A stretch of DNA of 64,000 nucleotides from Lachnospiraceae bacterium (GTDB lineage Bacteria; Bacillota; Clostridia; Lachnospirales; Lachnospiraceae): assembly GCA_015057025.1 (NCBI GenBank), contig SVFD01000001.1, positions 620,001 to 684,000 on the forward strand, read 5' to 3'. How positions within the stretch are numbered: the stretch's first letter is position 1; each line of letters begins with the position of its first letter. The notes beneath the pieces are model-generated. The model was not told the DNA's origin, did not search any database, and saw only the letters and a program-made list of their open reading frames with translations. Position numbers and translations under genes: made by a program. Positions 1 to 64,000 of this stretch are shown in pieces.

Positions 1-2
1 TT

Positions 3-1439
3 ACTAAGGAAGTTTACATGTCTTTGTTTATCGGTATTTTATCGGGTTCCTTGCTTTATACAATGTTCCATCCGGTACAGACAGTAACCAAGACCTTTGA
101 TACCATTATTGCAAAACTTGCAGATGGCTGGAATGTAGGTATTATCATTTTCCTTGTTATTCTTGGTATTATGGTTAGCCTTATTAACAAGGCAGGCGGT
201 TCGGCAGCATATGGTGAATGGGCAGCTAAAAAGATTAAGGGCCGTAAGGGTGCTTCTCTTGCAACCTTTGCATTAGGTGCCATGATTTTTGTAGATGACT
301 ATTTCAATTGTCTTACTGTAGGTAGTGTAATGCGTCCTGTTACAGATAAGAGTAAAATATCAAGGGCAAAGCTTGCATACTTAATTGATGCTACTGCAGC
401 GCCGATTTGCATTATTGCACCGATTTCTTCATGGGCAGCGGCGGTAACTTCCGTAGCACCGGAGGGTGAAGGGTTATCCTTATTTATAAGATCAATTCCG
501 TATAATTTTTATGCGTTATTAACTATTGTTATGGTAATTGCTATTTCTCTTATGGGCTTTGATTACGGTTCCATGAAAAAACATGAATTAAACGCAGAAA
601 AAGGTGATTTGTTTACAAGCGGTAAGGAAGAGAATGAAACAGAAGCAGCACCTGCCAATACAAAGAAAGGCAGAGTTCTTGATTTAGTGCTTCCCGTTAT
701 TGTGTTGATTGTGTCCTGTGTTATCGGTATGGTTTATACCGGTGGATTCTTTGATGGTGTTGATTTTATTACCGCATTTTCGGAATGTGATGCTTCCGTA
801 GGTTTGGTATTAGGTTCTTTTGTTGCTCTTGCATTTACTTTTGTTTATTATTTGGTAACCGGAAGATTAAACTTTAAGGAATTGACAGATTCTTTTACAG
901 AAGGATTTAAAGCCATGGTGCCTGCTATTATGATTCTTACCTTTGCATGGACATTAAGCGGAATTACCATGGATTTGGGAGCTAAGGTATTCGTAGCAGA
1001 ATTTGTACGAGCTAATGCAGCCGGGCTTACATGGCTCTTACCTGCAATTGTATTTGTGATTGCAGTTGGCCTTGCATTCTCAACCGGTACATCATGGGGA
1101 ACTTTTGGTATTTTGTTACCTATCGTGTGTGCTGTATTTCCCGGTGGCGGCGAACTTATGGTTATTTCAATTTCTGCCTGCCTTGCAGGTGCTGTTTGCG
1201 GTGACCATTGTTCACCTATTTCGGATACAACAATTATGGCATCGGCAGGTGCACAGTGTAACCATATTAATCATGTATCTACGCAGTTGCCTTATGCATT
1301 AACGGTAGCGACGGTTTCTTTTGTAACTTTCCTGATTGCAGGTTTGGTACAGAATGCGTTAATTGTATTACCTATAGGTATTGTGTTAATGATAGCTACA
1401 TTATTTGTTATTAAAACAATTTCGGCAAAGAAAGTTTAA
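3..1439 (+). CDS. NhaC-family Na+/H+ antiporter, 5' partial
   Basis: Integral membrane secondary transporter of the NhaC type (PF03553), expected to exchange Na+ for protons or organic ions across the cytoplasmic membrane. The visible 473+ residues contain about ten to eleven hydrophobic segments, an FVDDYFNCLTVG motif near residue 90 and a CGDHCSPISDTT motif near residue 400, both typical of the family. The first ATG is at 18, but the frame stays open to the window edge, there is no clear ribosome binding site before that ATG, and the upstream codons (TKEVY) fit the family, so the gene probably begins outside the window. It ends tail to tail with the MerR gene, overlapping by four bases. The substrate is not determinable from sequence. 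Confidence 0.85.
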   Translation, partial: TKEVYMSLFIGILSGSLLYTMFHPVQTVTKTFDTIIAKLADGWNVGIIIFLVILGIMVSLINKAGGSAAYGEWAAKKIKGRKGASLATFALGAMIFVDDYFNCLTVGSVMRPVTDKSKISRAKLAYLIDATAAPICIIAPISSWAAAVTSVAPEGEGLSLFIRSIPYNFYALLTIVMVIAISLMGFDYGSMKKHELNAEKGDLFTSGKEENETEAAPANTKKGRVLDLVLPVIVLIVSCVIGMVYTGGFFDGVDFITAFSECDASVGLVLGSFVALAFTFVYYLVTGRLNFKELTDSFTEGFKAMVPAIMILTFAWTLSGITMDLGAKVFVAEFVRANAAGLTWLLPAIVFVIAVGLAFSTGTSWGTFGILLPIVCAVFPGGGELMVISISACLAGAVCGDHCSPISDTTIMASAGAQCNHINHVSTQLPYALTVATVSFVTFLIAGLVQNALIVLPIGIVLMIATLFVIKTISAKKV

Positions 1440-2248
1440 ATGGGTTCAATCAGTATTTTTATAAGATACATTTCATCCTGTTTCATTAACAGATAATTAT
1501 TGTAAACAGTTATATATGTATCGCTGAGAATCCGGAAGGAATGATTGCCAATATACTGTTTTAGTAATTGAATTGAATTTGTAATAGAATCAAGAGAGCC
1601 TTTGTGAAGAATGAAAGCATATTGACCGGCAGGCTGTACCAGTGTCCGATTATCTGACATACCCGTGCGCAGTGGTGAGGTCAATAGAAATGATTTGTCA
1701 TTCTTATGCCAAGGGTTCTCTTTTTTGATAACATATCCTATTGGAAAAGGATAAACGGAGTTATTTTTACACGCATCAGTATGAGTTTTAAGCATATTCA
1801 TAAACTCTTTGGATGTGGATGGATGCTCATGCACTAAGGTGGCAAACATATTTTGCGGTTTGGTTTGCATATAAATCATGGGTTGAGTTTGGATGTCGTC
1901 TTCATGAATTACGGATGAAAGAATTTGTAAGTCGTCTATATACATAATGGTATTTTGCAAATGAAATAATTTTTGCTTCAGGGTATGCTCGGTTTCTTTT
2001 AAAGAATCTAAAAGTAAGTCTACAGATTCGGATTCAAAAGCTTTTTTAATGGTATTTAAAGGCATTCCGGCATCCGCAAATGTTTGAATGGCGCAGAATC
2101 TGTAATACTGAGATGTTTTGTATAAACGACGGTTTGTTTCGGATATTTTGGCAGGAGTCAATATATTTAGATTATCATAGTGAATCAAAGTATCTGTTGT
2201 GGTTTCACATAATTTAGCAAATTGCCCAATGGATAATAAGTCATTCAT
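1436..2248 (-). CDS. MerR-family transcriptional regulator
   Basis: 270-residue regulator with a MerR winged helix at residues 1-70 (LLSIGQFAKLCETTTDTLIHYD, the usual motif with IHYD in place of RYYD), a coiled-coil linker at about 80-115 and a C-terminal effector domain of GyrI-like size. The ATG at 2248 is chosen because AAGGAG lies about 9 bases upstream and the HTH begins directly after it; a longer reading to 2287 would add an unconserved stub. It is transcribed divergently from the flavin reductase-like gene, whose promoter probably shares the 99-base gap, so that gene is the natural candidate target. The ligand is unknown. Confidence 0.8.
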   Translation of the reverse strand: MNDLLSIGQFAKLCETTTDTLIHYDNLNILTPAKISETNRRLYKTSQYYRFCAIQTFADAGMPLNTIKKAFESESVDLLLDSLKETEHTLKQKLFHLQNTIMYIDDLQILSSVIHEDDIQTQPMIYMQTKPQNMFATLVHEHPSTSKEFMNMLKTHTDACKNNSVYPFPIGYVIKKENPWHKNDKSFLLTSPLRTGMSDNRTLVQPAGQYAFILHKGSLDSITNSIQLLKQYIGNHSFRILSDTYITVYNNYLLMKQDEMYLIKILIEPI

Positions 2249-2346
2249 GGTAAGAAGCTCCTTTCCTGTTTCGCAGTAGTATAGCACATTTATGTTTGAT
2301 TTTCATTAGTGTTTTTGATAAACTTTTAAAAAGAGGAGGCGTTAAT

Positions 2347-2913
2347 ATGAAGAGACAATATTGGAAGCCGGGAAATATGTTGTATCCCTTGCCGGCAGTT
2401 ATGGTAAGCTGTCAAAGAGAGGGTGAAAAACCAAATATAATTACGTTAGCATGGGTGGGTACCGTAAACAGTGATCCGCCGATGGTGTCTATTTCTGTCA
2501 GACCGGAACGCTATTCTTATAATATTATTAAAGAAACAGGGGAGTTTGTAATTAATCTTACGACGGAAAGTCTTGTGAAGGCTACGGATTATTGCGGAGT
2601 ACGTTCGGGAAAAGATGTAGATAAGTTTGCAGAAATGAATTTGACTCCCTGCGCCTCAAAGGAAGTGAAGGCTCCGGGTATTGCGGAGAGCCCGGTATGT
2701 ATGGAATGTAAAGTAAAACAGGAAATTCCTTTAGGGTCTCACACTATGTTTATTGCTGAGGTACTGGCGGTTTCGGTAGATGAGAAGTATATGAATGACA
2801 CCGGTAAGTTTTCATTGGATCAGACCGGACTAATCGCATATTCCCATGGCGAGTATTTGTCTTTAGGAGAGAAGCTGGGAAGTTTTGGTTACTCTGTACG
2901 TAAGAAAAAATAA
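2347..2913 (+). CDS. Flavin reductase-like domain protein
   Basis: 188-residue protein of the flavin reductase-like (FMN-binding split barrel) family. The N-terminal LYPLPAVMVSCQ, the NIITLAWVGTVNSDPPMVSISVRPERYSY stretch and GEFVINL follow the family's FMN-binding core. Such proteins bind FMN and act as NAD(P)H:flavin oxidoreductases or electron donors, though many clostridial members have no assigned partner. The ATG at 2347 is preferred over an upstream ATG at 2296 because AGGAGG sits 8 bases before it and homologous sequence starts there. It is divergent from the MerR regulator, suggesting a regulator-target pair. Confidence 0.8.
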   Translation: MKRQYWKPGNMLYPLPAVMVSCQREGEKPNIITLAWVGTVNSDPPMVSISVRPERYSYNIIKETGEFVINLTTESLVKATDYCGVRSGKDVDKFAEMNLTPCASKEVKAPGIAESPVCMECKVKQEIPLGSHTMFIAEVLAVSVDEKYMNDTGKFSLDQTGLIAYSHGEYLSLGEKLGSFGYSVRKKK

Positions 2914-2932
2914 TAAAGCCATAACTAACGCA

Positions 2933-2960
2933 TTGACTTTTAAAAATCATAGGATATAAT
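2933..2960 (+). promoter_or_regulatory. Sigma-A promoter for the zinc-ribbon gene
   Basis: TTGACT at 2933-2938 and a perfect TATAAT at 2955-2960 separated by 16 bases, lying 55 bases before the next start codon. Confidence 0.7.
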
Positions 2961-3014
2961 ATAAGTATAGAGATGATGGGGCATTGTCTACTATGTAATA
3001 AGGGGGAACAATAT

Positions 3015-3386
3015 ATGGCATGGAAAGCACAGAATGAGATTAATTCTGCGGATGCAAAGCGTATTGATGCAAGTATTTTGCAAGTGGATACGCAGAGAAA
3101 AAATATGATTTTTCAGCTTGGTGAGGCATATTTTAAAGCCAATAAGGACAATGAAGAGGTAGAAGAAGCATATAAAGCATCTATTGATAGTATTAATAAG
3201 TTGGAGTACAATCGCAAGGTATGGATTAACCGTAAGATGAAATTACAGGGAATGCGTATCTGTGAAGGTTGTGGTAATGTGTTACCTTATGAAAGTTGCT
3301 TTTGTAATCGTTGCGGTATTAAATTAGAAGCTGTTGCAGAGGATTTGTTGGAAATTCCCGGCATGCAAAGCGAGGCAACACAGTAA
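3015..3386 (+). CDS. Zinc-ribbon domain protein
   Basis: 123-residue cytoplasmic protein. Residues 1-75 look helical and charged; residues 80-102 carry CEGCGNVLPYESCFCNRCG, two CxxC knuckles that should form a zinc ribbon. The start at 3015 follows a GGGGG Shine-Dalgarno; an ATG at 2973 has none. It has its own sigma-A promoter and is followed at 70 bases by another small gene in the same direction. No specific function can be assigned; zinc binding is inferred from the cysteines. Confidence 0.65.
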   Translation: MAWKAQNEINSADAKRIDASILQVDTQRKNMIFQLGEAYFKANKDNEEVEEAYKASIDSINKLEYNRKVWINRKMKLQGMRICEGCGNVLPYESCFCNRCGIKLEAVAEDLLEIPGMQSEATQ

Positions 3387-3455
3387 ATAAGTATACATTT
3401 ATTTAGGGGATAAATGTTTATTTTGTGTAAATCGTGAATAAAGGAGGAATGAGAC

Positions 3456-3656
3456 ATGGCAGAGAAATGCTATATTGCACATAATACGAGAACGGATGAG
3501 TATCTGGCAGAAAAATTTCTTCGAGGATTCTATATGACAGTAGACGTTACATCTGCTGTGAAATGCAAGAGTGAGGCAGAGTTGCTGAAGAAAATTGAGA
3601 AAGCGAATGTTGATTACAAATCACAGTTGTCCATTGAGGAAATTACAGTATACTAA
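3456..3656 (+). CDS. Small hypothetical protein
   Basis: 66-residue soluble protein with a good AAAGGAGG site 9 bases before the ATG and a terminator hairpin directly after the stop. It has no membrane segment or cysteine cluster. I do not recognise the family. Position and spacing suggest it is the last gene of a short unit with the zinc-ribbon gene. Confidence 0.6.
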   Translation: MAEKCYIAHNTRTDEYLAEKFLRGFYMTVDVTSAVKCKSEAELLKKIEKANVDYKSQLSIEEITVY

Positions 3657-3660
3657 AAAG

Positions 3661-3688
3661 AAACCAAGCAACTCTGCTTGGTTTTTTT
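3661..3688 (+). terminator. Rho-independent terminator
   Basis: Ten-base stem AAACCAAGCA (3661-3670) with TGCTTGGTTT (3675-3684), a four-base loop and a T run. Confidence 0.85.
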
Positions 3689-3709
3689 AAACGAAACAAT
3701 AGGAAGATT

Positions 3710-4426
3710 ATGAAGTTAAAAATAGTTTTTACAGGCAGATTGATATTTCGAATAACAGTAGCCGTTATTTGCGGCCTAATATATTTGAAGGATTCAAGTA
3801 AGTTGGATTTTTCCTCGGAGAATATGTGGATAGGAATCATTGTAGTCTGGTTTTTGATTATGATAGATTTTATACTTCGTTTTATCCCGGGGAAAATGCA
3901 TCCTATAGGTATGCAGAAGCATTTAAGGCAAAATTTTATACCAACAGACAAATACAATATAACATTAGAATTATCTGACAGTGATAGGGAACAGAAGAAG
4001 AAATTGGATCGTGGTGCTATACGGGTACTTGTCTTTTATATTTTTTTAAATGCAATTTGGGCTGTTTTGTATATATTAAAGATTTTTAGGGCTCAGGAAT
4101 TATTTTTGATAATGTTAATTTATTATGTGGGAGATATGATTTGTGCCAATGGGTTTTGTCCATTTAAATTATTATTTATGAAAAACAGATGCTGTAATGT
4201 ATGCCGTATATATAATTGGGATGCACTTATGCTGGTTATACCTTTGCTAATTGTTCCGAGTCTGTATTCATATTCTTTGGGAATGGTAGCGATTATATAT
4301 ACCATTGTGTGGGAGTGGAATTATTTAAAACATCCGGAACGTTTTTTGGAAGGCTGTAATGAGGCAATTACGTGTAAGAATTGTAAGCATGGAATCTGTC
4401 CTAAAAGATTTCCATGGAATAAGTAG
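3710..4426 (+). CDS. Polytopic membrane protein, unknown function
   Basis: 238 residues with about five to six hydrophobic segments (near residues 7-25, 40-60, 103-122, 128-146, 165-182, 185-200). The C-terminal tail holds a cysteine cluster, CKNCKHGICP, and a further CCNVC lies near residue 163, so a metal site or disulfides are possible. AGGAAG lies 4 bases before the ATG. I do not recognise the family. It stands between two terminators and is probably a single-gene unit. Confidence 0.55.
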   Translation: MKLKIVFTGRLIFRITVAVICGLIYLKDSSKLDFSSENMWIGIIVVWFLIMIDFILRFIPGKMHPIGMQKHLRQNFIPTDKYNITLELSDSDREQKKKLDRGAIRVLVFYIFLNAIWAVLYILKIFRAQELFLIMLIYYVGDMICANGFCPFKLLFMKNRCCNVCRIYNWDALMLVIPLLIVPSLYSYSLGMVAIIYTIVWEWNYLKHPERFLEGCNEAITCKNCKHGICPKRFPWNK

Positions 4427-4460
4427 AGGCAACACATTTTTTGAAAAATAGGTAAAAATA

Positions 4461-4497
4461 AAAAGGAAAACTTTTTGTTAAGTTTTCCTTTTAAAAT
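4461..4497. terminator. Bidirectional terminator
   Basis: Thirteen-base perfect stem AAAAGGAAAACTT (4461-4473) with AAGTTTTCCTTTT (4480-4492). It serves the membrane protein gene on the plus strand and tRNA-Pro on the minus strand. Confidence 0.8.
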
Positions 4498-4503
4498 AAA
4501 AAA

Positions 4504-4578
4504 TCGGAGTGACAAGATTCGAACTTGCGACCTCTGCCTCCCTAAGGCAGCGCTCTAGCCAAACTGAGCCACACCCCG
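4504..4578 (-). tRNA. tRNA-Pro (anticodon AGG)
   Basis: The minus strand folds into a standard 75-base cloverleaf: seven-base acceptor CGGGGTG/CACTCCG, anticodon arm CTGCC-TTAGGGA-GGCAG and T arm with GTTCGAAT. The anticodon is AGG, reading CCU; A34 is unusual for bacterial tRNA-Pro and may be deaminated to inosine. The discriminator is A and CCA is not encoded. Confidence 0.93.
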
Positions 4579-4612
4579 ATATATTAATGAGCTTTCGCAA
4601 CTCACGAATGCT

Positions 4613-4642
4613 ATTATAAGCTGAAATGCGGGTATACGTCAA
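4613..4642 (-). promoter_or_regulatory. Promoter of tRNA-Pro
   Basis: On the minus strand TTGACG (4642-4637) and TATAAT (4618-4613) with an 18-base spacer, about 35 bases before the mature tRNA. Confidence 0.75.
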
Positions 4643-4707
4643 GCTTTTTTTAAAAAAATATGTAAAAAAATAATTTATAAAAGAAGGACATAATTTGGAG
4701 GCATGAA

Positions 4708-5259
4708 ATGACAGAGAACAAAGGAAGCTATTTAAAAACATATATGGGAAATAAAGTAGACCCTTTAAGCGTGAAAGCGGAAGATATTACATTGGAAGAT
4801 ATAGCGCATGCTTTATCTTTAATGTGCCGCGGAAACGGACAGGTAGTGCATTTTTATTCCGTGGGGCAACACTGTATTAATTGTGCGAAGGAAGCAAAGG
4901 CGCGTGGATGGAATGAGCGTCTTCAATTAGGGTGTCTTTTACATGATGCGGCAGAAGCGTATATGAGTGATTTAATTACCCCGATAAAAGTCTATATGCC
5001 GCAGTATTATGAAATCGAAGATAAATTTTTGAAGGCGGTATATGAGAAATTTGGTTTGGCAGATTTAACGGAAGAAGAATGGAACATGATTATGGAAGTT
5101 GACAGAGCTTTGTTAACGTATGATTTAGTGGAACTTTTAAAGGAGCCCGTGCCTGACGAAGGATATCAGGTAGTACGAATACCCGATATTGATTTCAGAC
5201 CGTTTGAAGAGGTGGAGAAGGAATACAAAGATCTTGCCGAAACTTTATTAAAAAACTAA
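4708..5259 (+). CDS. HD-domain phosphohydrolase (YfbR-like)
   Basis: 183 residues. The HD motif LLHDAAEAYMSDL near residue 77-89, with an upstream histidine (VGQHCINCA) and downstream D (EVDRALL), matches metal-dependent HD phosphohydrolases; the resemblance is closest to YfbR-type nucleotidases and phage-like HD proteins. It should hydrolyse a phosphate ester of a nucleotide or related compound in the cytoplasm. TTGGAGG sits 8 bases before the ATG. The exact substrate cannot be read from sequence. Confidence 0.75.
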   Translation: MTENKGSYLKTYMGNKVDPLSVKAEDITLEDIAHALSLMCRGNGQVVHFYSVGQHCINCAKEAKARGWNERLQLGCLLHDAAEAYMSDLITPIKVYMPQYYEIEDKFLKAVYEKFGLADLTEEEWNMIMEVDRALLTYDLVELLKEPVPDEGYQVVRIPDIDFRPFEEVEKEYKDLAETLLKN

Positions 5260-5341
5260 AATGGTATTTTTAATATTAGTATAGAGTAAAATAGACTTAT
5301 TACGGAAAGAATATTGTGAAAGTAAAAAACGGAGTGATTTT

Positions 5342-6421
5342 ATGAGCAATATTCTTGATTATGTAAGGACATACGGGCACGAAACATTTGCAGAACGTCC
5401 TTTTTGTTCTGCGGATGCTTTGGTTCTGGCGCAACTCTCCTATATGGATTGGAGCAGTGCCGTGCCCTGTATTAAAAATAACGGAGAATTTATCCGTTTA
5501 CACGATACTTTATATGTAGGCGATTTGGAGCCGATGATTCGTGGTTCTGTTTTTAAGGAAGGAAACAGGGCTTTATTTTATCAGACTGCCAACAGCAAAA
5601 GATTCGGAAGTATAAAGCTTAACTTTTTTACTGAAATATGGAACGAGGAACGTAACATGCAGATGGCTGCTATAACGTTTCTTTTGCTGGATGGCAGAGC
5701 ATGTGTTACATTCCGTGGGACGGATGAAAGCTTAAACGGTTGGCGGGAAAGCTTTAGTATAGTTTATCGTTTTCCTATAGCTGCACAGGAATATGCTGCC
5801 GTTTATCTTAGGCAGGTGGCCGCGCTGGTAGATGGTCCTTTGATTATATGCGGTCATTCCAAAGGGGGAAATCTTGCCGTGTATGCATCGGCCAATTGTA
5901 AGATAAAGATTCAAAAAAGAATCAGAAGAATCTATAATTTTGACGGGCCGGGATTCCCGGAAGAATTTTTCAAGGGAGAAGGATATTCAAATATTGCGTC
6001 CAAGATTCGAAAATATGTGGCTCCTGAAAGCTTTATCGGCCTATTGTTAAAGGATAAAGCAAATACTTTTATGGTAGAATGTAAAGCGCATGGTATGGAA
6101 CAGCATGATCCGTATCAGTGGGAATTGTTTGGACCCAGATTAAGAAAAGCGTGTAAATATCGTAAAGAACGCAGAGAATCAGGCTATAAATTAAATAAGC
6201 AAATAATGTCTGTTTCCGGGGAAAAGGCGGGACGGGTCATTGAGGGATTTTTTACTGCGGTAACTGATGTGGGATTAAATAAATTACCGGAGCTTAATGC
6301 AGATTACGCACTGGCTGTATTAAGAAATTTTCATCAAAACGGCGGATATGATAAAGAATCGGTTATTGTTTTGGGGAAAATGCTTTTATATATGTTGCCG
6401 GGACGAAAAATCCTACGATGA
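5342..6421 (+). CDS. DUF2974 (Mbeg1-like) alpha/beta hydrolase
   Basis: 359-residue protein with a lipase-like fold. ACVTFRGTDESLNGWRESF near residue 120-138 is the oxyanion region, and GHSKGGNLAVYAS near residue 177 holds the nucleophile elbow GxSxG with the lysine variant typical of DUF2974 proteins. No signal peptide is visible, so it is probably cytoplasmic. An esterase or lipase activity is likely but the substrate is unknown. Start chosen from GGAGTGATTTT before the ATG. It precedes the large Hhe-like gene but that gene has its own extended -10 promoter. Confidence 0.75.
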   Translation: MSNILDYVRTYGHETFAERPFCSADALVLAQLSYMDWSSAVPCIKNNGEFIRLHDTLYVGDLEPMIRGSVFKEGNRALFYQTANSKRFGSIKLNFFTEIWNEERNMQMAAITFLLLDGRACVTFRGTDESLNGWRESFSIVYRFPIAAQEYAAVYLRQVAALVDGPLIICGHSKGGNLAVYASANCKIKIQKRIRRIYNFDGPGFPEEFFKGEGYSNIASKIRKYVAPESFIGLLLKDKANTFMVECKAHGMEQHDPYQWELFGPRLRKACKYRKERRESGYKLNKQIMSVSGEKAGRVIEGFFTAVTDVGLNKLPELNADYALAVLRNFHQNGGYDKESVIVLGKMLLYMLPGRKILR

Positions 6422-6444
6422 CAGTGGCAGATTCGGGAATACTT

Positions 6445-6453
6445 TGGTATAAT
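6445..6453 (+). promoter_or_regulatory. Extended -10 promoter of the Hhe-like gene
   Basis: TGG followed directly by TATAAT (6448-6453), an extended -10 element, 40 bases before the start codon; no good -35 is seen. AAAGGAG follows at about 6478. Confidence 0.55.
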
Positions 6454-6492
6454 AAAAAAAGCTATATTTTTGTATAAAAGGAGCAAAAGAGA

Positions 6493-9400
6493 ATGGAAGC
6501 AAAATTGAAAATTGAAGGTATTATAAATAAAACCATTAGCTTTTCCATGCAGCAAAATCGTATTAATGCGTTAAAAAAAGTGCGTATTTCAAATTTGACA
6601 ACGGAGGAGTATAACGGTCTTACAGTTAAAATCTCTTTTGCCCCGGGATTTGCTACCAATATGGAAGTGGCAGTGTTAAAACTTGCCGGTGGTGAAAATG
6701 TGGAATTAAATCATTTGGTGCCTGTAATCAATGGCGAGTATCTTGCGTCATTAACAGAAAAAGAAGTAGGCACTGTTACCATTGAAGTGTATAGCGGGGA
6801 AGAATTGCTTGGCAGTGAAAATCTGGAGATTGAAATTCTTCCTTATGGACAGTGGAGCGGTACTGTGTATATGCCGGAGCTTCTTTGTGCTTTTGTAATG
6901 CCCAATCATCCGGCAGTGCAGGGGATTGTAGCAAAAGCGGCAACCTGGCTCGAGAAATGGAAGGGTGAGCCGTCCATTCTTGGATACTCTACACAGAATC
7001 CTAATGAAGTCAGAATGCAGATGGCTGCAGTGTATGAGGCGATTAAACAGGAGGCGATTGCGTATTGTCTTCCTCCGGCATCCTACGAAACCGTAGGTCA
7101 GAAAATTCGTACACCGGATGAAATTACAGGCCAGAAGATGGCCACTTGTCTGGATTTGGCGGTTTTATATGCTTCTGCGTTGGAGGCTATGAGTTTAAAT
7201 CCTTTGATAATGATACATAAAGAACATGCATATATTGGTTGCTGGTTAGAAGAGAAGTCCTTTGCGGAATGCGTACAGGATGATGTTTCTGCGCTTTTAA
7301 AAAGAATCGCAGAAGGTATTGATGAGATTGCAATTGCGGAATGCACTGTCATGACTGCCGGTAAAAGTGTGTCCTTTGAGGACGCATGCAAAACGGCTAA
7401 GGAACTCTTGTCCAAAGAAGAAGACTTCCGTATGGCAATTGATGTGGAACGTTGTCGCGGCGGTAATATCAGACCTTTGCCTGCAAGGGTACTTGAGAAC
7501 GGGGCATACACCATTGTATCATATGATGCAGCACCCAAGGAGGCGACTGCACCTAAGGAATTAAGTACGGCAGGTCGCGGAGCTACTGTAACAGAGAATA
7601 CTATGACCAAACAGAAACTGTGGGAGCGTAAGCTGCTCGACTTAAGTCTTCGCAATACTTTGCTTAACTTCCGTGTAACGAAAGCAGGTATTCAGTTAAT
7701 GGTAGACGACCCTGCGCATTTAGAGGATGCATTAAATCAGGGTGAGGATTTTGCAATCTTTCCTTTACCGGCAGATTCTGATTTGACTCCGGGCAGTGAT
7801 AAAATTTTTTCGATTACGGATTATGCAGAAGAAATTAAAACCATTGCGGTGTCTGAATTTAAAAGTAAAAGAATTCGTACCTTTATGCCGGAAGAGGAAC
7901 TGGCAAAGGGTATGAAATACTTACAGCGTCAAGCGAAACTTAGCATGGAAGAAAATGGCTCTAACACCCTCTATCTGGCGCTTGGCTTTTTGAAGTGGTA
8001 TGAATCGGATGTAAGCCAGAAACCTCGTTATGCTCCCCTGGTTATGGTTCCCGTGGATGTAACCAAGAAATTACAGGATAAAAGTTATCACATCCGTATT
8101 CGTGATGAAGAACCCCAGATTAATATTACGTTGTTGGAATTTTTACGCCAGGATTTCGGCATGGATATCGGTGGTTTGGATCCCTTGCCCATGGATGAAA
8201 ACGGTGTTGATGTTCCTTTGGTTTTAAATACGGTACGAAAGAGCATTATGGAAAAGAAAAACTGGGATGTTTTACCGCTTACATTCCTCGGAATCTTTTC
8301 TTTTAGCAGATTTATTATGTGGAACGATTTGCGTAACCGTTCTGCCGAAATTATGTCCAATAAAGTGGTAGCCAGTTTGATTTCCGGTAAAATGGAATGG
8401 CAACCTGCAGAAACACTTAATGCAGAGGATATGGATACCCGCATTAAGCCCAGTGATATGGCAGTCGTAATGAGCGCGGATTCTTCCCAGCTTGTGGCAA
8501 TAGAAACTGCAGCAAAGGGTGAAAGCTTTGTTCTTCACGGACCGCCGGGAACCGGTAAGAGTCAGACCATTACCAATATGATTGCCAATGCCTTATATCA
8601 GGGGAAATCTGTTCTTTTTGTGGCAGAGAAGATGGCAGCCTTGTCTGTAGTACAGAAGCGTTTGGAAAAGGTTGGCTTGGCACCTTTCTGTCTGGAACTT
8701 CATTCTAACAAGGCGCAGAAACAGGCGGTTCTTGCACAACTTGAGCGTACCTTGGAAGCCGGCGGTAAAAAAAGCAGTGGTGAATATCAGGCTTATGCAG
8801 ATAAATTATATGCAGAACGTAGTGCATTGAACGAAGTAGTAGAAGCTTTACATGAAAAGCAGGCAAGCGGTTTATCCATTTATGAATTAATCGGCAAATA
8901 TGAGCTGATGAAAGAATACGAAGATAAGGTATACTTCACGGAAGAGTGGGCAATGGATATTAATTCCAAGGCCTATGATGAGTGTATTTCTTCACTTTCG
9001 GAATGTGCTGCAATCGGTAAAGAGTGTGGTGGTGTAAGTAACCATGCGTTGAAAGAATTTAAGTTATATGAATATTCCATGCAGCTTCGTAAGGAGTGGG
9101 AGGAAATTCTTACAAAATATCAGTCTGCCTTGCGTGAAAAGAGTGCAGTTCTTGCTCAGCTTGGTGCAACATTGGAGTTACCGGAAACTGCAACTATGGA
9201 TGATTTGTGCCTTTTGGAAAGAGTAGCATCGTATCTTACGGGTATGGAAGAAATACATGATACTCTTTTATCCGACATGTATGCACTAAAATCAGAAGAT
9301 GTTATTCACGCAGAAATTACCAAAGGCAGAGATTTGAAAAATATCCGTACGGAACTTTTGACACATTTTAAACCTACGGTATTGGATTATGATATTGCAA

Positions 9401-12399
9401 ATGCAAGAGGACGTCTTATTGCTGCCCAGGGCAAATGGGCACTTGCTAAAAAAATGGATATCAATGCTCTTGTAAAAGAGCTTCGTTTTCTTGCGCTAAA
9501 TCCCAATATGGTACAGGAAGGTAATTTAGAGAAGTTATACGAACGTATTGAGTTATATCATAAGATGAATCAGGATGTATCGGTAAATCCTGAATTTGAA
9601 GCGGCATTTACCAGATTATATCAGAAGGCAGATACCGACTGGGATAAACTTACAGCAGTTTACGAAAAGCACCTTGCTCTTTGTAAAATTTTTGCGGAAA
9701 GCGAGAAAAAGAGCGGATTTTATCCGGTATTATCCTCACTTGTTACCGGTGGCGGAGTGGCAGAACTTATTAAAACTGAAATCGGTGGCTTTGAGATGTT
9801 TATCGAAAAATCAAAAGCATGTCTGGAAATCGAGAATGAGTTAATTGCAAAATACGGTCTTGACTGGAATGCATTCCGTGATGAGGAGGATTTGATTTCT
9901 GCTTTGTTTGAACGTTGTGCAGGCTGGATATCACATGCGGAAGAATTACGTTCTTACAGCGCATATTGCAATGCAGAAAAGAAAGCAAACGAATTAGGTT
10001 TGGAAGAACTTACGGAGCAGTATCGTAAGGGTAACTTAAAAGAAGACGCATTTATTCCGGCATTTGAATGTAATTTTGCAAAGGCGGCAGCGAGTGGAGC
10101 TATTTCATCAAGAGATGTGCTTGCTCATTTTAACGGTGCAGGTTTTACAGCGGCCATCCAACGCTTCTGTGAAATTTCGGATAAGTTTGAAAAGCTTACA
10201 AGAGAAGAGGTAGTGGCAAGATTGTCTGCCAAAATCCCGGAGGCAGGAGAAGGTTTTGCCGGTTCTTCTGAGATTGGTATTCTTCGTAAGGCAATTAAAA
10301 GTCAGAGAAGAGCTATGCCCATCCGTAAGTTGTTTAACGAAATACCGGTATTACTTCGCAGAATGTGTCCCTGTATGTTAATGAGTCCCATTTCCGTTGC
10401 ACAGTACATAGACCCTTCTTTCCCGAAGTTTGATTTGGTTATTTTTGACGAGGCTTCCCAGCTTCCTACAGGTGAATCGGTAGGTGCTCTGGCAAGAGGT
10501 GAAAATGTGATTGTAGTAGGTGATCCGAAGCAGTTACCCCCCACCAGCTTCTTTATGACCAATCAGCATGATGAGGAGAATATCGAAGTTGAGGATATGG
10601 AAAGCTTGCTGGATGACTGTTTGGCACTCAGTATGCCACAGAATCATCTTTTATGGCATTATCGTTCACGTCATGAAAGTCTTATCGCCTATAGCAATAT
10701 GACTTACTACGACAATAAGTTATATACGTTTCCGTCACCCAATGACCGTGTGTCAGAGGTAAAGTGGGTCTATGTGGAAGGGCAGTATGACCGTGGTAAA
10801 ACAAAGCAGAATCGCGCAGAAGCAGAGGCTGTGGTGGAAGAAGTTCTTAGAAGATTACGTGATGAAGAACTTCGTAAGAGTAGTATTGGTGTTGTAACTT
10901 TCAGTTCCGTTCAGCAGGAATTGATTGATGATTTAATGCAGGAAGCTTTGCATAAGGAGCCTGAATTGGAACAGTATTGCGTTAATGTGGAAGAACCATT
11001 GTTTATCAAGAACCTTGAAAACGTGCAGGGTGATGAAAGAGATGTCATTCTCTTCTCAGTAGGCTACGGTCCCGATGCAAGCGGTAAGGTTGCCATGAAT
11101 TTTGGCCCCTTAAATCAGGATGGTGGTTGGAGACGTTTGAACGTGGCAATCTCCCGTTCCAGAAAGAGTATGATGATTTATTCTTCATTCCGTCCCGAGA
11201 AGTTAGATTTGTCCAGAACATCATCGGCAGGTATTATTGGTTTAAAGGGCTTCTTGGAGTTTGCCGCAAGGGGTAAAAACGCCCTTTATCAAAGTGTGGA
11301 TACCATTAAGCTTCGTAACAGCGATGTGGCGAAGTCTATTGTGGCACGTCTGAAAGAAGCGGGATATAACGCTGACCTTGATATCGGTACTTCTGAATAT
11401 AAAATAGATATAGGTATTATGGACCCTGAGAATCCGGATAAATATTGTTTGGGTATTTTGTTGGATGGTGAGAATTATATGGCAGCAGCTACGGCAAGAG
11501 ACCGTAACTTGGGTCAGCCCTCTGTTTTACAAGGCTTAGGTTGGAATTTGCACCGTGTATGGACATTGGATTGGCTGGATACACCGGAACGTGAATTTGT
11601 AAAATTGGAGGATGCAATTAAACGGATTTTGCACCCGGAGCTGTATGCAAAAGATGAGGATGCAGAAATAACAGAGTGCGGAAGCAATGATATAAATACT
11701 GATGAAGATGCTGGTAATAATGAAGCTTCAGAAGCCGATAATGAGGTGATTGACGAGGTAAATACGGAAGTCATTGCCGGAAGTATCAGTACGGATGGTG
11801 CAAAAGAGTCTGCACCTGTAAAGAGACAGTCAGCCCGTAGAGAATATGTGCAGGTGGAATTACCTACCCTGGGTGATTCGGAAGATTTTTATGAGCCGAA
11901 GACAAAAGTACAGATTATGAAGGCGATTGAGAAGACTTTACAGGCAGAAGCTCCGGTTGAATATGATTATATGAAAAAGAAAGTGCTTTTATGCTGGGGA
12001 ATGATGCGTAATACTCCTAAATCTGATGCTGTATTTGAAGAAATATTGCGTGAAGTTCCTGTGACTCAGACAAATACGGCAGGAAATGTTTTTCTGTGGC
12101 TTCAGAATATGGATCCATGTAAGTATGGAATTTATCGTTTGCATGAAGAGGGCGATTTAGAGAAAAGAACTTTAAGCCAGATTCCTGCGGAGGAAGTGGT
12201 AAATGCAGTGCGGGAAGTGGTAGATGTGAATGTATCCCTGTCCAGAGACGATTTGGTGAAGGAAACTGCCAAAATATTCGGTTTCAACCGGGTGACTGCA
12301 AGCATTGACCAGGTTGTTGGAATTGCGATTTCTTATGCAGAACAAAGAGGTTATGTTGAGATTTCCGAGGATGGCATGCGGGTAACACAGAAACAGTAG
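6493..12399 (+). CDS. Hhe-like DUF4011 superfamily 1 helicase-nuclease
   Basis: 1968-residue cytoplasmic protein. Domains in order: an N-terminal beta-rich part; a transglutaminase-like region around 170-260 with the Cys in ATCLDLA (about 219) and His in KEHAYIGCW (about 245); DUF4011 from about 372 (KLWERKLLDLSLRNTLLNF); a split superfamily 1 helicase with Walker A GPPGTGKSQT at about 683, Walker B DEASQ at about 1319 and VGDPKQLPP at about 1341; a Vsr/MTES_1575-type restriction-like nuclease at about 1620-1720; DUF3320-like and winged-helix parts at about 1785-1968. This is the architecture of Hhe, reported as an antiphage protein (DUF4011-helicase-Vsr-DUF3320). A defence role is inferred: no other defence gene is adjacent, and composition matches the neighbours. 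The helicase motifs look intact. Confidence 0.85.
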   Translation: MEAKLKIEGIINKTISFSMQQNRINALKKVRISNLTTEEYNGLTVKISFAPGFATNMEVAVLKLAGGENVELNHLVPVINGEYLASLTEKEVGTVTIEVYSGEELLGSENLEIEILPYGQWSGTVYMPELLCAFVMPNHPAVQGIVAKAATWLEKWKGEPSILGYSTQNPNEVRMQMAAVYEAIKQEAIAYCLPPASYETVGQKIRTPDEITGQKMATCLDLAVLYASALEAMSLNPLIMIHKEHAYIGCWLEEKSFAECVQDDVSALLKRIAEGIDEIAIAECTVMTAGKSVSFEDACKTAKELLSKEEDFRMAIDVERCRGGNIRPLPARVLENGAYTIVSYDAAPKEATAPKELSTAGRGATVTENTMTKQKLWERKLLDLSLRNTLLNFRVTKAGIQLMVDDPAHLEDALNQGEDFAIFPLPADSDLTPGSDKIFSITDYAEEIKTIAVSEFKSKRIRTFMPEEELAKGMKYLQRQAKLSMEENGSNTLYLALGFLKWYESDVSQKPRYAPLVMVPVDVTKKLQDKSYHIRIRDEEPQINITLLEFLRQDFGMDIGGLDPLPMDENGVDVPLVLNTVRKSIMEKKNWDVLPLTFLGIFSFSRFIMWNDLRNRSAEIMSNKVVASLISGKMEWQPAETLNAEDMDTRIKPSDMAVVMSADSSQLVAIETAAKGESFVLHGPPGTGKSQTITNMIANALYQGKSVLFVAEKMAALSVVQKRLEKVGLAPFCLELHSNKAQKQAVLAQLERTLEAGGKKSSGEYQAYADKLYAERSALNEVVEALHEKQASGLSIYELIGKYELMKEYEDKVYFTEEWAMDINSKAYDECISSLSECAAIGKECGGVSNHALKEFKLYEYSMQLRKEWEEILTKYQSALREKSAVLAQLGATLELPETATMDDLCLLERVASYLTGMEEIHDTLLSDMYALKSEDVIHAEITKGRDLKNIRTELLTHFKPTVLDYDIANARGRLIAAQGKWALAKKMDINALVKELRFLALNPNMVQEGNLEKLYERIELYHKMNQDVSVNPEFEAAFTRLYQKADTDWDKLTAVYEKHLALCKIFAESEKKSGFYPVLSSLVTGGGVAELIKTEIGGFEMFIEKSKACLEIENELIAKYGLDWNAFRDEEDLISALFERCAGWISHAEELRSYSAYCNAEKKANELGLEELTEQYRKGNLKEDAFIPAFECNFAKAAASGAISSRDVLAHFNGAGFTAAIQRFCEISDKFEKLTREEVVARLSAKIPEAGEGFAGSSEIGILRKAIKSQRRAMPIRKLFNEIPVLLRRMCPCMLMSPISVAQYIDPSFPKFDLVIFDEASQLPTGESVGALARGENVIVVGDPKQLPPTSFFMTNQHDEENIEVEDMESLLDDCLALSMPQNHLLWHYRSRHESLIAYSNMTYYDNKLYTFPSPNDRVSEVKWVYVEGQYDRGKTKQNRAEAEAVVEEVLRRLRDEELRKSSIGVVTFSSVQQELIDDLMQEALHKEPELEQYCVNVEEPLFIKNLENVQGDERDVILFSVGYGPDASGKVAMNFGPLNQDGGWRRLNVAISRSRKSMMIYSSFRPEKLDLSRTSSAGIIGLKGFLEFAARGKNALYQSVDTIKLRNSDVAKSIVARLKEAGYNADLDIGTSEYKIDIGIMDPENPDKYCLGILLDGENYMAAATARDRNLGQPSVLQGLGWNLHRVWTLDWLDTPEREFVKLEDAIKRILHPELYAKDEDAEITECGSNDINTDEDAGNNEASEADNEVIDEVNTEVIAGSISTDGAKESAPVKRQSARREYVQVELPTLGDSEDFYEPKTKVQIMKAIEKTLQAEAPVEYDYMKKKVLLCWGMMRNTPKSDAVFEEILREVPVTQTNTAGNVFLWLQNMDPCKYGIYRLHEEGDLEKRTLSQIPAEEVVNAVREVVDVNVSLSRDDLVKETAKIFGFNRVTASIDQVVGIAISYAEQRGYVEISEDGMRVTQKQ

Positions 12400-12451
12400 G
12401 AAAGCGGAGAGTAAATTAGTTAAAAAGTATACACGGCCGGAGAGGTAAAGA

Positions 12452-14440
12452 ATGAGCAAATCAAAGGATAAGAGAATAAGAAAATTTAAGAAAAAACGAA
12501 TATGGCCATCCATACTGGGCTTATTCATTGTGTCAATTTGTTTTATGGTTATCATGTTAGCAGTGGTTGCTTTCTTGGTTAGCGATGTGGTTAAAAACAA
12601 AATAGTTGCGGGTATCCACGATACAGAGGAAGTGTCTCACTTCTTTGAAAAAATAGAATCCTTTGAAGAACTGGCAGAAATAGAAGAGACATTGCTGTTT
12701 TACATTGATATTGAAACAGATGTTGAAAGCATAGCGGTAATAGAAGATGATAAGGTGGTTTGGTCCAGTGATGACCGATATCCTTCAAGGACTTCTGAAA
12801 GCGAATTTATGATTACGGATGATATCAGAGTGTTTATAGAAGATGATCCGGAAAATAATTTTATAATAGAGGACAATACGCTTAATGTCAGTAAGGACTT
12901 TATTAACAGTATTGAAATCAAAGAGATACTGGGAACCGAAGAAATGATTATACCCAATGGTACTGCTTTGGCACATTTAAAAGTATGGTTTGAAGTGCCC
13001 ACAGAAGTTGGAAATGTATATGTTTTAAAAGATTTAAAAGTATATCAGGAAGATTTATTTACGCTTATAATATGCACTGTTTTGATAGCTGTAATTATTG
13101 CTACGTTTATGATATATTATTTGATTTCTTTTATTGGTTTGTTTTTTGATATGCATAAAAACTCCAAAATAATATATACAGATATGCTAACCGGAGGGGA
13201 AAATCGACTCTTTTTTGAGAAGAAAGGTAATTCTCTGATAAGAAAAGCCGGGCGTCGTGGTAAAAAATACGCGGTTATTCACTTAAAAATGCGTAAATAC
13301 AGAAGTTATTGTACATGTTTTGGTGTAAAAGAAGGAGAAGCACTGATAGAGAAATGTTATGCTCTTTTAAAGAAGCAAATCAGTCGTAAGGAACTTATGG
13401 TGCATCGCGAAAATGCTCAGTTCGGCCTTCTTTTGGCTTATGAAAACAGGGAGCAACTGGTAACCAGAGTTGAAAAAATAGAGAGTGTATTAAATACTAT
13501 ATCACCTAACATTAAGTTATATTTTGGTGTTGGTATTTATCTGACACAAATAGGTGATAAAGACATTGAACAGCTTTATAATAATGCATTACTTGCCTGT
13601 GATATGCTTGGAGAAGAAGCAGAGAATAAGATAGCATTCTTTGATGTTGAGATGAATAATCAAAGGATTTGGGAACGTAAAGTGGAAGATGATATGAATC
13701 GGGCCTTAAAAAATAAAGAATTTCAGGTGTATCTGCAACCTAAAATTAAAACTTCGGAAGAAGTTTTGGCAGGAGCAGAAGCTTTGGTTCGCTGGATTCA
13801 CCCACAAGAAGGTTTTATTCCGCCGAATAAATTTATTCCGATTTTTGAGAAAAACGGTTTTATTACCAAGCTGGATGATTATATGCTGGAAGAAGTGGCT
13901 TCATTACAGGAGCAATGGATAAAACAGGGAAATAAGATTGTACCCATTTCCGTTAATATTTCCAGAGCGCATTTTACCAGAAGTGATCTTGCGGCACATA
14001 TTTGTTCTATTGTAGATAAATATGAAGTACCGCATAATGTGATTGAACTTGAACTTACGGAAAGTGCATTTTTTGATGATAAGAAGCAATTACTGGATAC
14101 AATTAATCAGTTAAGAGAATTAGGTTTTAGTGTGTCCATGGATGATTTTGGTGCCGGATATTCTTCATTGAATTCATTAAAAGAGATGCACATCGATGTC
14201 TTGAAAATTGATGCGGATTTCTTCCGGGGTGCGGATGTGGAAGAAAGAGGAATGCTTATTGTTTCAGAAGTAATTGAACTTGCTAAAAAGCTGGATATGA
14301 AGATTGTAGCGGAGGGTATTGAAAGTCGTGAGCAGGTAGACTTTTTGACAGAACAGGAGTGTGACTTGATTCAGGGATATTTCTTTTCTAAACCCATGCC
14401 GGTAGCGGAATTTGTTGAAAAATACAAAGATTTCAGGTGA
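12452..14440 (+). CDS. Membrane EAL-domain c-di-GMP phosphodiesterase with degenerate GGDEF
   Basis: 662 residues. A basic N-terminus leads into TM1 (about 17-43), an extracellular sensor region (about 45-200), TM2 (about 203-230), a GGDEF-like domain (about 245-400) and an EAL domain (about 415-660). The GGDEF part keeps the entry motif (MLTGGENRLFFEK) but lacks a GGDEF signature. The EAL domain keeps AEALVRW, ELTESAFF, DDFGAGYSSL, LKIDADF and IVAEGIES, the metal and catalytic set, so phosphodiesterase activity on c-di-GMP is expected. GGAGAGG precedes the ATG. It follows the helicase gene by 52 bases and could be cotranscribed; a shared function is not implied. Confidence 0.85.
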   Translation: MSKSKDKRIRKFKKKRIWPSILGLFIVSICFMVIMLAVVAFLVSDVVKNKIVAGIHDTEEVSHFFEKIESFEELAEIEETLLFYIDIETDVESIAVIEDDKVVWSSDDRYPSRTSESEFMITDDIRVFIEDDPENNFIIEDNTLNVSKDFINSIEIKEILGTEEMIIPNGTALAHLKVWFEVPTEVGNVYVLKDLKVYQEDLFTLIICTVLIAVIIATFMIYYLISFIGLFFDMHKNSKIIYTDMLTGGENRLFFEKKGNSLIRKAGRRGKKYAVIHLKMRKYRSYCTCFGVKEGEALIEKCYALLKKQISRKELMVHRENAQFGLLLAYENREQLVTRVEKIESVLNTISPNIKLYFGVGIYLTQIGDKDIEQLYNNALLACDMLGEEAENKIAFFDVEMNNQRIWERKVEDDMNRALKNKEFQVYLQPKIKTSEEVLAGAEALVRWIHPQEGFIPPNKFIPIFEKNGFITKLDDYMLEEVASLQEQWIKQGNKIVPISVNISRAHFTRSDLAAHICSIVDKYEVPHNVIELELTESAFFDDKKQLLDTINQLRELGFSVSMDDFGAGYSSLNSLKEMHIDVLKIDADFFRGADVEERGMLIVSEVIELAKKLDMKIVAEGIESREQVDFLTEQECDLIQGYFFSKPMPVAEFVEKYKDFR

Positions 14441-14460
14441 TATTAACCCGATAAAATAAA

Positions 14461-14490
14461 AAACCGAAGATTTATTCTTCGGTTTTTTTA
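14461..14490. terminator. Bidirectional terminator
   Basis: Ten-base stem AAACCGAAGA (14461-14470) with TCTTCGGTTT (14476-14485) and T runs on both sides; it ends the EAL gene (plus) and tRNA-Leu(CAG) (minus). Its stem sequence is repeated 120 bases downstream. Confidence 0.85.
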
Positions 14491-14573
14491 TGCAGGAGAA
14501 GGGACTTGAACCCTCATGTTGTTGCCAACACACGGACCTGAACCGTGCGCGTCTGCCATTCCGCCACTCCTGC
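14491..14573 (-). tRNA. tRNA-Leu (anticodon CAG)
   Basis: The minus strand gives an 83-base class II tRNA: acceptor GCAGGAG/CTCCTGC, anticodon arm CACGG-TTCAGGT-CCGTG, a variable arm (TGTTGGCAACAACA) and T loop GTTCAAGT. Anticodon CAG reads CUG. CCA is not encoded. Confidence 0.93.
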
Positions 14574-14586
14574 GACTTGATTTTTT

Positions 14587-14614
14587 AAAAAAACCGAAGA
14601 ATAAATCTTCGGTT
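14587..14614 (-). terminator. Terminator between the two tRNA-Leu genes
   Basis: Stem AACCGAAGA (14592-14600) with TCTTCGGTT (14606-14614); on the minus strand it is followed by a T run. It nearly duplicates the terminator at 14461. Confidence 0.75.
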
Positions 14615-14620
14615 CTTTAA

Positions 14621-14704
14621 TGCGGGAAAAGGGACTTGAACCCTCACGTCGTTGCCAACACTAGATCCTTAGTCTAGCCTGTCTGCCAATTCCAGCATCC
14701 CCGC
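14621..14704 (-). tRNA. tRNA-Leu (anticodon AAG)
   Basis: The minus strand gives an 84-base class II tRNA: acceptor GCGGGGA/TTCCCGC, anticodon arm CTAGA-CTAAGGA-TCTAG, variable arm and T loop GTTCAAGT. Anticodon AAG reads CUU; A34 is unusual for bacterial leucine tRNAs. CCA is not encoded. Divergent in sequence from the neighbouring tRNA-Leu(CAG), so not a recent duplicate. Confidence 0.92.
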
Positions 14705-14747
14705 ATATCTTATGGTAAGTATTGCTACTTATCTTTGCGACTTTTCA

Positions 14748-14776
14748 ATATTAACAAAGCCTTGAAGAAAAGTCAA
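14748..14776 (-). promoter_or_regulatory. Promoter of the tRNA-Leu pair
   Basis: On the minus strand TTGACT (14776-14771) and TAATAT (14753-14748) with a 17-base spacer, about 44 bases before tRNA-Leu(AAG). The rest of the gap up to the LrgA gene is AT-rich with nothing else recognised. Confidence 0.75.
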
Positions 14777-14989
14777 GGTGTTTTTTGAAATAAATACAAA
14801 ATTTTCTAAAATGAATTATAATTATATAAATATACTGTTAAGATGTATTAAATACTGAAAAAATCAAAAATCAGTCATTTTAAGAAAGAATATGGACAAA
14901 ATATGTATAAAAAAGTAAAATGAGTGCGACAGAAGAACCCTGTCCGAAATAAGCATATTATTATTTAGAAAAGGTATTTGGATAAACAT

Positions 14990-15382
14990 ATGAAATATAT
15001 TTTTCAAACAGGCATCATCTTTGCCGTAACCTTAATTGGAGAAATACTTGCACAACTGATTCCGATTCCCATCCCCGGCAGTATTTACGGTCTGGTACTT
15101 TTGTTTTTGTTGCTTTTAACCGGAGTATTGAAGTTAAAGCATGTAGAAGGTGCAGGAAATTTCTTTTTGACGATACTACCGTTTCTTTTTATATCAAATT
15201 GTGTAAGTCTTATGGATTCTATGAGTTTGTTGGGTGAGCATGTGATTGTTATTGTGATTCTTACTATTGTATCTACCTTGGTGGTAATGGTAGTGACAGG
15301 AGGCGTTGCACAAGTCTTTATCAACCATAAAAAGAAAAAAGCAGCCGCGGCGAAATTGAAAGGAGGAGCAAAGCATGAATGA
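14990..15382 (+). CDS. CidA/LrgA family holin-like membrane protein
   Basis: 130 residues, four hydrophobic segments. The PIPIPGSIYGLVLLF motif near residue 26 is characteristic of the CidA/LrgA family. These proteins are holin- or antiholin-like and, with LrgB partners, are linked to murein hydrolase control and pyruvate or related metabolite transport. ATG at 14990 gives the usual family N-terminus (MKYIFQTG); a TTG at 14978 is an alternative but lies only four bases from the AAAGG site. The C-terminus is lysine/alanine rich. It overlaps the LrgB gene by eight bases, so translation is probably coupled. Confidence 0.85.
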   Translation: MKYIFQTGIIFAVTLIGEILAQLIPIPIPGSIYGLVLLFLLLLTGVLKLKHVEGAGNFFLTILPFLFISNCVSLMDSMSLLGEHVIVIVILTIVSTLVVMVVTGGVAQVFINHKKKKAAAAKLKGGAKHE

Positions 15383-16067
15383 GTTTTTCTCGGAATCTCT
15401 TTTATTTGGATTTACCTTAAGCGTAGCAGCATATGCGGTAGGATTCGCTATTCAGAAAAAATTTAAGAAGGCATTTTTAAGCCCGTTAATTATTGCCATG
15501 CTTCTCATTATACTTGTTTTAAAAGGATTTCAAATTGATTATGAAACCTATGATTATGGGGCAAAATACATTACGTATTTTATTCAACCTGCCACCGTAT
15601 GCCTTGCCATTCCCCTTTATAAGCAATTTGAAGTTTTAAAGCAGAATCCATCAACTGTATTGGTTTCTGTTTTAGCAGGTTGTATTGCCCATATATTGAT
15701 TATGATTGGAAGCTTTTATTGGCTACAGTTGGATGAGACCATTATACGTTCCCTGATATCCAAGTCAGTAACGCTGGCTTTTGCGCTGCCGATTACGGAA
15801 AGTATCGGCGGAATCGGTGCTATCACCATTGTAGGATTAACCATTGCCGGTATCTTAGGAGCCGTAGTAGGCCCCGGCCTTTTAAAAACTTTAAAAATCA
15901 CAGACCCGGTAGCGCAAGGTTTAGGTATAGGTGCGGCTTCCCATGGTGTGGGTTGCGGACGTTTGGTGGAGCTTGGCGAAGTGTATGCAGCTATGGGTAC
16001 GGTGGCTGTATCGGTAGCGGGAATTTTGACCGTTGTTATCGTGAATATAGCAGTTATGTGGTTATGA
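15375..16067 (+). CDS. LrgB/CidB family membrane protein
   Basis: 230 residues with about six to seven hydrophobic segments. The SVTLAFALPITESIGG stretch near residue 131 and GIGAASHGVGCGRLVELGEVYAAMG near residue 184 are LrgB family signatures. It is the partner of the preceding LrgA-like protein and likely acts with it in the cytoplasmic membrane in murein hydrolase control or small-acid export. AAAGGAGG lies inside the end of the upstream gene, 8 bases before the ATG. The next operon (ECF sigma) starts 67 bases after the stop. Confidence 0.88.
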   Translation: MNEFFSESLLFGFTLSVAAYAVGFAIQKKFKKAFLSPLIIAMLLIILVLKGFQIDYETYDYGAKYITYFIQPATVCLAIPLYKQFEVLKQNPSTVLVSVLAGCIAHILIMIGSFYWLQLDETIIRSLISKSVTLAFALPITESIGGIGAITIVGLTIAGILGAVVGPGLLKTLKITDPVAQGLGIGAASHGVGCGRLVELGEVYAAMGTVAVSVAGILTVVIVNIAVMWL

Positions 16068-16134
16068 TAATAATTGAAACTTTTTAGAAATAATATGACT
16101 CTAATATAAAGAGGAGTCAAAGGAGGTGAAAGCC

Positions 16135-16632
16135 TTGCAGTCCTTTTCCGGAAAAGAAAAGACAAATGAAGAAGTGGTGGAAGCGGTTTTATTGGAAAAT
16201 TATAATCGCTATTACCGCCTTGCATATAGTTATGTAAAAAACGAGGCCGATGCCGCAGATATTGTACAAAACGGTGCCTACAAAGCTATTCGAGGCAGTA
16301 AGTCTTTGCGAAATGCTGAATTTGCGGGTACTTGGATTTATCGAATTATGTTGAACGAAATCTTCCGTTTTTGTAAAAGAAGAGGACCACAGGTGCTTTC
16401 TTTGGATGAAGTTCCCATAGAGCAGGGTAAAGAAGACGTTTATGAAGACATTGATTTAAAAGAAGCCTTGGATTCTTTGAATGCAGAAGATAAAGCGGTG
16501 ATTGAACTTCGATTTTTCGAAGATAAACCTTTAAATGAAATAGCAGAAATTCTGGGGGAGAATTTAAGTACGGTAAAAAGCAGGCTTTATCGGGGGATTC
16601 GTAAATTGAGAATACAGTTGGCAGACGAATAA
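16135..16632 (+). CDS. ECF-type RNA polymerase sigma factor
   Basis: 165 residues with sigma region 2 (YRLAYSYVKNEADAADIVQNGAYKAI) and region 4 (DKAVIELRFFEDKPLNEIAEILGENLSTVKSRL). The start is most likely TTG at 16135, 8 bases after AGGAGG; a GTG at 16126 overlaps that site and cannot be served by it. The next gene encodes an RsiV-like transmembrane protein, so this is a SigV-type sigma held inactive at the membrane, probably controlling an envelope-stress response. TGAAAC at 16075-16080 resembles an ECF -35 and hints at autoregulation, but no convincing -10 was found. Confidence 0.85.
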   Translation: MQSFSGKEKTNEEVVEAVLLENYNRYYRLAYSYVKNEADAADIVQNGAYKAIRGSKSLRNAEFAGTWIYRIMLNEIFRFCKRRGPQVLSLDEVPIEQGKEDVYEDIDLKEALDSLNAEDKAVIELRFFEDKPLNEIAEILGENLSTVKSRLYRGIRKLRIQLADE

Positions 16633-16711
16633 GAACAGTTTTGTAAAAAAGGATGAAAGAAGCCTGTATTATAACAGACAAAAATAGTGCAATGGAAAGG
16701 CAAGGTGCTTT

Positions 16712-17644
16712 GTGAATAAGAAAGGTATCAATGATTTGAAAAATGAATACGAAGAGATTTGTATGTCTGACTTGCAGATAGATGCTTTTAAGAAGTCTAT
16801 TGAACGTGCAAAAAAAGACAATAGAAGGAAAAAATCCGCACGGGTATGGAAACTTGCGGGAACTGCCGTTGCAGCGGTGTTCATTGCTTTTATTATACTA
16901 CCCAATACTTCCCCGGTAGTGGCCCATGCCATGGAAAAGATTCCTTTGATTGGTGGGGCGGTAAAAGTGGTAACATTCAGGGATTATAATTATGAGAGTG
17001 AAACCGAACTTGCAGATATTGAGGTTCCGCAACTTGTGACTGCTGATGTAGGTGCTGAAGACGGAGGCGTTGCTTACACTCAAGACATGGATGGAGGAAC
17101 TCCGATTGCATTTACTTTGGAAGAATCGGTGGATGAAATTAATTATGAAATTGAAGTTTTGACTAAGCAGATTATCGAGGAATTTGAAGCAAATGTCCGG
17201 GAAGAACAGGGGTATCAGGAGGTCATTGTAGATTATGAGATAATTTGTACAACAGAACAGTATTTCACGTTGAAACTGATTCACTATATGGGTTCCGGCA
17301 GCGGTACGCAATGGAACTATTATTATACTATTGATTTAACAACCGGTGAACGTATGGTATTGGCAAATCTTTTTGCGGACGAGGCGGATTATATCACTCC
17401 AATCAGTGAGGAAATTAAACGTCAGATGCGTGAGCAGATGGAAGAAGATGAAAATATATATTACTGGCTGGATGATGAAATTGAAGAGTGGAATTTTAAG
17501 GAAATTACATCGGATACTCAGTTTTATATTAATGAAAACAATAACATTGTCATTAGTTTTAACGAAGGTGATGTTGCACCTATGTATATGGGTGTGGTAA
17601 CCTTTGAGATTCCGGCAGAAGTGTTAGTGGACATCAGAAAATAA
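16712..17644 (+). CDS. RsiV-like membrane anti-sigma factor (DUF3298)
   Basis: 310 residues: a charged cytoplasmic N-terminus (1-45), one transmembrane helix (about 47-63, LAGTAVAAVFIAFIILP) and an extracellular part whose C-terminal half (about 200-308) fits the DUF3298/RsiV domain that binds lysozyme in the B. subtilis protein. It should bind the adjacent ECF sigma and release it after regulated proteolysis. GTG start at 16712 with an AAGGTG site; gap to the sigma gene 79 bases. A TAGAAATAATAT word just after the stop repeats one found before the sigma gene. Confidence 0.8.
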   Translation: MNKKGINDLKNEYEEICMSDLQIDAFKKSIERAKKDNRRKKSARVWKLAGTAVAAVFIAFIILPNTSPVVAHAMEKIPLIGGAVKVVTFRDYNYESETELADIEVPQLVTADVGAEDGGVAYTQDMDGGTPIAFTLEESVDEINYEIEVLTKQIIEEFEANVREEQGYQEVIVDYEIICTTEQYFTLKLIHYMGSGSGTQWNYYYTIDLTTGERMVLANLFADEADYITPISEEIKRQMREQMEEDENIYYWLDDEIEEWNFKEITSDTQFYINENNNIVISFNEGDVAPMYMGVVTFEIPAEVLVDIRK

Positions 17645-17708
17645 TAGAAATAATATAACCTTGAAAGACTTCCTTAAAACATAATAAAAGATTTATTTTT
17701 AAAAGATA

Positions 17709-17760
17709 TAAAGGCATCCGAAATGAGGCGGTAAAGCAGACATTTCGGGTGCCTTTTTAT
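17709..17760 (+). terminator. Rho-independent terminator
   Basis: Stem AAAGGCATCCGAAATG with CATTTCGGGTGCCTTT (one wobble), then a T run. It ends the sigma/anti-sigma operon. Confidence 0.85.
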
Positions 17761-17860
17761 TGTGTCTGAAAAAAATTTACGATAAAATGGAAAAGAACCC
17801 AACCTTTTTATTTTTCAAAGTATCTTAATAATATCAGCAACCAATGGAAGGAGGTAAAAC

Positions 17861-19771
17861 ATGGAGCAGAAACAAATTGCACAACTGGTAGAACGAATTC
17901 AAAGCGGTGACAGACAGGCATTTGAAGAGATTTATCGGGAAACTTCCAAAAACGTATACTTTATTTGTATCAGTTTTCTGAACAATGAAGAAGAAGCCAA
18001 AGATGTCATGCAGGATACCTATATTACTGCATATCAGAAACTGGAACAATTGCAGGAAAAAGAAAAATTTACTGCATGGATTTCTCAAATAGCCGTCAAT
18101 AAGTGTAAAAAGATTTTGCTAAAAAATTCGCCCATGCTTATGGAGCCGGAGAGTATGATCAATCTGGCGACTGAGAACAACGAAAACTTTTTGCCGGAGG
18201 AATATATTACACAGAAATCCAAACGCAAAATTGTAATGGATATTATGCGTAAAAAGTTATCTGATATCCAGTATCAGACCGTAATTCTGTTTTATTTTAA
18301 TGATTTATCCATTGAAGAAATCGCTGATATTATGGAATGTCCGCCGGGAACCGTAAAATACCGTCTAAGCGTTTCCAGAGCAAAGATTAAAGAAGGCGTA
18401 TTGGAGTATGAGAATGAAAGCAAAGATAAACTGTATTCCTTTGCACCTATACCGTTTCTTGCAGGATTATTGGCTATGGAAGCAGAGAATATTGCGGTGC
18501 CGGATGTGTGGGCAGGTATTATGCAGAGTTTGGAAATTCTACATGGCGGTATGGTAGCAGGCGCGACGCATACGGTTGAGCAGATGGTAACAGATGGAGT
18601 AGCGCGGGCTACTGAGGCAGAAGCGAAGGTGGTTGCGGCGCATTCTACAAGGGATACTGTAGTCAGTGAAGTGGCAAAAAAAGCAGCAACAGGTACAATG
18701 AAAGGAAAAGGGGTTATGGGTAAAGTAGGAAAAATATTATCAAGCTTATTAAAGCATAAAATAGTCATTGGCATCGTAGGTTTGGTTGCGGTGGCAGGAC
18801 TTACGATTGCTGTTGTAAGTATAATAAATAATAAGTCCGGAGAAGAACAAGCGGGGACACTACAGAATGGTTCCTTAGAGGATGTAGCCCAAGAGAATGC
18901 GGCAGGTTTGGCAGATGATTCCGGTACTCTCCCGGATGCAGAGACTGTCATTAGTGAGTATGATGGAGACGGCGATCCGTACTTTTATAGAGAGAATTCA
19001 TGGCTTGGAACCCACGATTATTCTACAGGGCAGTTAGAAAGTCAGCCGGAAATAGTGATATTTCAGGATTCCGAAAATCCGATTACGTTACCGCTTAAAC
19101 CGGAGGATATTCTGCCAGCAGATATAATTAGAATAAATGATACTTGGGGGAACCCGTTGTATCCTTATTTTGAAGGAGAGAATGGTAAGGACCTTATGGT
19201 TGGTCGTGTGTATTTTCAAGTACCGGAGTTTACCATATGTGTGAACAACTATACAAGCGAGGAAATATTCATTGAAGAATGTATTGAGAAAGGATATTAT
19301 TATATCCCTATTTATACGAATGAAGAAGATTTGTATGATTTCTTCGGATGTGATATTACCACAGTGGAAGAGGAAGAAGGAAAAACAGATGCGTACATTG
19401 AATATTTTTTAGGTTATCTTGTGGAACAGTATGGCTCACCTAATTACATAAGTTATGATTACGCAGATTATACCGGTGAATCCAATAATAATGCTATATG
19501 GAAGTTTAATGCAAGCATAAATTTTGCATGGGTATTTGAAGATTATGTAATATATTACGAAGTTAGTGAACGATTTGAGGATATGGGTGATGGTAAATAT
19601 GAGGTTGATCTTTGGGGCGATAGTGACTTGGGAATTTATACGAAAGAGGCATGGGAAGCATTGGAGCCCGAGTATTGTCCGTACGGAAATATGATTGATG
19701 AGATTTATTCGGAGGATTTTCTTATGCCTCTTGGCTGTGAATTTCCGCGAATAGAGCTGGACCCGATTTAA
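17861..19771 (+). CDS. Sigma-70 family factor fused to TM and extracellular domain
   Basis: 636 residues. Residues 12-80 are sigma region 2 (FEEIYRETSKNVYFICISFL, NNEEEAKDVMQDTYITAY), 133-180 sigma region 4 (YQTVILFYFNDLSIEEIADIMECPPGTVKYRL). An alanine-rich linker (190-295) is followed by one transmembrane helix (about 300-322) and a 310-residue acidic extracellular domain I do not recognise. Such a protein would be a membrane-tethered sigma factor, able to act only at the membrane or after cleavage. The reading frame is continuous and the ATG has AGGAGG 7 bases upstream. The following lipoprotein gene is 47 bases away and probably cotranscribed. Function inferred from domains only. Confidence 0.75.
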   Translation: MEQKQIAQLVERIQSGDRQAFEEIYRETSKNVYFICISFLNNEEEAKDVMQDTYITAYQKLEQLQEKEKFTAWISQIAVNKCKKILLKNSPMLMEPESMINLATENNENFLPEEYITQKSKRKIVMDIMRKKLSDIQYQTVILFYFNDLSIEEIADIMECPPGTVKYRLSVSRAKIKEGVLEYENESKDKLYSFAPIPFLAGLLAMEAENIAVPDVWAGIMQSLEILHGGMVAGATHTVEQMVTDGVARATEAEAKVVAAHSTRDTVVSEVAKKAATGTMKGKGVMGKVGKILSSLLKHKIVIGIVGLVAVAGLTIAVVSIINNKSGEEQAGTLQNGSLEDVAQENAAGLADDSGTLPDAETVISEYDGDGDPYFYRENSWLGTHDYSTGQLESQPEIVIFQDSENPITLPLKPEDILPADIIRINDTWGNPLYPYFEGENGKDLMVGRVYFQVPEFTICVNNYTSEEIFIEECIEKGYYYIPIYTNEEDLYDFFGCDITTVEEEEGKTDAYIEYFLGYLVEQYGSPNYISYDYADYTGESNNNAIWKFNASINFAWVFEDYVIYYEVSERFEDMGDGKYEVDLWGDSDLGIYTKEAWEALEPEYCPYGNMIDEIYSEDFLMPLGCEFPRIELDPI

Positions 19772-19818
19772 AGAGACAAGTAACATAACAGATAGAAAAC
19801 ATATGGAGGCGACAAACA

Positions 19819-20601
19819 ATGAAGAAAAAAATATATGTTTTTATGCTTGTGGCAATCATGTCTGTTGTATTATTGGTTGGTTGCACTGGCAATACAACAG
19901 AAGTTACAAGTGATGCAATCGAAAAGGAAGCAGAAAGCGCAGATGGTTTAGCAGTAAATAGTGAAGAAATAAGTGAAGAGGGAAACAATAGTATCGGCAG
20001 TGGTGAATATGCGTATCTGGAAGAAAAAGGATTAAGCGGAGAAGAATTGGAAATTGCCATTGCGTTAAATGAACACTATGGAATGATTTATGATGAACAG
20101 ATTATTTTGTGGATGGAATATTCCAACTGTGATAAGCCAATAGCAGTTGCAGTTGATATTTCTGAGTTTGAGCAGATAGAATATAAAGTTGAACCGGACT
20201 ATTATGATCCTGCGTATGTTACAGTATCTACAGCATATTGTCTTGGACTGGCAGCCGATATTGAAGGAGATGGTGAGGTTGATTTATATTATACAGCACC
20301 GGAATTAAATGATTCGTTAAATTTCACTTTTGATGAATATATGGAAGGCTTAGGAGGACCGGAAGCGGCACAGTATGGAACTGCGGGAGAAGACCTTGTT
20401 TTATTTACAAATAATAACGGAAGGGGCAACGGATATAATTTGATTTGGGGGCACAGTAACAGTCCGGAGCATACATATGATATAAAGCCGTATTATTACA
20501 CAGAAAGTTCCTCTACTGCATTTGATTATCTGAATGCAGATAAAATGTGGCTTGTTGATAAAATCACGATTGTATCTACGCCGGATGTAGTAAGTGAATA
20601 A
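19819..20601 (+). CDS. Putative lipoprotein
   Basis: 260 residues. A signal peptide with lipobox LLVGC (Cys22) shows export and lipid attachment at the outer face of the membrane. The mature part is acidic; residues 60 onward have no recognised domain. TGGAGG lies before the ATG. It follows the sigma-fusion gene closely and may be a partner or a sensor for it, which is inference from position. Confidence 0.7.
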   Translation: MKKKIYVFMLVAIMSVVLLVGCTGNTTEVTSDAIEKEAESADGLAVNSEEISEEGNNSIGSGEYAYLEEKGLSGEELEIAIALNEHYGMIYDEQIILWMEYSNCDKPIAVAVDISEFEQIEYKVEPDYYDPAYVTVSTAYCLGLAADIEGDGEVDLYYTAPELNDSLNFTFDEYMEGLGGPEAAQYGTAGEDLVLFTNNNGRGNGYNLIWGHSNSPEHTYDIKPYYYTESSSTAFDYLNADKMWLVDKITIVSTPDVVSE

Positions 20602-20626
20602 TAGTAGTGGCATAAATATGGCAATA

Positions 20627-20678
20627 ATATCCTCTTTATGTAAAGTTTTTATACTTTCGTAAGGAGGATATTTTTGTT
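20627..20678 (+). terminator. Rho-independent terminator
   Basis: Imperfect long stem between ATATCCTC (about 20629) and GAGGATAT (about 20664) followed by TTTTTG; ends the lipoprotein unit. Confidence 0.65.
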
Positions 20679-20828
20679 ATTGAATAAATAAGGCATAGAG
20701 ACGATTTTTCATAAAAATAAAAAGGAAATCCCCTCTTGACCGCGAATATTAAAATTAGAGACTATCGTTTACAATTTGACAGGATGTTTTATTTTTCGCC
20801 CGTAAGAGCGGCAGAATTGGAGACCGAT

Positions 20829-21833
20829 ATGACAATCCGAGAGAAACTGGAACTGTATGAAAAAGAATATTTAAGTCCTTATGCAATGCTTAGTATGAAT
20901 TCCAAGGGACGTCTTCATCCGGAAGAACAGTGTGATATCCGTCCTGTTTTTCAGAGAGACAGAGACCGAATTATTCACAGTAAAGCATTCAGACGCCTAA
21001 AAGATAAAACACAGGTGTTTTTGACCCCGGAAGGAGACCATTACAGAACCAGACTTACCCATACATTGGAGGTTTCCCAGAATGCCAGAACCATTGCCAA
21101 AGCACTTCGTTTAAACGAAGATTTGGTAGAGGCCATTGCTTTGGGACATGATTTAGGGCATACACCTTTCGGACATTCCGGAGAAAGAGCGCTCAACATG
21201 GTTTGTCCTTATGGTTTTAAACATAATGAACAGAGTGTTCGTACAGTAGATTTTCTTGAAAAAGACGGCCAGGGTATTAATCTTACCATGGAAGTAAGGG
21301 ATGGTATTATGAATCATCAGACCTCTTCCATGCCTTCTACTTTAGAGGGTAAGATTGTACGTTTTTCGGATAAAATTGCATATTTCCACCACGATATGGA
21401 TGATGCCATCCGAGGAGGTATTTTAACAGAGAAGGATATTCCAAAGGAAATCGGAGAAGTATTAGGATATACCACAGGCGAACGTCTGGATCGTTTTATT
21501 CATGATATTGTAACTGCAAGTACGGATAAGGATGATATTGTCATGTCACCTGAGATTGCCGAAGGAATGCAGAAACTTCGTCAGTTTATGTTTGAGCGCG
21601 TATATCAGAATCCGGAAGCAAAAAGTGAAGAGAGTAAGGCAGAAATGCTGATTACCACTCTTTATGAATATTATTTAAAACATTTGGAGTTGTTGCCGCA
21701 GGAATTACTTGTAATGCATGAAAACGGAACTCCTAAGGAGATTATTGTTTGTGATTACATAGCGGCGATGACAGACCGCTTTGCCATTGCGCAGTATAAT
21801 GAAATTTTTATTCCGAAGTCATGGCATGGTTAA
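20829..21833 (+). CDS. dgt: Deoxyguanosinetriphosphate triphosphohydrolase
   Basis: 334-residue HD-superfamily dNTPase that splits dGTP or other dNTPs to the nucleoside and tripolyphosphate. Motifs: RPVFQRDRDRIIHSKAFRRLKDKTQVF, HYRTRLTHTLEVSQNARTIA, and the HD motif ALGHDLGHTPFGHSGE, all intact. The ATG at 20829 has GGAG 6 bases upstream and gives the usual family N-terminus (TIREKLELYEKEYLSPYA); a TTG at 20736 with AAGGAA before it would add 31 residues and cannot be excluded. It heads the dnaG-rpoD-trmK-nif3 run, an order common in Clostridia. Confidence 0.9.
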   Translation: MTIREKLELYEKEYLSPYAMLSMNSKGRLHPEEQCDIRPVFQRDRDRIIHSKAFRRLKDKTQVFLTPEGDHYRTRLTHTLEVSQNARTIAKALRLNEDLVEAIALGHDLGHTPFGHSGERALNMVCPYGFKHNEQSVRTVDFLEKDGQGINLTMEVRDGIMNHQTSSMPSTLEGKIVRFSDKIAYFHHDMDDAIRGGILTEKDIPKEIGEVLGYTTGERLDRFIHDIVTASTDKDDIVMSPEIAEGMQKLRQFMFERVYQNPEAKSEESKAEMLITTLYEYYLKHLELLPQELLVMHENGTPKEIIVCDYIAAMTDRFAIAQYNEIFIPKSWHG

Positions 21834-21897
21834 ATCTTTAGGACGTGTAAAAGCCATGAAAATGTATTTCGGAACGGAAATAAGATGAGGAAATCAT

Positions 21898-23670
21898 ATG
21901 TATTTTTCAGAAGAAATTATAGCTGAAGTGCAACAAAGAAATGATATTGTGGATGTAATTTCACAGTATGTGCATTTACAAAAAAAAGGAAGCAATTACA
22001 CTTGTTGCTGTCCTTTTCATAATGAGAAGACCCCGTCTTTTTCCGTGAATCAGGCAAGGCAGATGTACAAGTGCTTCGGCTGTGGTGAAGGCGGAAGCGT
22101 TATTACTTTTTTACAAAAATATGAAAATTATACCTTTCCCGAAGCAATCAAATATTTGGCGGAACGTGCCGGAATAGAATTGCCCGAGGATACAAATAAT
22201 GCGGCAAACAAAGCCAGGGATAATCGGCGTGCACGACTGTTGGAAGTCAATAAAGAAGCGGCAAAATACTATTATTATCTTCTCCGCTCCGATAAGGGCA
22301 AAACCGGAATGGACTACCTTGAGCGGCGTAAGCTTTCTGAGGAAACAAGAAATAAATTTGGTTTGGGTTATGCCAGCAGTTACGGCAATGATTTGATTGC
22401 CTACCTGAAAAGTAAGGGTTTTAAGGATGACGAAATAAAAGATTCGGGCTTAGCAGGTTTTTCGGAGCAGAAGGGATTAAATTCCAAATTCTGGAACAGG
22501 GTTATGTTTCCCATTCAGGACAGTAATCATCGTGTAATCGGTTTCGGTGGTCGTGTTATGGGAGATGGAGAACCTAAATATTTGAACTCTCCGGAAACAG
22601 AGATTTTTGATAAAAGTCGTAATTTGTACGGTTTGAATTTTGCGAGAACCGCACGAAAAAACAATATGATTCTGTGTGAAGGTTATATGGATGTCATTGC
22701 TTTGCATCAGGCAGGTTTTAATCAGGCGGTAGCTTCGCTTGGAACTGCTTTTACATCAGGACAAGCTAATTTGTTAAGACGCTATACGAAGGATGTTTTG
22801 TTAGCCTATGACAGTGATGGAGCAGGAACGAAAGCTGCACTTAGGGCAATACAGATTCTGCGGGAGGCAGGGTTGGCTTCTAAGGTTATTAATATGAAGC
22901 CGTATAAGGATCCGGATGAATTTATTAAGAATCTTGGCGCAGAGGAATATCAAAAGAGAATAGATGAAGCCGAAAACAGCTTTTTGTTTCAGGTAAGAAT
23001 TACAGAGAGTTCTTTTGATATGAAAGATCCTGACGGCAGAACAAGATTTTATAAAGAGATAGCAAAGCTTTTAAGCGAGTTTACCGATGAGATTGAACGT
23101 GAGAATTACTTGACGGCAGTAGCAAACCAATATGGTGTACCAAGAGATTCTCTACGGGAACAGGTTTCTAAAAGCGCCATGCAGGGGGAAGTTAAGGTAA
23201 TTCAACGACCTCAGTCTGCTATGGGTGGAGCGAAGGCTAAGGCCGAAGATAGTAAGCGTAAACCGCAACAGTTATTATTAACCTGGCTTGCAGAGGAACC
23301 GCAGCTTTATTCAAAGATAAAACAATACATTTCGGCTGAGGATTTTACGGATGAATTATATCAACCGGTAGCAAAGCGTTTTCTGGAGGATTTAGAAAAA
23401 GGAAATGCCAATCCGGCGGTATTAATCAGTCTTTTGGAAGACCCGGAAGAGCAAAGTAAGTTAAGCGAACTTTTTACTACCAGATTAGAAGAAATTCATA
23501 CTAAGGAAGAGAGACAGAAGGCATTTCATGATATTTTGGTAGCGGTAAAAACCAACAGTTTTGAATACTATTCTTCCAGAGCAGGAACCGACATAAATGC
23601 CATAAATCAGGTGATCGCAGGTAAAAAAGCATTGGAAGAATTAGCTAAAACGCATATTTTTTTGGATTAA
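21898..23670 (+). CDS. dnaG: DNA primase
   Basis: 590 residues. The N-terminal zinc finger (CPFHNEKTPSF and CFGCG, residues about 39-64), the catalytic core with Toprim motif (LCEGYMDVIAL, DSDGAG) and a C-terminal DnaB-binding region are present in normal order and length. It makes RNA primers for replication. The ATG at 21898 follows a modest GAGGAAA site. It lies 64 bases after dgt and 38 bases before rpoD, the classic macromolecular-synthesis arrangement. Confidence 0.97.
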   Translation: MYFSEEIIAEVQQRNDIVDVISQYVHLQKKGSNYTCCCPFHNEKTPSFSVNQARQMYKCFGCGEGGSVITFLQKYENYTFPEAIKYLAERAGIELPEDTNNAANKARDNRRARLLEVNKEAAKYYYYLLRSDKGKTGMDYLERRKLSEETRNKFGLGYASSYGNDLIAYLKSKGFKDDEIKDSGLAGFSEQKGLNSKFWNRVMFPIQDSNHRVIGFGGRVMGDGEPKYLNSPETEIFDKSRNLYGLNFARTARKNNMILCEGYMDVIALHQAGFNQAVASLGTAFTSGQANLLRRYTKDVLLAYDSDGAGTKAALRAIQILREAGLASKVINMKPYKDPDEFIKNLGAEEYQKRIDEAENSFLFQVRITESSFDMKDPDGRTRFYKEIAKLLSEFTDEIERENYLTAVANQYGVPRDSLREQVSKSAMQGEVKVIQRPQSAMGGAKAKAEDSKRKPQQLLLTWLAEEPQLYSKIKQYISAEDFTDELYQPVAKRFLEDLEKGNANPAVLISLLEDPEEQSKLSELFTTRLEEIHTKEERQKAFHDILVAVKTNSFEYYSSRAGTDINAINQVIAGKKALEELAKTHIFLD

Positions 23671-23708
23671 GACCAAAATAGTAGATAAAACGGAAGGATG
23701 GAAAAAGA

Positions 23709-24836
23709 ATGGACGAAAGTACAAAGCAAAAATTCGAGGAGAAGTTAAAAGAACTCATCGAAGTTGCCAAAACAAAAAAGAATATGTTGGAGTATCATGA
23801 AATTAGTGCACACTTTGCAGATATGAATCTGGAAGAAGAGCAGTTTGAGCGTATTCTTGAAACTTTAGAAAAAAATAATGTAGATGTTCTGCGTATTACA
23901 GAGGAAGAAGAGGAACCTGTAGACGAAGAACTTCTTATGGCGGACAACGAAGAATTGGACGTTGATGTTGACGTGGAAAATCTTGACCTTTCCGTACCGG
24001 AAGGTGTAGGTATCGAAGACCCTGTCAGAATGTATTTAAAAGAAATCGGAAAAGTCCCTCTTTTAAGTGCGGAAGAAGAAATCGAACTTGCAAAGAAAAT
24101 GGAAATGGGTGATGAGGACGCAAAGAAACGACTTGCGGAAGCAAATCTTCGTCTTGTAGTATCCATTGCTAAAAGATATGTGGGACGTGGCCTTTTATTC
24201 CTTGATTTGATTCAAGAGGGTAATTTAGGTCTTATTAAAGCTGTAGAGAAGTTTGATTATCGTAAAGGATATAAGTTTTCAACTTATGCGACATGGTGGA
24301 TTCGTCAGGCAATTACCAGAGCTATTGCAGACCAGGCAAGAACTATTCGTATTCCCGTGCATATGGTGGAAACCATTAACAAGCTAATTCGTGTCAGCAG
24401 ACAGTTATTGCAGGAGTTAGGCCGTGAACCGACCCCGGAAGAAATTGCTGCTGTATTAAAGATGCCGGAAGAACGTGTACGCGAAATCTTAAAAATTTCC
24501 CAAGAACCTGTTTCTTTGGAAACACCTATTGGTGAAGAGGAAGACAGTCATTTAGGTGATTTTATTCAGGACGATAATGTGCCTGTACCGGCAGACGCTG
24601 CTGCGTTTACACTTTTAAGAGAACAGTTAAGTGAGGTATTATCAACCCTTACCGAAAGAGAGCAGAAAGTGCTTCGCTTACGTTTTGGATTGGATGACGG
24701 ACGTGCTCGTACTTTGGAAGAAGTTGGTAAGGAATTTAACGTTACCCGTGAGCGTATCCGTCAGATTGAAGCTAAGGCATTAAGAAAGCTTCGTCATCCC
24801 AGCAGAAGCCGTAAGTTGAAGGATTATCTTGATTAA
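23709..24836 (+). CDS. rpoD: Primary sigma factor RpoD (SigA)
   Basis: 375 residues, typical length for the Firmicutes housekeeping sigma. Region 1.1 (residues 1-80), an acidic segment (about 60-95), region 1.2 ([16 protein letters not shown]), region 2 ([36 protein letters not shown]), region 3 and region 4 ([29 protein letters not shown]) are all intact. It directs RNA polymerase to the TTGACA/TATAAT promoters seen through this window. AAGGATGG precedes the ATG; cotranscription with dnaG is likely. Confidence 0.97.
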
Positions 24837-24853
24837 GAGAGGTAAGTCTCAGT

Positions 24854-25651
24854 ATGGAATTGGGAAAGAGACTTAAAAAAGTTGCAGGACTAATTTTACC
24901 ATCTGACAAATTGGCTGATGTGGGATGCGATCACGGATATCTTTCTGTTTATCTGGTAGAAAAGCAGATATGTAAGTATGTCATAGCCATGGATGTCAAT
25001 AAGGGACCCTTACAGAAGGCCGGGGATAATATTCGCAAATTCGGATATGAAGGCTACATAGAAACAAGATTATCAAATGGTTTAAATAAGCTTCATTTCG
25101 GCGAGGCAGAAGGTTATGTCTGCGCAGGTATGGGCGGTCCTCTCGCATTGCAGATTCTCTGGAATGACAGAGATAAGGTAAAAGAAATGAAGCAGGTGAT
25201 ATTACAACCCCAATCTGAATTGTGGTTGGTAAGACGCACCTTGAAGCAGTGGGGCTTTGTCATTGATAAAGAGGATATAGAATTTGAAGACGGAAAATAT
25301 TATTTCATGATGCGTATTCGTCCCGGCAATGAGTTGTGCATGGATGTTGCGCCGGATGAAAATGCAGTATTTCCGGGAGAAGATTTTGCGGTTGCAATAA
25401 ATGGCAGTGAAATGAACTGCACAGATGAGGAAATCCTGAAGACTGCAGTTTATGAACTGTTTGCCAAGGAATTGTTGGATGAACATAATGAAATTTTAAA
25501 AGAGTATATATGTAAAGAAGAAAATCGTCTTTTAAGCATATTTAAGTCCCTGTCTAAGCAGGAAGATTCAGCAAAGTGCAGGGAAAGAAAGGCAGCAATA
25601 GAGAAAGAGCTTGCTATTCATCAGTGGGCACTTAAACAGTATGAAACGTAA
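24854..25651 (+). CDS. trmK: tRNA (adenine(22)-N(1))-methyltransferase
   Basis: 265 residues. The N-terminal Rossmann methyltransferase domain has the SAM motif ADVGCDHGYLSVYL (residues 21-34) and AMDVNKGPL, and GMGGPLALQIL near residue 91 is the TrmK catalytic region. A helical C-terminal domain follows. It methylates A22 in a subset of tRNAs. The gene sits directly after rpoD (17-base gap) and before the Nif3-like gene, as in many Firmicutes. GAGAGGTAAG acts as ribosome binding site. Confidence 0.92.
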   Translation: MELGKRLKKVAGLILPSDKLADVGCDHGYLSVYLVEKQICKYVIAMDVNKGPLQKAGDNIRKFGYEGYIETRLSNGLNKLHFGEAEGYVCAGMGGPLALQILWNDRDKVKEMKQVILQPQSELWLVRRTLKQWGFVIDKEDIEFEDGKYYFMMRIRPGNELCMDVAPDENAVFPGEDFAVAINGSEMNCTDEEILKTAVYELFAKELLDEHNEILKEYICKEENRLLSIFKSLSKQEDSAKCRERKAAIEKELAIHQWALKQYET

Positions 25652-25674
25652 GGTGCATTGGCACGGAGGTTTAT

Positions 25675-26457
25675 ATGAAGTGTAAGGATTTGATTGCGAA
25701 GCTGGAGGAATTATCGCCTGCAATTTATGCTATGGATTGGGATAATTCAGGTCTTTTGGTGGGAGACGGCGAAAGAGAAGTTACTAAGGTACTTCTTTCG
25801 GTCGATGTCACAGATGAAGTGGTTGAAGAGGCAATTCGTACGGGAGCTGATATGATTCTGGCTCATCATCCTTTGATTTTTTCAAAAATTAGCAGGGTGG
25901 TTGCCACAGATTTTATCGGGAAAAGAATTATCCGTATGATCGAGCACGGTATCTGTTGTTATTGTATGCATACTAATTTTGATGTTATGGGTATGGCAGA
26001 TGCGGCTGCGGATGAATTAGGCTTAATACAGAGTGAAGTCCTTATGGTGACGTACGAAGATGATATTTCCAAAGAAGGTATCGGGCGTTTCGGTTTTTTA
26101 AAAGATATCAGTACTTTGCAGGAATTGGCAGAGAATGTGAAGCATATTTTTGCATTGGAGCATGTAACGGTGTATGGAGATAGGGATACCAAAGTTGCCA
26201 AAGCAGCAATTTCTACGGGTTCCGGTAAAAGCGTAATAAAATATGCATTAAATACAGATTGTGATGTTATTATTACCGGAGATATTGATTATCATACAGC
26301 ATTGGATACCATTACTCAGGGATTGTGTATCATTGATGCAGGGCATTTTGGATTGGAGAAGCTTTTTATCACATATCTGCAGGAATATTTAAAGAGAGAA
26401 GCGCCTGTTATTGAGACGGTTAAGTCGCAACAAGGCGAAATAGGATATGTAATTTAA
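25675..26457 (+). CDS. Nif3-like dinuclear metal-center protein
   Basis: 260 residues of the Nif3/YqfO family (GTP cyclohydrolase I type 2 homologue). Metal ligands are visible in ILAHHPLIF (about 62-70), CMHTNFD (about 98) and the late DAGHFGLEK (about 222-231). Members form hexamers with a two-metal site; the physiological reaction is unsettled. The short 260-residue form lacks the PII-like insert of B. subtilis YqfO. GGAGG precedes the ATG. Position after trmK is conserved in Firmicutes. Confidence 0.9.
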   Translation: MKCKDLIAKLEELSPAIYAMDWDNSGLLVGDGEREVTKVLLSVDVTDEVVEEAIRTGADMILAHHPLIFSKISRVVATDFIGKRIIRMIEHGICCYCMHTNFDVMGMADAAADELGLIQSEVLMVTYEDDISKEGIGRFGFLKDISTLQELAENVKHIFALEHVTVYGDRDTKVAKAAISTGSGKSVIKYALNTDCDVIITGDIDYHTALDTITQGLCIIDAGHFGLEKLFITYLQEYLKREAPVIETVKSQQGEIGYVI

Positions 26458-26496
26458 ATATGTATGGGGTAATGAAATAAAAAGGGGGTACAGCTT

Positions 26497-28152
26497 ATGT
26501 TACAGTTTATTATTAACGGACAAAAGAAAGAATACGAAGAAGGTATAACCTTTGAAGAGATTGCAAAGGAATATCAGAAAGATTATAAAAGCACCATTGC
26601 GGCAGTGATTTTAAACGGTAAAATCAGTGAACTGATAAAGAAGCCGTTTAGAAACGGAGAGCTTACATTCTGTGATTTAAGTACATCCATCGGTCATCTG
26701 ACATATATAAGAACTGCGACTCTGCTTTTTGTAAAAGCGGCGCATGATGTTATCGGTGATAAAAATATTGAGAAAATAAAAGTAGAATGTGCGTTGGGAC
26801 CGGGTTTTTATTTTACAGCCAAGGGTAATTTTGTTGTAGACCATGATTTGGCGGAAAAGATAAAAGCACGTATGAAGGAAATGGTAGATGCGAATGCTGC
26901 AATCCGGAAGCATTCCATGGCGTTAGATGACGCAGTAGCTATTTTTGCAAAACAGGGTATGAAGGATAAACAACGTCTTTGCAAGTTCCGTAGAAGTTCT
27001 TTGATTAATGTGTATGATGTAGATGGTTATTATGACTATTTTTATGGTTATATGCTTCCTAATATGGGATATGTGAAGCTTTTTGACGTTATTGCATATA
27101 ACAATGGTTTTGTATTAAATCTTCCCAGAAGAAGTGCACCCAACGAGTTAAAGGAATTTGTTCCCTTGGAGAAATTGTTTAACACGATGATGGAAGCTAC
27201 GGATTGGAGTGAAAAGCTTGAAATAGATACAGTAGGAGAGTTGAATGAATGTATCTGTAACGGTGGTTTAAATGAAATGATTCTTGTGCAGGAAGCATTG
27301 CAGGAACGTAAAATTGCGGAAATTGCTCATGATATTGTAAGCCGTGGCGGCGTAAAATTTGTTATGATTGCAGGTCCTTCCTCTTCCGGAAAAACCAGTT
27401 TTTCACACAGATTATCTGTCCAGTTAAAAACACATGGATTGCGTCCTCATCCCATTGCGGTAGATGATTATTTTGTAAATCGTGAAGATACACCTTTGGA
27501 TGAAAACGGTGACTATAATTTTGAGTGTCTGGAAGCAATTGATGTAAAACTTTTTAACAGGGATATGCAGAATCTTCTTGCAGGTAAAACCGTAGAAATT
27601 CCTACTTTTAATTTCAAGACCGGACACCGTGAATACAAAGGCAATTATAAGACCTTAGGTCCTGATGATGTTTTGGTTATTGAAGGAATTCATGCTTTGA
27701 ATGATAAGATGTCAGAAAGTCTTCCCGTTGAGAGCAAGTATAAGGTATACATCAGCGCATTGACTACCTTAAACATTGACGAACATAATCGTATTCCTAC
27801 CACGGACGGACGACTTCTTCGTCGTATGGTACGCGATGCAAGAACCAGAGGTGCATCTGCAACCAGAACCATCCAAATGTGGCCTTCGGTACGTCGCGGT
27901 GAGGAAGAGAATATCTTCCCTTTCCAGGAAAGCGCAGATGCAATGTTTAACTCGGCTTTAATTTATGAGCTGGCAGTTATTAAGCCGTTTGCAGAGCCTC
28001 TTTTATATAGTGTAAAACCGACAGATCCTGAGTATCATGAGGCTAAGAGATTGTTGAAGTTCCTGGAATACTTCTTAACCGTAGATACTGAGAATCTTCC
28101 CAATAATTCTATCGCAAGAGAATTTGTGGGCGGAAGTTGTTTTAATGTATAA
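26497..28152 (+). CDS. Nucleoside (uridine-type) kinase with TGS-like N-terminus
   Basis: 551 residues. Residues 1-60 resemble a TGS domain, 60-200 resemble the second domain of threonyl-tRNA synthetase, and 285-480 form a uridine kinase/phosphoribulokinase P-loop domain with Walker A AGPSSSGKTSF (about 290-300), DDYFVNRED and VIEGIHALND. This three-part build is common in Clostridia and is annotated as a nucleoside kinase; phosphorylation of uridine or a related nucleoside is inferred. A strong AAAGGGGG site precedes the ATG. Confidence 0.85.
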   Translation: MLQFIINGQKKEYEEGITFEEIAKEYQKDYKSTIAAVILNGKISELIKKPFRNGELTFCDLSTSIGHLTYIRTATLLFVKAAHDVIGDKNIEKIKVECALGPGFYFTAKGNFVVDHDLAEKIKARMKEMVDANAAIRKHSMALDDAVAIFAKQGMKDKQRLCKFRRSSLINVYDVDGYYDYFYGYMLPNMGYVKLFDVIAYNNGFVLNLPRRSAPNELKEFVPLEKLFNTMMEATDWSEKLEIDTVGELNECICNGGLNEMILVQEALQERKIAEIAHDIVSRGGVKFVMIAGPSSSGKTSFSHRLSVQLKTHGLRPHPIAVDDYFVNREDTPLDENGDYNFECLEAIDVKLFNRDMQNLLAGKTVEIPTFNFKTGHREYKGNYKTLGPDDVLVIEGIHALNDKMSESLPVESKYKVYISALTTLNIDEHNRIPTTDGRLLRRMVRDARTRGASATRTIQMWPSVRRGEEENIFPFQESADAMFNSALIYELAVIKPFAEPLLYSVKPTDPEYHEAKRLLKFLEYFLTVDTENLPNNSIAREFVGGSCFNV

Positions 28153-28259
28153 TATACGCGAACACAATCAGTCAAACGGATGCGAAGCAGACATTTAACG
28201 AATGTGAGCATTTAAATAGCGAGATATAGTGTAGTTATGTTTTAATTTAGTTAAAAATT

Positions 28260-28600
28260 GAGTGGGATAAATGATCGCGCCTGTCTGTCCGCAAGGTGGC
28301 AGGTGAGGAAAGTCCGGGCTTCACAGGGCAGGATGCCGGATAACGTCCGGTGGAGGTGACTCCAAGGATAGTGCAACAGAAATAAACCGCCGTGCAAACG
28401 GTAAGGGTGGAAAGGCAGTGTAAGAGACTACCGCCTGTGTGGTAACATACAGGGCATATGTAAACCCCATCCGAAGCAAGACCAAACAGAGAACCATAGA
28501 CTTGCCCGGTCTGTTCTCAGGTAGGTCGCTTGAGATTAGCGGTAACGTTAATACCAGATAGATGATCATTCACGACAGAACCCGGCTTACAGTCCCACTC
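28260..28600 (+). ncRNA. rnpB: RNase P RNA (class A)
   Basis: Catalytic RNA of RNase P, which trims tRNA 5' leaders. The universal core is clear: GAGGAAAGTCCGGGCT at about 28302-28317, the GCAACAGAAA region near 28373, and ACAGAACCCGGCTTACAG near 28575-28592. Helix P1 pairs GAGTGGGA (28260-28267) with TCCCACTC (28593-28600), which sets the ends. A T run at 28602-28607 follows P1 and should terminate transcription. Confidence 0.96.
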
Positions 28601-28689
28601 GTTTTTTATAAAAGCAAATTGTTTTAGATATATTATTTATATAGTTTGGTATGTTGGGTGTTACAAAGGAGAAGGGAGAATTTATTTCT

Positions 28690-29205
28690 ATGGGTCGTGT
28701 ATCCGTAAAAGAGAATAAAACATTGTATCAGGTACGGCGCGAGGAATTGGGCTTATCCAGAGAAAAGGCGGCAGAACTTTTGGAGACTATTCCGCCGGAG
28801 CGTATCGAAAAGATAGAAAACCAGAAATCTATGCCGCATCCCGATGAAGTTTTGGTGATGGCAGAGGCGTATAAGATGCCTAAAATCTGTAACTATTATT
28901 GTGCCAATGATTGTCCGATTGGTCAGCAGTATGTACCGGAAATCAAGCAAAAGGATTTATCGCAGATTGTACTTGAAATGTTGGCCTCTTTAAATGCTAT
29001 GGAAAAAAAGCAGGAGCGCCTAATTGAAATTACGGTAGATGGCAAGATTGAAGGCGATGAAATTAAGGATTTTATACATATTCAGGAGGAATTGGAGCGT
29101 ATTTCCATTACTGTAGAAAGTTTACAGTTATGGGTTGAGCAGATGTTGGCAGACGGAACAATTGATGTAGAAGAATATAATACATATAAGAATCGTAAAG
29201 TTTAA
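28690..29205 (+). CDS. Helix-turn-helix (XRE-like) domain protein
   Basis: 171 residues. Residues 10-70 form an HTH with LYQVRREELGLSREKAAELLETIPPERIEKIEN, close to the XRE pattern. CNYYCANDCPIG near residue 77-88 gives three cysteines that could bind a metal. The rest (100-171) is helical and acidic. ATG at 28690 is chosen over 28651 because only the former has a purine-rich GGGAGAA site upstream. It is a single-gene unit between rnpB and a terminator. DNA targets are unknown. Confidence 0.65.
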   Translation: MGRVSVKENKTLYQVRREELGLSREKAAELLETIPPERIEKIENQKSMPHPDEVLVMAEAYKMPKICNYYCANDCPIGQQYVPEIKQKDLSQIVLEMLASLNAMEKKQERLIEITVDGKIEGDEIKDFIHIQEELERISITVESLQLWVEQMLADGTIDVEEYNTYKNRKV

Positions 29206-29213
29206 AAAGCAGA

Positions 29214-29268
29214 GAAAGCACACTCGTTATGATAATAAAAATTATTTAATAGCGAAGGTGCTTTTATT
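29214..29268 (+). terminator. Rho-independent terminator
   Basis: AAAGCAC near 29216 pairs with GTGCTTT near 29262, extended by CTCGTTAT against ATAGCGA, then a T-rich tail. Confidence 0.65.
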
Positions 29269-29369
29269 TTGCTTTTTTTATAGAAATAGGAATGGTTATT
29301 TTGCTAAGTTTATCATTTTTATGAAAAGAAATAAAAGATACAATAAAAGCGTAAAAGGAAGTGTTATAT

Positions 29370-29450
29370 ATGAAGCCGAGACAAAATCAAAGGTGGCGAC
29401 CTAAGATGCCGTCAAAGCTATCCCGTAAGGAAGGAGGATATATAACATGA
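29370..29450 (+). CDS. Possible 26-residue leader peptide
   Basis: ATG with AAAAGGAAG 9 bases upstream and a TGA that overlaps the next ATG (ATGA). The peptide is very basic (4 Arg, 4 Lys). The ORF sits inside the arms of the inverted repeat, so the structure could hide or release the next ribosome binding site. Translation is unproven. Confidence 0.3.
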   Translation: MKPRQNQRWRPKMPSKLSRKEGGYIT

Positions 29451-29533
29451 AAGTCAAAAGGACTTTCGAAGCGAAGCGGGGACTGCCCTTCGGGGCAGTC
29501 TGTAGCGGAGTGGAAGCCTGTAACATATCATAA
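29447..29533 (+). CDS. Possible 28-residue peptide, overlapping ORF
   Basis: ATG with GGAGG 9 bases upstream, itself next to one arm of the inverted repeat, and coupled to the upstream ORF by a four-base overlap. Residues 13-22 (LPFGAVCSGVEA) recall the N-terminal motif of phage-type cytosine methylases, but the ORF stops seven residues later, and the DNA is a hairpin, so this may be chance. Confidence 0.25.
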   Translation: MKVKRTFEAKRGLPFGAVCSGVEACNIS

Positions 29534-29561
29534 AGATATTTTAGATAGAGTGACATTTCAT

Positions 29562-29594
29562 AAAAACTGCCATGTGAAGGATGGTAGTTTTTTA
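29562..29594 (+). terminator. Rho-independent terminator
   Basis: AAAACTGCCAT (29563-29573) pairs with ATGGTAGTTTT (29581-29591) with one wobble, then T run. Confidence 0.8.
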
Positions 29595-29694
29595 TTGCGT
29601 AAAATAGAAAAATAATATAAAAAGGATATCCTGAAAAAAGAATAAATGATATAATATAAGTGTAACAAGGTGGCACATATCAGAGGTGGCGCTT

Positions 29695-30117
29695 ATGGAT
29701 AATACCAGACTGATAAACATTTATATCAAAATCCATAATAAGAAGAATCTTATCATGGACGATTTGCGCTATCTTGCGAAATACGATCCGGAATGTTTTC
29801 GGAAAACCTGTGAAAATGTAGTATATAATATTCCGGAATCCAAGGTGGTAATGCAACCTGCAGAAGTTGAACAGGAGGGAAATGAAGTAGCAGAAAACAA
29901 TATATTGCCGCAGAATGAATTTGACATATTTGCTGTTCTTGAGAATTTAAAAAAGATGGATGCGGATGAAACTGTTTATAAGAATGTGGATGCGAAGCGG
30001 GTGAAGAATCTTCTTGGAAACTTATTTATGGAATTGTTATTCCCACATAATGATAAAGAAACATTTATCTACGAGGATGTGGGAGAAGAAGAGCCCACTT
30101 TTGATATGAAGGCATAA
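29695..30117 (+). CDS. Small hypothetical protein
   Basis: 140-residue soluble protein. The N-terminal 45 residues are basic and helical; the C-terminal part is acidic. ATG at 29695 follows AGAGGTGG at a 6-base distance; a GTG at 29686 lies within that site. A TATAAT at about 29650 may be its -10. No domain recognised. It is a single-gene unit closed by a strong terminator. Confidence 0.6.
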   Translation: MDNTRLINIYIKIHNKKNLIMDDLRYLAKYDPECFRKTCENVVYNIPESKVVMQPAEVEQEGNEVAENNILPQNEFDIFAVLENLKKMDADETVYKNVDAKRVKNLLGNLFMELLFPHNDKETFIYEDVGEEEPTFDMKA

Positions 30118-30125
30118 GAATATAT

Positions 30126-30167
30126 TCCCTTTATCAGAGAATTATATCTGATAAAGGGATTTTTTTA
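30126..30167 (+). terminator. Rho-independent terminator
   Basis: TCCCTTTATCAGA pairs perfectly with TCTGATAAAGGGA, followed by TTTTTTT. Confidence 0.9.
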
Positions 30168-30173
30168 TTAGTG

Positions 30174-30202
30174 TTGACAGATTTTAAAAGATTGCATATA
30201 AT
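30174..30202 (+). promoter_or_regulatory. Consensus sigma-A promoter of the peroxidase gene
   Basis: Perfect TTGACA (30174-30179) and TATAAT (30197-30202) with the ideal 17-base spacer. So strong a promoter suggests control by repression. Confidence 0.9.
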
Positions 30203-30204
30203 TA

Positions 30205-30218
30205 AATTGAGCTCAATT
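30205..30218 (+). promoter_or_regulatory. Palindromic operator, probably OhrR
   Basis: A perfect 14-base palindrome, AATTGAGCTCAATT, begins two bases after the -10 and covers the likely transcription start. Its AATTG/CAATT arms resemble known OhrR operators. The half-site AATTGA recurs at 30944-30949 in front of the ohrR gene. Confidence 0.6.
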
Positions 30219-30250
30219 AATAATAAAGGAAATATATAGGAGGTATTGAT

Positions 30251-30724
30251 ATGTCAATTTATGATTACAAGGTAAAAGATGTGGTAGGAGAAGAGGTTTC
30301 GCTTTCTGCCTATGAAGGAAAAGTACTTTTAATAGTGAATACGGCAACCGGCTGTGGTTTTACTCCACAGTACGATGGATTGCAGGATTTATATGATAAA
30401 TATGCTGAGCAGGGATTGGAAATTTTGGATTTTCCATGTAATCAGTTTGGGCATCAGGCGCCGGGAAGTGAAGAAGAAATTGTTGACTTTTGTCAGTTAA
30501 GATATGGAGTGACGTTTAAACAGTTTGCGAAAGTGGAAGTAAACGGAGCCAATGAAATTCCTCTATACACATATTTAAAAGAGCAAAAAGGTGGTGTGAT
30601 GGGAAAGAATATTAAGTGGAACTTTACGAAGTTTCTTGTGGATCGTAAAGGAAATGTAGTCGGACGTTTCGCACCTACTGTAAAACCGGAAGAAATAGAG
30701 GGCAAAATTAAGGAGGTGTTATAA
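30251..30724 (+). CDS. Glutathione peroxidase-family thiol peroxidase
   Basis: 157 residues, thioredoxin fold. NTATGCGFTPQY near residue 33-44 holds the peroxidatic cysteine (the non-selenium form), FPCNQFG near 65-71 and KWNFTKFLVD near 125 provide the Gln, Trp and Asn of the catalytic tetrad. It reduces hydrogen peroxide or organic hydroperoxides in the cytoplasm, probably with thioredoxin as donor. TAGGAGG precedes the ATG. The palindrome at the promoter and the downstream OhrR gene point to peroxide-induced expression. Confidence 0.9.
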   Translation: MSIYDYKVKDVVGEEVSLSAYEGKVLLIVNTATGCGFTPQYDGLQDLYDKYAEQGLEILDFPCNQFGHQAPGSEEEIVDFCQLRYGVTFKQFAKVEVNGANEIPLYTYLKEQKGGVMGKNIKWNFTKFLVDRKGNVVGRFAPTVKPEEIEGKIKEVL

Positions 30725-30870
30725 TGGAATATACTTATACACCGGAAAATGTCTGTCCGATACAGATTAAAGAAAAACTTTTAGGTAATACCTGCGGGCG
30801 CAGACATACTTCCTGTGCTGGCCAATTAAGTAAGGCGGTGCGAGCGGCATACAGTAAAACTAATAACTAA
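30724..30870 (+). CDS. Shrunken TSCPD-domain protein (internal deletion)
   Basis: 48-residue ORF starting at the last base of the peroxidase stop codon (TAATG), with GGAGGTG upstream, so it is translationally coupled. Its N-terminus (MEYTYTPENVCPIQI) and its C-terminus (GNTCGRRHTSCAGQLSKAVRAAY) match the two ends of the roughly 80-residue TSCPD family (TIGR03905 type), while about 35 central residues including the GGCxGN core are missing without loss of frame. It is probably a decayed gene; a functional minimal peptide is possible but less likely. Confidence 0.6.
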   Translation: MEYTYTPENVCPIQIKEKLLGNTCGRRHTSCAGQLSKAVRAAYSKTNN

Positions 30871-30975
30871 AGTGATTTTATAGAATTATCTCGTGAAATA
30901 GGGAAGTGAAGACAGAAGTTGAAACATCTCTAAAAAAATAATAAATTGAATCATAGATTTTAGCAGGAGGTTTTT

Positions 30976-31419
30976 ATGAGTGATTCCAAGTATGAAGGGT
31001 TGAAATTAGAAAATCAATTATGCTTTCCTTTATATGCATGTTCAAGAGAAATCATTAAGCAGTACAGACCTTTTTTGGATGAACTGGATTTAACCTATAC
31101 TCAATATATTACCATGATGGTATTTTGGGAAGAGAAGAAGATAAATGTAAAAGAATTGGGAAAAAAGCTTTTTCTGGATTCCGGAACATTGACTCCGGTT
31201 TTAAAGAGTTTGGAGACTAAAGGCTATGTAAAACGTTATCGTTCAAAAGAAGATGAACGTGTTTTACTGGTGGAAATAACAGAGAGTGGCGAGGCATTAA
31301 AAGAAAGGGCTGTGGAAGTTCCTGCTAAAATAGCAAGTTGCGCCAGATTGGAGCCCATGGAAGCATTGGAATTGCATCGATTGCTTTCTAAAATTTTAAG
31401 TGGCTTTGAGAACCAATAA
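30976..31419 (+). CDS. ohrR: OhrR-type MarR-family peroxide sensor repressor
   Basis: 147 residues. LENQLCFPLYACSREIIKQYRPFLDELDLTYTQY at the N-terminus is nearly the OhrR signature, with the sensing cysteine at residue 16 in the LCFPLYA context. The winged helix (residues about 55-110, LGKKLFLDSGTLTPVLKSLE, RSKEDERVLLVEIT) is intact. Oxidation of the cysteine by organic hydroperoxides releases it from DNA. A second Cys at about 22 and one near 119 may form disulfides. AGCAGGAGG precedes the ATG. Likely targets are the peroxidase promoter upstream and its own gene. Confidence 0.9.
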   Translation: MSDSKYEGLKLENQLCFPLYACSREIIKQYRPFLDELDLTYTQYITMMVFWEEKKINVKELGKKLFLDSGTLTPVLKSLETKGYVKRYRSKEDERVLLVEITESGEALKERAVEVPAKIASCARLEPMEALELHRLLSKILSGFENQ

Positions 31420-31442
31420 TAGATTATATTTTAAGAAAAGAG

Positions 31443-31470
31443 GAGAGATTTCTGAAATCTCTCTTTTTTA
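31443..31470 (+). terminator. Rho-independent terminator
   Basis: GAGAGATTT pairs with AAATCTCTC across a CTG loop, then TTTTTT. Confidence 0.85.
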
Positions 31471-31520
31471 TTTACTGCTGATTTGATATAATAAATTGCT
31501 GTTAGAGATAGGAGAAGGTT

Positions 31521-33842
31521 ATGAACATTTTAGATAAATTAAATGAACAACAAAAAGTCGGTGTTACCACAACGGAAGGTCCGGTATTGCTCCTTGCGGG
31601 AGCTGGTTCGGGTAAAACGAGAGTACTTACCAATCGTATTGCATATCTTCTTGAAAAGGGGGTAAATCCCTGGAATATTCTTGCCATTGCATTTACTAAC
31701 AAAGCAGCAGGGGAAATGCGAGAGCGCGTGGACGATATGATAGGTTTTGGCTCCGAAAGTATCTGGATTGCCACGTTTCATTCCACTTGTGTGCGCATTT
31801 TAAGAAGACATATTGATAAATTAGGGTATGATACCAATTTTACAATTTATGATACGGATGACCAGAAAAGTACCATTAAGGCAATTTGTAAGCGTGATAA
31901 CATTGACACCAAGCAGATTAAAGAACGTACCATTCTTGGTGTAATATCTTCCTGTAAAAATGAAATGATTTCTGCAGAAGAGTACGAGAAAACTGCTATG
32001 GGGAATTGGATGAATCAAAGAATTGCCCATGTATATAAAGAGTATCAAAAAACATTAAAAAAGAATAACGCCTTAGATTTTGATGATTTACTTTTAAAAA
32101 CAGTGGACTTGTTCCGCTATTGTCCGGATGTGTTGGAAAGCTATCAGAATCGCTTTCTTTATATCATGGTGGATGAGTATCAGGACACCAATACGGTTCA
32201 GTTTGAAATGATTCGTTTGCTTGCACAGAAGAACAGGAATCTGTGTGTAGTGGGTGATGATGATCAGTCTATTTATAAGTTCCGAGGCGCAAATATTCGT
32301 AATATTTTGGATTTTGAGTTTCATTACCCGGAAGCAACCGTAATCAAATTAGAGCAGAATTATCGCTCCACCACAAATATATTGAATGCGGCAAACGGTG
32401 TTATCAGTCATAATAAGGGCCGTAAAAGCAAAGCACTTTGGTCAGAACGGGGCGAAGGTAAAAAATTGCATTTTCGTCAGTTTGAAAATCCCATAGAGGA
32501 AGCACAATATATAGCGGATGATATCCGAAAGAAGGTGCGTCAAAAAGAAGTGCGTTACAAGGATTGTGCAGTACTGTATCGAACCAATGCGCAGTCCCGT
32601 TCTTTGGAAGAACAATTTGTAAGAGACAATATTGCATATCGTCTGGTTGGAGGAACAAACTTTTACGGAAGAAAAGAAATTAAGGATATACTGGCATATT
32701 TAAAAACCATCGAAAGCGGAAGAGATGATTTGTCAGTGCGAAGAATCATAAATGTTCCGAAACGAGGCATTGGTGCAACCAGCTTAGATAAGGCAGAGAG
32801 ATTTGCAACAGAGAATGATATCAGTTTGTTTGATGCATTGGTACGGGCAGATGAAATTCCGTCCTTGGGTAAAACCGCAGAGAAGATGAAAGCATTTGCA
32901 AGTATGATACGTGTATTGCGTACGAAGTCTGCAGAAGGTTATTATGATGACCTTCCGGAATTGGTGGATGATGTCATTAAAGAAACCGGCTATTTGGAGG
33001 ATTTGGAAAATTCTGATGATGAGGATGCAGAAGACAGAATTCAGAATATTGATGAATTAATTACAAAAGCTGCCGCATTTGAAGAAAAATATGCTTCCGA
33101 GAATCCCGAGGCTGAACGTGGACCTTCTTTACAGGACTTTCTTACGGAAGTATCTCTTGTGGCGGATATTGACAGTGTGGATAGTGATAATGACAGAGTT
33201 TTACTTATGACGATTCATAGTGCTAAGGGTTTGGAGTTTTCGCAGGTTTATCTGACGGGTATGGAAGACGGATTATTCCCGGGATATATGGCAATTACCG
33301 CAGATGATAAGGAGGAACTGGAGGAAGAAAGAAGACTGGCTTATGTGGGTATTACAAGGGCAAAAGACGAGTTAACCTTAACCTGTGCTAAAATGCGTAT
33401 GCTTCGCGGAGAAACCCAATATAATCCCGTCAGCACTTTTATAAGAGAAATTCCTGAGGAGTATATTGAAGGCAATTTCCCGAAGAAGAAAACTTTTGAT
33501 TTGGAGGAGCCGGTCAGTCAGTATTCCATCAATCAAATGAAAGCAGCGCCTTTTACGGGATTTGGTAAAACGACCACAGCCAAACCTAAGGCAAGCCTTG
33601 CTAAGCCTGCAGTAAAGCCCTATTCAGGAGCATCGGGCCTTGCCGGACTTACCAAGGGTAGTCAGATGAGTGCGGCAAGTGTAGATTATTCAGTGGGAGA
33701 CCGCGTACGTCATATCAAATTTGGTGATGGCGTAGTAGAAAACATTGAATCCGGCGAAGGAACCACCTTGGTTTCCGTTATCTTTGATAAGGCAGGGAAG
33801 CGTGTGTTGAATGCTGCGTTTGCCCGATTACAGAAATTATAA
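31521..33842 (+). CDS. pcrA: ATP-dependent DNA helicase PcrA/UvrD
   Basis: 773 residues, superfamily 1A helicase. Motifs: Walker A AGAGSGKTR (about residue 28), FTNKAAGEM, VDEYQDTN, GDDDQSIYKFRGA, YRS, VLLMTIHSAKGLEF and RRLAYVGITRAKDEL, all intact. It unwinds DNA 3'-5' in repair and replication fork maintenance. The C-terminal 60 residues (VGDRVRHIKFGDGVVENIE) form the Tudor-like RNA polymerase-binding domain of PcrA. GATAGGAG precedes the ATG. Confidence 0.95.
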   Translation: MNILDKLNEQQKVGVTTTEGPVLLLAGAGSGKTRVLTNRIAYLLEKGVNPWNILAIAFTNKAAGEMRERVDDMIGFGSESIWIATFHSTCVRILRRHIDKLGYDTNFTIYDTDDQKSTIKAICKRDNIDTKQIKERTILGVISSCKNEMISAEEYEKTAMGNWMNQRIAHVYKEYQKTLKKNNALDFDDLLLKTVDLFRYCPDVLESYQNRFLYIMVDEYQDTNTVQFEMIRLLAQKNRNLCVVGDDDQSIYKFRGANIRNILDFEFHYPEATVIKLEQNYRSTTNILNAANGVISHNKGRKSKALWSERGEGKKLHFRQFENPIEEAQYIADDIRKKVRQKEVRYKDCAVLYRTNAQSRSLEEQFVRDNIAYRLVGGTNFYGRKEIKDILAYLKTIESGRDDLSVRRIINVPKRGIGATSLDKAERFATENDISLFDALVRADEIPSLGKTAEKMKAFASMIRVLRTKSAEGYYDDLPELVDDVIKETGYLEDLENSDDEDAEDRIQNIDELITKAAAFEEKYASENPEAERGPSLQDFLTEVSLVADIDSVDSDNDRVLLMTIHSAKGLEFSQVYLTGMEDGLFPGYMAITADDKEELEEERRLAYVGITRAKDELTLTCAKMRMLRGETQYNPVSTFIREIPEEYIEGNFPKKKTFDLEEPVSQYSINQMKAAPFTGFGKTTTAKPKASLAKPAVKPYSGASGLAGLTKGSQMSAASVDYSVGDRVRHIKFGDGVVENIESGEGTTLVSVIFDKAGKRVLNAAFARLQKL

Positions 33843-33961
33843 AAATTTTTCGTTATTTTCTATATTTTTCTAAATTTAGGGATAGTAAAAATATGGATTT
33901 CGTGGTATTCTAAATATAGGTTTAATATGCAATGAAATGTTAAAAGGGAGGTATTAATCAT

Positions 33962-34237
33962 ATGAAAAAAATCGAAGAACTTTTAGAAACAGTGAAATTA
34001 AATGAACTTCTCAACAGAAAAGAGAAAGAACAGGATGAAAAAGTTAAGAGAACTATCATCTGGGTATTAGCAATTATCGGTGCAATTGCAGCAATCGCAG
34101 GTATTGCATATCTTGTATATCGTTATCTTACACCCGATTATTTGGAAGATTTCGATGATGATTTTGATGATGATTTCGATGATGACTTCTTTGATGATGA
34201 AGAAGTAATCGAAGTAAAACCTGCTGAAGAGAAATAA
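33962..34237 (+). CDS. Small membrane protein with acidic FDDD-repeat tail
   Basis: 91 residues: helical N-terminus with many Lys/Glu (1-30), one transmembrane helix (about 32-53, TIIWVLAIIGAIAAIAGIAY) and a C-terminal tail with four FDDD-type repeats (residues about 62-77). AAAGGGAGG precedes the ATG. Similar short proteins are common in Lachnospiraceae (some are listed as DUF4366-like), but the function is unknown. The acidic repeats may bind cations or act as a spacer. Confidence 0.65.
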   Translation: MKKIEELLETVKLNELLNRKEKEQDEKVKRTIIWVLAIIGAIAAIAGIAYLVYRYLTPDYLEDFDDDFDDDFDDDFFDDEEVIEVKPAEEK

Positions 34238-34255
34238 TAATAAGGAATTCATAAA

Positions 34256-34284
34256 ACGGGATGTGTCAAAGCATCCCGCTTTTG
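34256..34284 (+). terminator. Rho-independent terminator
   Basis: CGGGATG pairs with CATCCCG around an eight-base loop, followed by CTTTTG; the T run is short, so termination may be partial. Confidence 0.65.
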
Positions 34285-34303
34285 TGTTATAGGAATGAAA
34301 CCA

Positions 34304-35701
34304 ATGAAAAAAGGCGATGTTTTAACCGGATATGTTGAGAAATGCGATTTTCCCAATAAGGGGAGAGTAGTGGTGAAAGATGAGGATAAAGAGGCAGTTG
34401 TAACCGTAAAAAATGCACTGCCCGGTCAGACAATATCCTGTCTTATTAATAAAAAGAAGCATGGAAAGGTGGAAGGGCGACTTTTGGAGGTTGTGACTCC
34501 TGCCGAATGTGAAATAATGGCACCCTGTCCTCATGCGGGAATATGCGGAGGCTGTTTATATCAGACATATCCTTACGAAGAGCAATTAAATATAAAAAAG
34601 AATCAGGTAGAGGATTTAGTCCGTCCCGTATACGAGACATTTAATACCGGTGATAAGGACTTTGATGAAGTATTTGAAGGTATCAAGGCAAGTCCGGTAA
34701 ATGAAGCATATCGTAACAAGATGGAGTTTTCCTTTGGTGATGAATACAAGGATGGTCCTCTTTCTCTTGGCATGCATAAAAGAGGAAGTTTTTATGATAT
34801 TGTTTCCGTAACGGATTGCCGCATTGTAGATGAAGATTACAGACAGATTCTTTGCGCTGCGAAGGAGTATTTTGCAAAGGAAGGTCTTCCTTTTTTCCAC
34901 AGATTGACCCATCAGGGTTACCTGCGTCATTTATTGGTGCGCAAGGCGGTTAAAACCGGAGAAATTTTAATCGGATTAATTACCACAAGCCAGATAGAGG
35001 TTAACTTGGCGCCTTTTGTAGAAACCATTCTGGCTCTGCCCTTAGAAGGAAAGATTGCGGGAATTGTGCATACAGTGAACGATTCCGTGGCAGATGTTGT
35101 AAAGAATGAAGGGACAACCCTTTTATACGGCAAGGATTATTTTTATGAGGAGTTGTTGGGACTGAAATTTAAAATAACCCAGTTTTCTTTCTTCCAGACC
35201 AATAGCCTGGGGGCTGAGGTTTTATACGATACTACCAGAAGTTATTTAGGAACTATGGAAAAAGAGAATCCTGTTGTTTTCGATTTGTACAGCGGAACCG
35301 GTACTATTGCCCAGCTTCTTGCTCCTGTAGCCGGAAAAGTGGTGGGCGTAGAAATTGTGGAAGAAGCTGTAGAGGCCGCAAAAGAAAATGCGGCATTAAA
35401 TGGTCTTAACAATTGCGAATTTATTGCCGGTGATGTATTAAAGGTGTTGGATGATATTGTTGAGAAACCGGATTATATTATTTTAGACCCTCCCAGGGAC
35501 GGTATTCACCCTAAAGCTTTACAGAAGATTATAAATTATGGTGTGGATAGGATTGTTTATGTATCTTGTAAGCCTACCAGTCTGGCCAGAGATTTGGAGA
35601 TGCTTTTGCAGGGCGGATACACATTAGATAAGATGTGTTGTGTGGACATGTTCCCGAGTACAGCCAATGTTGAGACGGTAGCGTTACTTTCACGATTATA
35701 A
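34304..35701 (+). CDS. rlmD: 23S rRNA (uracil-5-)-methyltransferase RlmD/RumA family
   Basis: 465 residues. N-terminal TRAM domain (1-60), a [4Fe-4S] cysteine set (CPHAGICGGC about residue 73-82, with the fourth Cys in CEIMAPC or VTDCRIV), a methyltransferase core with VFDLYSGTGTIAQLL, DPPRDGIHPKAL and the catalytic cysteine in YVSCKPTSLARDL. It methylates C5 of a uridine in 23S rRNA, with SAM as donor; which uridine (747 or 1939) cannot be told. ATG at 34304 is preferred over 34295, because AGGA abuts the latter. Confidence 0.9.
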   Translation: MKKGDVLTGYVEKCDFPNKGRVVVKDEDKEAVVTVKNALPGQTISCLINKKKHGKVEGRLLEVVTPAECEIMAPCPHAGICGGCLYQTYPYEEQLNIKKNQVEDLVRPVYETFNTGDKDFDEVFEGIKASPVNEAYRNKMEFSFGDEYKDGPLSLGMHKRGSFYDIVSVTDCRIVDEDYRQILCAAKEYFAKEGLPFFHRLTHQGYLRHLLVRKAVKTGEILIGLITTSQIEVNLAPFVETILALPLEGKIAGIVHTVNDSVADVVKNEGTTLLYGKDYFYEELLGLKFKITQFSFFQTNSLGAEVLYDTTRSYLGTMEKENPVVFDLYSGTGTIAQLLAPVAGKVVGVEIVEEAVEAAKENAALNGLNNCEFIAGDVLKVLDDIVEKPDYIILDPPRDGIHPKALQKIINYGVDRIVYVSCKPTSLARDLEMLLQGGYTLDKMCCVDMFPSTANVETVALLSRL

Positions 35702-35723
35702 AAAGAAAGAGCGGTAATTGAAT

Positions 35724-36365
35724 ATGAGGATATTTGTCGTAAATGAGGAGTACGACAAAGCGGAGGTTTGTGCACAGCTTATAAAGAAGCATGAAGCAGA
35801 AGTTAAAGAGTGTGATACAATCTTACAGGCTTTGGAGGAAACAGGGACTTTTACTGAAGATAAAATATCCGTAATTATTTTAAATACTGTCAGAGAAAAT
35901 GAGATACAAGAAAATAAAACTTTATATGTGCAGACTTTTGGAAATTTTGAGGTCTTTTATCGGGGCGAACCTATGGCTTTTATCAGAGCAAAGTCTAAAG
36001 AGTTGTTTGCTTATCTGATAGACCGGCGGGGGGCTGCAGTGACAACTGCGGAAGCCTGCGGTATACTATGGGAGGATAAGGAATATAACTTTTCATTGCA
36101 GCGGCAATTTCAAACCGTGGTATCTGACCTTATTAAAAGCCTGAAAAGAGCCAAATCAGACCATTTAATTCATAGACGCAGGAATTGTCTGTCGGTGGAT
36201 GTTTCGGGGCTTGAATGCGATTTTTACAAGCTTCTGGCCGGAGATATAAAGGCTAGGGAGAACTATAACGGGGAATATATGGCAAATTACAGTTGGGCAG
36301 AGATGACGGCAGGTTTTTTGTTGCAGAAGCACAGGAAGTCTGTAAAGCCTGATAAGGGTGATTGA
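35724..36365 (+). CDS. SARP/BTAD-like transcriptional regulator
   Basis: 213 residues. Residues 1-55 look like a truncated receiver domain (MRIFVVNEEYDKAEVCAQLI). Residues 72-160 form an OmpR-type winged helix (TFGNFEVFYRGEPMAFIRAKSKELFAYLIDRRG, QFQTVVSDLIKSLKRA). A short C-terminal part (165-213) matches the start of a bacterial activator (BTAD) domain but is much smaller than in SARPs. The ATG at 35724 is chosen, with only a weak purine stretch before it. Direct repeats of GGTGTAG follow the gene within 75 bases, which may be its own binding sites. Target unknown. Confidence 0.65.
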   Translation: MRIFVVNEEYDKAEVCAQLIKKHEAEVKECDTILQALEETGTFTEDKISVIILNTVRENEIQENKTLYVQTFGNFEVFYRGEPMAFIRAKSKELFAYLIDRRGAAVTTAEACGILWEDKEYNFSLQRQFQTVVSDLIKSLKRAKSDHLIHRRRNCLSVDVSGLECDFYKLLAGDIKARENYNGEYMANYSWAEMTAGFLLQKHRKSVKPDKGD

Positions 36366-36416
36366 TTTATATAAAAGTATAAAAATTTTGTCGGTTTTAT
36401 AAAAAGATTGTAATTT

Positions 36417-36640
36417 GGTGTAGAATTGGTGTAGTCGGTGTAGTATAGTAATATTACATTAGAACTAATGTAATCACCAAGGAAACAGAGAGAGAACAAA
36501 TGAGCCGGTGAGAATTACCCATAGAGGAAACGTAAAGTACTAAAGAGAAATATCAAGCCATATTATGATATGAAACGAAAGATAAGTGAAAGAATATACT
36601 ATAATTATCCCCCCGAAGAGAACATAAGATGAAATTTAAT
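36417..36640 (+). ncRNA. Candidate small RNA with GGTGTAG repeats at its 5' end
   Basis: About 270 bases with no convincing ORF. It holds three GGTGTAG repeats (36417, 36428, 36437), a TATAGT directly after the third, and a hairpin ATTACATTAG/CTAATGTAAT (36453-36474) nested in TTGGTG/CACCAA, then an unusually purine-rich stretch with repeated GAAA and AGAG words and a CCCCCC run at 36610. A strong terminator follows. This is what a regulated small RNA locus could look like; transcription is inferred. No known family was recognised. Confidence 0.35.
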
Positions 36641-36678
36641 TTTAAAAGACAGATGCCATTAAGGTATCTGTCTTTTGC
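36641..36678. terminator. Bidirectional terminator
   Basis: AAAAGACAGATGCC pairs with GGTATCTGTCTTTT (one wobble, ATTAA loop), with T runs on either side. It closes the candidate small RNA and the alarmone synthetase gene. Confidence 0.85.
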
Positions 36679-36699
36679 ATTTTTTAAAATTTAGGATTG

Positions 36700-37428
36700 T
36701 TAATATAAATGTTCACTTTGTTCTTCAACGGAAAGAAGCATTTCTTGCGGAAATTTGGGATAAATCTGATTTTTGATATCCTGCATTTTAGAGTCCATAT
36801 CAGCAATAGTGGTAGCACATTCCAATAACTGTGCACTGATGGAGGCACTGTCAATTTGGGATAAATCCTTTTTGTACTTTAGTTCATGCTCCAGACTTGC
36901 CCAGAAATCCATAGCAATTGTACGAAGCTGAACTTCAACTTTAAGACATTCTTTACCTTCTGAGAAAAAGACAGGAATTTCTACAATCATATGGTAACTG
37001 CGGTAGCCATTGGGTTTGGGTTCGCGGATATAGTCCTTATAACTGATTAAACGAATATCATCCTGTTTCAAAAGCATATCGGCAATTTCGTAAATGTCAT
37101 CCACAAAGTCGCAGATAACACGGACACCGGCTACGTCATTCAACTCGTTCTGCATATTATCCAAGGTAAAAGCAAGACCCTTGCGCTGCAACTTATCAAT
37201 AATACTCTTAGGATTTTTGATACGGGACTTAATAGCATGAATTGGGTTTCGTTTGCTTTTAATGGAAAGCTCTTCGTTTAAAACTTCGAATTTCGTACGC
37301 ACTTCTTTGATGGCACAACCATATTTGGTAACCAGTTGTTGAAACTGCTCCATGGAATTAGCCATGGCTTCCTGAACGGCATACTGTTGAAATTGTTCAT
37401 ATAAAAAAATTTTATCGTCCTGTTGCAT
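36700..37428 (-). CDS. Small alarmone synthetase (RelA/SpoT domain, RelQ/YjbM-like)
   Basis: 242 residues, one RelA/SpoT synthetase domain without a hydrolase or TGS domain. VRVICDFVDDIYEIADML, PKPNGYRSYHMIVEIPV and VEVQLRTIAMDFWASLEHELKYKK are the conserved ATP/GDP-binding and catalytic motifs. It should make (p)ppGpp from ATP and GDP/GTP, constitutively or under stress. GGGGAGG lies 9 bases before the ATG. Next gene upstream on the same strand is an HD hydrolase, 85 bases away, which could be in the same unit. Confidence 0.88.
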   Translation of the reverse strand: MQQDDKIFLYEQFQQYAVQEAMANSMEQFQQLVTKYGCAIKEVRTKFEVLNEELSIKSKRNPIHAIKSRIKNPKSIIDKLQRKGLAFTLDNMQNELNDVAGVRVICDFVDDIYEIADMLLKQDDIRLISYKDYIREPKPNGYRSYHMIVEIPVFFSEGKECLKVEVQLRTIAMDFWASLEHELKYKKDLSQIDSASISAQLLECATTIADMDSKMQDIKNQIYPKFPQEMLLSVEEQSEHLY

Positions 37429-37512
37429 AATGAAATAATCCTCCCCTATTTATAATACACAAATTATTTATCCGAAAGTAAGTCTGCACTGCATCAAATA
37501 TGTAGGATAAAA

Positions 37513-38118
37513 TTAATATCCTAAAAGATTTCTGTAGTAGCTGTATAAAGAATTGGCAAAATTCACATACTGACAACTACAGGGAAAACGAAGATAATTA
37601 GGATCTAAATCATAAACCCTTACGCGGTCAAGAGCATCGGCATCTTTCAATATTTTTGCGATTTTAATGGCACGGGCTTTATCCAAAATACCGAAAGAAG
37701 CAATGACATTTTCCATGCGGGAGTCGTCTATGGAATGAGAATATATTGCTGCCTGTACAATTGCCATATCTTCTGAGGAAAGAGAGATAACAGAAGGCAG
37801 TTTTTCACTGGAACGTCTTCCGTGATCATCATCCAGAGAATCATCAATGCGTCCTATATCGTGATAGGAGCAGGCTATCAAAAGAAGCTTGGTATCTTCT
37901 TCATTACAGTGATTTTGCATAGCAATCAGACCGCCGAAAAGAAGTACTCTCTCAATATGAGCCACGCCATGAATATGACTTTGATATAAATATTCTTTTT
38001 TCAGCGCTTTTACATAATATTCAAAAGTCGGCCATAAATTCCAATTTTTGAGTGCTTTTATTTCTGAATCAAATATGGTATTTTCCTGTTGTAATAAATC
38101 CGGTAATACAGATTCCAT
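37513..38118 (-). CDS. HD-domain phosphohydrolase
   Basis: 201 residues. H..HD motif: SHIHGVAHIERVL (about residue 47-59), ACSYHDIGRIDDS (about 87-99) and a late D (KDADALDRVRVYDL), which is the pattern of HD phosphohydrolases of the YedJ/HDIG type. It should be a metal-dependent cytoplasmic phosphatase. AAAGGATGG precedes the ATG. It could be paired with the downstream alarmone synthetase gene, although a role in alarmone turnover is only a guess. Confidence 0.7.
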   Translation of the reverse strand: MESVLPDLLQQENTIFDSEIKALKNWNLWPTFEYYVKALKKEYLYQSHIHGVAHIERVLLFGGLIAMQNHCNEEDTKLLLIACSYHDIGRIDDSLDDDHGRRSSEKLPSVISLSSEDMAIVQAAIYSHSIDDSRMENVIASFGILDKARAIKIAKILKDADALDRVRVYDLDPNYLRFPCSCQYVNFANSLYSYYRNLLGY

Positions 38119-38291
38119 ACATTACCATCCTTTCTGTTTTATCCGTGATAAAAAGCATTGTGCCAAAGATGAAACATGATCCGTTTGTATAAAATATTAT
38201 ATCATATTCGAACGGTAAAATAAACCAACGAATCGTGAAATAATTGTTAATACATTGCGAACAAAAGGTATATTTGCAGTATGTATTGTGG

Positions 38292-38336
38292 TTGACTTTT
38301 TAGCACAGATTGATATACTAAAAGGTGGTGTTTTAG
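38292..38336 (+). promoter_or_regulatory. Promoter and possible operator of the suf genes
   Basis: TTGACT (38292-38297) and TATACT (38314-38319) with a 16-base spacer. An inverted repeat CTAAAA (38318-38323) and TTTTAG (38331-38336) overlaps the -10 end and the start point and could bind a repressor. Confidence 0.6.
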
Positions 38337-38358
38337 GACTAAGGAGAGGAGCAAAATT

Positions 38359-39087
38359 ATGCTTGAATTAAGAAATGTATCCTACAGTGTGGAAGATAAC
38401 AGCACACAGAAGGAAATTATTAAAAATATAAATGTAAAAATAGACAATGGTTTTGTGGCGATTACAGGCCCTAACGGTGGTGGTAAATCCACTATGGCAA
38501 AGCTGATTGCAGGAATTATAAAACCCACTTCCGGACAGATTCTTTTAGATGGTGTGGATATTACGGATGTTTCTATTACGGACAGAGCCAACATGGGCAT
38601 TAGCTTTGCATTTCAGCAACCGGTACGTTTTAAAGGAATTACCGTAAAGGATTTGATTACTTTGGCAGCAGGCACAAAGATTACCGTTACGGAAGCCTGC
38701 AAATATTTATCGGAAGTAGGACTTTGTGCGAAAGAATATATCAATCGTGAGGTAAATGCCAGTCTTTCCGGCGGTGAGTTGAAACGAATTGAAATTGCCA
38801 TGATTATGGCCAGAGGAACAAAGGTTTCCGTATTTGATGAACCGGAGGCAGGTATTGACCTTTGGAGCTTCAAGAATTTAATTCAGGTATTTGAAAATAT
38901 GCATGAGAAGCTTGGCGGTTCCATTATTATTATTTCACATCAGGAGCGTATCCTTAATATTGCAGATGAGATTATTGTGCTTGCCAATGGAGAGGTATCC
39001 GCGCAAGGTAAAAAAGAGGATGTTTTGCCCGGGCTTCTCTGCGGAGATGTAGGATGTAAAACACTTATGGATAAAATGGAGCAGTAA
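38359..39087 (+). CDS. sufC: Fe-S assembly ATPase SufC
   Basis: 242 residues, an ABC ATPase with Walker A GPNGGGKST (about residue 39-47), signature LSGGELKRIEIAMIMARG (about 140) and Walker B VFDEPEAGIDLW (about 166). The ELKRIE and EPEAGID variants are typical of SufC rather than transporters, and no permease is nearby. It works with the next gene as a minimal two-gene SUF/SMS system for building Fe-S clusters. AAGGAGAGGAG before the ATG. Confidence 0.87.
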   Translation: MLELRNVSYSVEDNSTQKEIIKNINVKIDNGFVAITGPNGGGKSTMAKLIAGIIKPTSGQILLDGVDITDVSITDRANMGISFAFQQPVRFKGITVKDLITLAAGTKITVTEACKYLSEVGLCAKEYINREVNASLSGGELKRIEIAMIMARGTKVSVFDEPEAGIDLWSFKNLIQVFENMHEKLGGSIIIISHQERILNIADEIIVLANGEVSAQGKKEDVLPGLLCGDVGCKTLMDKMEQ

Positions 39088-39129
39088 AAAGAAAATTGAC
39101 AGCATGAAATATGCGGAAAGCAGGATAAA

Positions 39130-40047
39130 ATGGATGCAATTCAGAAGAATTTATTAGAGCAGGTTGCCGACCTTCATGAAATACCCACGGGGGCATATAA
39201 TATTCGTGCCAATGGCGGATTGGCAGGTCGTAATACAACTGCAAATATAGACATTATTACAAAAGAGGACAAGCCCGGTATTGATATTATCATTAAGCCC
39301 GGAACTAAAAAGGAAAGTCTTCATATCCCCGTGCTTTTAACACAGACCGGCATTAAAGAATCTGTATATAATGATTTTTTAATAGGTGAAGATTGTGATG
39401 TAACCATTATTGCAGGTTGCGGTATTCATAACGGTGGTAAAGAGGGTACAGAGCACAGCGGTATTCACAGTTTTGTAGTAGGTAAGAATTCCAAGGTAAA
39501 ATACATTGAGAAGCATTATGGTAGCGGTGAGGGAACCGGTGAGCGAGTGATGAACCCCACCACCATTATTGATTTAAAAGAAGGTGCTTATCTTGAAATG
39601 GATACGGTGCAGATTAAGGGTGTGGATTCTACAAAGAGAACGACTAAGGCAACGTTGGGAGATAACGCAACTCTTGTAATCAAAGAAAAAATTATGACCC
39701 ATGGTAAACAGACAGCGGAAACGGATTTTGAGGTGAATTTAGATGGCGAAAATTCCGGTGCCAATGTTATTTCCCGTTCTGTTGCCAAGGATGATTCCTA
39801 TCAGTTGTTTTTATCCAAAATTAACGGTAATAATAAATGTAACGGACATACGGAATGCGATGCCATTATTATGGATAAGGCATGTGTGCGTGCAGTGCCT
39901 GAAATAACAGCAAATCATATTGATGCCAGTCTGATTCACGAGGCTGCTATCGGTAAAATTGCCGGAGAGCAGCTGATTAAGCTTATGACTTTAGGTCTTA
40001 CGGAAGCGGAGGCAGAAGCGCAGATTGTCAGTGGTTTCTTAAAATAA
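39130..40047 (+). CDS. SufB/SufD-family scaffold protein
   Basis: 305 residues, shorter than classical SufB (about 470). The beta-helix core is clear: GIHSFVVGKNSKVKYIEKHYGSG, and the C-terminal GHTECDAIIMDKACVRAVPEI, LIHEAAIGKIAGEQL holds the conserved Cys/His and Glu residues. It is the single scaffold partner of SufC here, as in the ancestral SmsCB-type system; no sufS, sufU or sufD follows. It sits 42 bases after sufC and must be cotranscribed. Confidence 0.85.
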   Translation: MDAIQKNLLEQVADLHEIPTGAYNIRANGGLAGRNTTANIDIITKEDKPGIDIIIKPGTKKESLHIPVLLTQTGIKESVYNDFLIGEDCDVTIIAGCGIHNGGKEGTEHSGIHSFVVGKNSKVKYIEKHYGSGEGTGERVMNPTTIIDLKEGAYLEMDTVQIKGVDSTKRTTKATLGDNATLVIKEKIMTHGKQTAETDFEVNLDGENSGANVISRSVAKDDSYQLFLSKINGNNKCNGHTECDAIIMDKACVRAVPEITANHIDASLIHEAAIGKIAGEQLIKLMTLGLTEAEAEAQIVSGFLK

Positions 40048-40061
40048 AATAGGAGACGATT

Positions 40062-40898
40062 ATGAAGCATTCAGAGCAGAGTGAAGAGAAGGATATCAAA
40101 GAAACCGTCCCAAAGGCAAGAAGTAAAAAAAGTATTTACATGATTATTGGTGTTTTGTTTTTAATTGTAGCAATTGTCTTACTTTCTATTATCATAGACC
40201 GGAAAATAAAACAGTCCGGTGAGGATATATCGGAGGAAGAGATGATAGCAGAGAATACTTCATTGACTGCTTATGGACAAATCAGTCAGGAGGAACTTAT
40301 CGAATATATTAAACAATCCATTGTTCGGATAGAAGCAAAGGTGCCGGACGGAGCAGGCGGCGAAAATACTATGGTAGGAAGCGGTGTAATCATTGATATT
40401 ACGGATGATTATGTTGATATTGCAACTGCGAGACATGTGGTAGAGCAGACAGCAAAGCCGTTAGTATATTTTAACGGAGGAAGTTCTGTTTATGGGATTG
40501 TACTTGCCTATGGAAAAGAAAGTGATGTGGCATTTGTACGTGTAGAAACCGGCGTTTTGGACGAAGGAATCCGTGAAAGTATCAGTAAGGCTAAGTGGGC
40601 GGATAATGATGCCTATGAAGCTTTGTTACTTGGTGAAGAGGTGATTTTAATCGGTTCAGTCTCTGAAGTTGCAGGGAGTATCCAATATGGTACGCTGAAA
40701 GAAAAAGAGAAGTTCGTAGAGTTATTTCAAAATCATATGTTGGTTTGTGAGGCTTCCGTATCGGGAGGAATGTCCGGTGGCGGTACTTTTAACTTGGATG
40801 GTAAGCTGATTGGAATTATAGTAGGAACGAATGGTACGGATACTGTTAATGTTGCAATTACGGATGTGATGTCAGAGTATCGAAGTATCTCTTATTAA
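40062..40898 (+). CDS. Membrane-anchored trypsin-like serine protease
   Basis: 278 residues: cytoplasmic basic start, one transmembrane helix (about 25-45), and an extracellular chymotrypsin-fold domain. The triad looks intact: His125 in ATARHVV, Asp155 in ESDVAFVR and Ser238 in SGGMSGGG. It has no PDZ domain, unlike HtrA/DegP. Likely an envelope quality-control or processing protease. AATAGGAG precedes the ATG; it is 14 bases after the suf genes, so may be cotranscribed without functional link. Confidence 0.8.
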   Translation: MKHSEQSEEKDIKETVPKARSKKSIYMIIGVLFLIVAIVLLSIIIDRKIKQSGEDISEEEMIAENTSLTAYGQISQEELIEYIKQSIVRIEAKVPDGAGGENTMVGSGVIIDITDDYVDIATARHVVEQTAKPLVYFNGGSSVYGIVLAYGKESDVAFVRVETGVLDEGIRESISKAKWADNDAYEALLLGEEVILIGSVSEVAGSIQYGTLKEKEKFVELFQNHMLVCEASVSGGMSGGGTFNLDGKLIGIIVGTNGTDTVNVAITDVMSEYRSISY

Positions 40899-41005
40899 GT
40901 ATTTTCGATTTTTTGAAAGTATATTGTGAAGTAAATAATAAAAAGTATTTTACGCAAGTTTTTGCGCACAAATAAATCAAAGTCAAAAGAAAGGAAGAAG
41001 ATAAA

Positions 41006-42205
41006 ATGACTAAGATTGATATTGTTTCCGGTTTCTTAGGTGCCGGAAAAACCACTTTTATACAAAAGATGTTAAAGGATGTATTACATAAAGAGAAGGT
41101 TGTTTTAATTGAAAACGAATTCGGTGAAATTGGTATCGATGGAGGCTTTTTAAAAGAGGCCGGTGTGGAGATACGTGAAATGAATTCCGGATGCATTTGC
41201 TGTTCATTGGTGGGTGATTTTGGAACTGCCTTAAAAGAAGTAATTGCAACCTATACCCCGGAGCGTGTGTTGATTGAGCCTTCAGGTGTCGGTAAATTAT
41301 CGGATGTCATTAAGGCGGTGGCTGACTTGAATCAGGATGCGGAAATGGCAGATGTTAAGTTGAATTCGGCAGTTGCGGTAGTGGATGTTTCAAAGTGTAA
41401 AATGTACATCAAGAACTTTGGTGAGTTTTTTATTAATCAGATTGAAAATGCAGGCACCATTGTATTGAGCCGTACGCAGAATGTCAGCGAAGATAAAGTG
41501 CAGGCAGCAGTAGAACTTTTAAGACAGCATAATGAAAAGGCGACGATTATCACAACGCCTTGGGACTGCATTGACGGTGCAAAGATTCTTGAAACAATGG
41601 AAGCCGGTAAGTCTTTGGAAGAAGAATTGATGGAAGAGATGAAAAAGCATCATCATGAACATCATCACCATGACCATGGCGAGGATTGCGATTGCGGATG
41701 CCATGATCACCATCATGAGCACGATCATGAGCATCACCATCACGACCATGATGAAGATTGCGATTGCGGATGTCACGATCACGAGCATCACCACGAACAC
41801 CACCACCATGACCATGAACACGATCATGAGCATCACCACCATGACCATCACGAGCACCACCACGACCATGGCGAGGAATGCACTTGCGGATGCCATGACC
41901 ATGACGGACATCATCATCACCATCATGCGGATGAAGTGTTTGCAAGCTGGGGCTTTGAAACACCCAAGAGCTATACCAAGGATGAAATTGCAGACATCTT
42001 AGATGCATTGGAAGATGCCGGAAAGTATGGATTTGTATTACGTGCCAAGGGTATGGTTCCTGATAAAGACGGCGGATTCATTTATTTTGACTATGTGCCC
42101 GATGAGAAAAATATCCGTAACGGTTCACCGGAAGTTACCGGTAAAATCTGCGTAATCGGCAGCAAGATTTCAGAAGACAATTTGAAAGCATTATTTGGAG
42201 TGTAG
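41006..42205 (+). CDS. CobW/COG0523 GTPase with very long His-rich insert
   Basis: 399 residues, a G3E-family metallochaperone. Walker A SGFLGAGKTTF (residues 8-18), the metal motif GCICC (63-66), and the SRTQN guanine region near 152 are present. Between 215 and 307 there are 49 histidines in 93 residues and three copies of a C-x-C-G-C-H-D-H unit. A CobW C-terminal domain follows. It probably delivers or stores zinc, nickel or cobalt in the cytoplasm, the metal being unknown. AAAGGAAG precedes the ATG. The next gene, a G3E/DUF1980 fusion, starts one base after the stop. Confidence 0.87.
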   Translation: MTKIDIVSGFLGAGKTTFIQKMLKDVLHKEKVVLIENEFGEIGIDGGFLKEAGVEIREMNSGCICCSLVGDFGTALKEVIATYTPERVLIEPSGVGKLSDVIKAVADLNQDAEMADVKLNSAVAVVDVSKCKMYIKNFGEFFINQIENAGTIVLSRTQNVSEDKVQAAVELLRQHNEKATIITTPWDCIDGAKILETMEAGKSLEEELMEEMKKHHHEHHHHDHGEDCDCGCHDHHHEHDHEHHHHDHDEDCDCGCHDHEHHHEHHHHDHEHDHEHHHHDHHEHHHDHGEECTCGCHDHDGHHHHHHADEVFASWGFETPKSYTKDEIADILDALEDAGKYGFVLRAKGMVPDKDGGFIYFDYVPDEKNIRNGSPEVTGKICVIGSKISEDNLKALFGV

Positions 42206-42206
42206 A

Positions 42207-43139
42207 ATGAAAGCAGTATATATTATTAACGGTTTTTTGGAGAGCGGGAAAACAGAATTTATTCAGTTTACCATGCAGCAACCTTATTTTAAAAGTAAAG
42301 AAAAGACCTTGCTTTTGCTTTGCGAAGAAGGTGAATTGGAATATGATGATGCCCTGTTAAAGGAAACTAACACCGTAATGGAAATCATTGAAAGCAAGGA
42401 TGATTTTAATGCATCAAAATTAATGGAGCTTGAGAAAAAGCACAGACCGGGGCGCATTATCATTGAATACAACGGTATGTGGCCTTATAAGGATTTGAAG
42501 TTCCCATGGCACTGGAAAATCGGTCAGCAGATTACCATTATCAACGCCCAGACTTTCCCGATGTATTACACCAATATGCGCGGAATGATTGGTGATATGG
42601 TGCGTAAATCGGAGTTGATTATTTTTAACCGTTGCGACGGCCTGACTAAGGAATTGCCTACATATAAAAGAAATATGATGGCGTTAAATCGTGAGGCAGA
42701 AATTGTATTTGAAGACAAAGACGGTGAAGTGACGGCAACCATGGAAGAAGAACTTCCTTACGACGTAAAAGCGGACCATATTGATTTGACGGAAGAAACC
42801 TATGGAATCTGGTTCTTTGATATGTTGGACATGCCGGAACGATATGAAGGCAAGAGTGTAAGCTTCCTTGCAATCACGGTTCGTCCGAACGGCTTCCCGA
42901 AGGGGCATTTTGTGCCCGGCAGACAGGCTATGACTTGTTGTGCAGATGACATTGCCTTCCTTGGCTTTGTGGCCAAGTGGAAGGGTGCTGAAAACTTTGA
43001 AAACGGTACCTGGGTAAAAGTGACCGCGGTTGTGAAGTTTGAATACTGGGCAGATTACAACGGAGAAGGCCCTGTATTATACGCAACGGAAGTAGAGCCT
43101 GCGAAGGCACCGAAAGAAGAGATTATTAATTTGGTATAA
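42207..43139 (+). CDS. G3E GTPase fused to a DUF1980 (YcgQ-like) domain
   Basis: 310 residues. The N-terminal half has a P-loop INGFLESGKTEF (about 7-18) but no CxCC metal motif; EEGELEYDD takes its place. The C-terminal third (SVSFLAITVRPNGFPKGHFVPGRQAMTCCADDIAFLGFVAKW, then WVKVTAVV) matches the TIGR03943/DUF1980 domain that normally belongs to a membrane protein paired with a permease. ATG at 42207 follows TGGAGTG. Coupled to the upstream CobW gene; both probably handle one metal, with no permease in the operon. Confidence 0.78.
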   Translation: MKAVYIINGFLESGKTEFIQFTMQQPYFKSKEKTLLLLCEEGELEYDDALLKETNTVMEIIESKDDFNASKLMELEKKHRPGRIIIEYNGMWPYKDLKFPWHWKIGQQITIINAQTFPMYYTNMRGMIGDMVRKSELIIFNRCDGLTKELPTYKRNMMALNREAEIVFEDKDGEVTATMEEELPYDVKADHIDLTEETYGIWFFDMLDMPERYEGKSVSFLAITVRPNGFPKGHFVPGRQAMTCCADDIAFLGFVAKWKGAENFENGTWVKVTAVVKFEYWADYNGEGPVLYATEVEPAKAPKEEIINLV

Positions 43140-43151
43140 GATAGTTAAGTT

Positions 43152-43207
43152 AGAAAAAGCGTGTGAATTTATATCCAAATAGGATAAATGTTTCACACGC
43201 TTTTATT
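43152..43207 (+). terminator. Rho-independent terminator
   Basis: Long hairpin: AAAAAGCGTGTGAA against TTCACACGCTTTT with an internal stem TTTAT/ATAAA, then T-rich. It can also serve the convergent LacI gene. Confidence 0.8.
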
Positions 43208-43216
43208 TTGTTTATA

Positions 43217-44227
43217 TCAAAGTTTAATGCAACTATGTCTTTCTATCAATTTGTGCGGAACAATAATTTTAGTTGCAAGAAGATTAGGATTTTCAATATG
43301 ATTGATGACTTGTGATGCTGCTTCTATCCCTAACTGAATCGAATTAATATCAATAGATGTCAGTGGCGGAGAAGTTAATCTCGCAAATAATGAATTATTG
43401 AATGAAATGATAGATAAATCTTTGGGAATAACCAAATCCTTTTCTATGCAGGCACGTTCCAAAGCTACTGCAAATAAGTCATCGCTGACTAAAATGGCAG
43501 TGGGACGGTTTTTTTTGCTTAAAAGATTATGTACAGCTACAGAATTTTCTTCCGGAATAACGGGAAGTTCAATAATATTTTCTTTTTCTACTTTAATTTT
43601 ATGATTTAACAATGCAAGTTGATAGCCGGATTTGCGGTCTGCAGAAAACATCAAATTACTGTCACTTCCTAAATAAGCGATATTTGTATGTCCTAAATTA
43701 ATTAAGTACTCGGTAGCTTCCTGAGCTGCTAATACATTATCATTATCGACATATACAGTCTGATTAGCAAAACGATATGCCTTACCGATGACAACATAAA
43801 GAACTCCTTCGTTATAAAGATAATCAATAATTGGATCATCTTGCTTGGAATATGTAACAATAAAACCATCTACTTTATTGTTTTTTACCATATATTCTAA
43901 TACACGCAGAATTTCTTCGTCATCCTGGCCGGTAATAACAGTATTCATATAATGATGTTGATTACAAAATTGGCTTACACCGCGAATAACTTCCAAATGA
44001 AAAGCATTTTCAAAGGATTCCTTCGGCGAGGGAGGCAAAATAATGCCGATGGTTCTGTTTACGGTTTCTTCGGCGGGAAGGTTTGGTTCGTATCCTAATT
44101 GTTCCATAGCTTTGCGCACGCGTTCTTTTGTTTCTTTACTGATGGAAGGATTATCCTTGCAGACGCGAGAAACTGTAGAAGGGGATACTCCTGCTAAAGT
44201 GGCAACGTCTTTTAATGTAACTGACAT
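43217..44227 (-). CDS. LacI-family repressor, probable maltose regulator MalR
   Basis: 336 residues. HTH at 1-50 (TLKDVATLAGVSPSTVSRVCKDNPSISKETKERVRKAMEQLGYEPN) followed by a periplasmic-binding-like sugar domain (60-336). ATG at 44227 has AAAGGAG 8 bases upstream; frame upstream of it is intergenic. It is divergent from the maltose PTS operon. The gap between them holds ten TTGCA-type words and two palindromes, probable operators. Which sugar or phosphosugar is the inducer is not seen, maltose or its phosphate being likely. Confidence 0.85.
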   Translation of the reverse strand: MSVTLKDVATLAGVSPSTVSRVCKDNPSISKETKERVRKAMEQLGYEPNLPAEETVNRTIGIILPPSPKESFENAFHLEVIRGVSQFCNQHHYMNTVITGQDDEEILRVLEYMVKNNKVDGFIVTYSKQDDPIIDYLYNEGVLYVVIGKAYRFANQTVYVDNDNVLAAQEATEYLINLGHTNIAYLGSDSNLMFSADRKSGYQLALLNHKIKVEKENIIELPVIPEENSVAVHNLLSKKNRPTAILVSDDLFAVALERACIEKDLVIPKDLSIISFNNSLFARLTSPPLTSIDINSIQLGIEAASQVINHIENPNLLATKIIVPHKLIERHSCIKL

Positions 44228-44289
44228 ATTGCAATCTCCTTTTATTAAAGATACAATTATTATAATGGAAAAGGTACAGAAAGTCAAAA

Positions 44290-44535
44290 GATGTTGCACA
44301 AAAATGTGCAAAAGTTGCGCAACAGAATGCAACCCATATCTAATTACAAATATGCTATGGTTATTGTGCAACATTTGTTGAGAAATTAGTTGTTAAAAAT
44401 TCACAAAAATAATAAATATAATATAGAAAAAATGAAAAAGTATTGCAAAAACTATGCAACGGATATACAATTATTGCATAAGATTACACGAAAGTTGCAC
44501 AAAGTTGCATAAAATGAGGCGCATTGAGTTGCATT
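44290..44535 (+). promoter_or_regulatory. Operator-rich divergent control region
   Basis: The 320-base gap between repressor and PTS genes carries ten TTGCA/TGCAA words plus GTTGCGCAAC. Clear palindromes: TTGCACA-AAAA-TGTGCAA (44294-44311) and GTTGCGCAAC with central CG (44314-44323), typical LacI-family sites. A looser pair TTGCA-N7-TGCAA lies at 44443-44459 and further half-sites at 44474, 44495, 44505, 44529. A TATAAT is at 44417. About 0.5 such words would be expected by chance. Confidence 0.6.
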
Positions 44536-44550
44536 AAGGAGGTTTTGGTT

Positions 44551-46806
44551 ATGGGTAACATAGCACAGGAAATGTCAAAGAGTGTATATGCTCCGATTAA
44601 CGGGAAGGCAGTTTCATTGGATGAAGTACCTGATCCTGTATTTGCCGATAAGGTATTGGGGGAAGGTTGTGCCATTATTCCGACAGATGGTAAAATTTAC
44701 AGTCCGGTAAACGGTGTTGTATCATCTGTTGCGGAAACGCTTCATGCCTACGGATTCACATCGGATGAAGATTTAGAGGTGTTGATTCATTTTGGTTTGG
44801 AGACAGTTTCTTTAAAAGGTGAAGGTTTTACGGCTCATGTCAAAGAGGGTGATAGAGTAAAGGTAGGAGACCTGATTGCAGAAGTTAATATGGATATGAT
44901 TCGAGAAAAGGAATTAAATACAATTACGCCTGTTTTGATTTGTGGTGGAGCAGATGACGAAGAATTAAGAGTTACTTTAGGTAATGTGAAAAAAGAAGAA
45001 ATTCTGATAAAATGTGTAAATTTTGTAGGAACAGCAAATGTAAATGAAGTAGAAGTTTCCGAAACTCTAATAGATGAGGCGGTTGATAAGAATGAAGGTA
45101 CAACCACCGAAAGTATGAAGGAAGTATCCAAAGCAAATAATGATAAACCTAAAAAAGAAAAGAAGAAATTAAAGTTCAATTTTGATTTTCTGCAGAAACT
45201 AGGTAAAGTTTTAATGACAGTCATTGCAGTTATGCCTGCAGCGGGCTTAATGATTAGTATAGGTAAGCTGGTTGCTATGGCAGGTGCTGATTTGGATGCA
45301 GTGGTTACTATCGGCAGTGTAATGGAAAATATCGGTTGGGCAGTTATTAATAACTTACATATTTTATTTGCGGCTGCTATCGGTGGGTCATGGGCTAAAG
45401 AGCGTGCTGGTGGTGCATTTGCGGCAATTATTGCTTTTATTTTAATTAATAATATTACAGGTGTTATTTTTGGTGTGACTTCAGATATGTTAGGTGATTC
45501 GGAAGCAGTGGTACATTCCCTTTTCGGACAGGAAATGCTGGTAGAAAATTATTTTACCTCGGTGCTTGGTGCACCGGCTCTTAACATGGGTGTATTTGTT
45601 GGTATTATATCCGGCTTTGTGGGTGGTATGGTATATAACAAGTTTTATAATTTCAGGAAGCTACCCGATGCGCTTTCTTTCTTTAATGGCAAGCGTTTTG
45701 TTCCATTGATGGTAATTGTATATTCAGTAGTGGTATCTTTAGTATTAGCTGCGGTTTGGCCTGTGGCACAGTCAGGAATCAATGCATTTGGTATCTGGAT
45801 TGCAAATTCTTCTGAGAGTTCACCGATTCTTGCACCATTTATTTATGGTACATTAGAGAGATTATTGCTACCCTTTGGATTGCATCATATGCTAACTATT
45901 CCCATGAATTATACTTCGTTTGGTGGAAGTTATATGATTCAGACAGGCGTCAATGCAGGTTCAGAAGTGTTCGGTCAGGATCCTTTATGGCTTGCATGGG
46001 TGACAGATTTGATTAATTTCAAGGACGCGGGAGATATGGCATCCTACACTCAGTTAATGGAAACCGTAATTCCGGCACGTTTTAAAGTGGGTCAGATGAT
46101 TGGTGCAACAGGTCTCTTGCTTGGCATTGCGTTGGCAATGTATCGTAGAGTAGATAAGGATAAAAAGAAACAATATCGTTCTATGTTTATTTCAACTGCA
46201 CTGGCTGTCTTTTTAACAGGTGTAACAGAACCAATTGAATTTATGTTTATGTTCTGTGCATTACCTCTTTATATTGTGTATGCATTACTTCAAGGTTGCG
46301 CGTTTGCGCTTTCGGGAATTATTGACTTAAGATTACATTCTTTTGGTAACCTAGAGTTTGTTACCAGAATTCCTATGTCTGTGAAGGCTGGTTTGACAGG
46401 AGATATTATCAATTTCTTAATATGTGTGGTAATTTTCTTGGTGATTGGCTATTTGGTAGCATACTTTATGATTGGAAAGTTCAAATTTGCTACACCCGGT
46501 CGTTTGGGTAATTATATGAATGAAAATGCAGAAGGCGATACTGCAAACAATGACGCAAAGACGGTTTCTGATAGCGGACAGCCTGAGCGAATCATTGCAC
46601 TTCTTGGCGGACGCGAAAATATTACTCTTGTGGATGCTTGCATGACAAGGCTTCGTGTTACTGTGAAAAATCCGGATTTGGTTGCAGATAAGGATGCGTG
46701 GAAGGCAGAAGGTGCATTGGGACTGGTAAAGAAGGATACCGGTATTCAGGCAATTTATGGTCCGAAAGCGGATGTTTTAAAGTCAGATATTAACGATATT
46801 TTATAA
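44551..46806 (+). CDS. malT: PTS glucose/maltose-family transporter, EIIA-EIIC-EIIB
   Basis: 751 residues in the order IIA-IIC-IIB. IIA: residues 1-140 with His65 and the phosphorylated His80 in VLIHFG. Linker 170-215. IIC: about 220-640, multi-helix membrane domain with the GLHHMLTIPMNYTSFGG loop. IIB: about 672-751 with Cys697 in DACMTRLR. It imports a sugar and phosphorylates it. With a MapP-like phosphatase and MalQ next door, the substrate is probably maltose, giving maltose 6'-phosphate. AAGGAGG precedes the ATG at 44551. Operon: PTS-mapP-malQ-ptsH-ptsI. The leading IIA order is less common than IIC-IIB-IIA. Confidence 0.85.
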   Translation: MGNIAQEMSKSVYAPINGKAVSLDEVPDPVFADKVLGEGCAIIPTDGKIYSPVNGVVSSVAETLHAYGFTSDEDLEVLIHFGLETVSLKGEGFTAHVKEGDRVKVGDLIAEVNMDMIREKELNTITPVLICGGADDEELRVTLGNVKKEEILIKCVNFVGTANVNEVEVSETLIDEAVDKNEGTTTESMKEVSKANNDKPKKEKKKLKFNFDFLQKLGKVLMTVIAVMPAAGLMISIGKLVAMAGADLDAVVTIGSVMENIGWAVINNLHILFAAAIGGSWAKERAGGAFAAIIAFILINNITGVIFGVTSDMLGDSEAVVHSLFGQEMLVENYFTSVLGAPALNMGVFVGIISGFVGGMVYNKFYNFRKLPDALSFFNGKRFVPLMVIVYSVVVSLVLAAVWPVAQSGINAFGIWIANSSESSPILAPFIYGTLERLLLPFGLHHMLTIPMNYTSFGGSYMIQTGVNAGSEVFGQDPLWLAWVTDLINFKDAGDMASYTQLMETVIPARFKVGQMIGATGLLLGIALAMYRRVDKDKKKQYRSMFISTALAVFLTGVTEPIEFMFMFCALPLYIVYALLQGCAFALSGIIDLRLHSFGNLEFVTRIPMSVKAGLTGDIINFLICVVIFLVIGYLVAYFMIGKFKFATPGRLGNYMNENAEGDTANNDAKTVSDSGQPERIIALLGGRENITLVDACMTRLRVTVKNPDLVADKDAWKAEGALGLVKKDTGIQAIYGPKADVLKSDINDIL

Positions 46807-46822
46807 AAAGAGGTGTTGACTT

Positions 46823-47659
46823 ATCAAATTATTAACACTTAATTGCCACAGTCTTGTGGAATCAGATTATTTACAAAAACTACAGGATTTTGTCGAAATG
46901 GTTGCAAAGGAAACTCCGGAGATTATTGCTTTGCAGGAGGTGAATCAAACCTGCTGCAAGGCAGAAGTTTCTGCTGAGGATTTGGTCGGATATTGTGCGT
47001 GTCGTGAAGAAGTAGTTATTAGAATAGACAATCATGTATACAATGTAACCGCACTTCTGAGGGAGAAGGGACTGTTATATTATTGGACTTGGTTACCCAT
47101 GAAGAAAGGATACGATATTTATGATGAAGGAATTGCATTGTTAAGCAGATATCCAATTCTGGAAACAGATGTGATTACGGTAAGCACCATTGATGATTAT
47201 AATAAATGGAAGACCAGAAAATTGGTTGGTATCCGAACTGAAGATACACCTGATGAGTGGTTTTTTAGTGTGCATTTCGGATGGTGGAATGATGCGGAAG
47301 AATCTTTTCAAACACAGTGGGAAAATACCCATGCATATATGAAAAAGTATGGTAAGGTATGGCTAATGGGTGATTCCAACAGTCCTGCCCAGGTGCGTAA
47401 TGAAGGTTATGATATGATTGTGTCCGATGGATGGATTGACAGTTATGAATTAGCAGCGGTTAAGGACAGCGGTATTACAGTCGGAACTGTCATTGATGGT
47501 TGGAAAGAAAAGATAAAACAGACGGATGGTATGCGTATCGATCAGATTTGGAGTAACAGGATTGTAAAAGTAAAAAAATCAGAAGTAGTATTCAATGGTC
47601 ACAAATATCCTGTTGTATCAGACCATTACGGAGTATTAGTTGATTATGAGAGGAATTAA
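46823..47659 (+). CDS. mapP: MapP-like maltose-6'-phosphate phosphatase, ATC start
   Basis: 278 residues of the endonuclease/exonuclease/phosphatase superfamily. Metal and catalytic residues: TLNCHS (Asn7), IIALQEVNQ (Glu), MGDSNSP and VVSDHYGV (Asp-His pair). In enterococci MapP dephosphorylates maltose 6'-phosphate after PTS uptake, and here it is right after the PTS gene and before malQ. The start: the first ATG/GTG is GTG at 46856, but the conserved strand KLLTLNCHS lies upstream of it in the same frame. The frame opens at 46820 and the only position with a good AGAGGTG at 7 bases distance is ATC at 46823. ATC start is inferred; a mutated ATG is the alternative. Confidence 0.75.
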   Translation: MKLLTLNCHSLVESDYLQKLQDFVEMVAKETPEIIALQEVNQTCCKAEVSAEDLVGYCACREEVVIRIDNHVYNVTALLREKGLLYYWTWLPMKKGYDIYDEGIALLSRYPILETDVITVSTIDDYNKWKTRKLVGIRTEDTPDEWFFSVHFGWWNDAEESFQTQWENTHAYMKKYGKVWLMGDSNSPAQVRNEGYDMIVSDGWIDSYELAAVKDSGITVGTVIDGWKEKIKQTDGMRIDQIWSNRIVKVKKSEVVFNGHKYPVVSDHYGVLVDYERN

Positions 47660-47662
47660 GCA

Positions 47663-49153
47663 ATGAAAAGAAGTGCAGGTGTTTTGCTTTCGATATCCAG
47701 CCTGCCGTCGAAATACGGTATCGGTTGTTTTTCGGAAAGTGCATATAAATTTGTAGATTGGCTGAAAGCTGCCGGTCAGACATATTGGCAGATTTTGCCA
47801 CTGGGTCCTACGGGATATGGTGACTCGCCGTATCAGTCTTTTTCTACCTTTGCCGGAAATCCATATTTTATTAGCTTGGAAGAATGGGTTAAAGAAGGAT
47901 TGTTAACTCATAAAGAATGTGATGAAACGGATATGGGTAAGGAATCGGCGTGCGTAGATTATGAGAAACTTTATGAGGGACGTTTTCCATTGTTTCGTAA
48001 AGCTTATAAAAGAAGCAATATCAGTCAAAAACCGGAGTTTATCAGTTTTTGTAGAGAGAATGAGGATTGGCTTTCAGATTATGCATTATTTATGGCAGTA
48101 AAAGATTCATTTAAGGGTGTGGCATGGAATGAATGGGACGAGAATATTCGATTACGCCAAAAAGATGCGTTAAAACAGTTTCGCAAGGAACTTGCGGAGG
48201 AGATTGAGTTTTATCAGTTTTTACAATTTTATTTTTATAAGCAGTGGATGGAACTGAAGAGATATGCCAATGAAAAGGGAATTAAAATTATTGGAGATAT
48301 ACCAATTTATGTTGCTTTTGATAGTGCAGATACATGGGCAAATCCATCTTTATTCCAATTGGATGAAAATAACATTCCAAAGGCGGTTGCCGGTTGTCCG
48401 CCGGATGGTTTTTCAGCAGATGGGCAGTTGTGGGGAAATCCGCTATATAACTGGGAACAATTGGAAAATAGAGGCTACGCGTGGTGGATTGAGCGCTTAA
48501 GACATTGTTTTAAACTATATGATGTAGTACGAATTGATCATTTCAGAGGCTTTGATGAATATTTTTCCATTCCCTATGGAGATACGACAGCCTTAAACGG
48601 TCATTGGGAAAAAGGACCGGGAATGAAACTATTTGAAGCAATGAAAGCCGGTTTGGGAGATAAAGATATCATTGCTGAGGACTTGGGCTTTATGACTGAA
48701 TCGGTGAAGGAACTTGTGAAGAACAGTGGATTTGCGAATATGAAGGTTTTGGAATTTGGATTTGATTCCAGAGATACCGGAAATAGGGAAGATTATCTTC
48801 CGCATAACTATGGAGAAAACTGTGTAGCTTATACCGGAACACACGATAACCAAACGGTTAGATCTTGGTTTGAAACTATAAGCGATGAAGAGCGTAACAT
48901 GGTGATGGAATATCTGGGAGATGAGCCGGAAAGTAGTAGGGAAATATGCAGGGCTTTTATTGAGTTGGTTATGAAAAGCAAAGCAAATATTTGTATTATT
49001 CCTATGCAGGATTATCTGGGCTATGATGATACAACACGAATGAATCAACCTTCTACAGTGGGTAAAAACTGGAGATGGCGCATGATAGATACGGATTTGA
49101 GTGATACACTTAAAGAAGAAATTATCTGTTATACTAGAAAATATGTAAGATAA
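47663..49153 (+). CDS. malQ: 4-alpha-glucanotransferase (amylomaltase)
   Basis: 496 residues, GH77. SYKFVDWLKAAGQTYWQILPLGPTGYGDSPYQSFSTFAGN is the N-terminal signature; VVRIDHFRGFDEYF holds the nucleophile Asp, IIAEDLGF the acid/base Glu, and YTGTHDNQTV the third catalytic Asp. It moves glucosyl or maltosyl units between alpha-1,4 glucans, turning maltose to glucose and longer dextrins. Its ATG lies three bases after the mapP stop, with AGAGGAA inside mapP. Confidence 0.95.
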   Translation: MKRSAGVLLSISSLPSKYGIGCFSESAYKFVDWLKAAGQTYWQILPLGPTGYGDSPYQSFSTFAGNPYFISLEEWVKEGLLTHKECDETDMGKESACVDYEKLYEGRFPLFRKAYKRSNISQKPEFISFCRENEDWLSDYALFMAVKDSFKGVAWNEWDENIRLRQKDALKQFRKELAEEIEFYQFLQFYFYKQWMELKRYANEKGIKIIGDIPIYVAFDSADTWANPSLFQLDENNIPKAVAGCPPDGFSADGQLWGNPLYNWEQLENRGYAWWIERLRHCFKLYDVVRIDHFRGFDEYFSIPYGDTTALNGHWEKGPGMKLFEAMKAGLGDKDIIAEDLGFMTESVKELVKNSGFANMKVLEFGFDSRDTGNREDYLPHNYGENCVAYTGTHDNQTVRSWFETISDEERNMVMEYLGDEPESSREICRAFIELVMKSKANICIIPMQDYLGYDDTTRMNQPSTVGKNWRWRMIDTDLSDTLKEEIICYTRKYVR

Positions 49154-49193
49154 AAATATAAAACTATAATGTAAGAAGAAAGGAAATAAAATT

Positions 49194-49451
49194 ATGAAAA
49201 CATTTGATTACACAATTAAGGATGAACTTGGAATTCATGCAAGACCTGCAGGTTTACTTGTAAAGGCGGCTAAGGCTTATGCCAGTGAAGTAAACTTAAC
49301 AAAAGGTGAAAAGACTGTTAACTGTACTAAACTTATGGCGCTTATGGGGTTGGGTGTGAAATGCGGTGATGTGGTTACCATATCAGTAAATGGAGATGAC
49401 GAAATAGCGGCGACAGAAGGTATGAAAACATTTTTTGAAGCAAATTTGTAA
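49194..49451 (+). CDS. ptsH: HPr-family phosphocarrier
   Basis: 85 residues. His15 in GIHARPAG is the residue phosphorylated by EI, and the length and pattern are those of HPr. At position 46, the regulatory serine of Firmicutes HPr is lysine (CTKLMALMGLG instead of the usual KSIMGVMSLG), so ATP-dependent HPr kinase control is probably absent. AGAAAGGAAA precedes the ATG. It carries phosphate from EI to EIIA of the nearby PTS. Confidence 0.9.
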   Translation: MKTFDYTIKDELGIHARPAGLLVKAAKAYASEVNLTKGEKTVNCTKLMALMGLGVKCGDVVTISVNGDDEIAATEGMKTFFEANL

Positions 49452-49463
49452 TGGGGTGATTTT

Positions 49464-51107
49464 ATGAAAAAATATACCGGAAAAGGTGTTTATGGAGCCA
49501 TTGCAATTGGTAAAGTTTCTCTTTTTCAGCGTCAGGATATCCAAGTGAAACGCCTTCATGTTGAGAATGAGGAATCGGAGATTGAACGATTTGAAGAGGC
49601 AAAGGAGAAGGCTGTTTCACAGTTGAAAGAAATCTACGAAAAGGCTTTGGTGGAAGTAGGAGAAACCAATGCCCAGATTTTTGAAGTACATATGATGATG
49701 CTGGAAGATGATGATTATAATGATGCTATTCGAGAAATAATCAGCAACCAGAATATGAATGCAGAGTATGCTGTGGCTACGACGGCGGATAATTTTGCAA
49801 CGATGTTTGCTGCAATGGATGATTCGTATATGCAGGCAAGAGCGGCTGATGTCAAAGATATATCCAACCGTGTAATAGCCTGTTTAAATAAAGAGGAAGA
49901 ACGACTGACTCAATCTGATGAGAAGATGATTGTATGTGCAGATGATTTGGCACCCAGCGAGACGGTTTCTTTGGATAAGGATATGGTGCTTGCTTTTGTG
50001 ACTGCCCAAGGTTCTACCAATTCTCATACTGCTATTCTTGCAAGGAATATGAATATTCCGGCAGTAATTGGTTTGGGTGATGTGTTTATAAAAGAAATAG
50101 AAGCTGGTTCTTTTGCCATCGTCGATGGTTTTACCGGAGACGTTATTGTTAATCCTGAAGAGGAAATTTTAAAAGAATATGAAAAGAAGCAGAAGGAAGA
50201 TGTGGAAAAGAAAGAACTGCTTTTAAAATTAAAAGGAAAAGAAAATGTTACGCTGGATGGTACCAAAATAAGTGTATATGCCAATATTGGTAGCGCTGAT
50301 AATATTGGAGCGGTTTTGTTAAATGATGCCGGAGGAATCGGTTTGTTTCGAAGCGAATTCCTATATTTGGAGAATATGGACTATCCTACGGAAGAGCAAC
50401 AGTTTCTTGTTTATAAAAAGGTACTGGAGAGTATGGCAACCAAGAAGGTTGTAATCCGTACGTTGGATATCGGTGCAGATAAGCAGGTGGATTATTTTAA
50501 ACTGGACAAGGAAGAAAATCCGGCGCTTGGATTAAGAGCTATTCGAATTTGTCTTACAAGACCGGAAGTATTTAAGACTCAGTTAAGAGCTTTGTATCGG
50601 GCATCTGTTTACGGCAATTTGGCTATTATGTTTCCAATGATTACTTCGGTTAGTGAAGTAGAACAGATTCTCGGAATTTGTGAATCTGTAAAAAAAGAAT
50701 TGAAAACAGAGGGGTTTGAGTATTCGGATAATATTGAACTTGGTATTATGATTGAAACACCGGCAGCTGCAATTATCAGTGATAAGTTGGCTCCATTGGT
50801 TGATTTTTTTAGTGTGGGGACTAATGACTTAACACAATATACACTTGCTTGTGATAGACAGAATCCAAATACAGAGCGTTTTTGTGATACACATCATGAG
50901 GCAATTTTGCGACTGATTGAGATTTCAGCCCAAAATGCCCACGCTAATGGAGCGTGGATTGGTATTTGTGGTGAATTGGCAGCAGATACAACACTTACGG
51001 AAACTTTTCTACGTATGGGTATTGATGAACTTTCGGTATCGCCTACTTTTGTTTTAAAATTAAGAGATACTATTCGAAATATTGATTTGGGTAAGGTAGA
51101 GATATAA
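49464..51107 (+). CDS. ptsI: PTS enzyme I (PEP-protein phosphotransferase)
   Basis: 547 residues, normal length. N-terminal HPr-binding helical domain, phosphohistidine His188 in GSTNSHTAILARNMNIPAVIG, and a C-terminal PEP-binding TIM barrel with GIGLFRSEFLYL, FSVGTNDLTQYTLACDRQN. It starts the PTS cascade by taking phosphate from PEP. ATG after GGGGTG; 12-base gap to ptsH. A maltose operon with its own ptsHI pair is unusual and suggests that these are either the only general proteins or a dedicated set. Confidence 0.95.
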   Translation: MKKYTGKGVYGAIAIGKVSLFQRQDIQVKRLHVENEESEIERFEEAKEKAVSQLKEIYEKALVEVGETNAQIFEVHMMMLEDDDYNDAIREIISNQNMNAEYAVATTADNFATMFAAMDDSYMQARAADVKDISNRVIACLNKEEERLTQSDEKMIVCADDLAPSETVSLDKDMVLAFVTAQGSTNSHTAILARNMNIPAVIGLGDVFIKEIEAGSFAIVDGFTGDVIVNPEEEILKEYEKKQKEDVEKKELLLKLKGKENVTLDGTKISVYANIGSADNIGAVLLNDAGGIGLFRSEFLYLENMDYPTEEQQFLVYKKVLESMATKKVVIRTLDIGADKQVDYFKLDKEENPALGLRAIRICLTRPEVFKTQLRALYRASVYGNLAIMFPMITSVSEVEQILGICESVKKELKTEGFEYSDNIELGIMIETPAAAIISDKLAPLVDFFSVGTNDLTQYTLACDRQNPNTERFCDTHHEAILRLIEISAQNAHANGAWIGICGELAADTTLTETFLRMGIDELSVSPTFVLKLRDTIRNIDLGKVEI

Positions 51108-52064
51108 TGATTCATTTACTTTTAATAATCATATACATTTCATTTATCAGCCTTGGTTTGCCTGATGGCTTACTTGGTTCAGCATGGCCCAGTATGTATG
51201 GTCCGTTGCAGGTGCCGGTGTCCTATGCCGGCATTCTCAGCATGCTTATATCAGGAGGGACTGTAGTTTCAGCACTTTTATGCGAGCGCTTGGTTAAAAA
51301 GCTGGGAACCGGTCTTGTAACAGCAATCAGTGTGGCTATGACTGCAGTAGCACTGTTTGGCTTTTCGTCAAGTACTGCATTTTGGCAGTTATGTTTGTGG
51401 AGTATTCCTTATGGGCTTGGCGCCGGTAGTGTGGATGCGGCATTGAACAACTTTGTCACAGGTAGCAGATTCCAAACCTTTAGGCCTTAAAAATACTGTA
51501 AAAATTCGCGGTGTGAAGGAAGTAATGATAACGTTCCTATGTTATTGTTCACTGGAACAGACGGCCGGATTATGGACAGTAAGTTATATTGTTCTGGAAA
51601 AGGGATTGGATGCAGATGTGGCAGCTATATGGGGCGCGCTCTTTTATCTTGGCATTACGGCAGGACGTTTTTTTGCAGGTTTTATCAGTGATAAATTAGG
51701 CGATAAAAATATGGTAAGACTGGGTATTGGTATCATAACTGCCGGTATTGTTATGATTATCCTGCCCTTTGGTATGATTTGTACCTTGATTGGTTTGCTG
51801 ACGGTAGGAATCGGTTGTGCGCCGATTTATCCTTGTTTGATTCATGAGACTCCGAACAATTTTGGTAAAGATGTTTCCCAGGCGGTGATCGGTGTACAGA
51901 TGGCAAGTGCTTACGTTGGAACAACTTTGATGCCTACCGTATTCGGTTGGATTGCAGAGGGACTGGGGATTGGTATTTTGCCAATATTTATAAGTGTTAT
52001 ATTGGTATTGATGTTACTTTTGTCAGAGCGATTAAATAGAATTGTGAAAAGAAAACTTTTATAA
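51107..52064 (+). pseudogene. MFS transporter, internally deleted and frameshifted
   Basis: The ATG overlaps the ptsI stop by one base. The N-terminal 117 residues (GLPDGLLGSAWPSMY, IPYGLGAGSVDAALNNFV) run in one frame to a stop at 51490. From about 51455 another frame gives the C-terminal half (LGLKNTVKIRGVKEVMITFLCYCSLEQTAGLW to the stop at 52064). In family members about 80-100 residues lie between these parts, including the central loop and the helices before it, so an out-of-frame deletion of roughly 250-300 bases happened near 51460. Sugar transport was the likely role. Loss appears recent since both halves are well conserved. Confidence 0.8.
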
Positions 52065-52083
52065 TTTTACTATTTGTATACAA

Positions 52084-52124
52084 AAAGTCGGTAAAATATG
52101 AATAAGATTTTACCGGCTTATTTG
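52084..52124 (+). terminator. Rho-independent terminator
   Basis: AAGTCGGTAAAAT pairs with ATTTTACCGGCTT (one wobble), then a T-rich tail. It ends the maltose operon. Confidence 0.85.
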
Positions 52125-52139
52125 ATTGTGGATTGTGAC

Positions 52140-52198
52140 CCTGTCGAGCTCGCGAAGCGTGCGAGATATAAACCAACCGCTATGCGGGTGCGCGTCGA
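52140..52198. repeat. GC-rich palindromic unit next to the IS remnant
   Basis: Small stems CTCGC/GCGAG (about 52150-52168) and CCGC/GCGG (about 52178-52188) within GTCGA ends (about 52143 and 52192), in otherwise AT-rich DNA. The word GCGAAGCG also occurs in the structured locus near 29470. It may be a REP-like sequence; only this copy is clear. Confidence 0.35.
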
Positions 52199-52206
52199 AT
52201 GTTATA

Positions 52207-52570
52207 CAAAAAATCACCTTTCCCATATAATGTAGTTGTTCAGGCTATCATTATATGAAAGGAGAGGTGATTTATATGGTCAATAAGGCAAACAGTTTAG
52301 CACACACAAAATGGGTATGTAAATATCATATTGTGTTCACTCCAAAGTATAGACGAAAATACTCTATAATTAATACAAAGAAAGCATAATTAAGTGTAAA
52401 AGAGTAGGAAGCCCTTTTTAAGGGTAGCAAGTAGTACCAAATCCCTTCAGGGGTAGCAAAAGCGGCAAAGGCAAGATTGCTTGGACGAAGTGAGAATCAG
52501 CGTCTTTAGGCGCTGTCCGATAATAATGGGCTTATAGCCCAAGAGCAAATTACCCTTTGAAAGGGTGGCT
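52207..52570 (+). mobile_element. Internally deleted IS200-type element
   Basis: The left end carries the subterminal hairpin AAATCACCT (52211-52219)/AGGTGATTT (52265-52273) with a further ATATAA/TTATAT pairing. The transposase start lies just after it. The 3' part (52391-52565) is a chain of short hairpins (GCGTC TTTA GGCGC, GGGC TTATA GCCC, ACCCTTTGAAAGGGT at the right end), the usual trailing region of single-gene IS200 elements. Only 38 codons of the transposase are left, so some 330 bases are missing. It can no longer move by itself. Confidence 0.75.
52276..52389 (+). pseudogene. TnpA (IS200, Y1 transposase) N-terminal remnant
   Basis: 37 residues with NSLAHTKWVCKYHIVFTPKYRRK, the well conserved N-terminus of IS200 transposases (about 150 residues in full). 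The HUH histidines and the catalytic tyrosine are gone. AGGAGAGGTG precedes the ATG. Sequence after TPKYRRK diverges, so the deletion edge lies near 52355-52390. Confidence 0.8.
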
Positions 52571-52838
52571 ATGATTTTCTAAGTATAATCGTCAGCATAG
52601 TTACAAACGCGATACAAATAAGAATACCAATTCCATACACCATAAAATCCATATCCAGTTTCTCTAACCAGGTAGGGTACGGTGCAGTATACATAGCCGG
52701 ATGTTTTTTATAATCCGTATACACGTGAAAAAACCTGCCGGTCAGCGTGCCGGATAAACATAATGTCAAAATGAATAAGAATCTTTTGACTTTTATAAGC
52801 GTTTCTGTTTTGGCGGTATTAGGTTGTTTGTTTGTCAT
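52569..52838 (-). CDS. Small two-helix membrane protein, 3' end at the IS edge
   Basis: 89 residues with hydrophobic segments at about 18-35 and 67-86. AAAGGAG lies 8 bases before the ATG. No family recognised. The TAG stop lies in the last few bases of the IS200-type right end, so the original C-terminus may have been cut by the insertion. Confidence 0.55.
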   Translation of the reverse strand: MTNKQPNTAKTETLIKVKRFLFILTLCLSGTLTGRFFHVYTDYKKHPAMYTAPYPTWLEKLDMDFMVYGIGILICIAFVTMLTIILRKS

Positions 52839-53012
52839 AGTAGTACTCCTTTAGGATGTTTCTAAATATAAAACACATAAAAGGAGAAAAAGGTTTCATT
52901 TTTTTCGAATGGGTAAGTATTGTGCTATTTGACGTTGGTGGGAAAATAGTATAGAGTGTAAAGGAGAAGAAAATTTGAATTTGTAGAACTAACAAAATAT
53001 TAAAAAAAGCTA

Positions 53013-53043
53013 TTGACTCCTACGTTGCGTGATAGTTTAGAGT
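53013..53043 (+). promoter_or_regulatory. MerR-type promoter with 19-base spacer
   Basis: TTGACT (53013-53018) and TAGAGT (53038-53043) are 19 bases apart, the stretched spacing used by MerR regulators, and an imperfect inverted repeat CTACGT/GTGATAG lies in the spacer. It suggests autoregulation of the next gene. Confidence 0.6.
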
Positions 53044-53070
53044 ATACTTATCGAGAGGAGGGAAAAGCCA

Positions 53071-53796
53071 ATGATGACAGTAAATGAAGTAAGCAAATTG
53101 ACCGGAGTGAGTATACGCACTCTGCAATATTATGATACCATAGGACTCCTGCCACCGACTGAATATACAGAGGCAGGATATCGACTGTATGACGATACAG
53201 CAATGGAAAGGCTGCAACAAATTCTACTGTTTAAAGAACTTGAATTCCCACTAAAGGAAATTAAGACGATAATTGATGCACCCAATTTTGATAGAAGCAA
53301 AGCGTTGGAGCAACAAATTGAGTTGCTTACTATAAAAAAAGAGCATCTTGAAGTTCTTATTAATTTCGCTCGTAAAATAAAAACGACAGGAGTGAATAAA
53401 ATGGATTTTAAAGTATTTGATACAACAAGAATGGATGAGTATGCCAGAAAGGCAAAAGAGCAATGGGGACAGACTTCAGAATATAAGGAATATGAAGAAA
53501 ATGCAAACAATCAGTCTCCAGACGCACAAAAAATGGCTTGGAAAAACCTCATGCTTATATTTGTAGAGTTTGGAAAAATGAAAGATAAGGAACCGGAGCA
53601 TGCGGAAGTACAGTTTGAAGTTAAGAAACTGCAAGACTATATTTCGGAGCATTTTTATAAATGCTCTAATGAGGTTTTAAAGGGGCTTGGTGCAATGTAT
53701 GCTTCTGGTGGAGAATTTACTGAAAATATCGATAAAGCTGCTGGAAGAGGAACTGCTGTATTTGTGGCAAAAGCAATAGAGATTTATTGTAGTTAA
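53071..53796 (+). CDS. TipA-like MerR regulator with TipAS domain
   Basis: 241 residues. N-terminal MerR winged helix (MTVNEVSKLTGVSIRTLQYYDTIGLLPPTEYTEAGYRLYDD), coiled coil (about 75-100) and a C-terminal TipAS domain (about 115-240; YKEYEENANNQ, EVLKGLGAMYASGGEFTENIDKAAGRGTAVFVAKAIEIY). TipAS domains bind thiopeptides and other peptide antibiotics; the ligand here is unknown. GAGAGGAGG precedes the ATG pair; ATG at 53071 is listed, 53074 is equally possible. No drug transporter is adjacent, so it may regulate only itself and distant genes. Confidence 0.88.
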   Translation: MMTVNEVSKLTGVSIRTLQYYDTIGLLPPTEYTEAGYRLYDDTAMERLQQILLFKELEFPLKEIKTIIDAPNFDRSKALEQQIELLTIKKEHLEVLINFARKIKTTGVNKMDFKVFDTTRMDEYARKAKEQWGQTSEYKEYEENANNQSPDAQKMAWKNLMLIFVEFGKMKDKEPEHAEVQFEVKKLQDYISEHFYKCSNEVLKGLGAMYASGGEFTENIDKAAGRGTAVFVAKAIEIYCS

Positions 53797-53878
53797 TATA
53801 GGTAATTAAGATTAGCAGACCCCTGTTAGGGTGAACAGAAACTTTCAGTTTTCGCATACATTCCCTATTACAAAAATA

Positions 53879-53912
53879 ACCCGTCCACATCAGTGGACGG
53901 GTGTATTATTTT
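53879..53912. terminator. Bidirectional terminator
   Basis: Perfect ten-base stem ACCCGTCCAC/GTGGACGGGT with an ATCA loop and T/A runs on both sides. It ends the tipA-like gene and pyrI. Confidence 0.9.
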
Positions 53913-53923
53913 AAAACCTCTAA

Positions 53924-54376
53924 TTATCTAAACAAGAAATTATCCCCAATCACATCGGTGCATTTCTCTTCGCAATACTTGCATCTGTAGTTGCCCTTTG
54001 CCTCATCACCTAAAATAAAGATATGAGGAAGCTCCTGTTCGATGGAAGTAATACAACGGGGATTCTTGCAACGGAAGATGTTCTTAACTTCCTTGGGAAG
54101 TGTAAGTTCCTGCTTTGCAACGATTTCGCCCCCCTTGATTACGTTTACGGTAATGTTGTGGTCGATTACGGCAAGCACGTCCATATCCATTTCTTCAATA
54201 TCACATTCTACTTTAAGAATGTCTTTCTTGCCCATTTTATCGCTTTTAGCATTTTTGATAATTGCTACGGTGCAATCTTTTTTATCCAACTGTAAGTGGT
54301 GGTAGATAGAAAGACTTTTTCCGGCCTTAATGTGGTCCAGTACGAATCCTTCTTCAATCTGTCCTATATTAAGCAT
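53924..54376 (-). CDS. pyrI: Aspartate carbamoyltransferase regulatory subunit
   Basis: 150 residues. N-terminal allosteric nucleotide-binding domain (IEEGFVLDHIKAGKSLSIYHHL) and a C-terminal zinc domain with four cysteines (FRCKNPRC, YRCKYCEEKC). It gives CTP/ATP control to PyrB in pyrimidine synthesis. GGAGGAT precedes the ATG. It is downstream of pyrB on the same strand, separated by 219 bases that contain a structured repeat. Confidence 0.95.
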   Translation of the reverse strand: MLNIGQIEEGFVLDHIKAGKSLSIYHHLQLDKKDCTVAIIKNAKSDKMGKKDILKVECDIEEMDMDVLAVIDHNITVNVIKGGEIVAKQELTLPKEVKNIFRCKNPRCITSIEQELPHIFILGDEAKGNYRCKYCEEKCTDVIGDNFLFR

Positions 54377-54442
54377 ATTATCCTCCTCTAACTAAAATCA
54401 AATTGATTTTATATATTGAGTTCATTAATGTAAGCTACGTAA

Positions 54443-54585
54443 TTTGCCCTGAAAGAATATATTTCCTACGCAGGGTACTGGAGAGCCGTCGGCATTTGGA
54501 TTCTGTATTTTAGAATCCTATGTGCCGTTACGTGCGATACGTAGCGAGAGCATGCCCTAGTGGAAATATATCCATCCGGGGCAAA
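54443..54585 (+). repeat. Structured ~140 bp repeat, copy 1
   Basis: The whole stretch between pyrB and pyrI folds as one branched hairpin. Outer helices: TTTGCCCTG (54443-54451)/CGGGGCAAA (54577-54585) with one wobble, ATATATTTCC (54457-54466)/GGAAATATAT (54562-54571), AGGG/CCCT. Inner core: CGGCA/TGCCG around GGATTCT-GTATTTT-AGAATCC (about 54490-54532). The core matches copy 2 at 56.2 kb over about 50 bases, while the outer helix has another sequence yet still pairs. The strand is given for the GGATTC orientation; the flanking genes run on the opposite strand. Confidence 0.75.
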
Positions 54586-54595
54586 TATCAGAAAA

Positions 54596-55510
54596 CTAAA
54601 CTTCAATCTCAAGCAGTGTAAGAATCAATGCCATACGAGCGTATACGCCGTACTGTACCTGCTTAAAGTACGCTGCTCTGGGGTCTTCGTCAACTTCTAC
54701 GGAAATTTCGTTTACACGGGGAAGGGGATGGAGAACCAACATATCTTCCTTGCCGAGAGCCATTTTTTCCTTGTTCAAAATGTAAAAGTCTTTCAAACGA
54801 ACATAATCTTCTTCGTTGAAGAAACGTTCTCTCTGAACACGTGTCATGTAGAGAATGTCCAATTCGGGCATAACTTCTTCCAAACGGATTACTTCCTTGT
54901 AGGGAATGTTCTTTTCTTTTAACATTTCAATGATATAATCGGGAATTTTTAATTCTTCCGGAGAAATAAATACAAAAGAAATATTGTCATAACGCTCAAG
55001 CGCATGAATCAGTGAGTGAACGGTACGACCGAATTTCAAGTCGCCGCACAGACCAATGGTAAAATTGTTAAGACGTCCTTTTAAGGAACGAATCGTAAGT
55101 AAATCAGTAAGTGTCTGAGTCGGATGCTGATGTCCGCCGTCACCTGCGTTTACAACGGGAATACGTGACTTGGAAGCAGCTACCATGGGAGCACCTTCCT
55201 TGGGGTGACGCATTGCGCAGATGTCCGCATAGCAGGAAATCATACGAATGGTATCGGATACGCTTTCGCCCTTAGATGCGGAACAACAGCTTGCATCTGA
55301 GAAACCGATTACGTGACCGCCTAAATTAATCATTGCAGCTTCAAAACTTAAACGTGTTCTGGTGCTGGGCTCATAAAAGCAGGTGGCAAGCTTCTTACCA
55401 TCGCAAGCATGAGCATACTTTTTCGGGTTTGTCTCTATATCGTTTGCCAAATTGAACAGCTTGTCCAATTCTTCAACGGTAAAATCGAGAGGACTCATTA
55501 AATGTCTCAT
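54596..55510 (-). CDS. pyrB: Aspartate carbamoyltransferase catalytic subunit
   Basis: 304 residues. Carbamoyl-phosphate loop [13 protein letters not shown] (about residue 49-61), [26 protein letters not shown] and HPLPRVNEI are intact. It condenses carbamoyl phosphate and aspartate, the committed step to UMP. GGAAGGAG precedes the ATG. It has a sigma-A promoter on the minus strand at 55547-55575. No attenuator was recognised between promoter and gene. Confidence 0.97.
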
Positions 55511-55546
55511 AATTGACTCCTTCCATATATGTTTTCAACTTGAATA

Positions 55547-55575
55547 ATATTACCACAATGAAGTTGTGCATTCAA
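55547..55575 (-). promoter_or_regulatory. Promoter of pyrB
   Basis: On the minus strand TTGAAT (55575-55570) and TAATAT (55552-55547) with a 17-base spacer. Confidence 0.7.
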
Positions 55576-55580
55576 GATAA

Positions 55581-55622
55581 TCTGACAAAAAAATACCATT
55601 TTAAATTGCAGTTTTTGTCAGA
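55581..55622. repeat. Inverted repeat in the divergent promoter region
   Basis: TCTGACAAAAA (55581-55591) and TTTTTGTCAGA (55612-55622), perfect 11-base arms around 20 bases. It lies upstream of the pyrB promoter and overlaps the spacer of the plus-strand promoter, so it could be an operator for one or both. Confidence 0.55.
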
Positions 55623-55634
55623 TAAGGATATAAT
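55606..55634 (+). promoter_or_regulatory. Promoter of the PH-domain gene
   Basis: TTGCAG (55606-55611) and TATAAT (55629-55634) with a 17-base spacer, about 50 bases before the start codon. Confidence 0.75.
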
Positions 55635-55684
55635 ATAAAAGATGATATAATACGTGTATTTTTTCCTATAAGGAGGTAAAGAAC

Positions 55685-56071
55685 ATGGATACTGAAACAA
55701 ATCAGATGATTGAAAAGAAACGCTGGGGATTTTTTGGATTACCCTTTACTTTTACCACATATAACATAAAAGAAGATGTGCTTACTATTGACAGCGGTTT
55801 CTTTAAAAAGGTGCAGAATGATTGCTATATGTATAAAATTCAGGACGTTGTTTTGGAGAGAGGCTTTTTCCAGAGATGGTTTAAGCTTGGTAACGTATCC
55901 TGCTATACAGGCGATAACACTCATCCTACTTTGATTCTAAAGAATATCAAACATGCACAGGAAGTGAAAGACTTTATTCTGAAATATTCCGAAGATGCAC
56001 GCCTTAAGAGACGTACCGTAAATACCTTAAACATCGGTACGGGCGATATGGACGACGTGGATATGTTATAG
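55685..56071 (+). CDS. PH-domain (bacterial PH-like) protein
   Basis: 128 residues. Residues 10-105 resemble the bacterial PH-like domain (KKRWGFFGLPFTFTTYNIKEDVLTIDSGFFKKVQNDCYMYKIQDVVLERGFFQRWFKLGNV); no membrane segment is seen. Such proteins are often linked to envelope functions, but this one is not characterised. AAGGAGG lies 7 bases before the ATG. Its role next to pyrB and folate genes is unknown. Confidence 0.7.
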   Translation: MDTETNQMIEKKRWGFFGLPFTFTTYNIKEDVLTIDSGFFKKVQNDCYMYKIQDVVLERGFFQRWFKLGNVSCYTGDNTHPTLILKNIKHAQEVKDFILKYSEDARLKRRTVNTLNIGTGDMDDVDML

Positions 56072-56175
56072 TCAATCGTTTTTTGGTGGAAGAGATTTTA
56101 TCATGCACATATTGCTTGATAATTGAGTTTGTTTGCAGGTAGATGAAAGGCCTGTTCAGTTGTACGATTATATTG

Positions 56176-56308
56176 GGAGTGTGGAAACTTTTTCATACGC
56201 GGGTGCTGTGAGTCCGTCGGTACTTGGATTCCGTATTTTGGAATCCTATGTACCGTTACGTGACGAGGGCAGCGAAAGCGTGCCCGCATTGAAAAGTTTC
56301 CACACTCC
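56176..56308 (+). repeat. Structured ~135 bp repeat, copy 2
   Basis: Branched hairpin between the PH-domain gene and folC. Outer arm GGAGTGTGGAAACTTTTTCA (56176-56195) pairs with TGAAAAGTTTCCACACTCC (56290-56308) over 19 pairs with one bulge; next GCGGG/CCCGC. Core: CGGTA/TACCG around GGATTCC-GTATTTT-GGAATCC (about 56217-56256). Relative to copy 1 the C-G to T-A and T-A to C-G changes in the core stems are compensated on the other arm. Confidence 0.75.
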
Positions 56309-56331
56309 TTATAACCGAAAAGGAGCCCCCT

Positions 56332-57624
56332 ATGAAGTACGAAGAAGCCATGGAGTATATGGAATGTAAAGTGAATAAGTTAGGCAGCGTACCGGGTTTG
56401 GATTCTATCCGGGAATTGTTGAAACGCCTGGAAAATCCACAGGACGAATTGACTTTTATCCATGTGGCGGGTACTAACGGAAAAGGCTCTGTATCTACGC
56501 TGATTGCCAATGCATTAACAGCTAACGGATACAAGGTGGGACGCTATATTTCACCTGTAATCAATGATTATCGTGAGCGTATTCAGATAAATAACCGTAT
56601 GATTTCAAAAACGGCAGTTGCGGAGAAGTTATCTGTTTTATTTGAAATCTGTAGTGATATGGAGAAGGAAGGTCTGGCACATCCTACTGCTTTTGAAATT
56701 GAAACTGCTCTTGGATTTTTGTATTTCCGGGACAAGCAGTGTGATTTTGTAGTGTTGGAAACCGGTATGGGAGGTACTTTGGATGCTACCAATATTATAA
56801 AAAATACAAAGCTTTGCATTTTTACCTCTATCAGCAAGGATCACATGGCATTTCTGGGAAATACTTTAGCAGAGATTGCGCTAAATAAGGCAGGTATCCT
56901 TAAAAGCGGCTGTAAGGCAGTATCCGCGCCGCAAACTGAAGAAGTGATGTCGGTACTGCAAAATGCCTGTAAAGCCCAAAATATATCGTTTACGGCGGTT
57001 TTGGGGGCGGATATTAAAACCGGCAGACAAAGTCTTAAAGGTCAGAAGGTATCTTACAAGGATTATAAGCAAATGGAAATTCCTTTGCTTGGAAGCTTTC
57101 AGATTGAAAATGCCGTACTTGCTATGGAAGCATTACTGGTTTTACAGGGAAGCGGTGTCAAATTAAAAGAAGAGAAAATTCGTAAAGGTTTCATGGAATC
57201 TATATGGCCGGCTCGTTTTGAAATTTTATCAAAAAAACCATACGTGATAGCAGATGGTGCCCACAATGAGGATGCCGTAAAAAAACTCATGGAAACCATG
57301 CGTTTCTATTTTACAAATCATCGGATTATTTATATAATGGGAGTATTAAAGGATAAAAATTACGCGTCCATGATTGAAGAGTCGGCATCCATGGCAGAAT
57401 ATATTTTTACGGTGACGCCACCGAATAAGGAGAGAGCGTTACCGGCCTTTGAGTTAGCCAAGGAGATAAAAGAATATAATTCAAATGTAACAGCCGCGGA
57501 TTCTGTAGAAGAAGCATTGGAAATGGCAAAACTTATGGCAGGAGAGGACGGCGTTGTGCTGGCATTCGGTTCCTTGTCATACATGGGAAAGTTGAGAGCG
57601 TGTTTTGAAAATAAAAAGTCGTAA
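56332..57624 (+). CDS. folC: Folylpolyglutamate synthase/dihydrofolate synthase
   Basis: 430 residues, Mur-ligase fold. P-loop [13 protein letters not shown] (about residue 43-55), [16 protein letters not shown] (about 141), [26 protein letters not shown] (about 166) and DGAHNEDA (about 305) are all intact. It adds glutamate to dihydropteroate and extends folate polyglutamates. AAAAGGAG precedes the ATG. First gene of the folate operon folC-folE-HD-folP-folBK. Confidence 0.95.
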
Positions 57625-57638
57625 TACGGAGGCTTATA

Positions 57639-58199
57639 ATGGTTGATGAGAAGAAAGTAAAAGAGGCGATTACCCTTCTTTTGGAAGGGATTGGCGAGGA
57701 TATAAACAGAGAAGGGCTTAGAGAAACGCCGGATCGTATTGCCCGTATGTATACGGAGATTTTGGCAGGAAACGATGATGATGCCGGAGTACATTTGGCA
57801 AAGCGTTTCCATGTGGATAATAATGAAATGGTATTGGAAAAAGATATTGTTTTTTATTCCATGTGTGAGCATCATATGATGCCTTTTTACGGAAAGGCGC
57901 ATATTGCTTATATTCCAAACGGTGAAGTTGTAGGCTTAAGTAAGCTTGCAAGAACGGTAGAGGTATTTGCAAGAAGACTTCAAATTCAGGAGCAGATGAC
58001 GGCACAGATTGCAGATGCCATGATGGAGGAATTAAATCCGCAGGGGGTTATGGTAGTCTTGGAAGCAGAACACCTTTGTATGACCATGCGAGGAGTGAAA
58101 AAGCCCGGCAGTAAAACTGTCACCATGGTAGCAAGGGGTGCCTTTGAAAAAGATGAGAATTTAAAGAATATGTTCTTTCAAATGTTGAACTGTAAGTAA
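57639..58199 (+). CDS. folE: GTP cyclohydrolase I
   Basis: 186 residues. [14 protein letters not shown] near residue 28, the zinc and catalytic motif [20 protein letters not shown] (about 73-92) and [12 protein letters not shown] (about 148) are intact. It turns GTP into dihydroneopterin triphosphate, the first step of folate synthesis. ATG follows ACGGAGG; 14 bases after folC. Confidence 0.97.
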
Positions 58200-58233
58200 A
58201 ACAAAAAATTTTAGAAGTATGGATACATAGAAG

Positions 58234-58716
58234 ATGAAACAGGTAAATCGTATCATAGAACATCCGGCTTATAAAGAAGCTTTGGCGGAGATTGCAATCA
58301 GAGAAGAAAACAGAATTTTTTGCAGGCATAATACAGATCATTTTATGAATGTGGCACGTATTGCCATGATTCTGAATTTGGAAGAGGGGAAAGATGTAAA
58401 GAAGGATTTGATTTATGCAACGGCCCTTTTACATGATATTGGACGTCATGTGCAGTATGATGATAAAACACCTCATGAGATTGCCAGTGCGGAAATTGCC
58501 GAACCGATTTTAAAAGACTGCGGTTTTCGTAAAAAAGAAATTCAACAGATAATACAGGCGATTCTTTTGCATCGAAGTCAAAAGGAATCCAAGAAACATG
58601 ATTTGGCAGATGTAATTTATCGTGCCGACAAATTAAGCAGAGAATGTTATTTCTGCGAAGCAAGTGAAATATGTGATTGGAAAAAGGGAAAAAAGAATAA
58701 GGAGCTGAATTACTAG
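58234..58716 (+). CDS. HD-domain phosphohydrolase in the folate operon
   Basis: 160 residues. HNTDHFMNVARIA (about 30-42), ALLHDIGRHVQYDDKTPH (about 69-86), and a late D (YRADKLSREC) form the HD set. Placed between folE and folP, it may supply the phosphatase step that removes phosphate from dihydroneopterin triphosphate or its monophosphate, a step with no fixed enzyme in many bacteria; this is inferred from position only. Ribosome binding site is weak (AGAAG). GC and codon use match its neighbours. Confidence 0.75.
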   Translation: MKQVNRIIEHPAYKEALAEIAIREENRIFCRHNTDHFMNVARIAMILNLEEGKDVKKDLIYATALLHDIGRHVQYDDKTPHEIASAEIAEPILKDCGFRKKEIQQIIQAILLHRSQKESKKHDLADVIYRADKLSRECYFCEASEICDWKKGKKNKELNY

Positions 58717-58755
58717 GGTGTTCAGTGACATATAACGTATTGGGAGTGAACTGAC

Positions 58756-59565
58756 ATGAAGATAGGCAACAGAATATTCGATACGGCAAACAGAACTTAT
58801 GTGATGGGAATTTTAAACGTAACACCGGATTCCTTTTCTGATGGCGGTAAGTATACAGACGTAGATATTGCTTTGAAGAAGGCAGAAGAAATGATGCATG
58901 ACGGGGCTGATATCATAGATATCGGAGGTGAGTCAACAAAGCCCGGTTATGTGCCGGTAGGAACACAGGAAGAAATAGAAAGAGTAATTCCTGTTATTGA
59001 GAAGATAAAAGCAAATCTGGATATACCGGTATCCTTAGATACATATAAAGCAGAGGTTGCAAAGGCAGGTATTGCAGCCGGCGCAGACTTAATCAATGAT
59101 GTAAAAGGACTGCAGGAAAGTCCTGAAATGGCAAAGATTATTGCAGATGGTAAAGTTGCCTGTGCAATTATGCATAACCGCACTTTTATGAACTACAATG
59201 ACTTTTTTTCGGATATGCAAAATGATTTATCTGCATATATTGAAACAGCAAGGAATGCAGGGATTGCCGATGATAAAATTATTATAGATCCCGGAGTGGG
59301 TTTTGCCAAAACCCATGAGCAGAATTTAGAGGTTATTAATCGACTGGAGCAGTTTCATTGCTTTGGTTATCCGATTTTACTTGGAACATCAAGAAAATCA
59401 GTTATCGGATTAACATTGGATCTTCCTGTATTTGAAAGAGTGGAAGGGACTTTGGTAACCACGGTTATGGCGGTCATGAAGGGATGTTCTTTTGTAAGAG
59501 TTCATGATGTGAAAGAAAATGTAAGAGCTATTCGTATGACAGAGGCAATTCTCGGAAAAAGGTAA
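58756..59565 (+). CDS. folP: Dihydropteroate synthase
   Basis: 269 residues. GILNVTPDSFSDGGKY (about residue 18-33), IDIGGESTKPGYVPV (about 55-69), DLINDVKGL and IIIDPGVGFAKTHEQNLEVINRL are the two family signatures and both are intact, as is a C-terminal VRVHDVKE. It joins p-aminobenzoate to the pterin and is the sulfonamide target. ATG has TGGGAGTGAACTGAC upstream. Confidence 0.97.
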   Translation: MKIGNRIFDTANRTYVMGILNVTPDSFSDGGKYTDVDIALKKAEEMMHDGADIIDIGGESTKPGYVPVGTQEEIERVIPVIEKIKANLDIPVSLDTYKAEVAKAGIAAGADLINDVKGLQESPEMAKIIADGKVACAIMHNRTFMNYNDFFSDMQNDLSAYIETARNAGIADDKIIIDPGVGFAKTHEQNLEVINRLEQFHCFGYPILLGTSRKSVIGLTLDLPVFERVEGTLVTTVMAVMKGCSFVRVHDVKENVRAIRMTEAILGKR

Positions 59566-59579
59566 AAGGTGGGGATGAT

Positions 59580-60413
59580 ATGGACCAGATTATCATTAAA
59601 GGGTTGGAAGTATTTGCGAAACACGGCGTATTCAAGGAAGAGCAGGAAAAGGGGCAAACATTTATTGTAAATGCTACTCTTCATTTTGATACTGCTAAGG
59701 CCGGCAGAACAGATGAACTGGAAGATTCCGTGGACTATGGCAAAGTCTGTCAGTTAATCAATGATTTTATGACCCAATACAGAATGAATCTGTTAGAAAC
59801 TCTTGCAAATCGTCTTGCAAGAAAGATTCTTATGGCATATCCGGAGATTGAGGCAGTAACTTTGGAGATTGAAAAGCCACAGGCACCGATTCCAATGAAG
59901 TTTGAGAATGTATCGGTAAAAATTCATCGTAGCTGGCATACTGCGTTTATTGCTTTTGGTTCCAACATGGGTGACCGCATGGGATACATTAATGATGCTA
60001 TTGCCAATTTAAAGGCGGATATGCGTTGTGAGGTAAAAAAGGTTTCTAAGTTTGTGGAAAGCAGACCTTATGGTGATGTGGAGCAGGATAATTTTTATAA
60101 TGGTGTTTTAGAGTTAAGAACTTTATTGGAACCGAAAGAGTTATTAGAATTTTTGCAGGCAGAAGAGCGTCATGCAGGTCGTGTCAGAAAAGAACACTGG
60201 GGCCCCAGAACCTTGGATTTGGATATTCTGTACTTTGATGATATGGTAATTGAAAGTGATGAATTAACAATTCCGCATGTGGATATGCAACACCGGGATT
60301 TTGTGTTGGTTCCGTTGAATGAAATTGCACCATATAAAAGACATCCCCTTATTGGATTAACCACTAAGGAGATGCTTCGCAGATTAAAAGATTCTTATGT
60401 TACTCGGAAATAG
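59580..60413 (+). CDS. folBK: Fused dihydroneopterin aldolase/HPPK
   Basis: 277 residues. FolB: about 1-118 (IIIKGLEVFAKHGVFKEEQEKGQTFIVNATL, SVDYGKV, LLETLANRLA). FolK: about 120-277 (TAFIAFGSNMGDRMGYINDAI, GVLELRT, GPRTLDLDILYFDD, IPHVDMQHRDFVLVPLNEIAP). Both catalytic motifs are intact. It makes 6-hydroxymethyl-dihydropterin and its pyrophosphate in one protein. The ATG lies 14 bases after folP. Its 3' end overlaps by 14 bases that of the convergent DUF5050 gene, and no terminator separates them. Confidence 0.95.
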   Translation: MDQIIIKGLEVFAKHGVFKEEQEKGQTFIVNATLHFDTAKAGRTDELEDSVDYGKVCQLINDFMTQYRMNLLETLANRLARKILMAYPEIEAVTLEIEKPQAPIPMKFENVSVKIHRSWHTAFIAFGSNMGDRMGYINDAIANLKADMRCEVKKVSKFVESRPYGDVEQDNFYNGVLELRTLLEPKELLEFLQAEERHAGRVRKEHWGPRTLDLDILYFDDMVIESDELTIPHVDMQHRDFVLVPLNEIAPYKRHPLIGLTTKEMLRRLKDSYVTRK

Positions 60414-61431
60414 TTACCGCATTAGATGCGGCAAAGAATTCCGAAACCTCGGTATTGCCGTGAGCTACCCGATAGGTAGTAACGGTATTTCCGAATTCTT
60501 GAAAATATACGTAATATGAAGTGGTATTGATATTATTGTATACACCTTCAGCAATCATTACTTCCTCCGAACCGTCGAGATTGATACGCATAAGTCCCGG
60601 CTGTGTTTCGGAGGATTTTTGATAATATATATATTGGTCCGTAATGTTATAGCTATCGACGCGATTCGTGGTAAGAACCTCAATGATATCTTCATTTAAA
60701 TTATAACGGCACAGGCGATAATTTTCTAAAATATCCATGAAGTAGATATAATCGCCCTGGCGAATAGGATTCCACATATTATATTTTACAACCAAAGCCG
60801 TAGCATCTGTATTGGTATCCCACTGATATAAAAAGTGCGAATTGGCGTTGTCATTATAGTAAATGCGTCCGTTGTATACGCTGGCGGGATAAATTTTATC
60901 TGTAGATAAAACAGTTTCTTCTTCTCCGTCAATGCTTAGCTTGAGAAAATGAATACCTCCGTTATCGGGTATACTCTGGACATAAAGATAGTTATCTACC
61001 AAAAGTAATGTAGCGGCAGGATTGCGGCTTAAAGTTTTGGCGTCTTTTCCGTCCTTATCTGAGCGATAAACGCCGATAATGCGACGGACAAAACCCAGTC
61101 CGGTAGAGGCGCTGGAATCACTCATATAGTAGTAGAGGTAGTCACCGCCGGTATTAATGGATTTAACGGTATTGGAGGAAAGTTTCTCAACTTCGCTTTC
61201 ATCAACATTCATTACATATAAGGTTCCGTTATCGTAGGAGTTTGAGAAGAAAACTCTGCCATCAGAATCTTCACAGAAATATCCGCCGTTATATAGATTC
61301 CCTGCTGTATTGCCTACCGTACCGGTGGGATTTTGCGGGATACGGTTTGCAAATAAGTTTAAAGCCAACAAACCTGTGAAAACGACAATGACACCTGCTA
61401 ATATTAAAATTACTTTTAGTTTTTGTTTCAT
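60400..61431 (-). CDS. DUF5050 beta-propeller-like surface protein
   Basis: 343 residues with an N-terminal signal anchor (about 5-27, KVILILAGVIVVFTGLLALNLFA) and no lipobox, then an extracellular domain of repeated strands (YLYYYMSDS, YLYVQSIPD, RIYYNDNA, YIYFMDI, YIYYQKS, YYVYFQEFG) about 45 residues apart, as in DUF5050/propeller proteins. It may sense or bind at the cell surface; function unknown. The ATG at 61431 has AAAGGAG 10 bases upstream. Confidence 0.75.
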   Translation of the reverse strand: MKQKLKVILILAGVIVVFTGLLALNLFANRIPQNPTGTVGNTAGNLYNGGYFCEDSDGRVFFSNSYDNGTLYVMNVDESEVEKLSSNTVKSINTGGDYLYYYMSDSSASTGLGFVRRIIGVYRSDKDGKDAKTLSRNPAATLLLVDNYLYVQSIPDNGGIHFLKLSIDGEEETVLSTDKIYPASVYNGRIYYNDNANSHFLYQWDTNTDATALVVKYNMWNPIRQGDYIYFMDILENYRLCRYNLNEDIIEVLTTNRVDSYNITDQYIYYQKSSETQPGLMRINLDGSEEVMIAEGVYNNINTTSYYVYFQEFGNTVTTYRVAHGNTEVSEFFAASNAVTISE

Positions 61432-61613
61432 AAAGTTGCAACTCCTTTTAAGAGGATGATTATACATATCATTTCACTCTTAGTATACGATAGCAAGGAT
61501 AAAATAGCAATTTCAAATTAAGTAAAGTAAAAGTGAAATCTAAGTAAATTAAGTTGTATAACTTCATTTTTTTTAGTACAATAAAAACAGTATTTGGGTA
61601 AAGGGATGAAGCG

Positions 61614-63158
61614 ATGAAAAAGAAAATATTTGCAGCCATTGATGTGGGTTCACACGAACTTGCCATGAAAATATTTGAGGTATCACCACAGTCCGGATTA
61701 AAGGTAATTGACCATTTAAGGCATGGATTGGATATTGGTACAGAATCCTATAAAACAGGAAAGCTTTCATATGAACATATGGAAGAACTTTGTCATGTAC
61801 TTCGCGAATTCACCAAGATTATGCAGTCTTATAAGGTAGAGGATTATTGTGCTTACGGTACCAGTGCCATCCGGGAATTGGATAATACGATTATTGTCTT
61901 GGATCAGATTGAAAAAAAGACCGGGATTAAAGTTAGCTGTTTAAGCAATTCAGAACAACGTTTTCTTGATTATAAGTCTATTGCGGCTCAGGGAGAAGAT
62001 TTTTATAAAATTATTGAAAACGGTACAGCTATTCTGGATATCGGAGGTGGTAGTATTCAGCTCTCTTTGTTTGACAAAGAGGCTTTGGTAGCAACGCAGA
62101 ATATTAGATTGGGAGTTTTGCGTCTCTATGAGAAAATGCGCTATATTGAAGTGAAGCCAAGTCAGTATCAGGCTGTTTTGGCAGAATTAATAGATACCCA
62201 GCTTGCGGTTTTTAAGAAATTATATTTAAAAGACAGAGAGATTAAGAATCTGATCGTTGTAGATGATTATGTATCTGCTGTAATCAAACAGGTATATCCT
62301 GAAATAGATAAAAAAGGTTTTATTGAACGTAAGAAATTTCTTGACCAGATGAAGGCGCTTCAGAGTAAAAGCAGACTGGAGGTTGCGAAGCAATTGCGTA
62401 TGTCGGAGGAGAATGTTCCATTGCTTCGAATTTCATCCCAGTTAATTAAAAGTTCACTTGACTTTTTGGGAGCAGACTGCCTTTGGGTGCCGGGGGTTAC
62501 GCTTTGTGATGGTATTGCTTATGATTATGCGGAACGTAATAAGTGGATTAAGCCGACACATAATTTTGAAGAAGACATTATTGCCTGTGCAAAAAATATC
62601 AGTAAGCGTTACCAGGGAAGTAAGCGTCGCGGAGAGACCTTGGAGCAGATTTCTTTGACTGTTTTTGACAGTATGAAAAAAGTCCATGGCCTTGGCAAAA
62701 GAGAAAGACTGCTTTTACAGATTGCAACACTTTTGCATGACTGCGGTAAATATTTAAATATGGTGTCTGTAGGAGAATGTTCTTATCATGTGGTGATGAA
62801 TACTGAAATTATTGGTTTATCTCATCTAGAGCGGGAGATGGTAGCAAATATTGTGAAATACAATCATGAGGATTTTGCATACTATGATGAAATTACAAAG
62901 AGTGGAGGAATAGATAAAGATGCGTATTTGGTAGTGGCTAAGCTGACGGCTATTCTCCGTGTGGCAAATGGTTTGGACAAGACACACAAACAGAAATTCA
63001 AAAATGTAAAGACCACAGTACATGAAGATGAGCTGTGGATTCAGGTAGATACAGCAGAGAACATTGCTCTTGAAAAGGGATTGTTCTGGAATGCGGCAAG
63101 ATTTTTTGAGGAAGTATATAATATTAAGCCTGTTATTAAGCAGAAAAGAAGCCTTTAG
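61614..63158 (+). CDS. ppx: Ppx/GppA phosphatase with C-terminal HD domain
   Basis: 514 residues. Residues 5-300: the ASKHA-type exopolyphosphatase domain (IDVGSHELAMKIFEV, YGTSAIRELDN, AILDIGGGSIQLSLF). Residues about 330-510: an HD-like domain (LLLQIATLLHDCGKYLN, YNHEDFAYYDEI). It should degrade polyphosphate or pppGpp from the end. ATG follows AAAGGG. It precedes ppk by 67 bases, which pairs degradation with synthesis of polyphosphate. Confidence 0.9.
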   Translation: MKKKIFAAIDVGSHELAMKIFEVSPQSGLKVIDHLRHGLDIGTESYKTGKLSYEHMEELCHVLREFTKIMQSYKVEDYCAYGTSAIRELDNTIIVLDQIEKKTGIKVSCLSNSEQRFLDYKSIAAQGEDFYKIIENGTAILDIGGGSIQLSLFDKEALVATQNIRLGVLRLYEKMRYIEVKPSQYQAVLAELIDTQLAVFKKLYLKDREIKNLIVVDDYVSAVIKQVYPEIDKKGFIERKKFLDQMKALQSKSRLEVAKQLRMSEENVPLLRISSQLIKSSLDFLGADCLWVPGVTLCDGIAYDYAERNKWIKPTHNFEEDIIACAKNISKRYQGSKRRGETLEQISLTVFDSMKKVHGLGKRERLLLQIATLLHDCGKYLNMVSVGECSYHVVMNTEIIGLSHLEREMVANIVKYNHEDFAYYDEITKSGGIDKDAYLVVAKLTAILRVANGLDKTHKQKFKNVKTTVHEDELWIQVDTAENIALEKGLFWNAARFFEEVYNIKPVIKQKRSL

Positions 63159-63225
63159 TTGATTGATAATACGATGGGTAAAAGAAATGCATTGATAAGT
63201 AAAGGCTATATGTGGGGAGTATAAA

Positions 63226-64000
63226 ATGCAGGAAAAAAGAAATTTATCTGCACCGGAGAATTTTTCTAACAGAGAATTATCCTGGATGGCTTTTAATGAA
63301 AGAATATTAGGTGAGGCAAGGGATAAAACCCTGCCTTTGTTTGAACGTGTAAAATTTTTAAGCATTACGGCTTCCAATCTGGATGAGTTTTTTATGGTGC
63401 GCGTAGCGTCGCTTAAAGATATGGTGGATGCCGGTTATTCCAAACCGGATATTGCAGGACTTTCACCAAAGGAGCAGTTGAGAAAATTGACGAAGGCGAC
63501 TCATGCTTTGGTGAGCCTTCAGTATTCTACGTATAACCGTTCTCTGGTGCCACAGCTTGAGCAAAACGGCTTGGTTATTATTGAGAAGCATGAGGATTTG
63601 ACAGAGGAGCAGGCGGAATATGTAGATCAGTATTTTGAAGAGAATGTATATCCGGTATTGACGCCGATGGCGGTGGATTCTTCAAGGCCGTTTCCTTTGA
63701 TTCGTAATAAATCCTTAAATATTGGTGCGCTTCTTTGCAAAAAGGGTGAAAAGAAAGAAGAAGAATTTGCAACGGTTCAGGTGCCGAGCGTATTGAACCG
63801 TATTATTACAATCCCTTCCGGTGGAGATGAGAAAACTATTATTCTTTTGGAAGAAGTGATAGAAAGAAATATTCAGAAATTGTTTTTGAATTATGATGTT
63901 ATCTGTGCCCATCCTTTTCGTATTATGCGTAATGCGGACCTTTCCATTGATGAAGATGAGGCAGAAGATCTTTTAAAAGAAATAGAACGTCAGGTTAAGA
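63226..64000 (+). CDS. ppk1: Polyphosphate kinase 1, 3' partial
   Basis: The first 258 residues of a protein of about 700. Residues 8-105 are the N-terminal PPK1 domain (FSNRELSWMAFNERILGEARD, LPLFERVKFLSITASNLDEFFMVRVASL); the middle domain follows (YFEENVYPVLTPMAVDSSRPFPLIRNKSLN). It makes polyphosphate from ATP. GGGGAG lies 7 bases before the ATG. The catalytic histidines lie outside the window. Confidence 0.93.
   Translation, partial: MQEKRNLSAPENFSNRELSWMAFNERILGEARDKTLPLFERVKFLSITASNLDEFFMVRVASLKDMVDAGYSKPDIAGLSPKEQLRKLTKATHALVSLQYSTYNRSLVPQLEQNGLVIIEKHEDLTEEQAEYVDQYFEENVYPVLTPMAVDSSRPFPLIRNKSLNIGALLCKKGEKKEEEFATVQVPSVLNRIITIPSGGDEKTIILLEEVIERNIQKLFLNYDVICAHPFRIMRNADLSIDEDEAEDLLKEIERQVK

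Follow-up and report, generated by a model that had tools for sequence, protein, structure and literature searches.

We conclude that two segments of the window (the whole 64,000-nucleotide stretch of Lachnospiraceae bacterium DNA analysed here) probably belong to a short, non-autonomous, MITE-like foldback family, as resident copies that have probably lost their mobility. Such elements occur in many genera of a single bacterial family. By most named records this host family is the Lachnospiraceae. The family of small mobile hairpin elements with one folded core is apparently undescribed so far; no description of it was found in the open-access papers searched, and one may exist elsewhere.

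Both segments lie on the + strand in the same orientation, as the first-pass annotation had reported, and the paired core-stem differences that it described are present. The shared motif occurs twice in the window when up to three mismatches are allowed, compared to 0.06 expected. The gene neighbourhood had also been read correctly: copy 1 is located antisense between pyrB (54596-55510, - strand) and pyrI (53924-54376, - strand), and copy 2 in sense between an ORF with a bacterial PH domain (55685-56071, + strand) and a folC-type Mur ligase gene (56332-57624, + strand). Both were scored with R1, a covariance model made from 13 aligned copies of the 39 of the own genome. The parts of the two copies are the following:

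54442-54586, + strand: copy 1, whole element including core and outer arms, antisense relative to pyrB-pyrI; R1 97.4 bits, E 2.8e-23; fold z -4.5
54442-54469, + strand: copy 1, 5′ outer arm, paired with 54560-54586 with small loops (predicted helices)
54560-54586, + strand: copy 1, 3′ outer arm (predicted helices)
54472-54558, + strand: copy 1, conserved core (alignment and fold)
54472-54477 with 54553-54558, + strand: copy 1, closing helix of the core (fold)
54491-54495 with 54522-54526, + strand: copy 1, core stem, with the apical stem at 54498-54518 (fold)
54543-54551, + strand: copy 1, AGC-GAGA-GC hairpin with GNRA loop (sequence and consensus; the fold of the lone sequence pairs part of it differently)
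56165-56317, + strand: copy 2, whole element, sense, just 5′ of the folC-type gene; R1 98.9 bits, E 1.1e-23; fold z -8.8
56175-56195, + strand: copy 2, 5′ outer arm, paired with 56290-56309 (18 + 2 bp helix)
56290-56309, + strand: copy 2, 3′ outer arm (predicted helices)
56199-56287, + strand: copy 2, conserved core (alignment and fold)
56199-56204 with 56282-56287, + strand: copy 2, closing helix of the core (fold)
56215-56223 with 56250-56260, + strand: copy 2, core stem, with the apical stem at 56226-56246 (fold)
56271-56279, + strand: copy 2, AGC-GAAA-GC hairpin with GNRA loop (sequence and consensus; the fold of the lone sequence pairs part of it differently)

The predicted fold energies were -61.3 kcal/mol for copy 1 and -76.6 kcal/mol for copy 2, and in both cases none of 200 shuffles was as good. 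The outer helices had been said to differ in sequence and still to pair, which they do: that of copy 1 is interrupted (10 + 1 + 10 + 2 bp with small loops between), while that of copy 2 consists of 18 + 2 bp (main arm 56175-56309) with further short helices outside. The outermost paired parts of both copies are their own arms, and no ORF of at least 80 amino acids is confined to either copy. By eye, the sequences upstream of folC in genomes G001, G006 and G020 (L122-L124) contain an obvious hairpin (CAGGCAG...CTGCCTG) with T's after it, of which the own genome keeps just a degenerate trace beside copy 2 (56130-56165).

The shared motif was found at 12 places in the own genome with up to two mismatches and nowhere with the reversed control. 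R1 gave 39 matches there at E ≤1, the weakest with an E-value of 1.4e-6. When 41 genomes including the own were searched (E ≤0.01, strict filters), 24 had matches, namely the own genome and 23 of the 24 other genomes of its genus; none of the 16 genomes from 16 other families of the order had one under the same settings. Within the family the spread is patchy, with matches at E ≤1e-5 in at least 78 of 200 genomes and at least 77 of 199 genera; these are lower bounds, because the filters were strict and at most 18 candidates were scored per genome. Copy number in a single genus ranges from 0 to 51, and four genomes of the window's genus carry 39 (own), 51, 39 and 18 matches. A DNA-pattern scan of GTDB species genomes returned at least 118 stretches. 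R1 matches at E ≤0.1 were found in 77 of the 80 stretches listed (88 matches). By title, 69 of these 80 stretches are Lachnospiraceae or bear the names of genera that we take to belong to it; the remaining 11 are filed under different names, with a Muribaculaceae bin among them. Rfam release 15 has no family that reaches its gathering threshold on either copy, and the sole match at E ≤5 is a chance U6 hit outside both. The suggestion of a structured family is borne out by the many further copies. Pattern hits in viral contigs comprised 30 loci with six R1 matches at E ≤1, two of them strong (IMG/VR contigs L292, 7642-7760, and L282, 1192-1313; 75.6 and 74.7 bits); these two contigs, though classed as viral, may be either prophage or host DNA.

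What stays constant across the family is a core that has a three-way junction and carries a GNRA hairpin. In the consensus, a variable outer arm is followed by a short closing helix, a long arm and a short AGC-GNRA-GC hairpin. The long arm consists of a variable helix, then the conserved segment CG(T/C)-CGG(T/C)AC / GTACCG-(T/C)T-(A/G)CG, whose bulge has two bases, and finally an internal loop (TT vs TAT or TA) and a variable stem at the apex. In the alignment of 13 of the 39 own-genome copies, 81.1% of the cells pair compared to 69.7% in shuffles, and 93 cells are doubly changed compared to 35.6 in shuffles, a number that none of 500 shuffles reached. The outer helix is just 51.9% paired in this alignment, since the arms of different copies do not align. 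A cross-genus alignment was made from 78 matches at E ≤1e-8, out of the 88 at E ≤0.1 among the stretches listed, and was fitted to the covariance model. Here 92.8% of the cells pair, compared to 61.6% in shuffles and at most 48.3% with slid partners, and 1076 cells are doubly changed compared to 317; none of 500 shuffles reached either the paired or the doubly changed count. Paired substitutions therefore do covary, as had been proposed from the two window copies. The double changes occur in the outer arm, the closing helix, the long arm and the apical stem, while the stem of the GNRA hairpin is uninformative because it hardly varies. RNAalifold predicted 43 pairs of its own on the 78-copy alignment, 37 of which have double changes.

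To study strand preference, 131 copies from four genomes of the window's genus were kept of 146 regular-expression hits; 15 hits without the 5′ core motif were left out. This set differs from that of the R1 matches, and some G001 copies are left out of it. The element strand folded better than its complement in 97 copies and worse in 33. In the inner part, G-U pairs were found 201 times on the element strand and 67 times on the complement, so that the core looks selected either as RNA or as strand-specific single-stranded DNA. Across genera, inner G-U pairs likewise outnumber A-C pairs (89 vs 33), although 43 of the G-U pairs fall at one pair and 18 of the A-C pairs at another. A GNRA loop, in six different sequences, is present in 125 of 128 parsed copies of the genus (131 in all) and in all 78 cross-genus copies; such conservation points to RNA rather than DNA, given the rules of loop stability.

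Evidence for mobility comes from two other genera. Genome G211 has 11 copies of one unit at unrelated places, about 91-99.6% identical over most of the alignments. The units are 273-274 bp long with terminal inverted repeats GGTTCGGGTGTCAAAAGCC, and exact 7-bp target-site duplications flank 10 of the 13 units that have both ends, whereas none of 156 mispaired controls reached 6 bp. In G233 the units are mostly 200-290 bp long with terminal inverted repeats TAGGTAATTGCGAAAC; target-site duplications of 9-14 bp, with one mismatch allowed from 9 bp, were found in 18 of 27 units, and 3 of 702 mispaired controls reached 6 bp. Both kinds are non-coding and of MITE size. The same core is therefore carried by units that differ in their ends and in the length of their duplications; it was enclosed by all 22 distinct terminus pairs examined (16 by motif and six by reading the sequence). 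The earlier idea of a mobile palindromic repeat was therefore right in kind. One core shared under different termini and different duplications suggests non-autonomous foldback elements with a structured core under unrelated termini.

In the window's genus the elements have a different history. Direct repeats are not in excess there (58 of 131 copies at ≥7 bp vs 67.9 expected) and shared sites are common, which argues that the copies in this genus are old. Neither G001 nor G006 has an element at the pyrB-pyrI site, and in G020 the contig stops short of it. The folC site retains the 3′ half alone in G006 and nothing in G001 and G020. When R1 was applied to 43 pyrB and folC loci including the own, just the own loci matched. 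Conversely, the own genome is without the element that a relative has upstream of a ksgA-like gene, yet retains the 3′ arm; the gene beside this remnant is one that we take to be ksgA from its look. Loss by deletion is thus seen. Gain is shown as insertion by the duplications in the other genera, while for the window's genus, in which many copies are common to several species, we infer both gain and mobility.

A complete element is one long imperfect hairpin with terminal inverted repeats at its base, followed by paired arms whose sequence varies by copy or lineage and then by the constant core, with its three-way junction, conserved bulge, internal loop and GNRA hairpin. The elements would be moved by a transposase that recognises their termini and works in trans. 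The arms would need complementarity alone, and the core would be retained for an activity of its own, most likely as folded RNA of the GNRA-loop strand. Inserted copies would persist, diverge while keeping much of their pairing, and finally vanish by deletion. The core may either benefit the element or the host as RNA, or take part in recognition.

The core rather than the termini might be the constant mobile identity, a fold-recognised module of RNA or single-stranded DNA that rides on, or is able to recruit, different transposition systems, with arms that need only be complementary and are renewed for each copy. The arms are mostly unrelated between copies of one genome and are nevertheless paired (median of 31 enclosing pairs, range 19 to 91); in a few cases, such as the arm starting CAGCAAGGGG, the same arm occurs with more than one core type. 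We regard such a core-defined element as possible, though unlikely.

Mobility could also be secondary. The family might mainly be a vertically inherited functional RNA, or a cis-acting processing or stability element, that MITEs of other genera captured. The strong covariation, the GNRA loops and the strand bias of the inner G-U pairs would all fit, as would the many orthologous copies that species have in common (flank BLAST gave 61 candidate pairs in the four-genome set). However, orientation to the genes is not fixed: by simple ORF calling, 53 of the 131 copies are antisense and 36 sense between tandem genes, so readthrough from the genes would often yield the wrong strand. The patchy distribution over genera, the range in copy number within one genus and the complete mobile units in two genera speak against it as well, and we consider a mainly vertical origin fairly improbable.

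The pairing of the outer arms raises a further alternative, namely that covariation arises mainly from templated correction or recombination at the DNA level in palindromes, acting on inverted repeats that are otherwise ordinary and under no selection to fold. In the window's genus, outer-arm G-U pairs are few and show no strand bias (255 on the element strand vs 309 on the complement), so that arm pairing may be kept by such a process. Arms at orthologous places may differ between species and still pair, as in G000_16 and G001_72. Counts over 39 of the 61 candidate pairs, each read both ways, give more doubly changed Watson-Crick cells (204 in arms, 205 in cores) than one-sided G-U cells (79 in arms, 76 in cores), and 95 of 202 doubly changed cells are transversions. 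Changes that no longer pair were counted in the same 39 pairs, both one-sided (372 arm and 188 core cells) and both-sided without pairing (90 arm and 60 core cells), partly owing to misalignment. The one-sided losses of pairing and the missing strand bias of the outer arms weigh against our main reading. In an E. tayi copy one arm matches the other without a difference over 85 bp. On the other hand, such a process would erase the bulges, the internal loop and the GNRA loop that the core keeps; the inner G-U pairs are biased to one strand, and outer G-U pairs exceed A-C pairs across genera (32 vs 18). As the main source of the covariation, DNA-level correction therefore seems improbable to us.

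Copying of an arm from another locus was rejected for the 94-base E. tayi arm, the one arm searched: apart from itself it matched just its partner (100% over 85 bp) and the two arms of an apparent second element (77% and 75%). In L229, where the 5′ half of the core is like a reversed 3′ half, palindrome correction is the less likely reading: by eye, the two halves are not the same and look like 3′ halves from neighbouring types, which makes a fusion of two copies likelier.

Copies may also be nested, with the apical stem of one core running into the arm of another (L189 and L218). A complete core lies within the apical stem of an oppositely oriented core at L189 3198-3348 and 6147-6296 and at L218 2150-2750, and these hairpins hold two cores in line. 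L400 and L402 (G083) have the outer arm of L394-L398 but an apparently inverted core that encloses a further core; by eye, their interior looks flipped between the arms.

The first-pass annotation had also offered a terminator as a possible role. Bidirectional intrinsic terminators would explain why few copies lie in divergent gene pairs: simple ORF calling placed 26 of the 131 copies between convergent genes and seven between divergent genes, with nine unclassified, and seven copies overlap a long ORF. This scarcity is also as for elements tolerated at 3′ ends. In G211, 8 of 13 units lie near runs of at least six T or A compared to 1 of 13 farther out, but around the G233 units such runs are no commoner (2 of 23 close by and 4 of 23 farther out), so that a terminator preference is at best lineage-specific. 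A T-rich tract directly 3′ of the hairpin is present in just 7 of the 131 copies of the four same-genus genomes, and on the other strand in 26, and the terminator role did not hold up; we consider it very improbable.

Local GC skew gave no replication-strand bias (62 vs 69 of 131). The mean promoter score was 5.81 in the 5′ flank and 5.65 in the 3′ flank (p 0.002), a difference not used as evidence because the 5′ flank is more AT-rich (66% vs 61%). Several elements adjoin ORFs of a lipoprotein-like family with a similar N-terminal signal and lipobox, a divergent remainder and no Pfam match (L071 1761-2567 and 11102-11833, L072 2018-2836 and L085 1507-2235; C12, C13 and C6 of the own genome). 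Three of these four ORFs lie between an inverted element pair and the fourth just before an element; at the place of the C6 ORF, the matching G001 locus is about 860 bp shorter between flank and element. Among 14 pairs of copies less than 2 kb apart, counted by eye in the own genome (C12, C8 and C13), G001, G006 and G020, ten are in minus-plus order with their 5′ sides facing, one is plus-minus and three run in the same direction; some pairs are orthologous and hence not independent.

REP-type palindromes mobilised by a Y1/RAYT transposase would likewise be intergenic and often in inverted pairs. Y1_Tnp (PF01797) had no match in the own genome (97.9% complete), whereas the control search found it in 5 of 14 genomes, and target duplications of 7 or 9-14 bp are not known from Y1 transposition. 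The elements are also far longer than REPs, and we give this origin very little credence. For other enzymes, DDE_Tnp_1 had no match in G233, G211 and G196 and is present in 9 of 14 control genomes. No terminus pair enclosing an ORF was found in 30 G211 loci (of 71 motif matches), and none was recognised in 20 G233 stretches, where six ORFs near or between termini are host-type genes or lack a Pfam match. As these are draft genomes, a multi-copy insertion sequence could escape the transposase searches, which covered two Pfam families. That no transposase turned up counts against our main reading, as do the lack of a direct-repeat excess in the window's genus and the sharing of many copies there by several species. 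When read by eye, the core does not show the R-box consensus, and an integron attC site was set aside.

As mobile, non-autonomous foldback elements, the family resembles the bacterial MITEs, among which PMC3733652 lists RUP, NEMIS, ERIC, YPAL and EFAR: its members are short, non-coding and intergenic, have terminal inverted repeats, fold back on themselves, are flanked by target-site duplications and are probably moved in trans. With REPs, as treated in that paper, which of the literature found comes closest in style, they share intergenic palindromes, frequent inverted pairs and rarity between divergent genes. The paper gives the GTAG- and CGTC-tagged REP palindromes as 20-40 bp long and the CGTC repeats as likewise without a known transposase, whereas the elements described here are 110-290 bp long with a multi-helix core and a three-way junction (PMC3733652). 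Some copies of the own genus, though not all, end in CGTCC after the arm, which establishes no sequence family with REPs.

Unlike the listed MITEs, the members of this family share a covarying core with a GNRA hairpin even though termini and duplication lengths differ. To our knowledge no such shared core exists in the RUP, NEMIS, ERIC, YPAL or EFAR families. The pneumococcal BOX, RUP and SPRITE repeats are reportedly interspersed, structured and probably transcribed repeats of a Firmicute, and are similar by description alone. Covarying secondary structure and a GNRA tetraloop are also features of Rfam structured RNAs, from which the family differs in having no match in release 15.

For the Lachnospiraceae, elements that go unannotated can mislead genome assembly, the prediction of terminators and the search for new RNAs, and the family is a large natural data set on how long palindromes keep their arms complementary. 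A core that outlasts changes of termini and duplication length is unusual. If the core-defined reading were true, the identity of this bacterial mobile element would lie in a folded core and not in terminal sequences or a protein gene. One covarying core in up to 51 copies per genome, in many genera and under unrelated ends, may represent either a new class of functional RNA carried on MITEs or a new mode of recognition.
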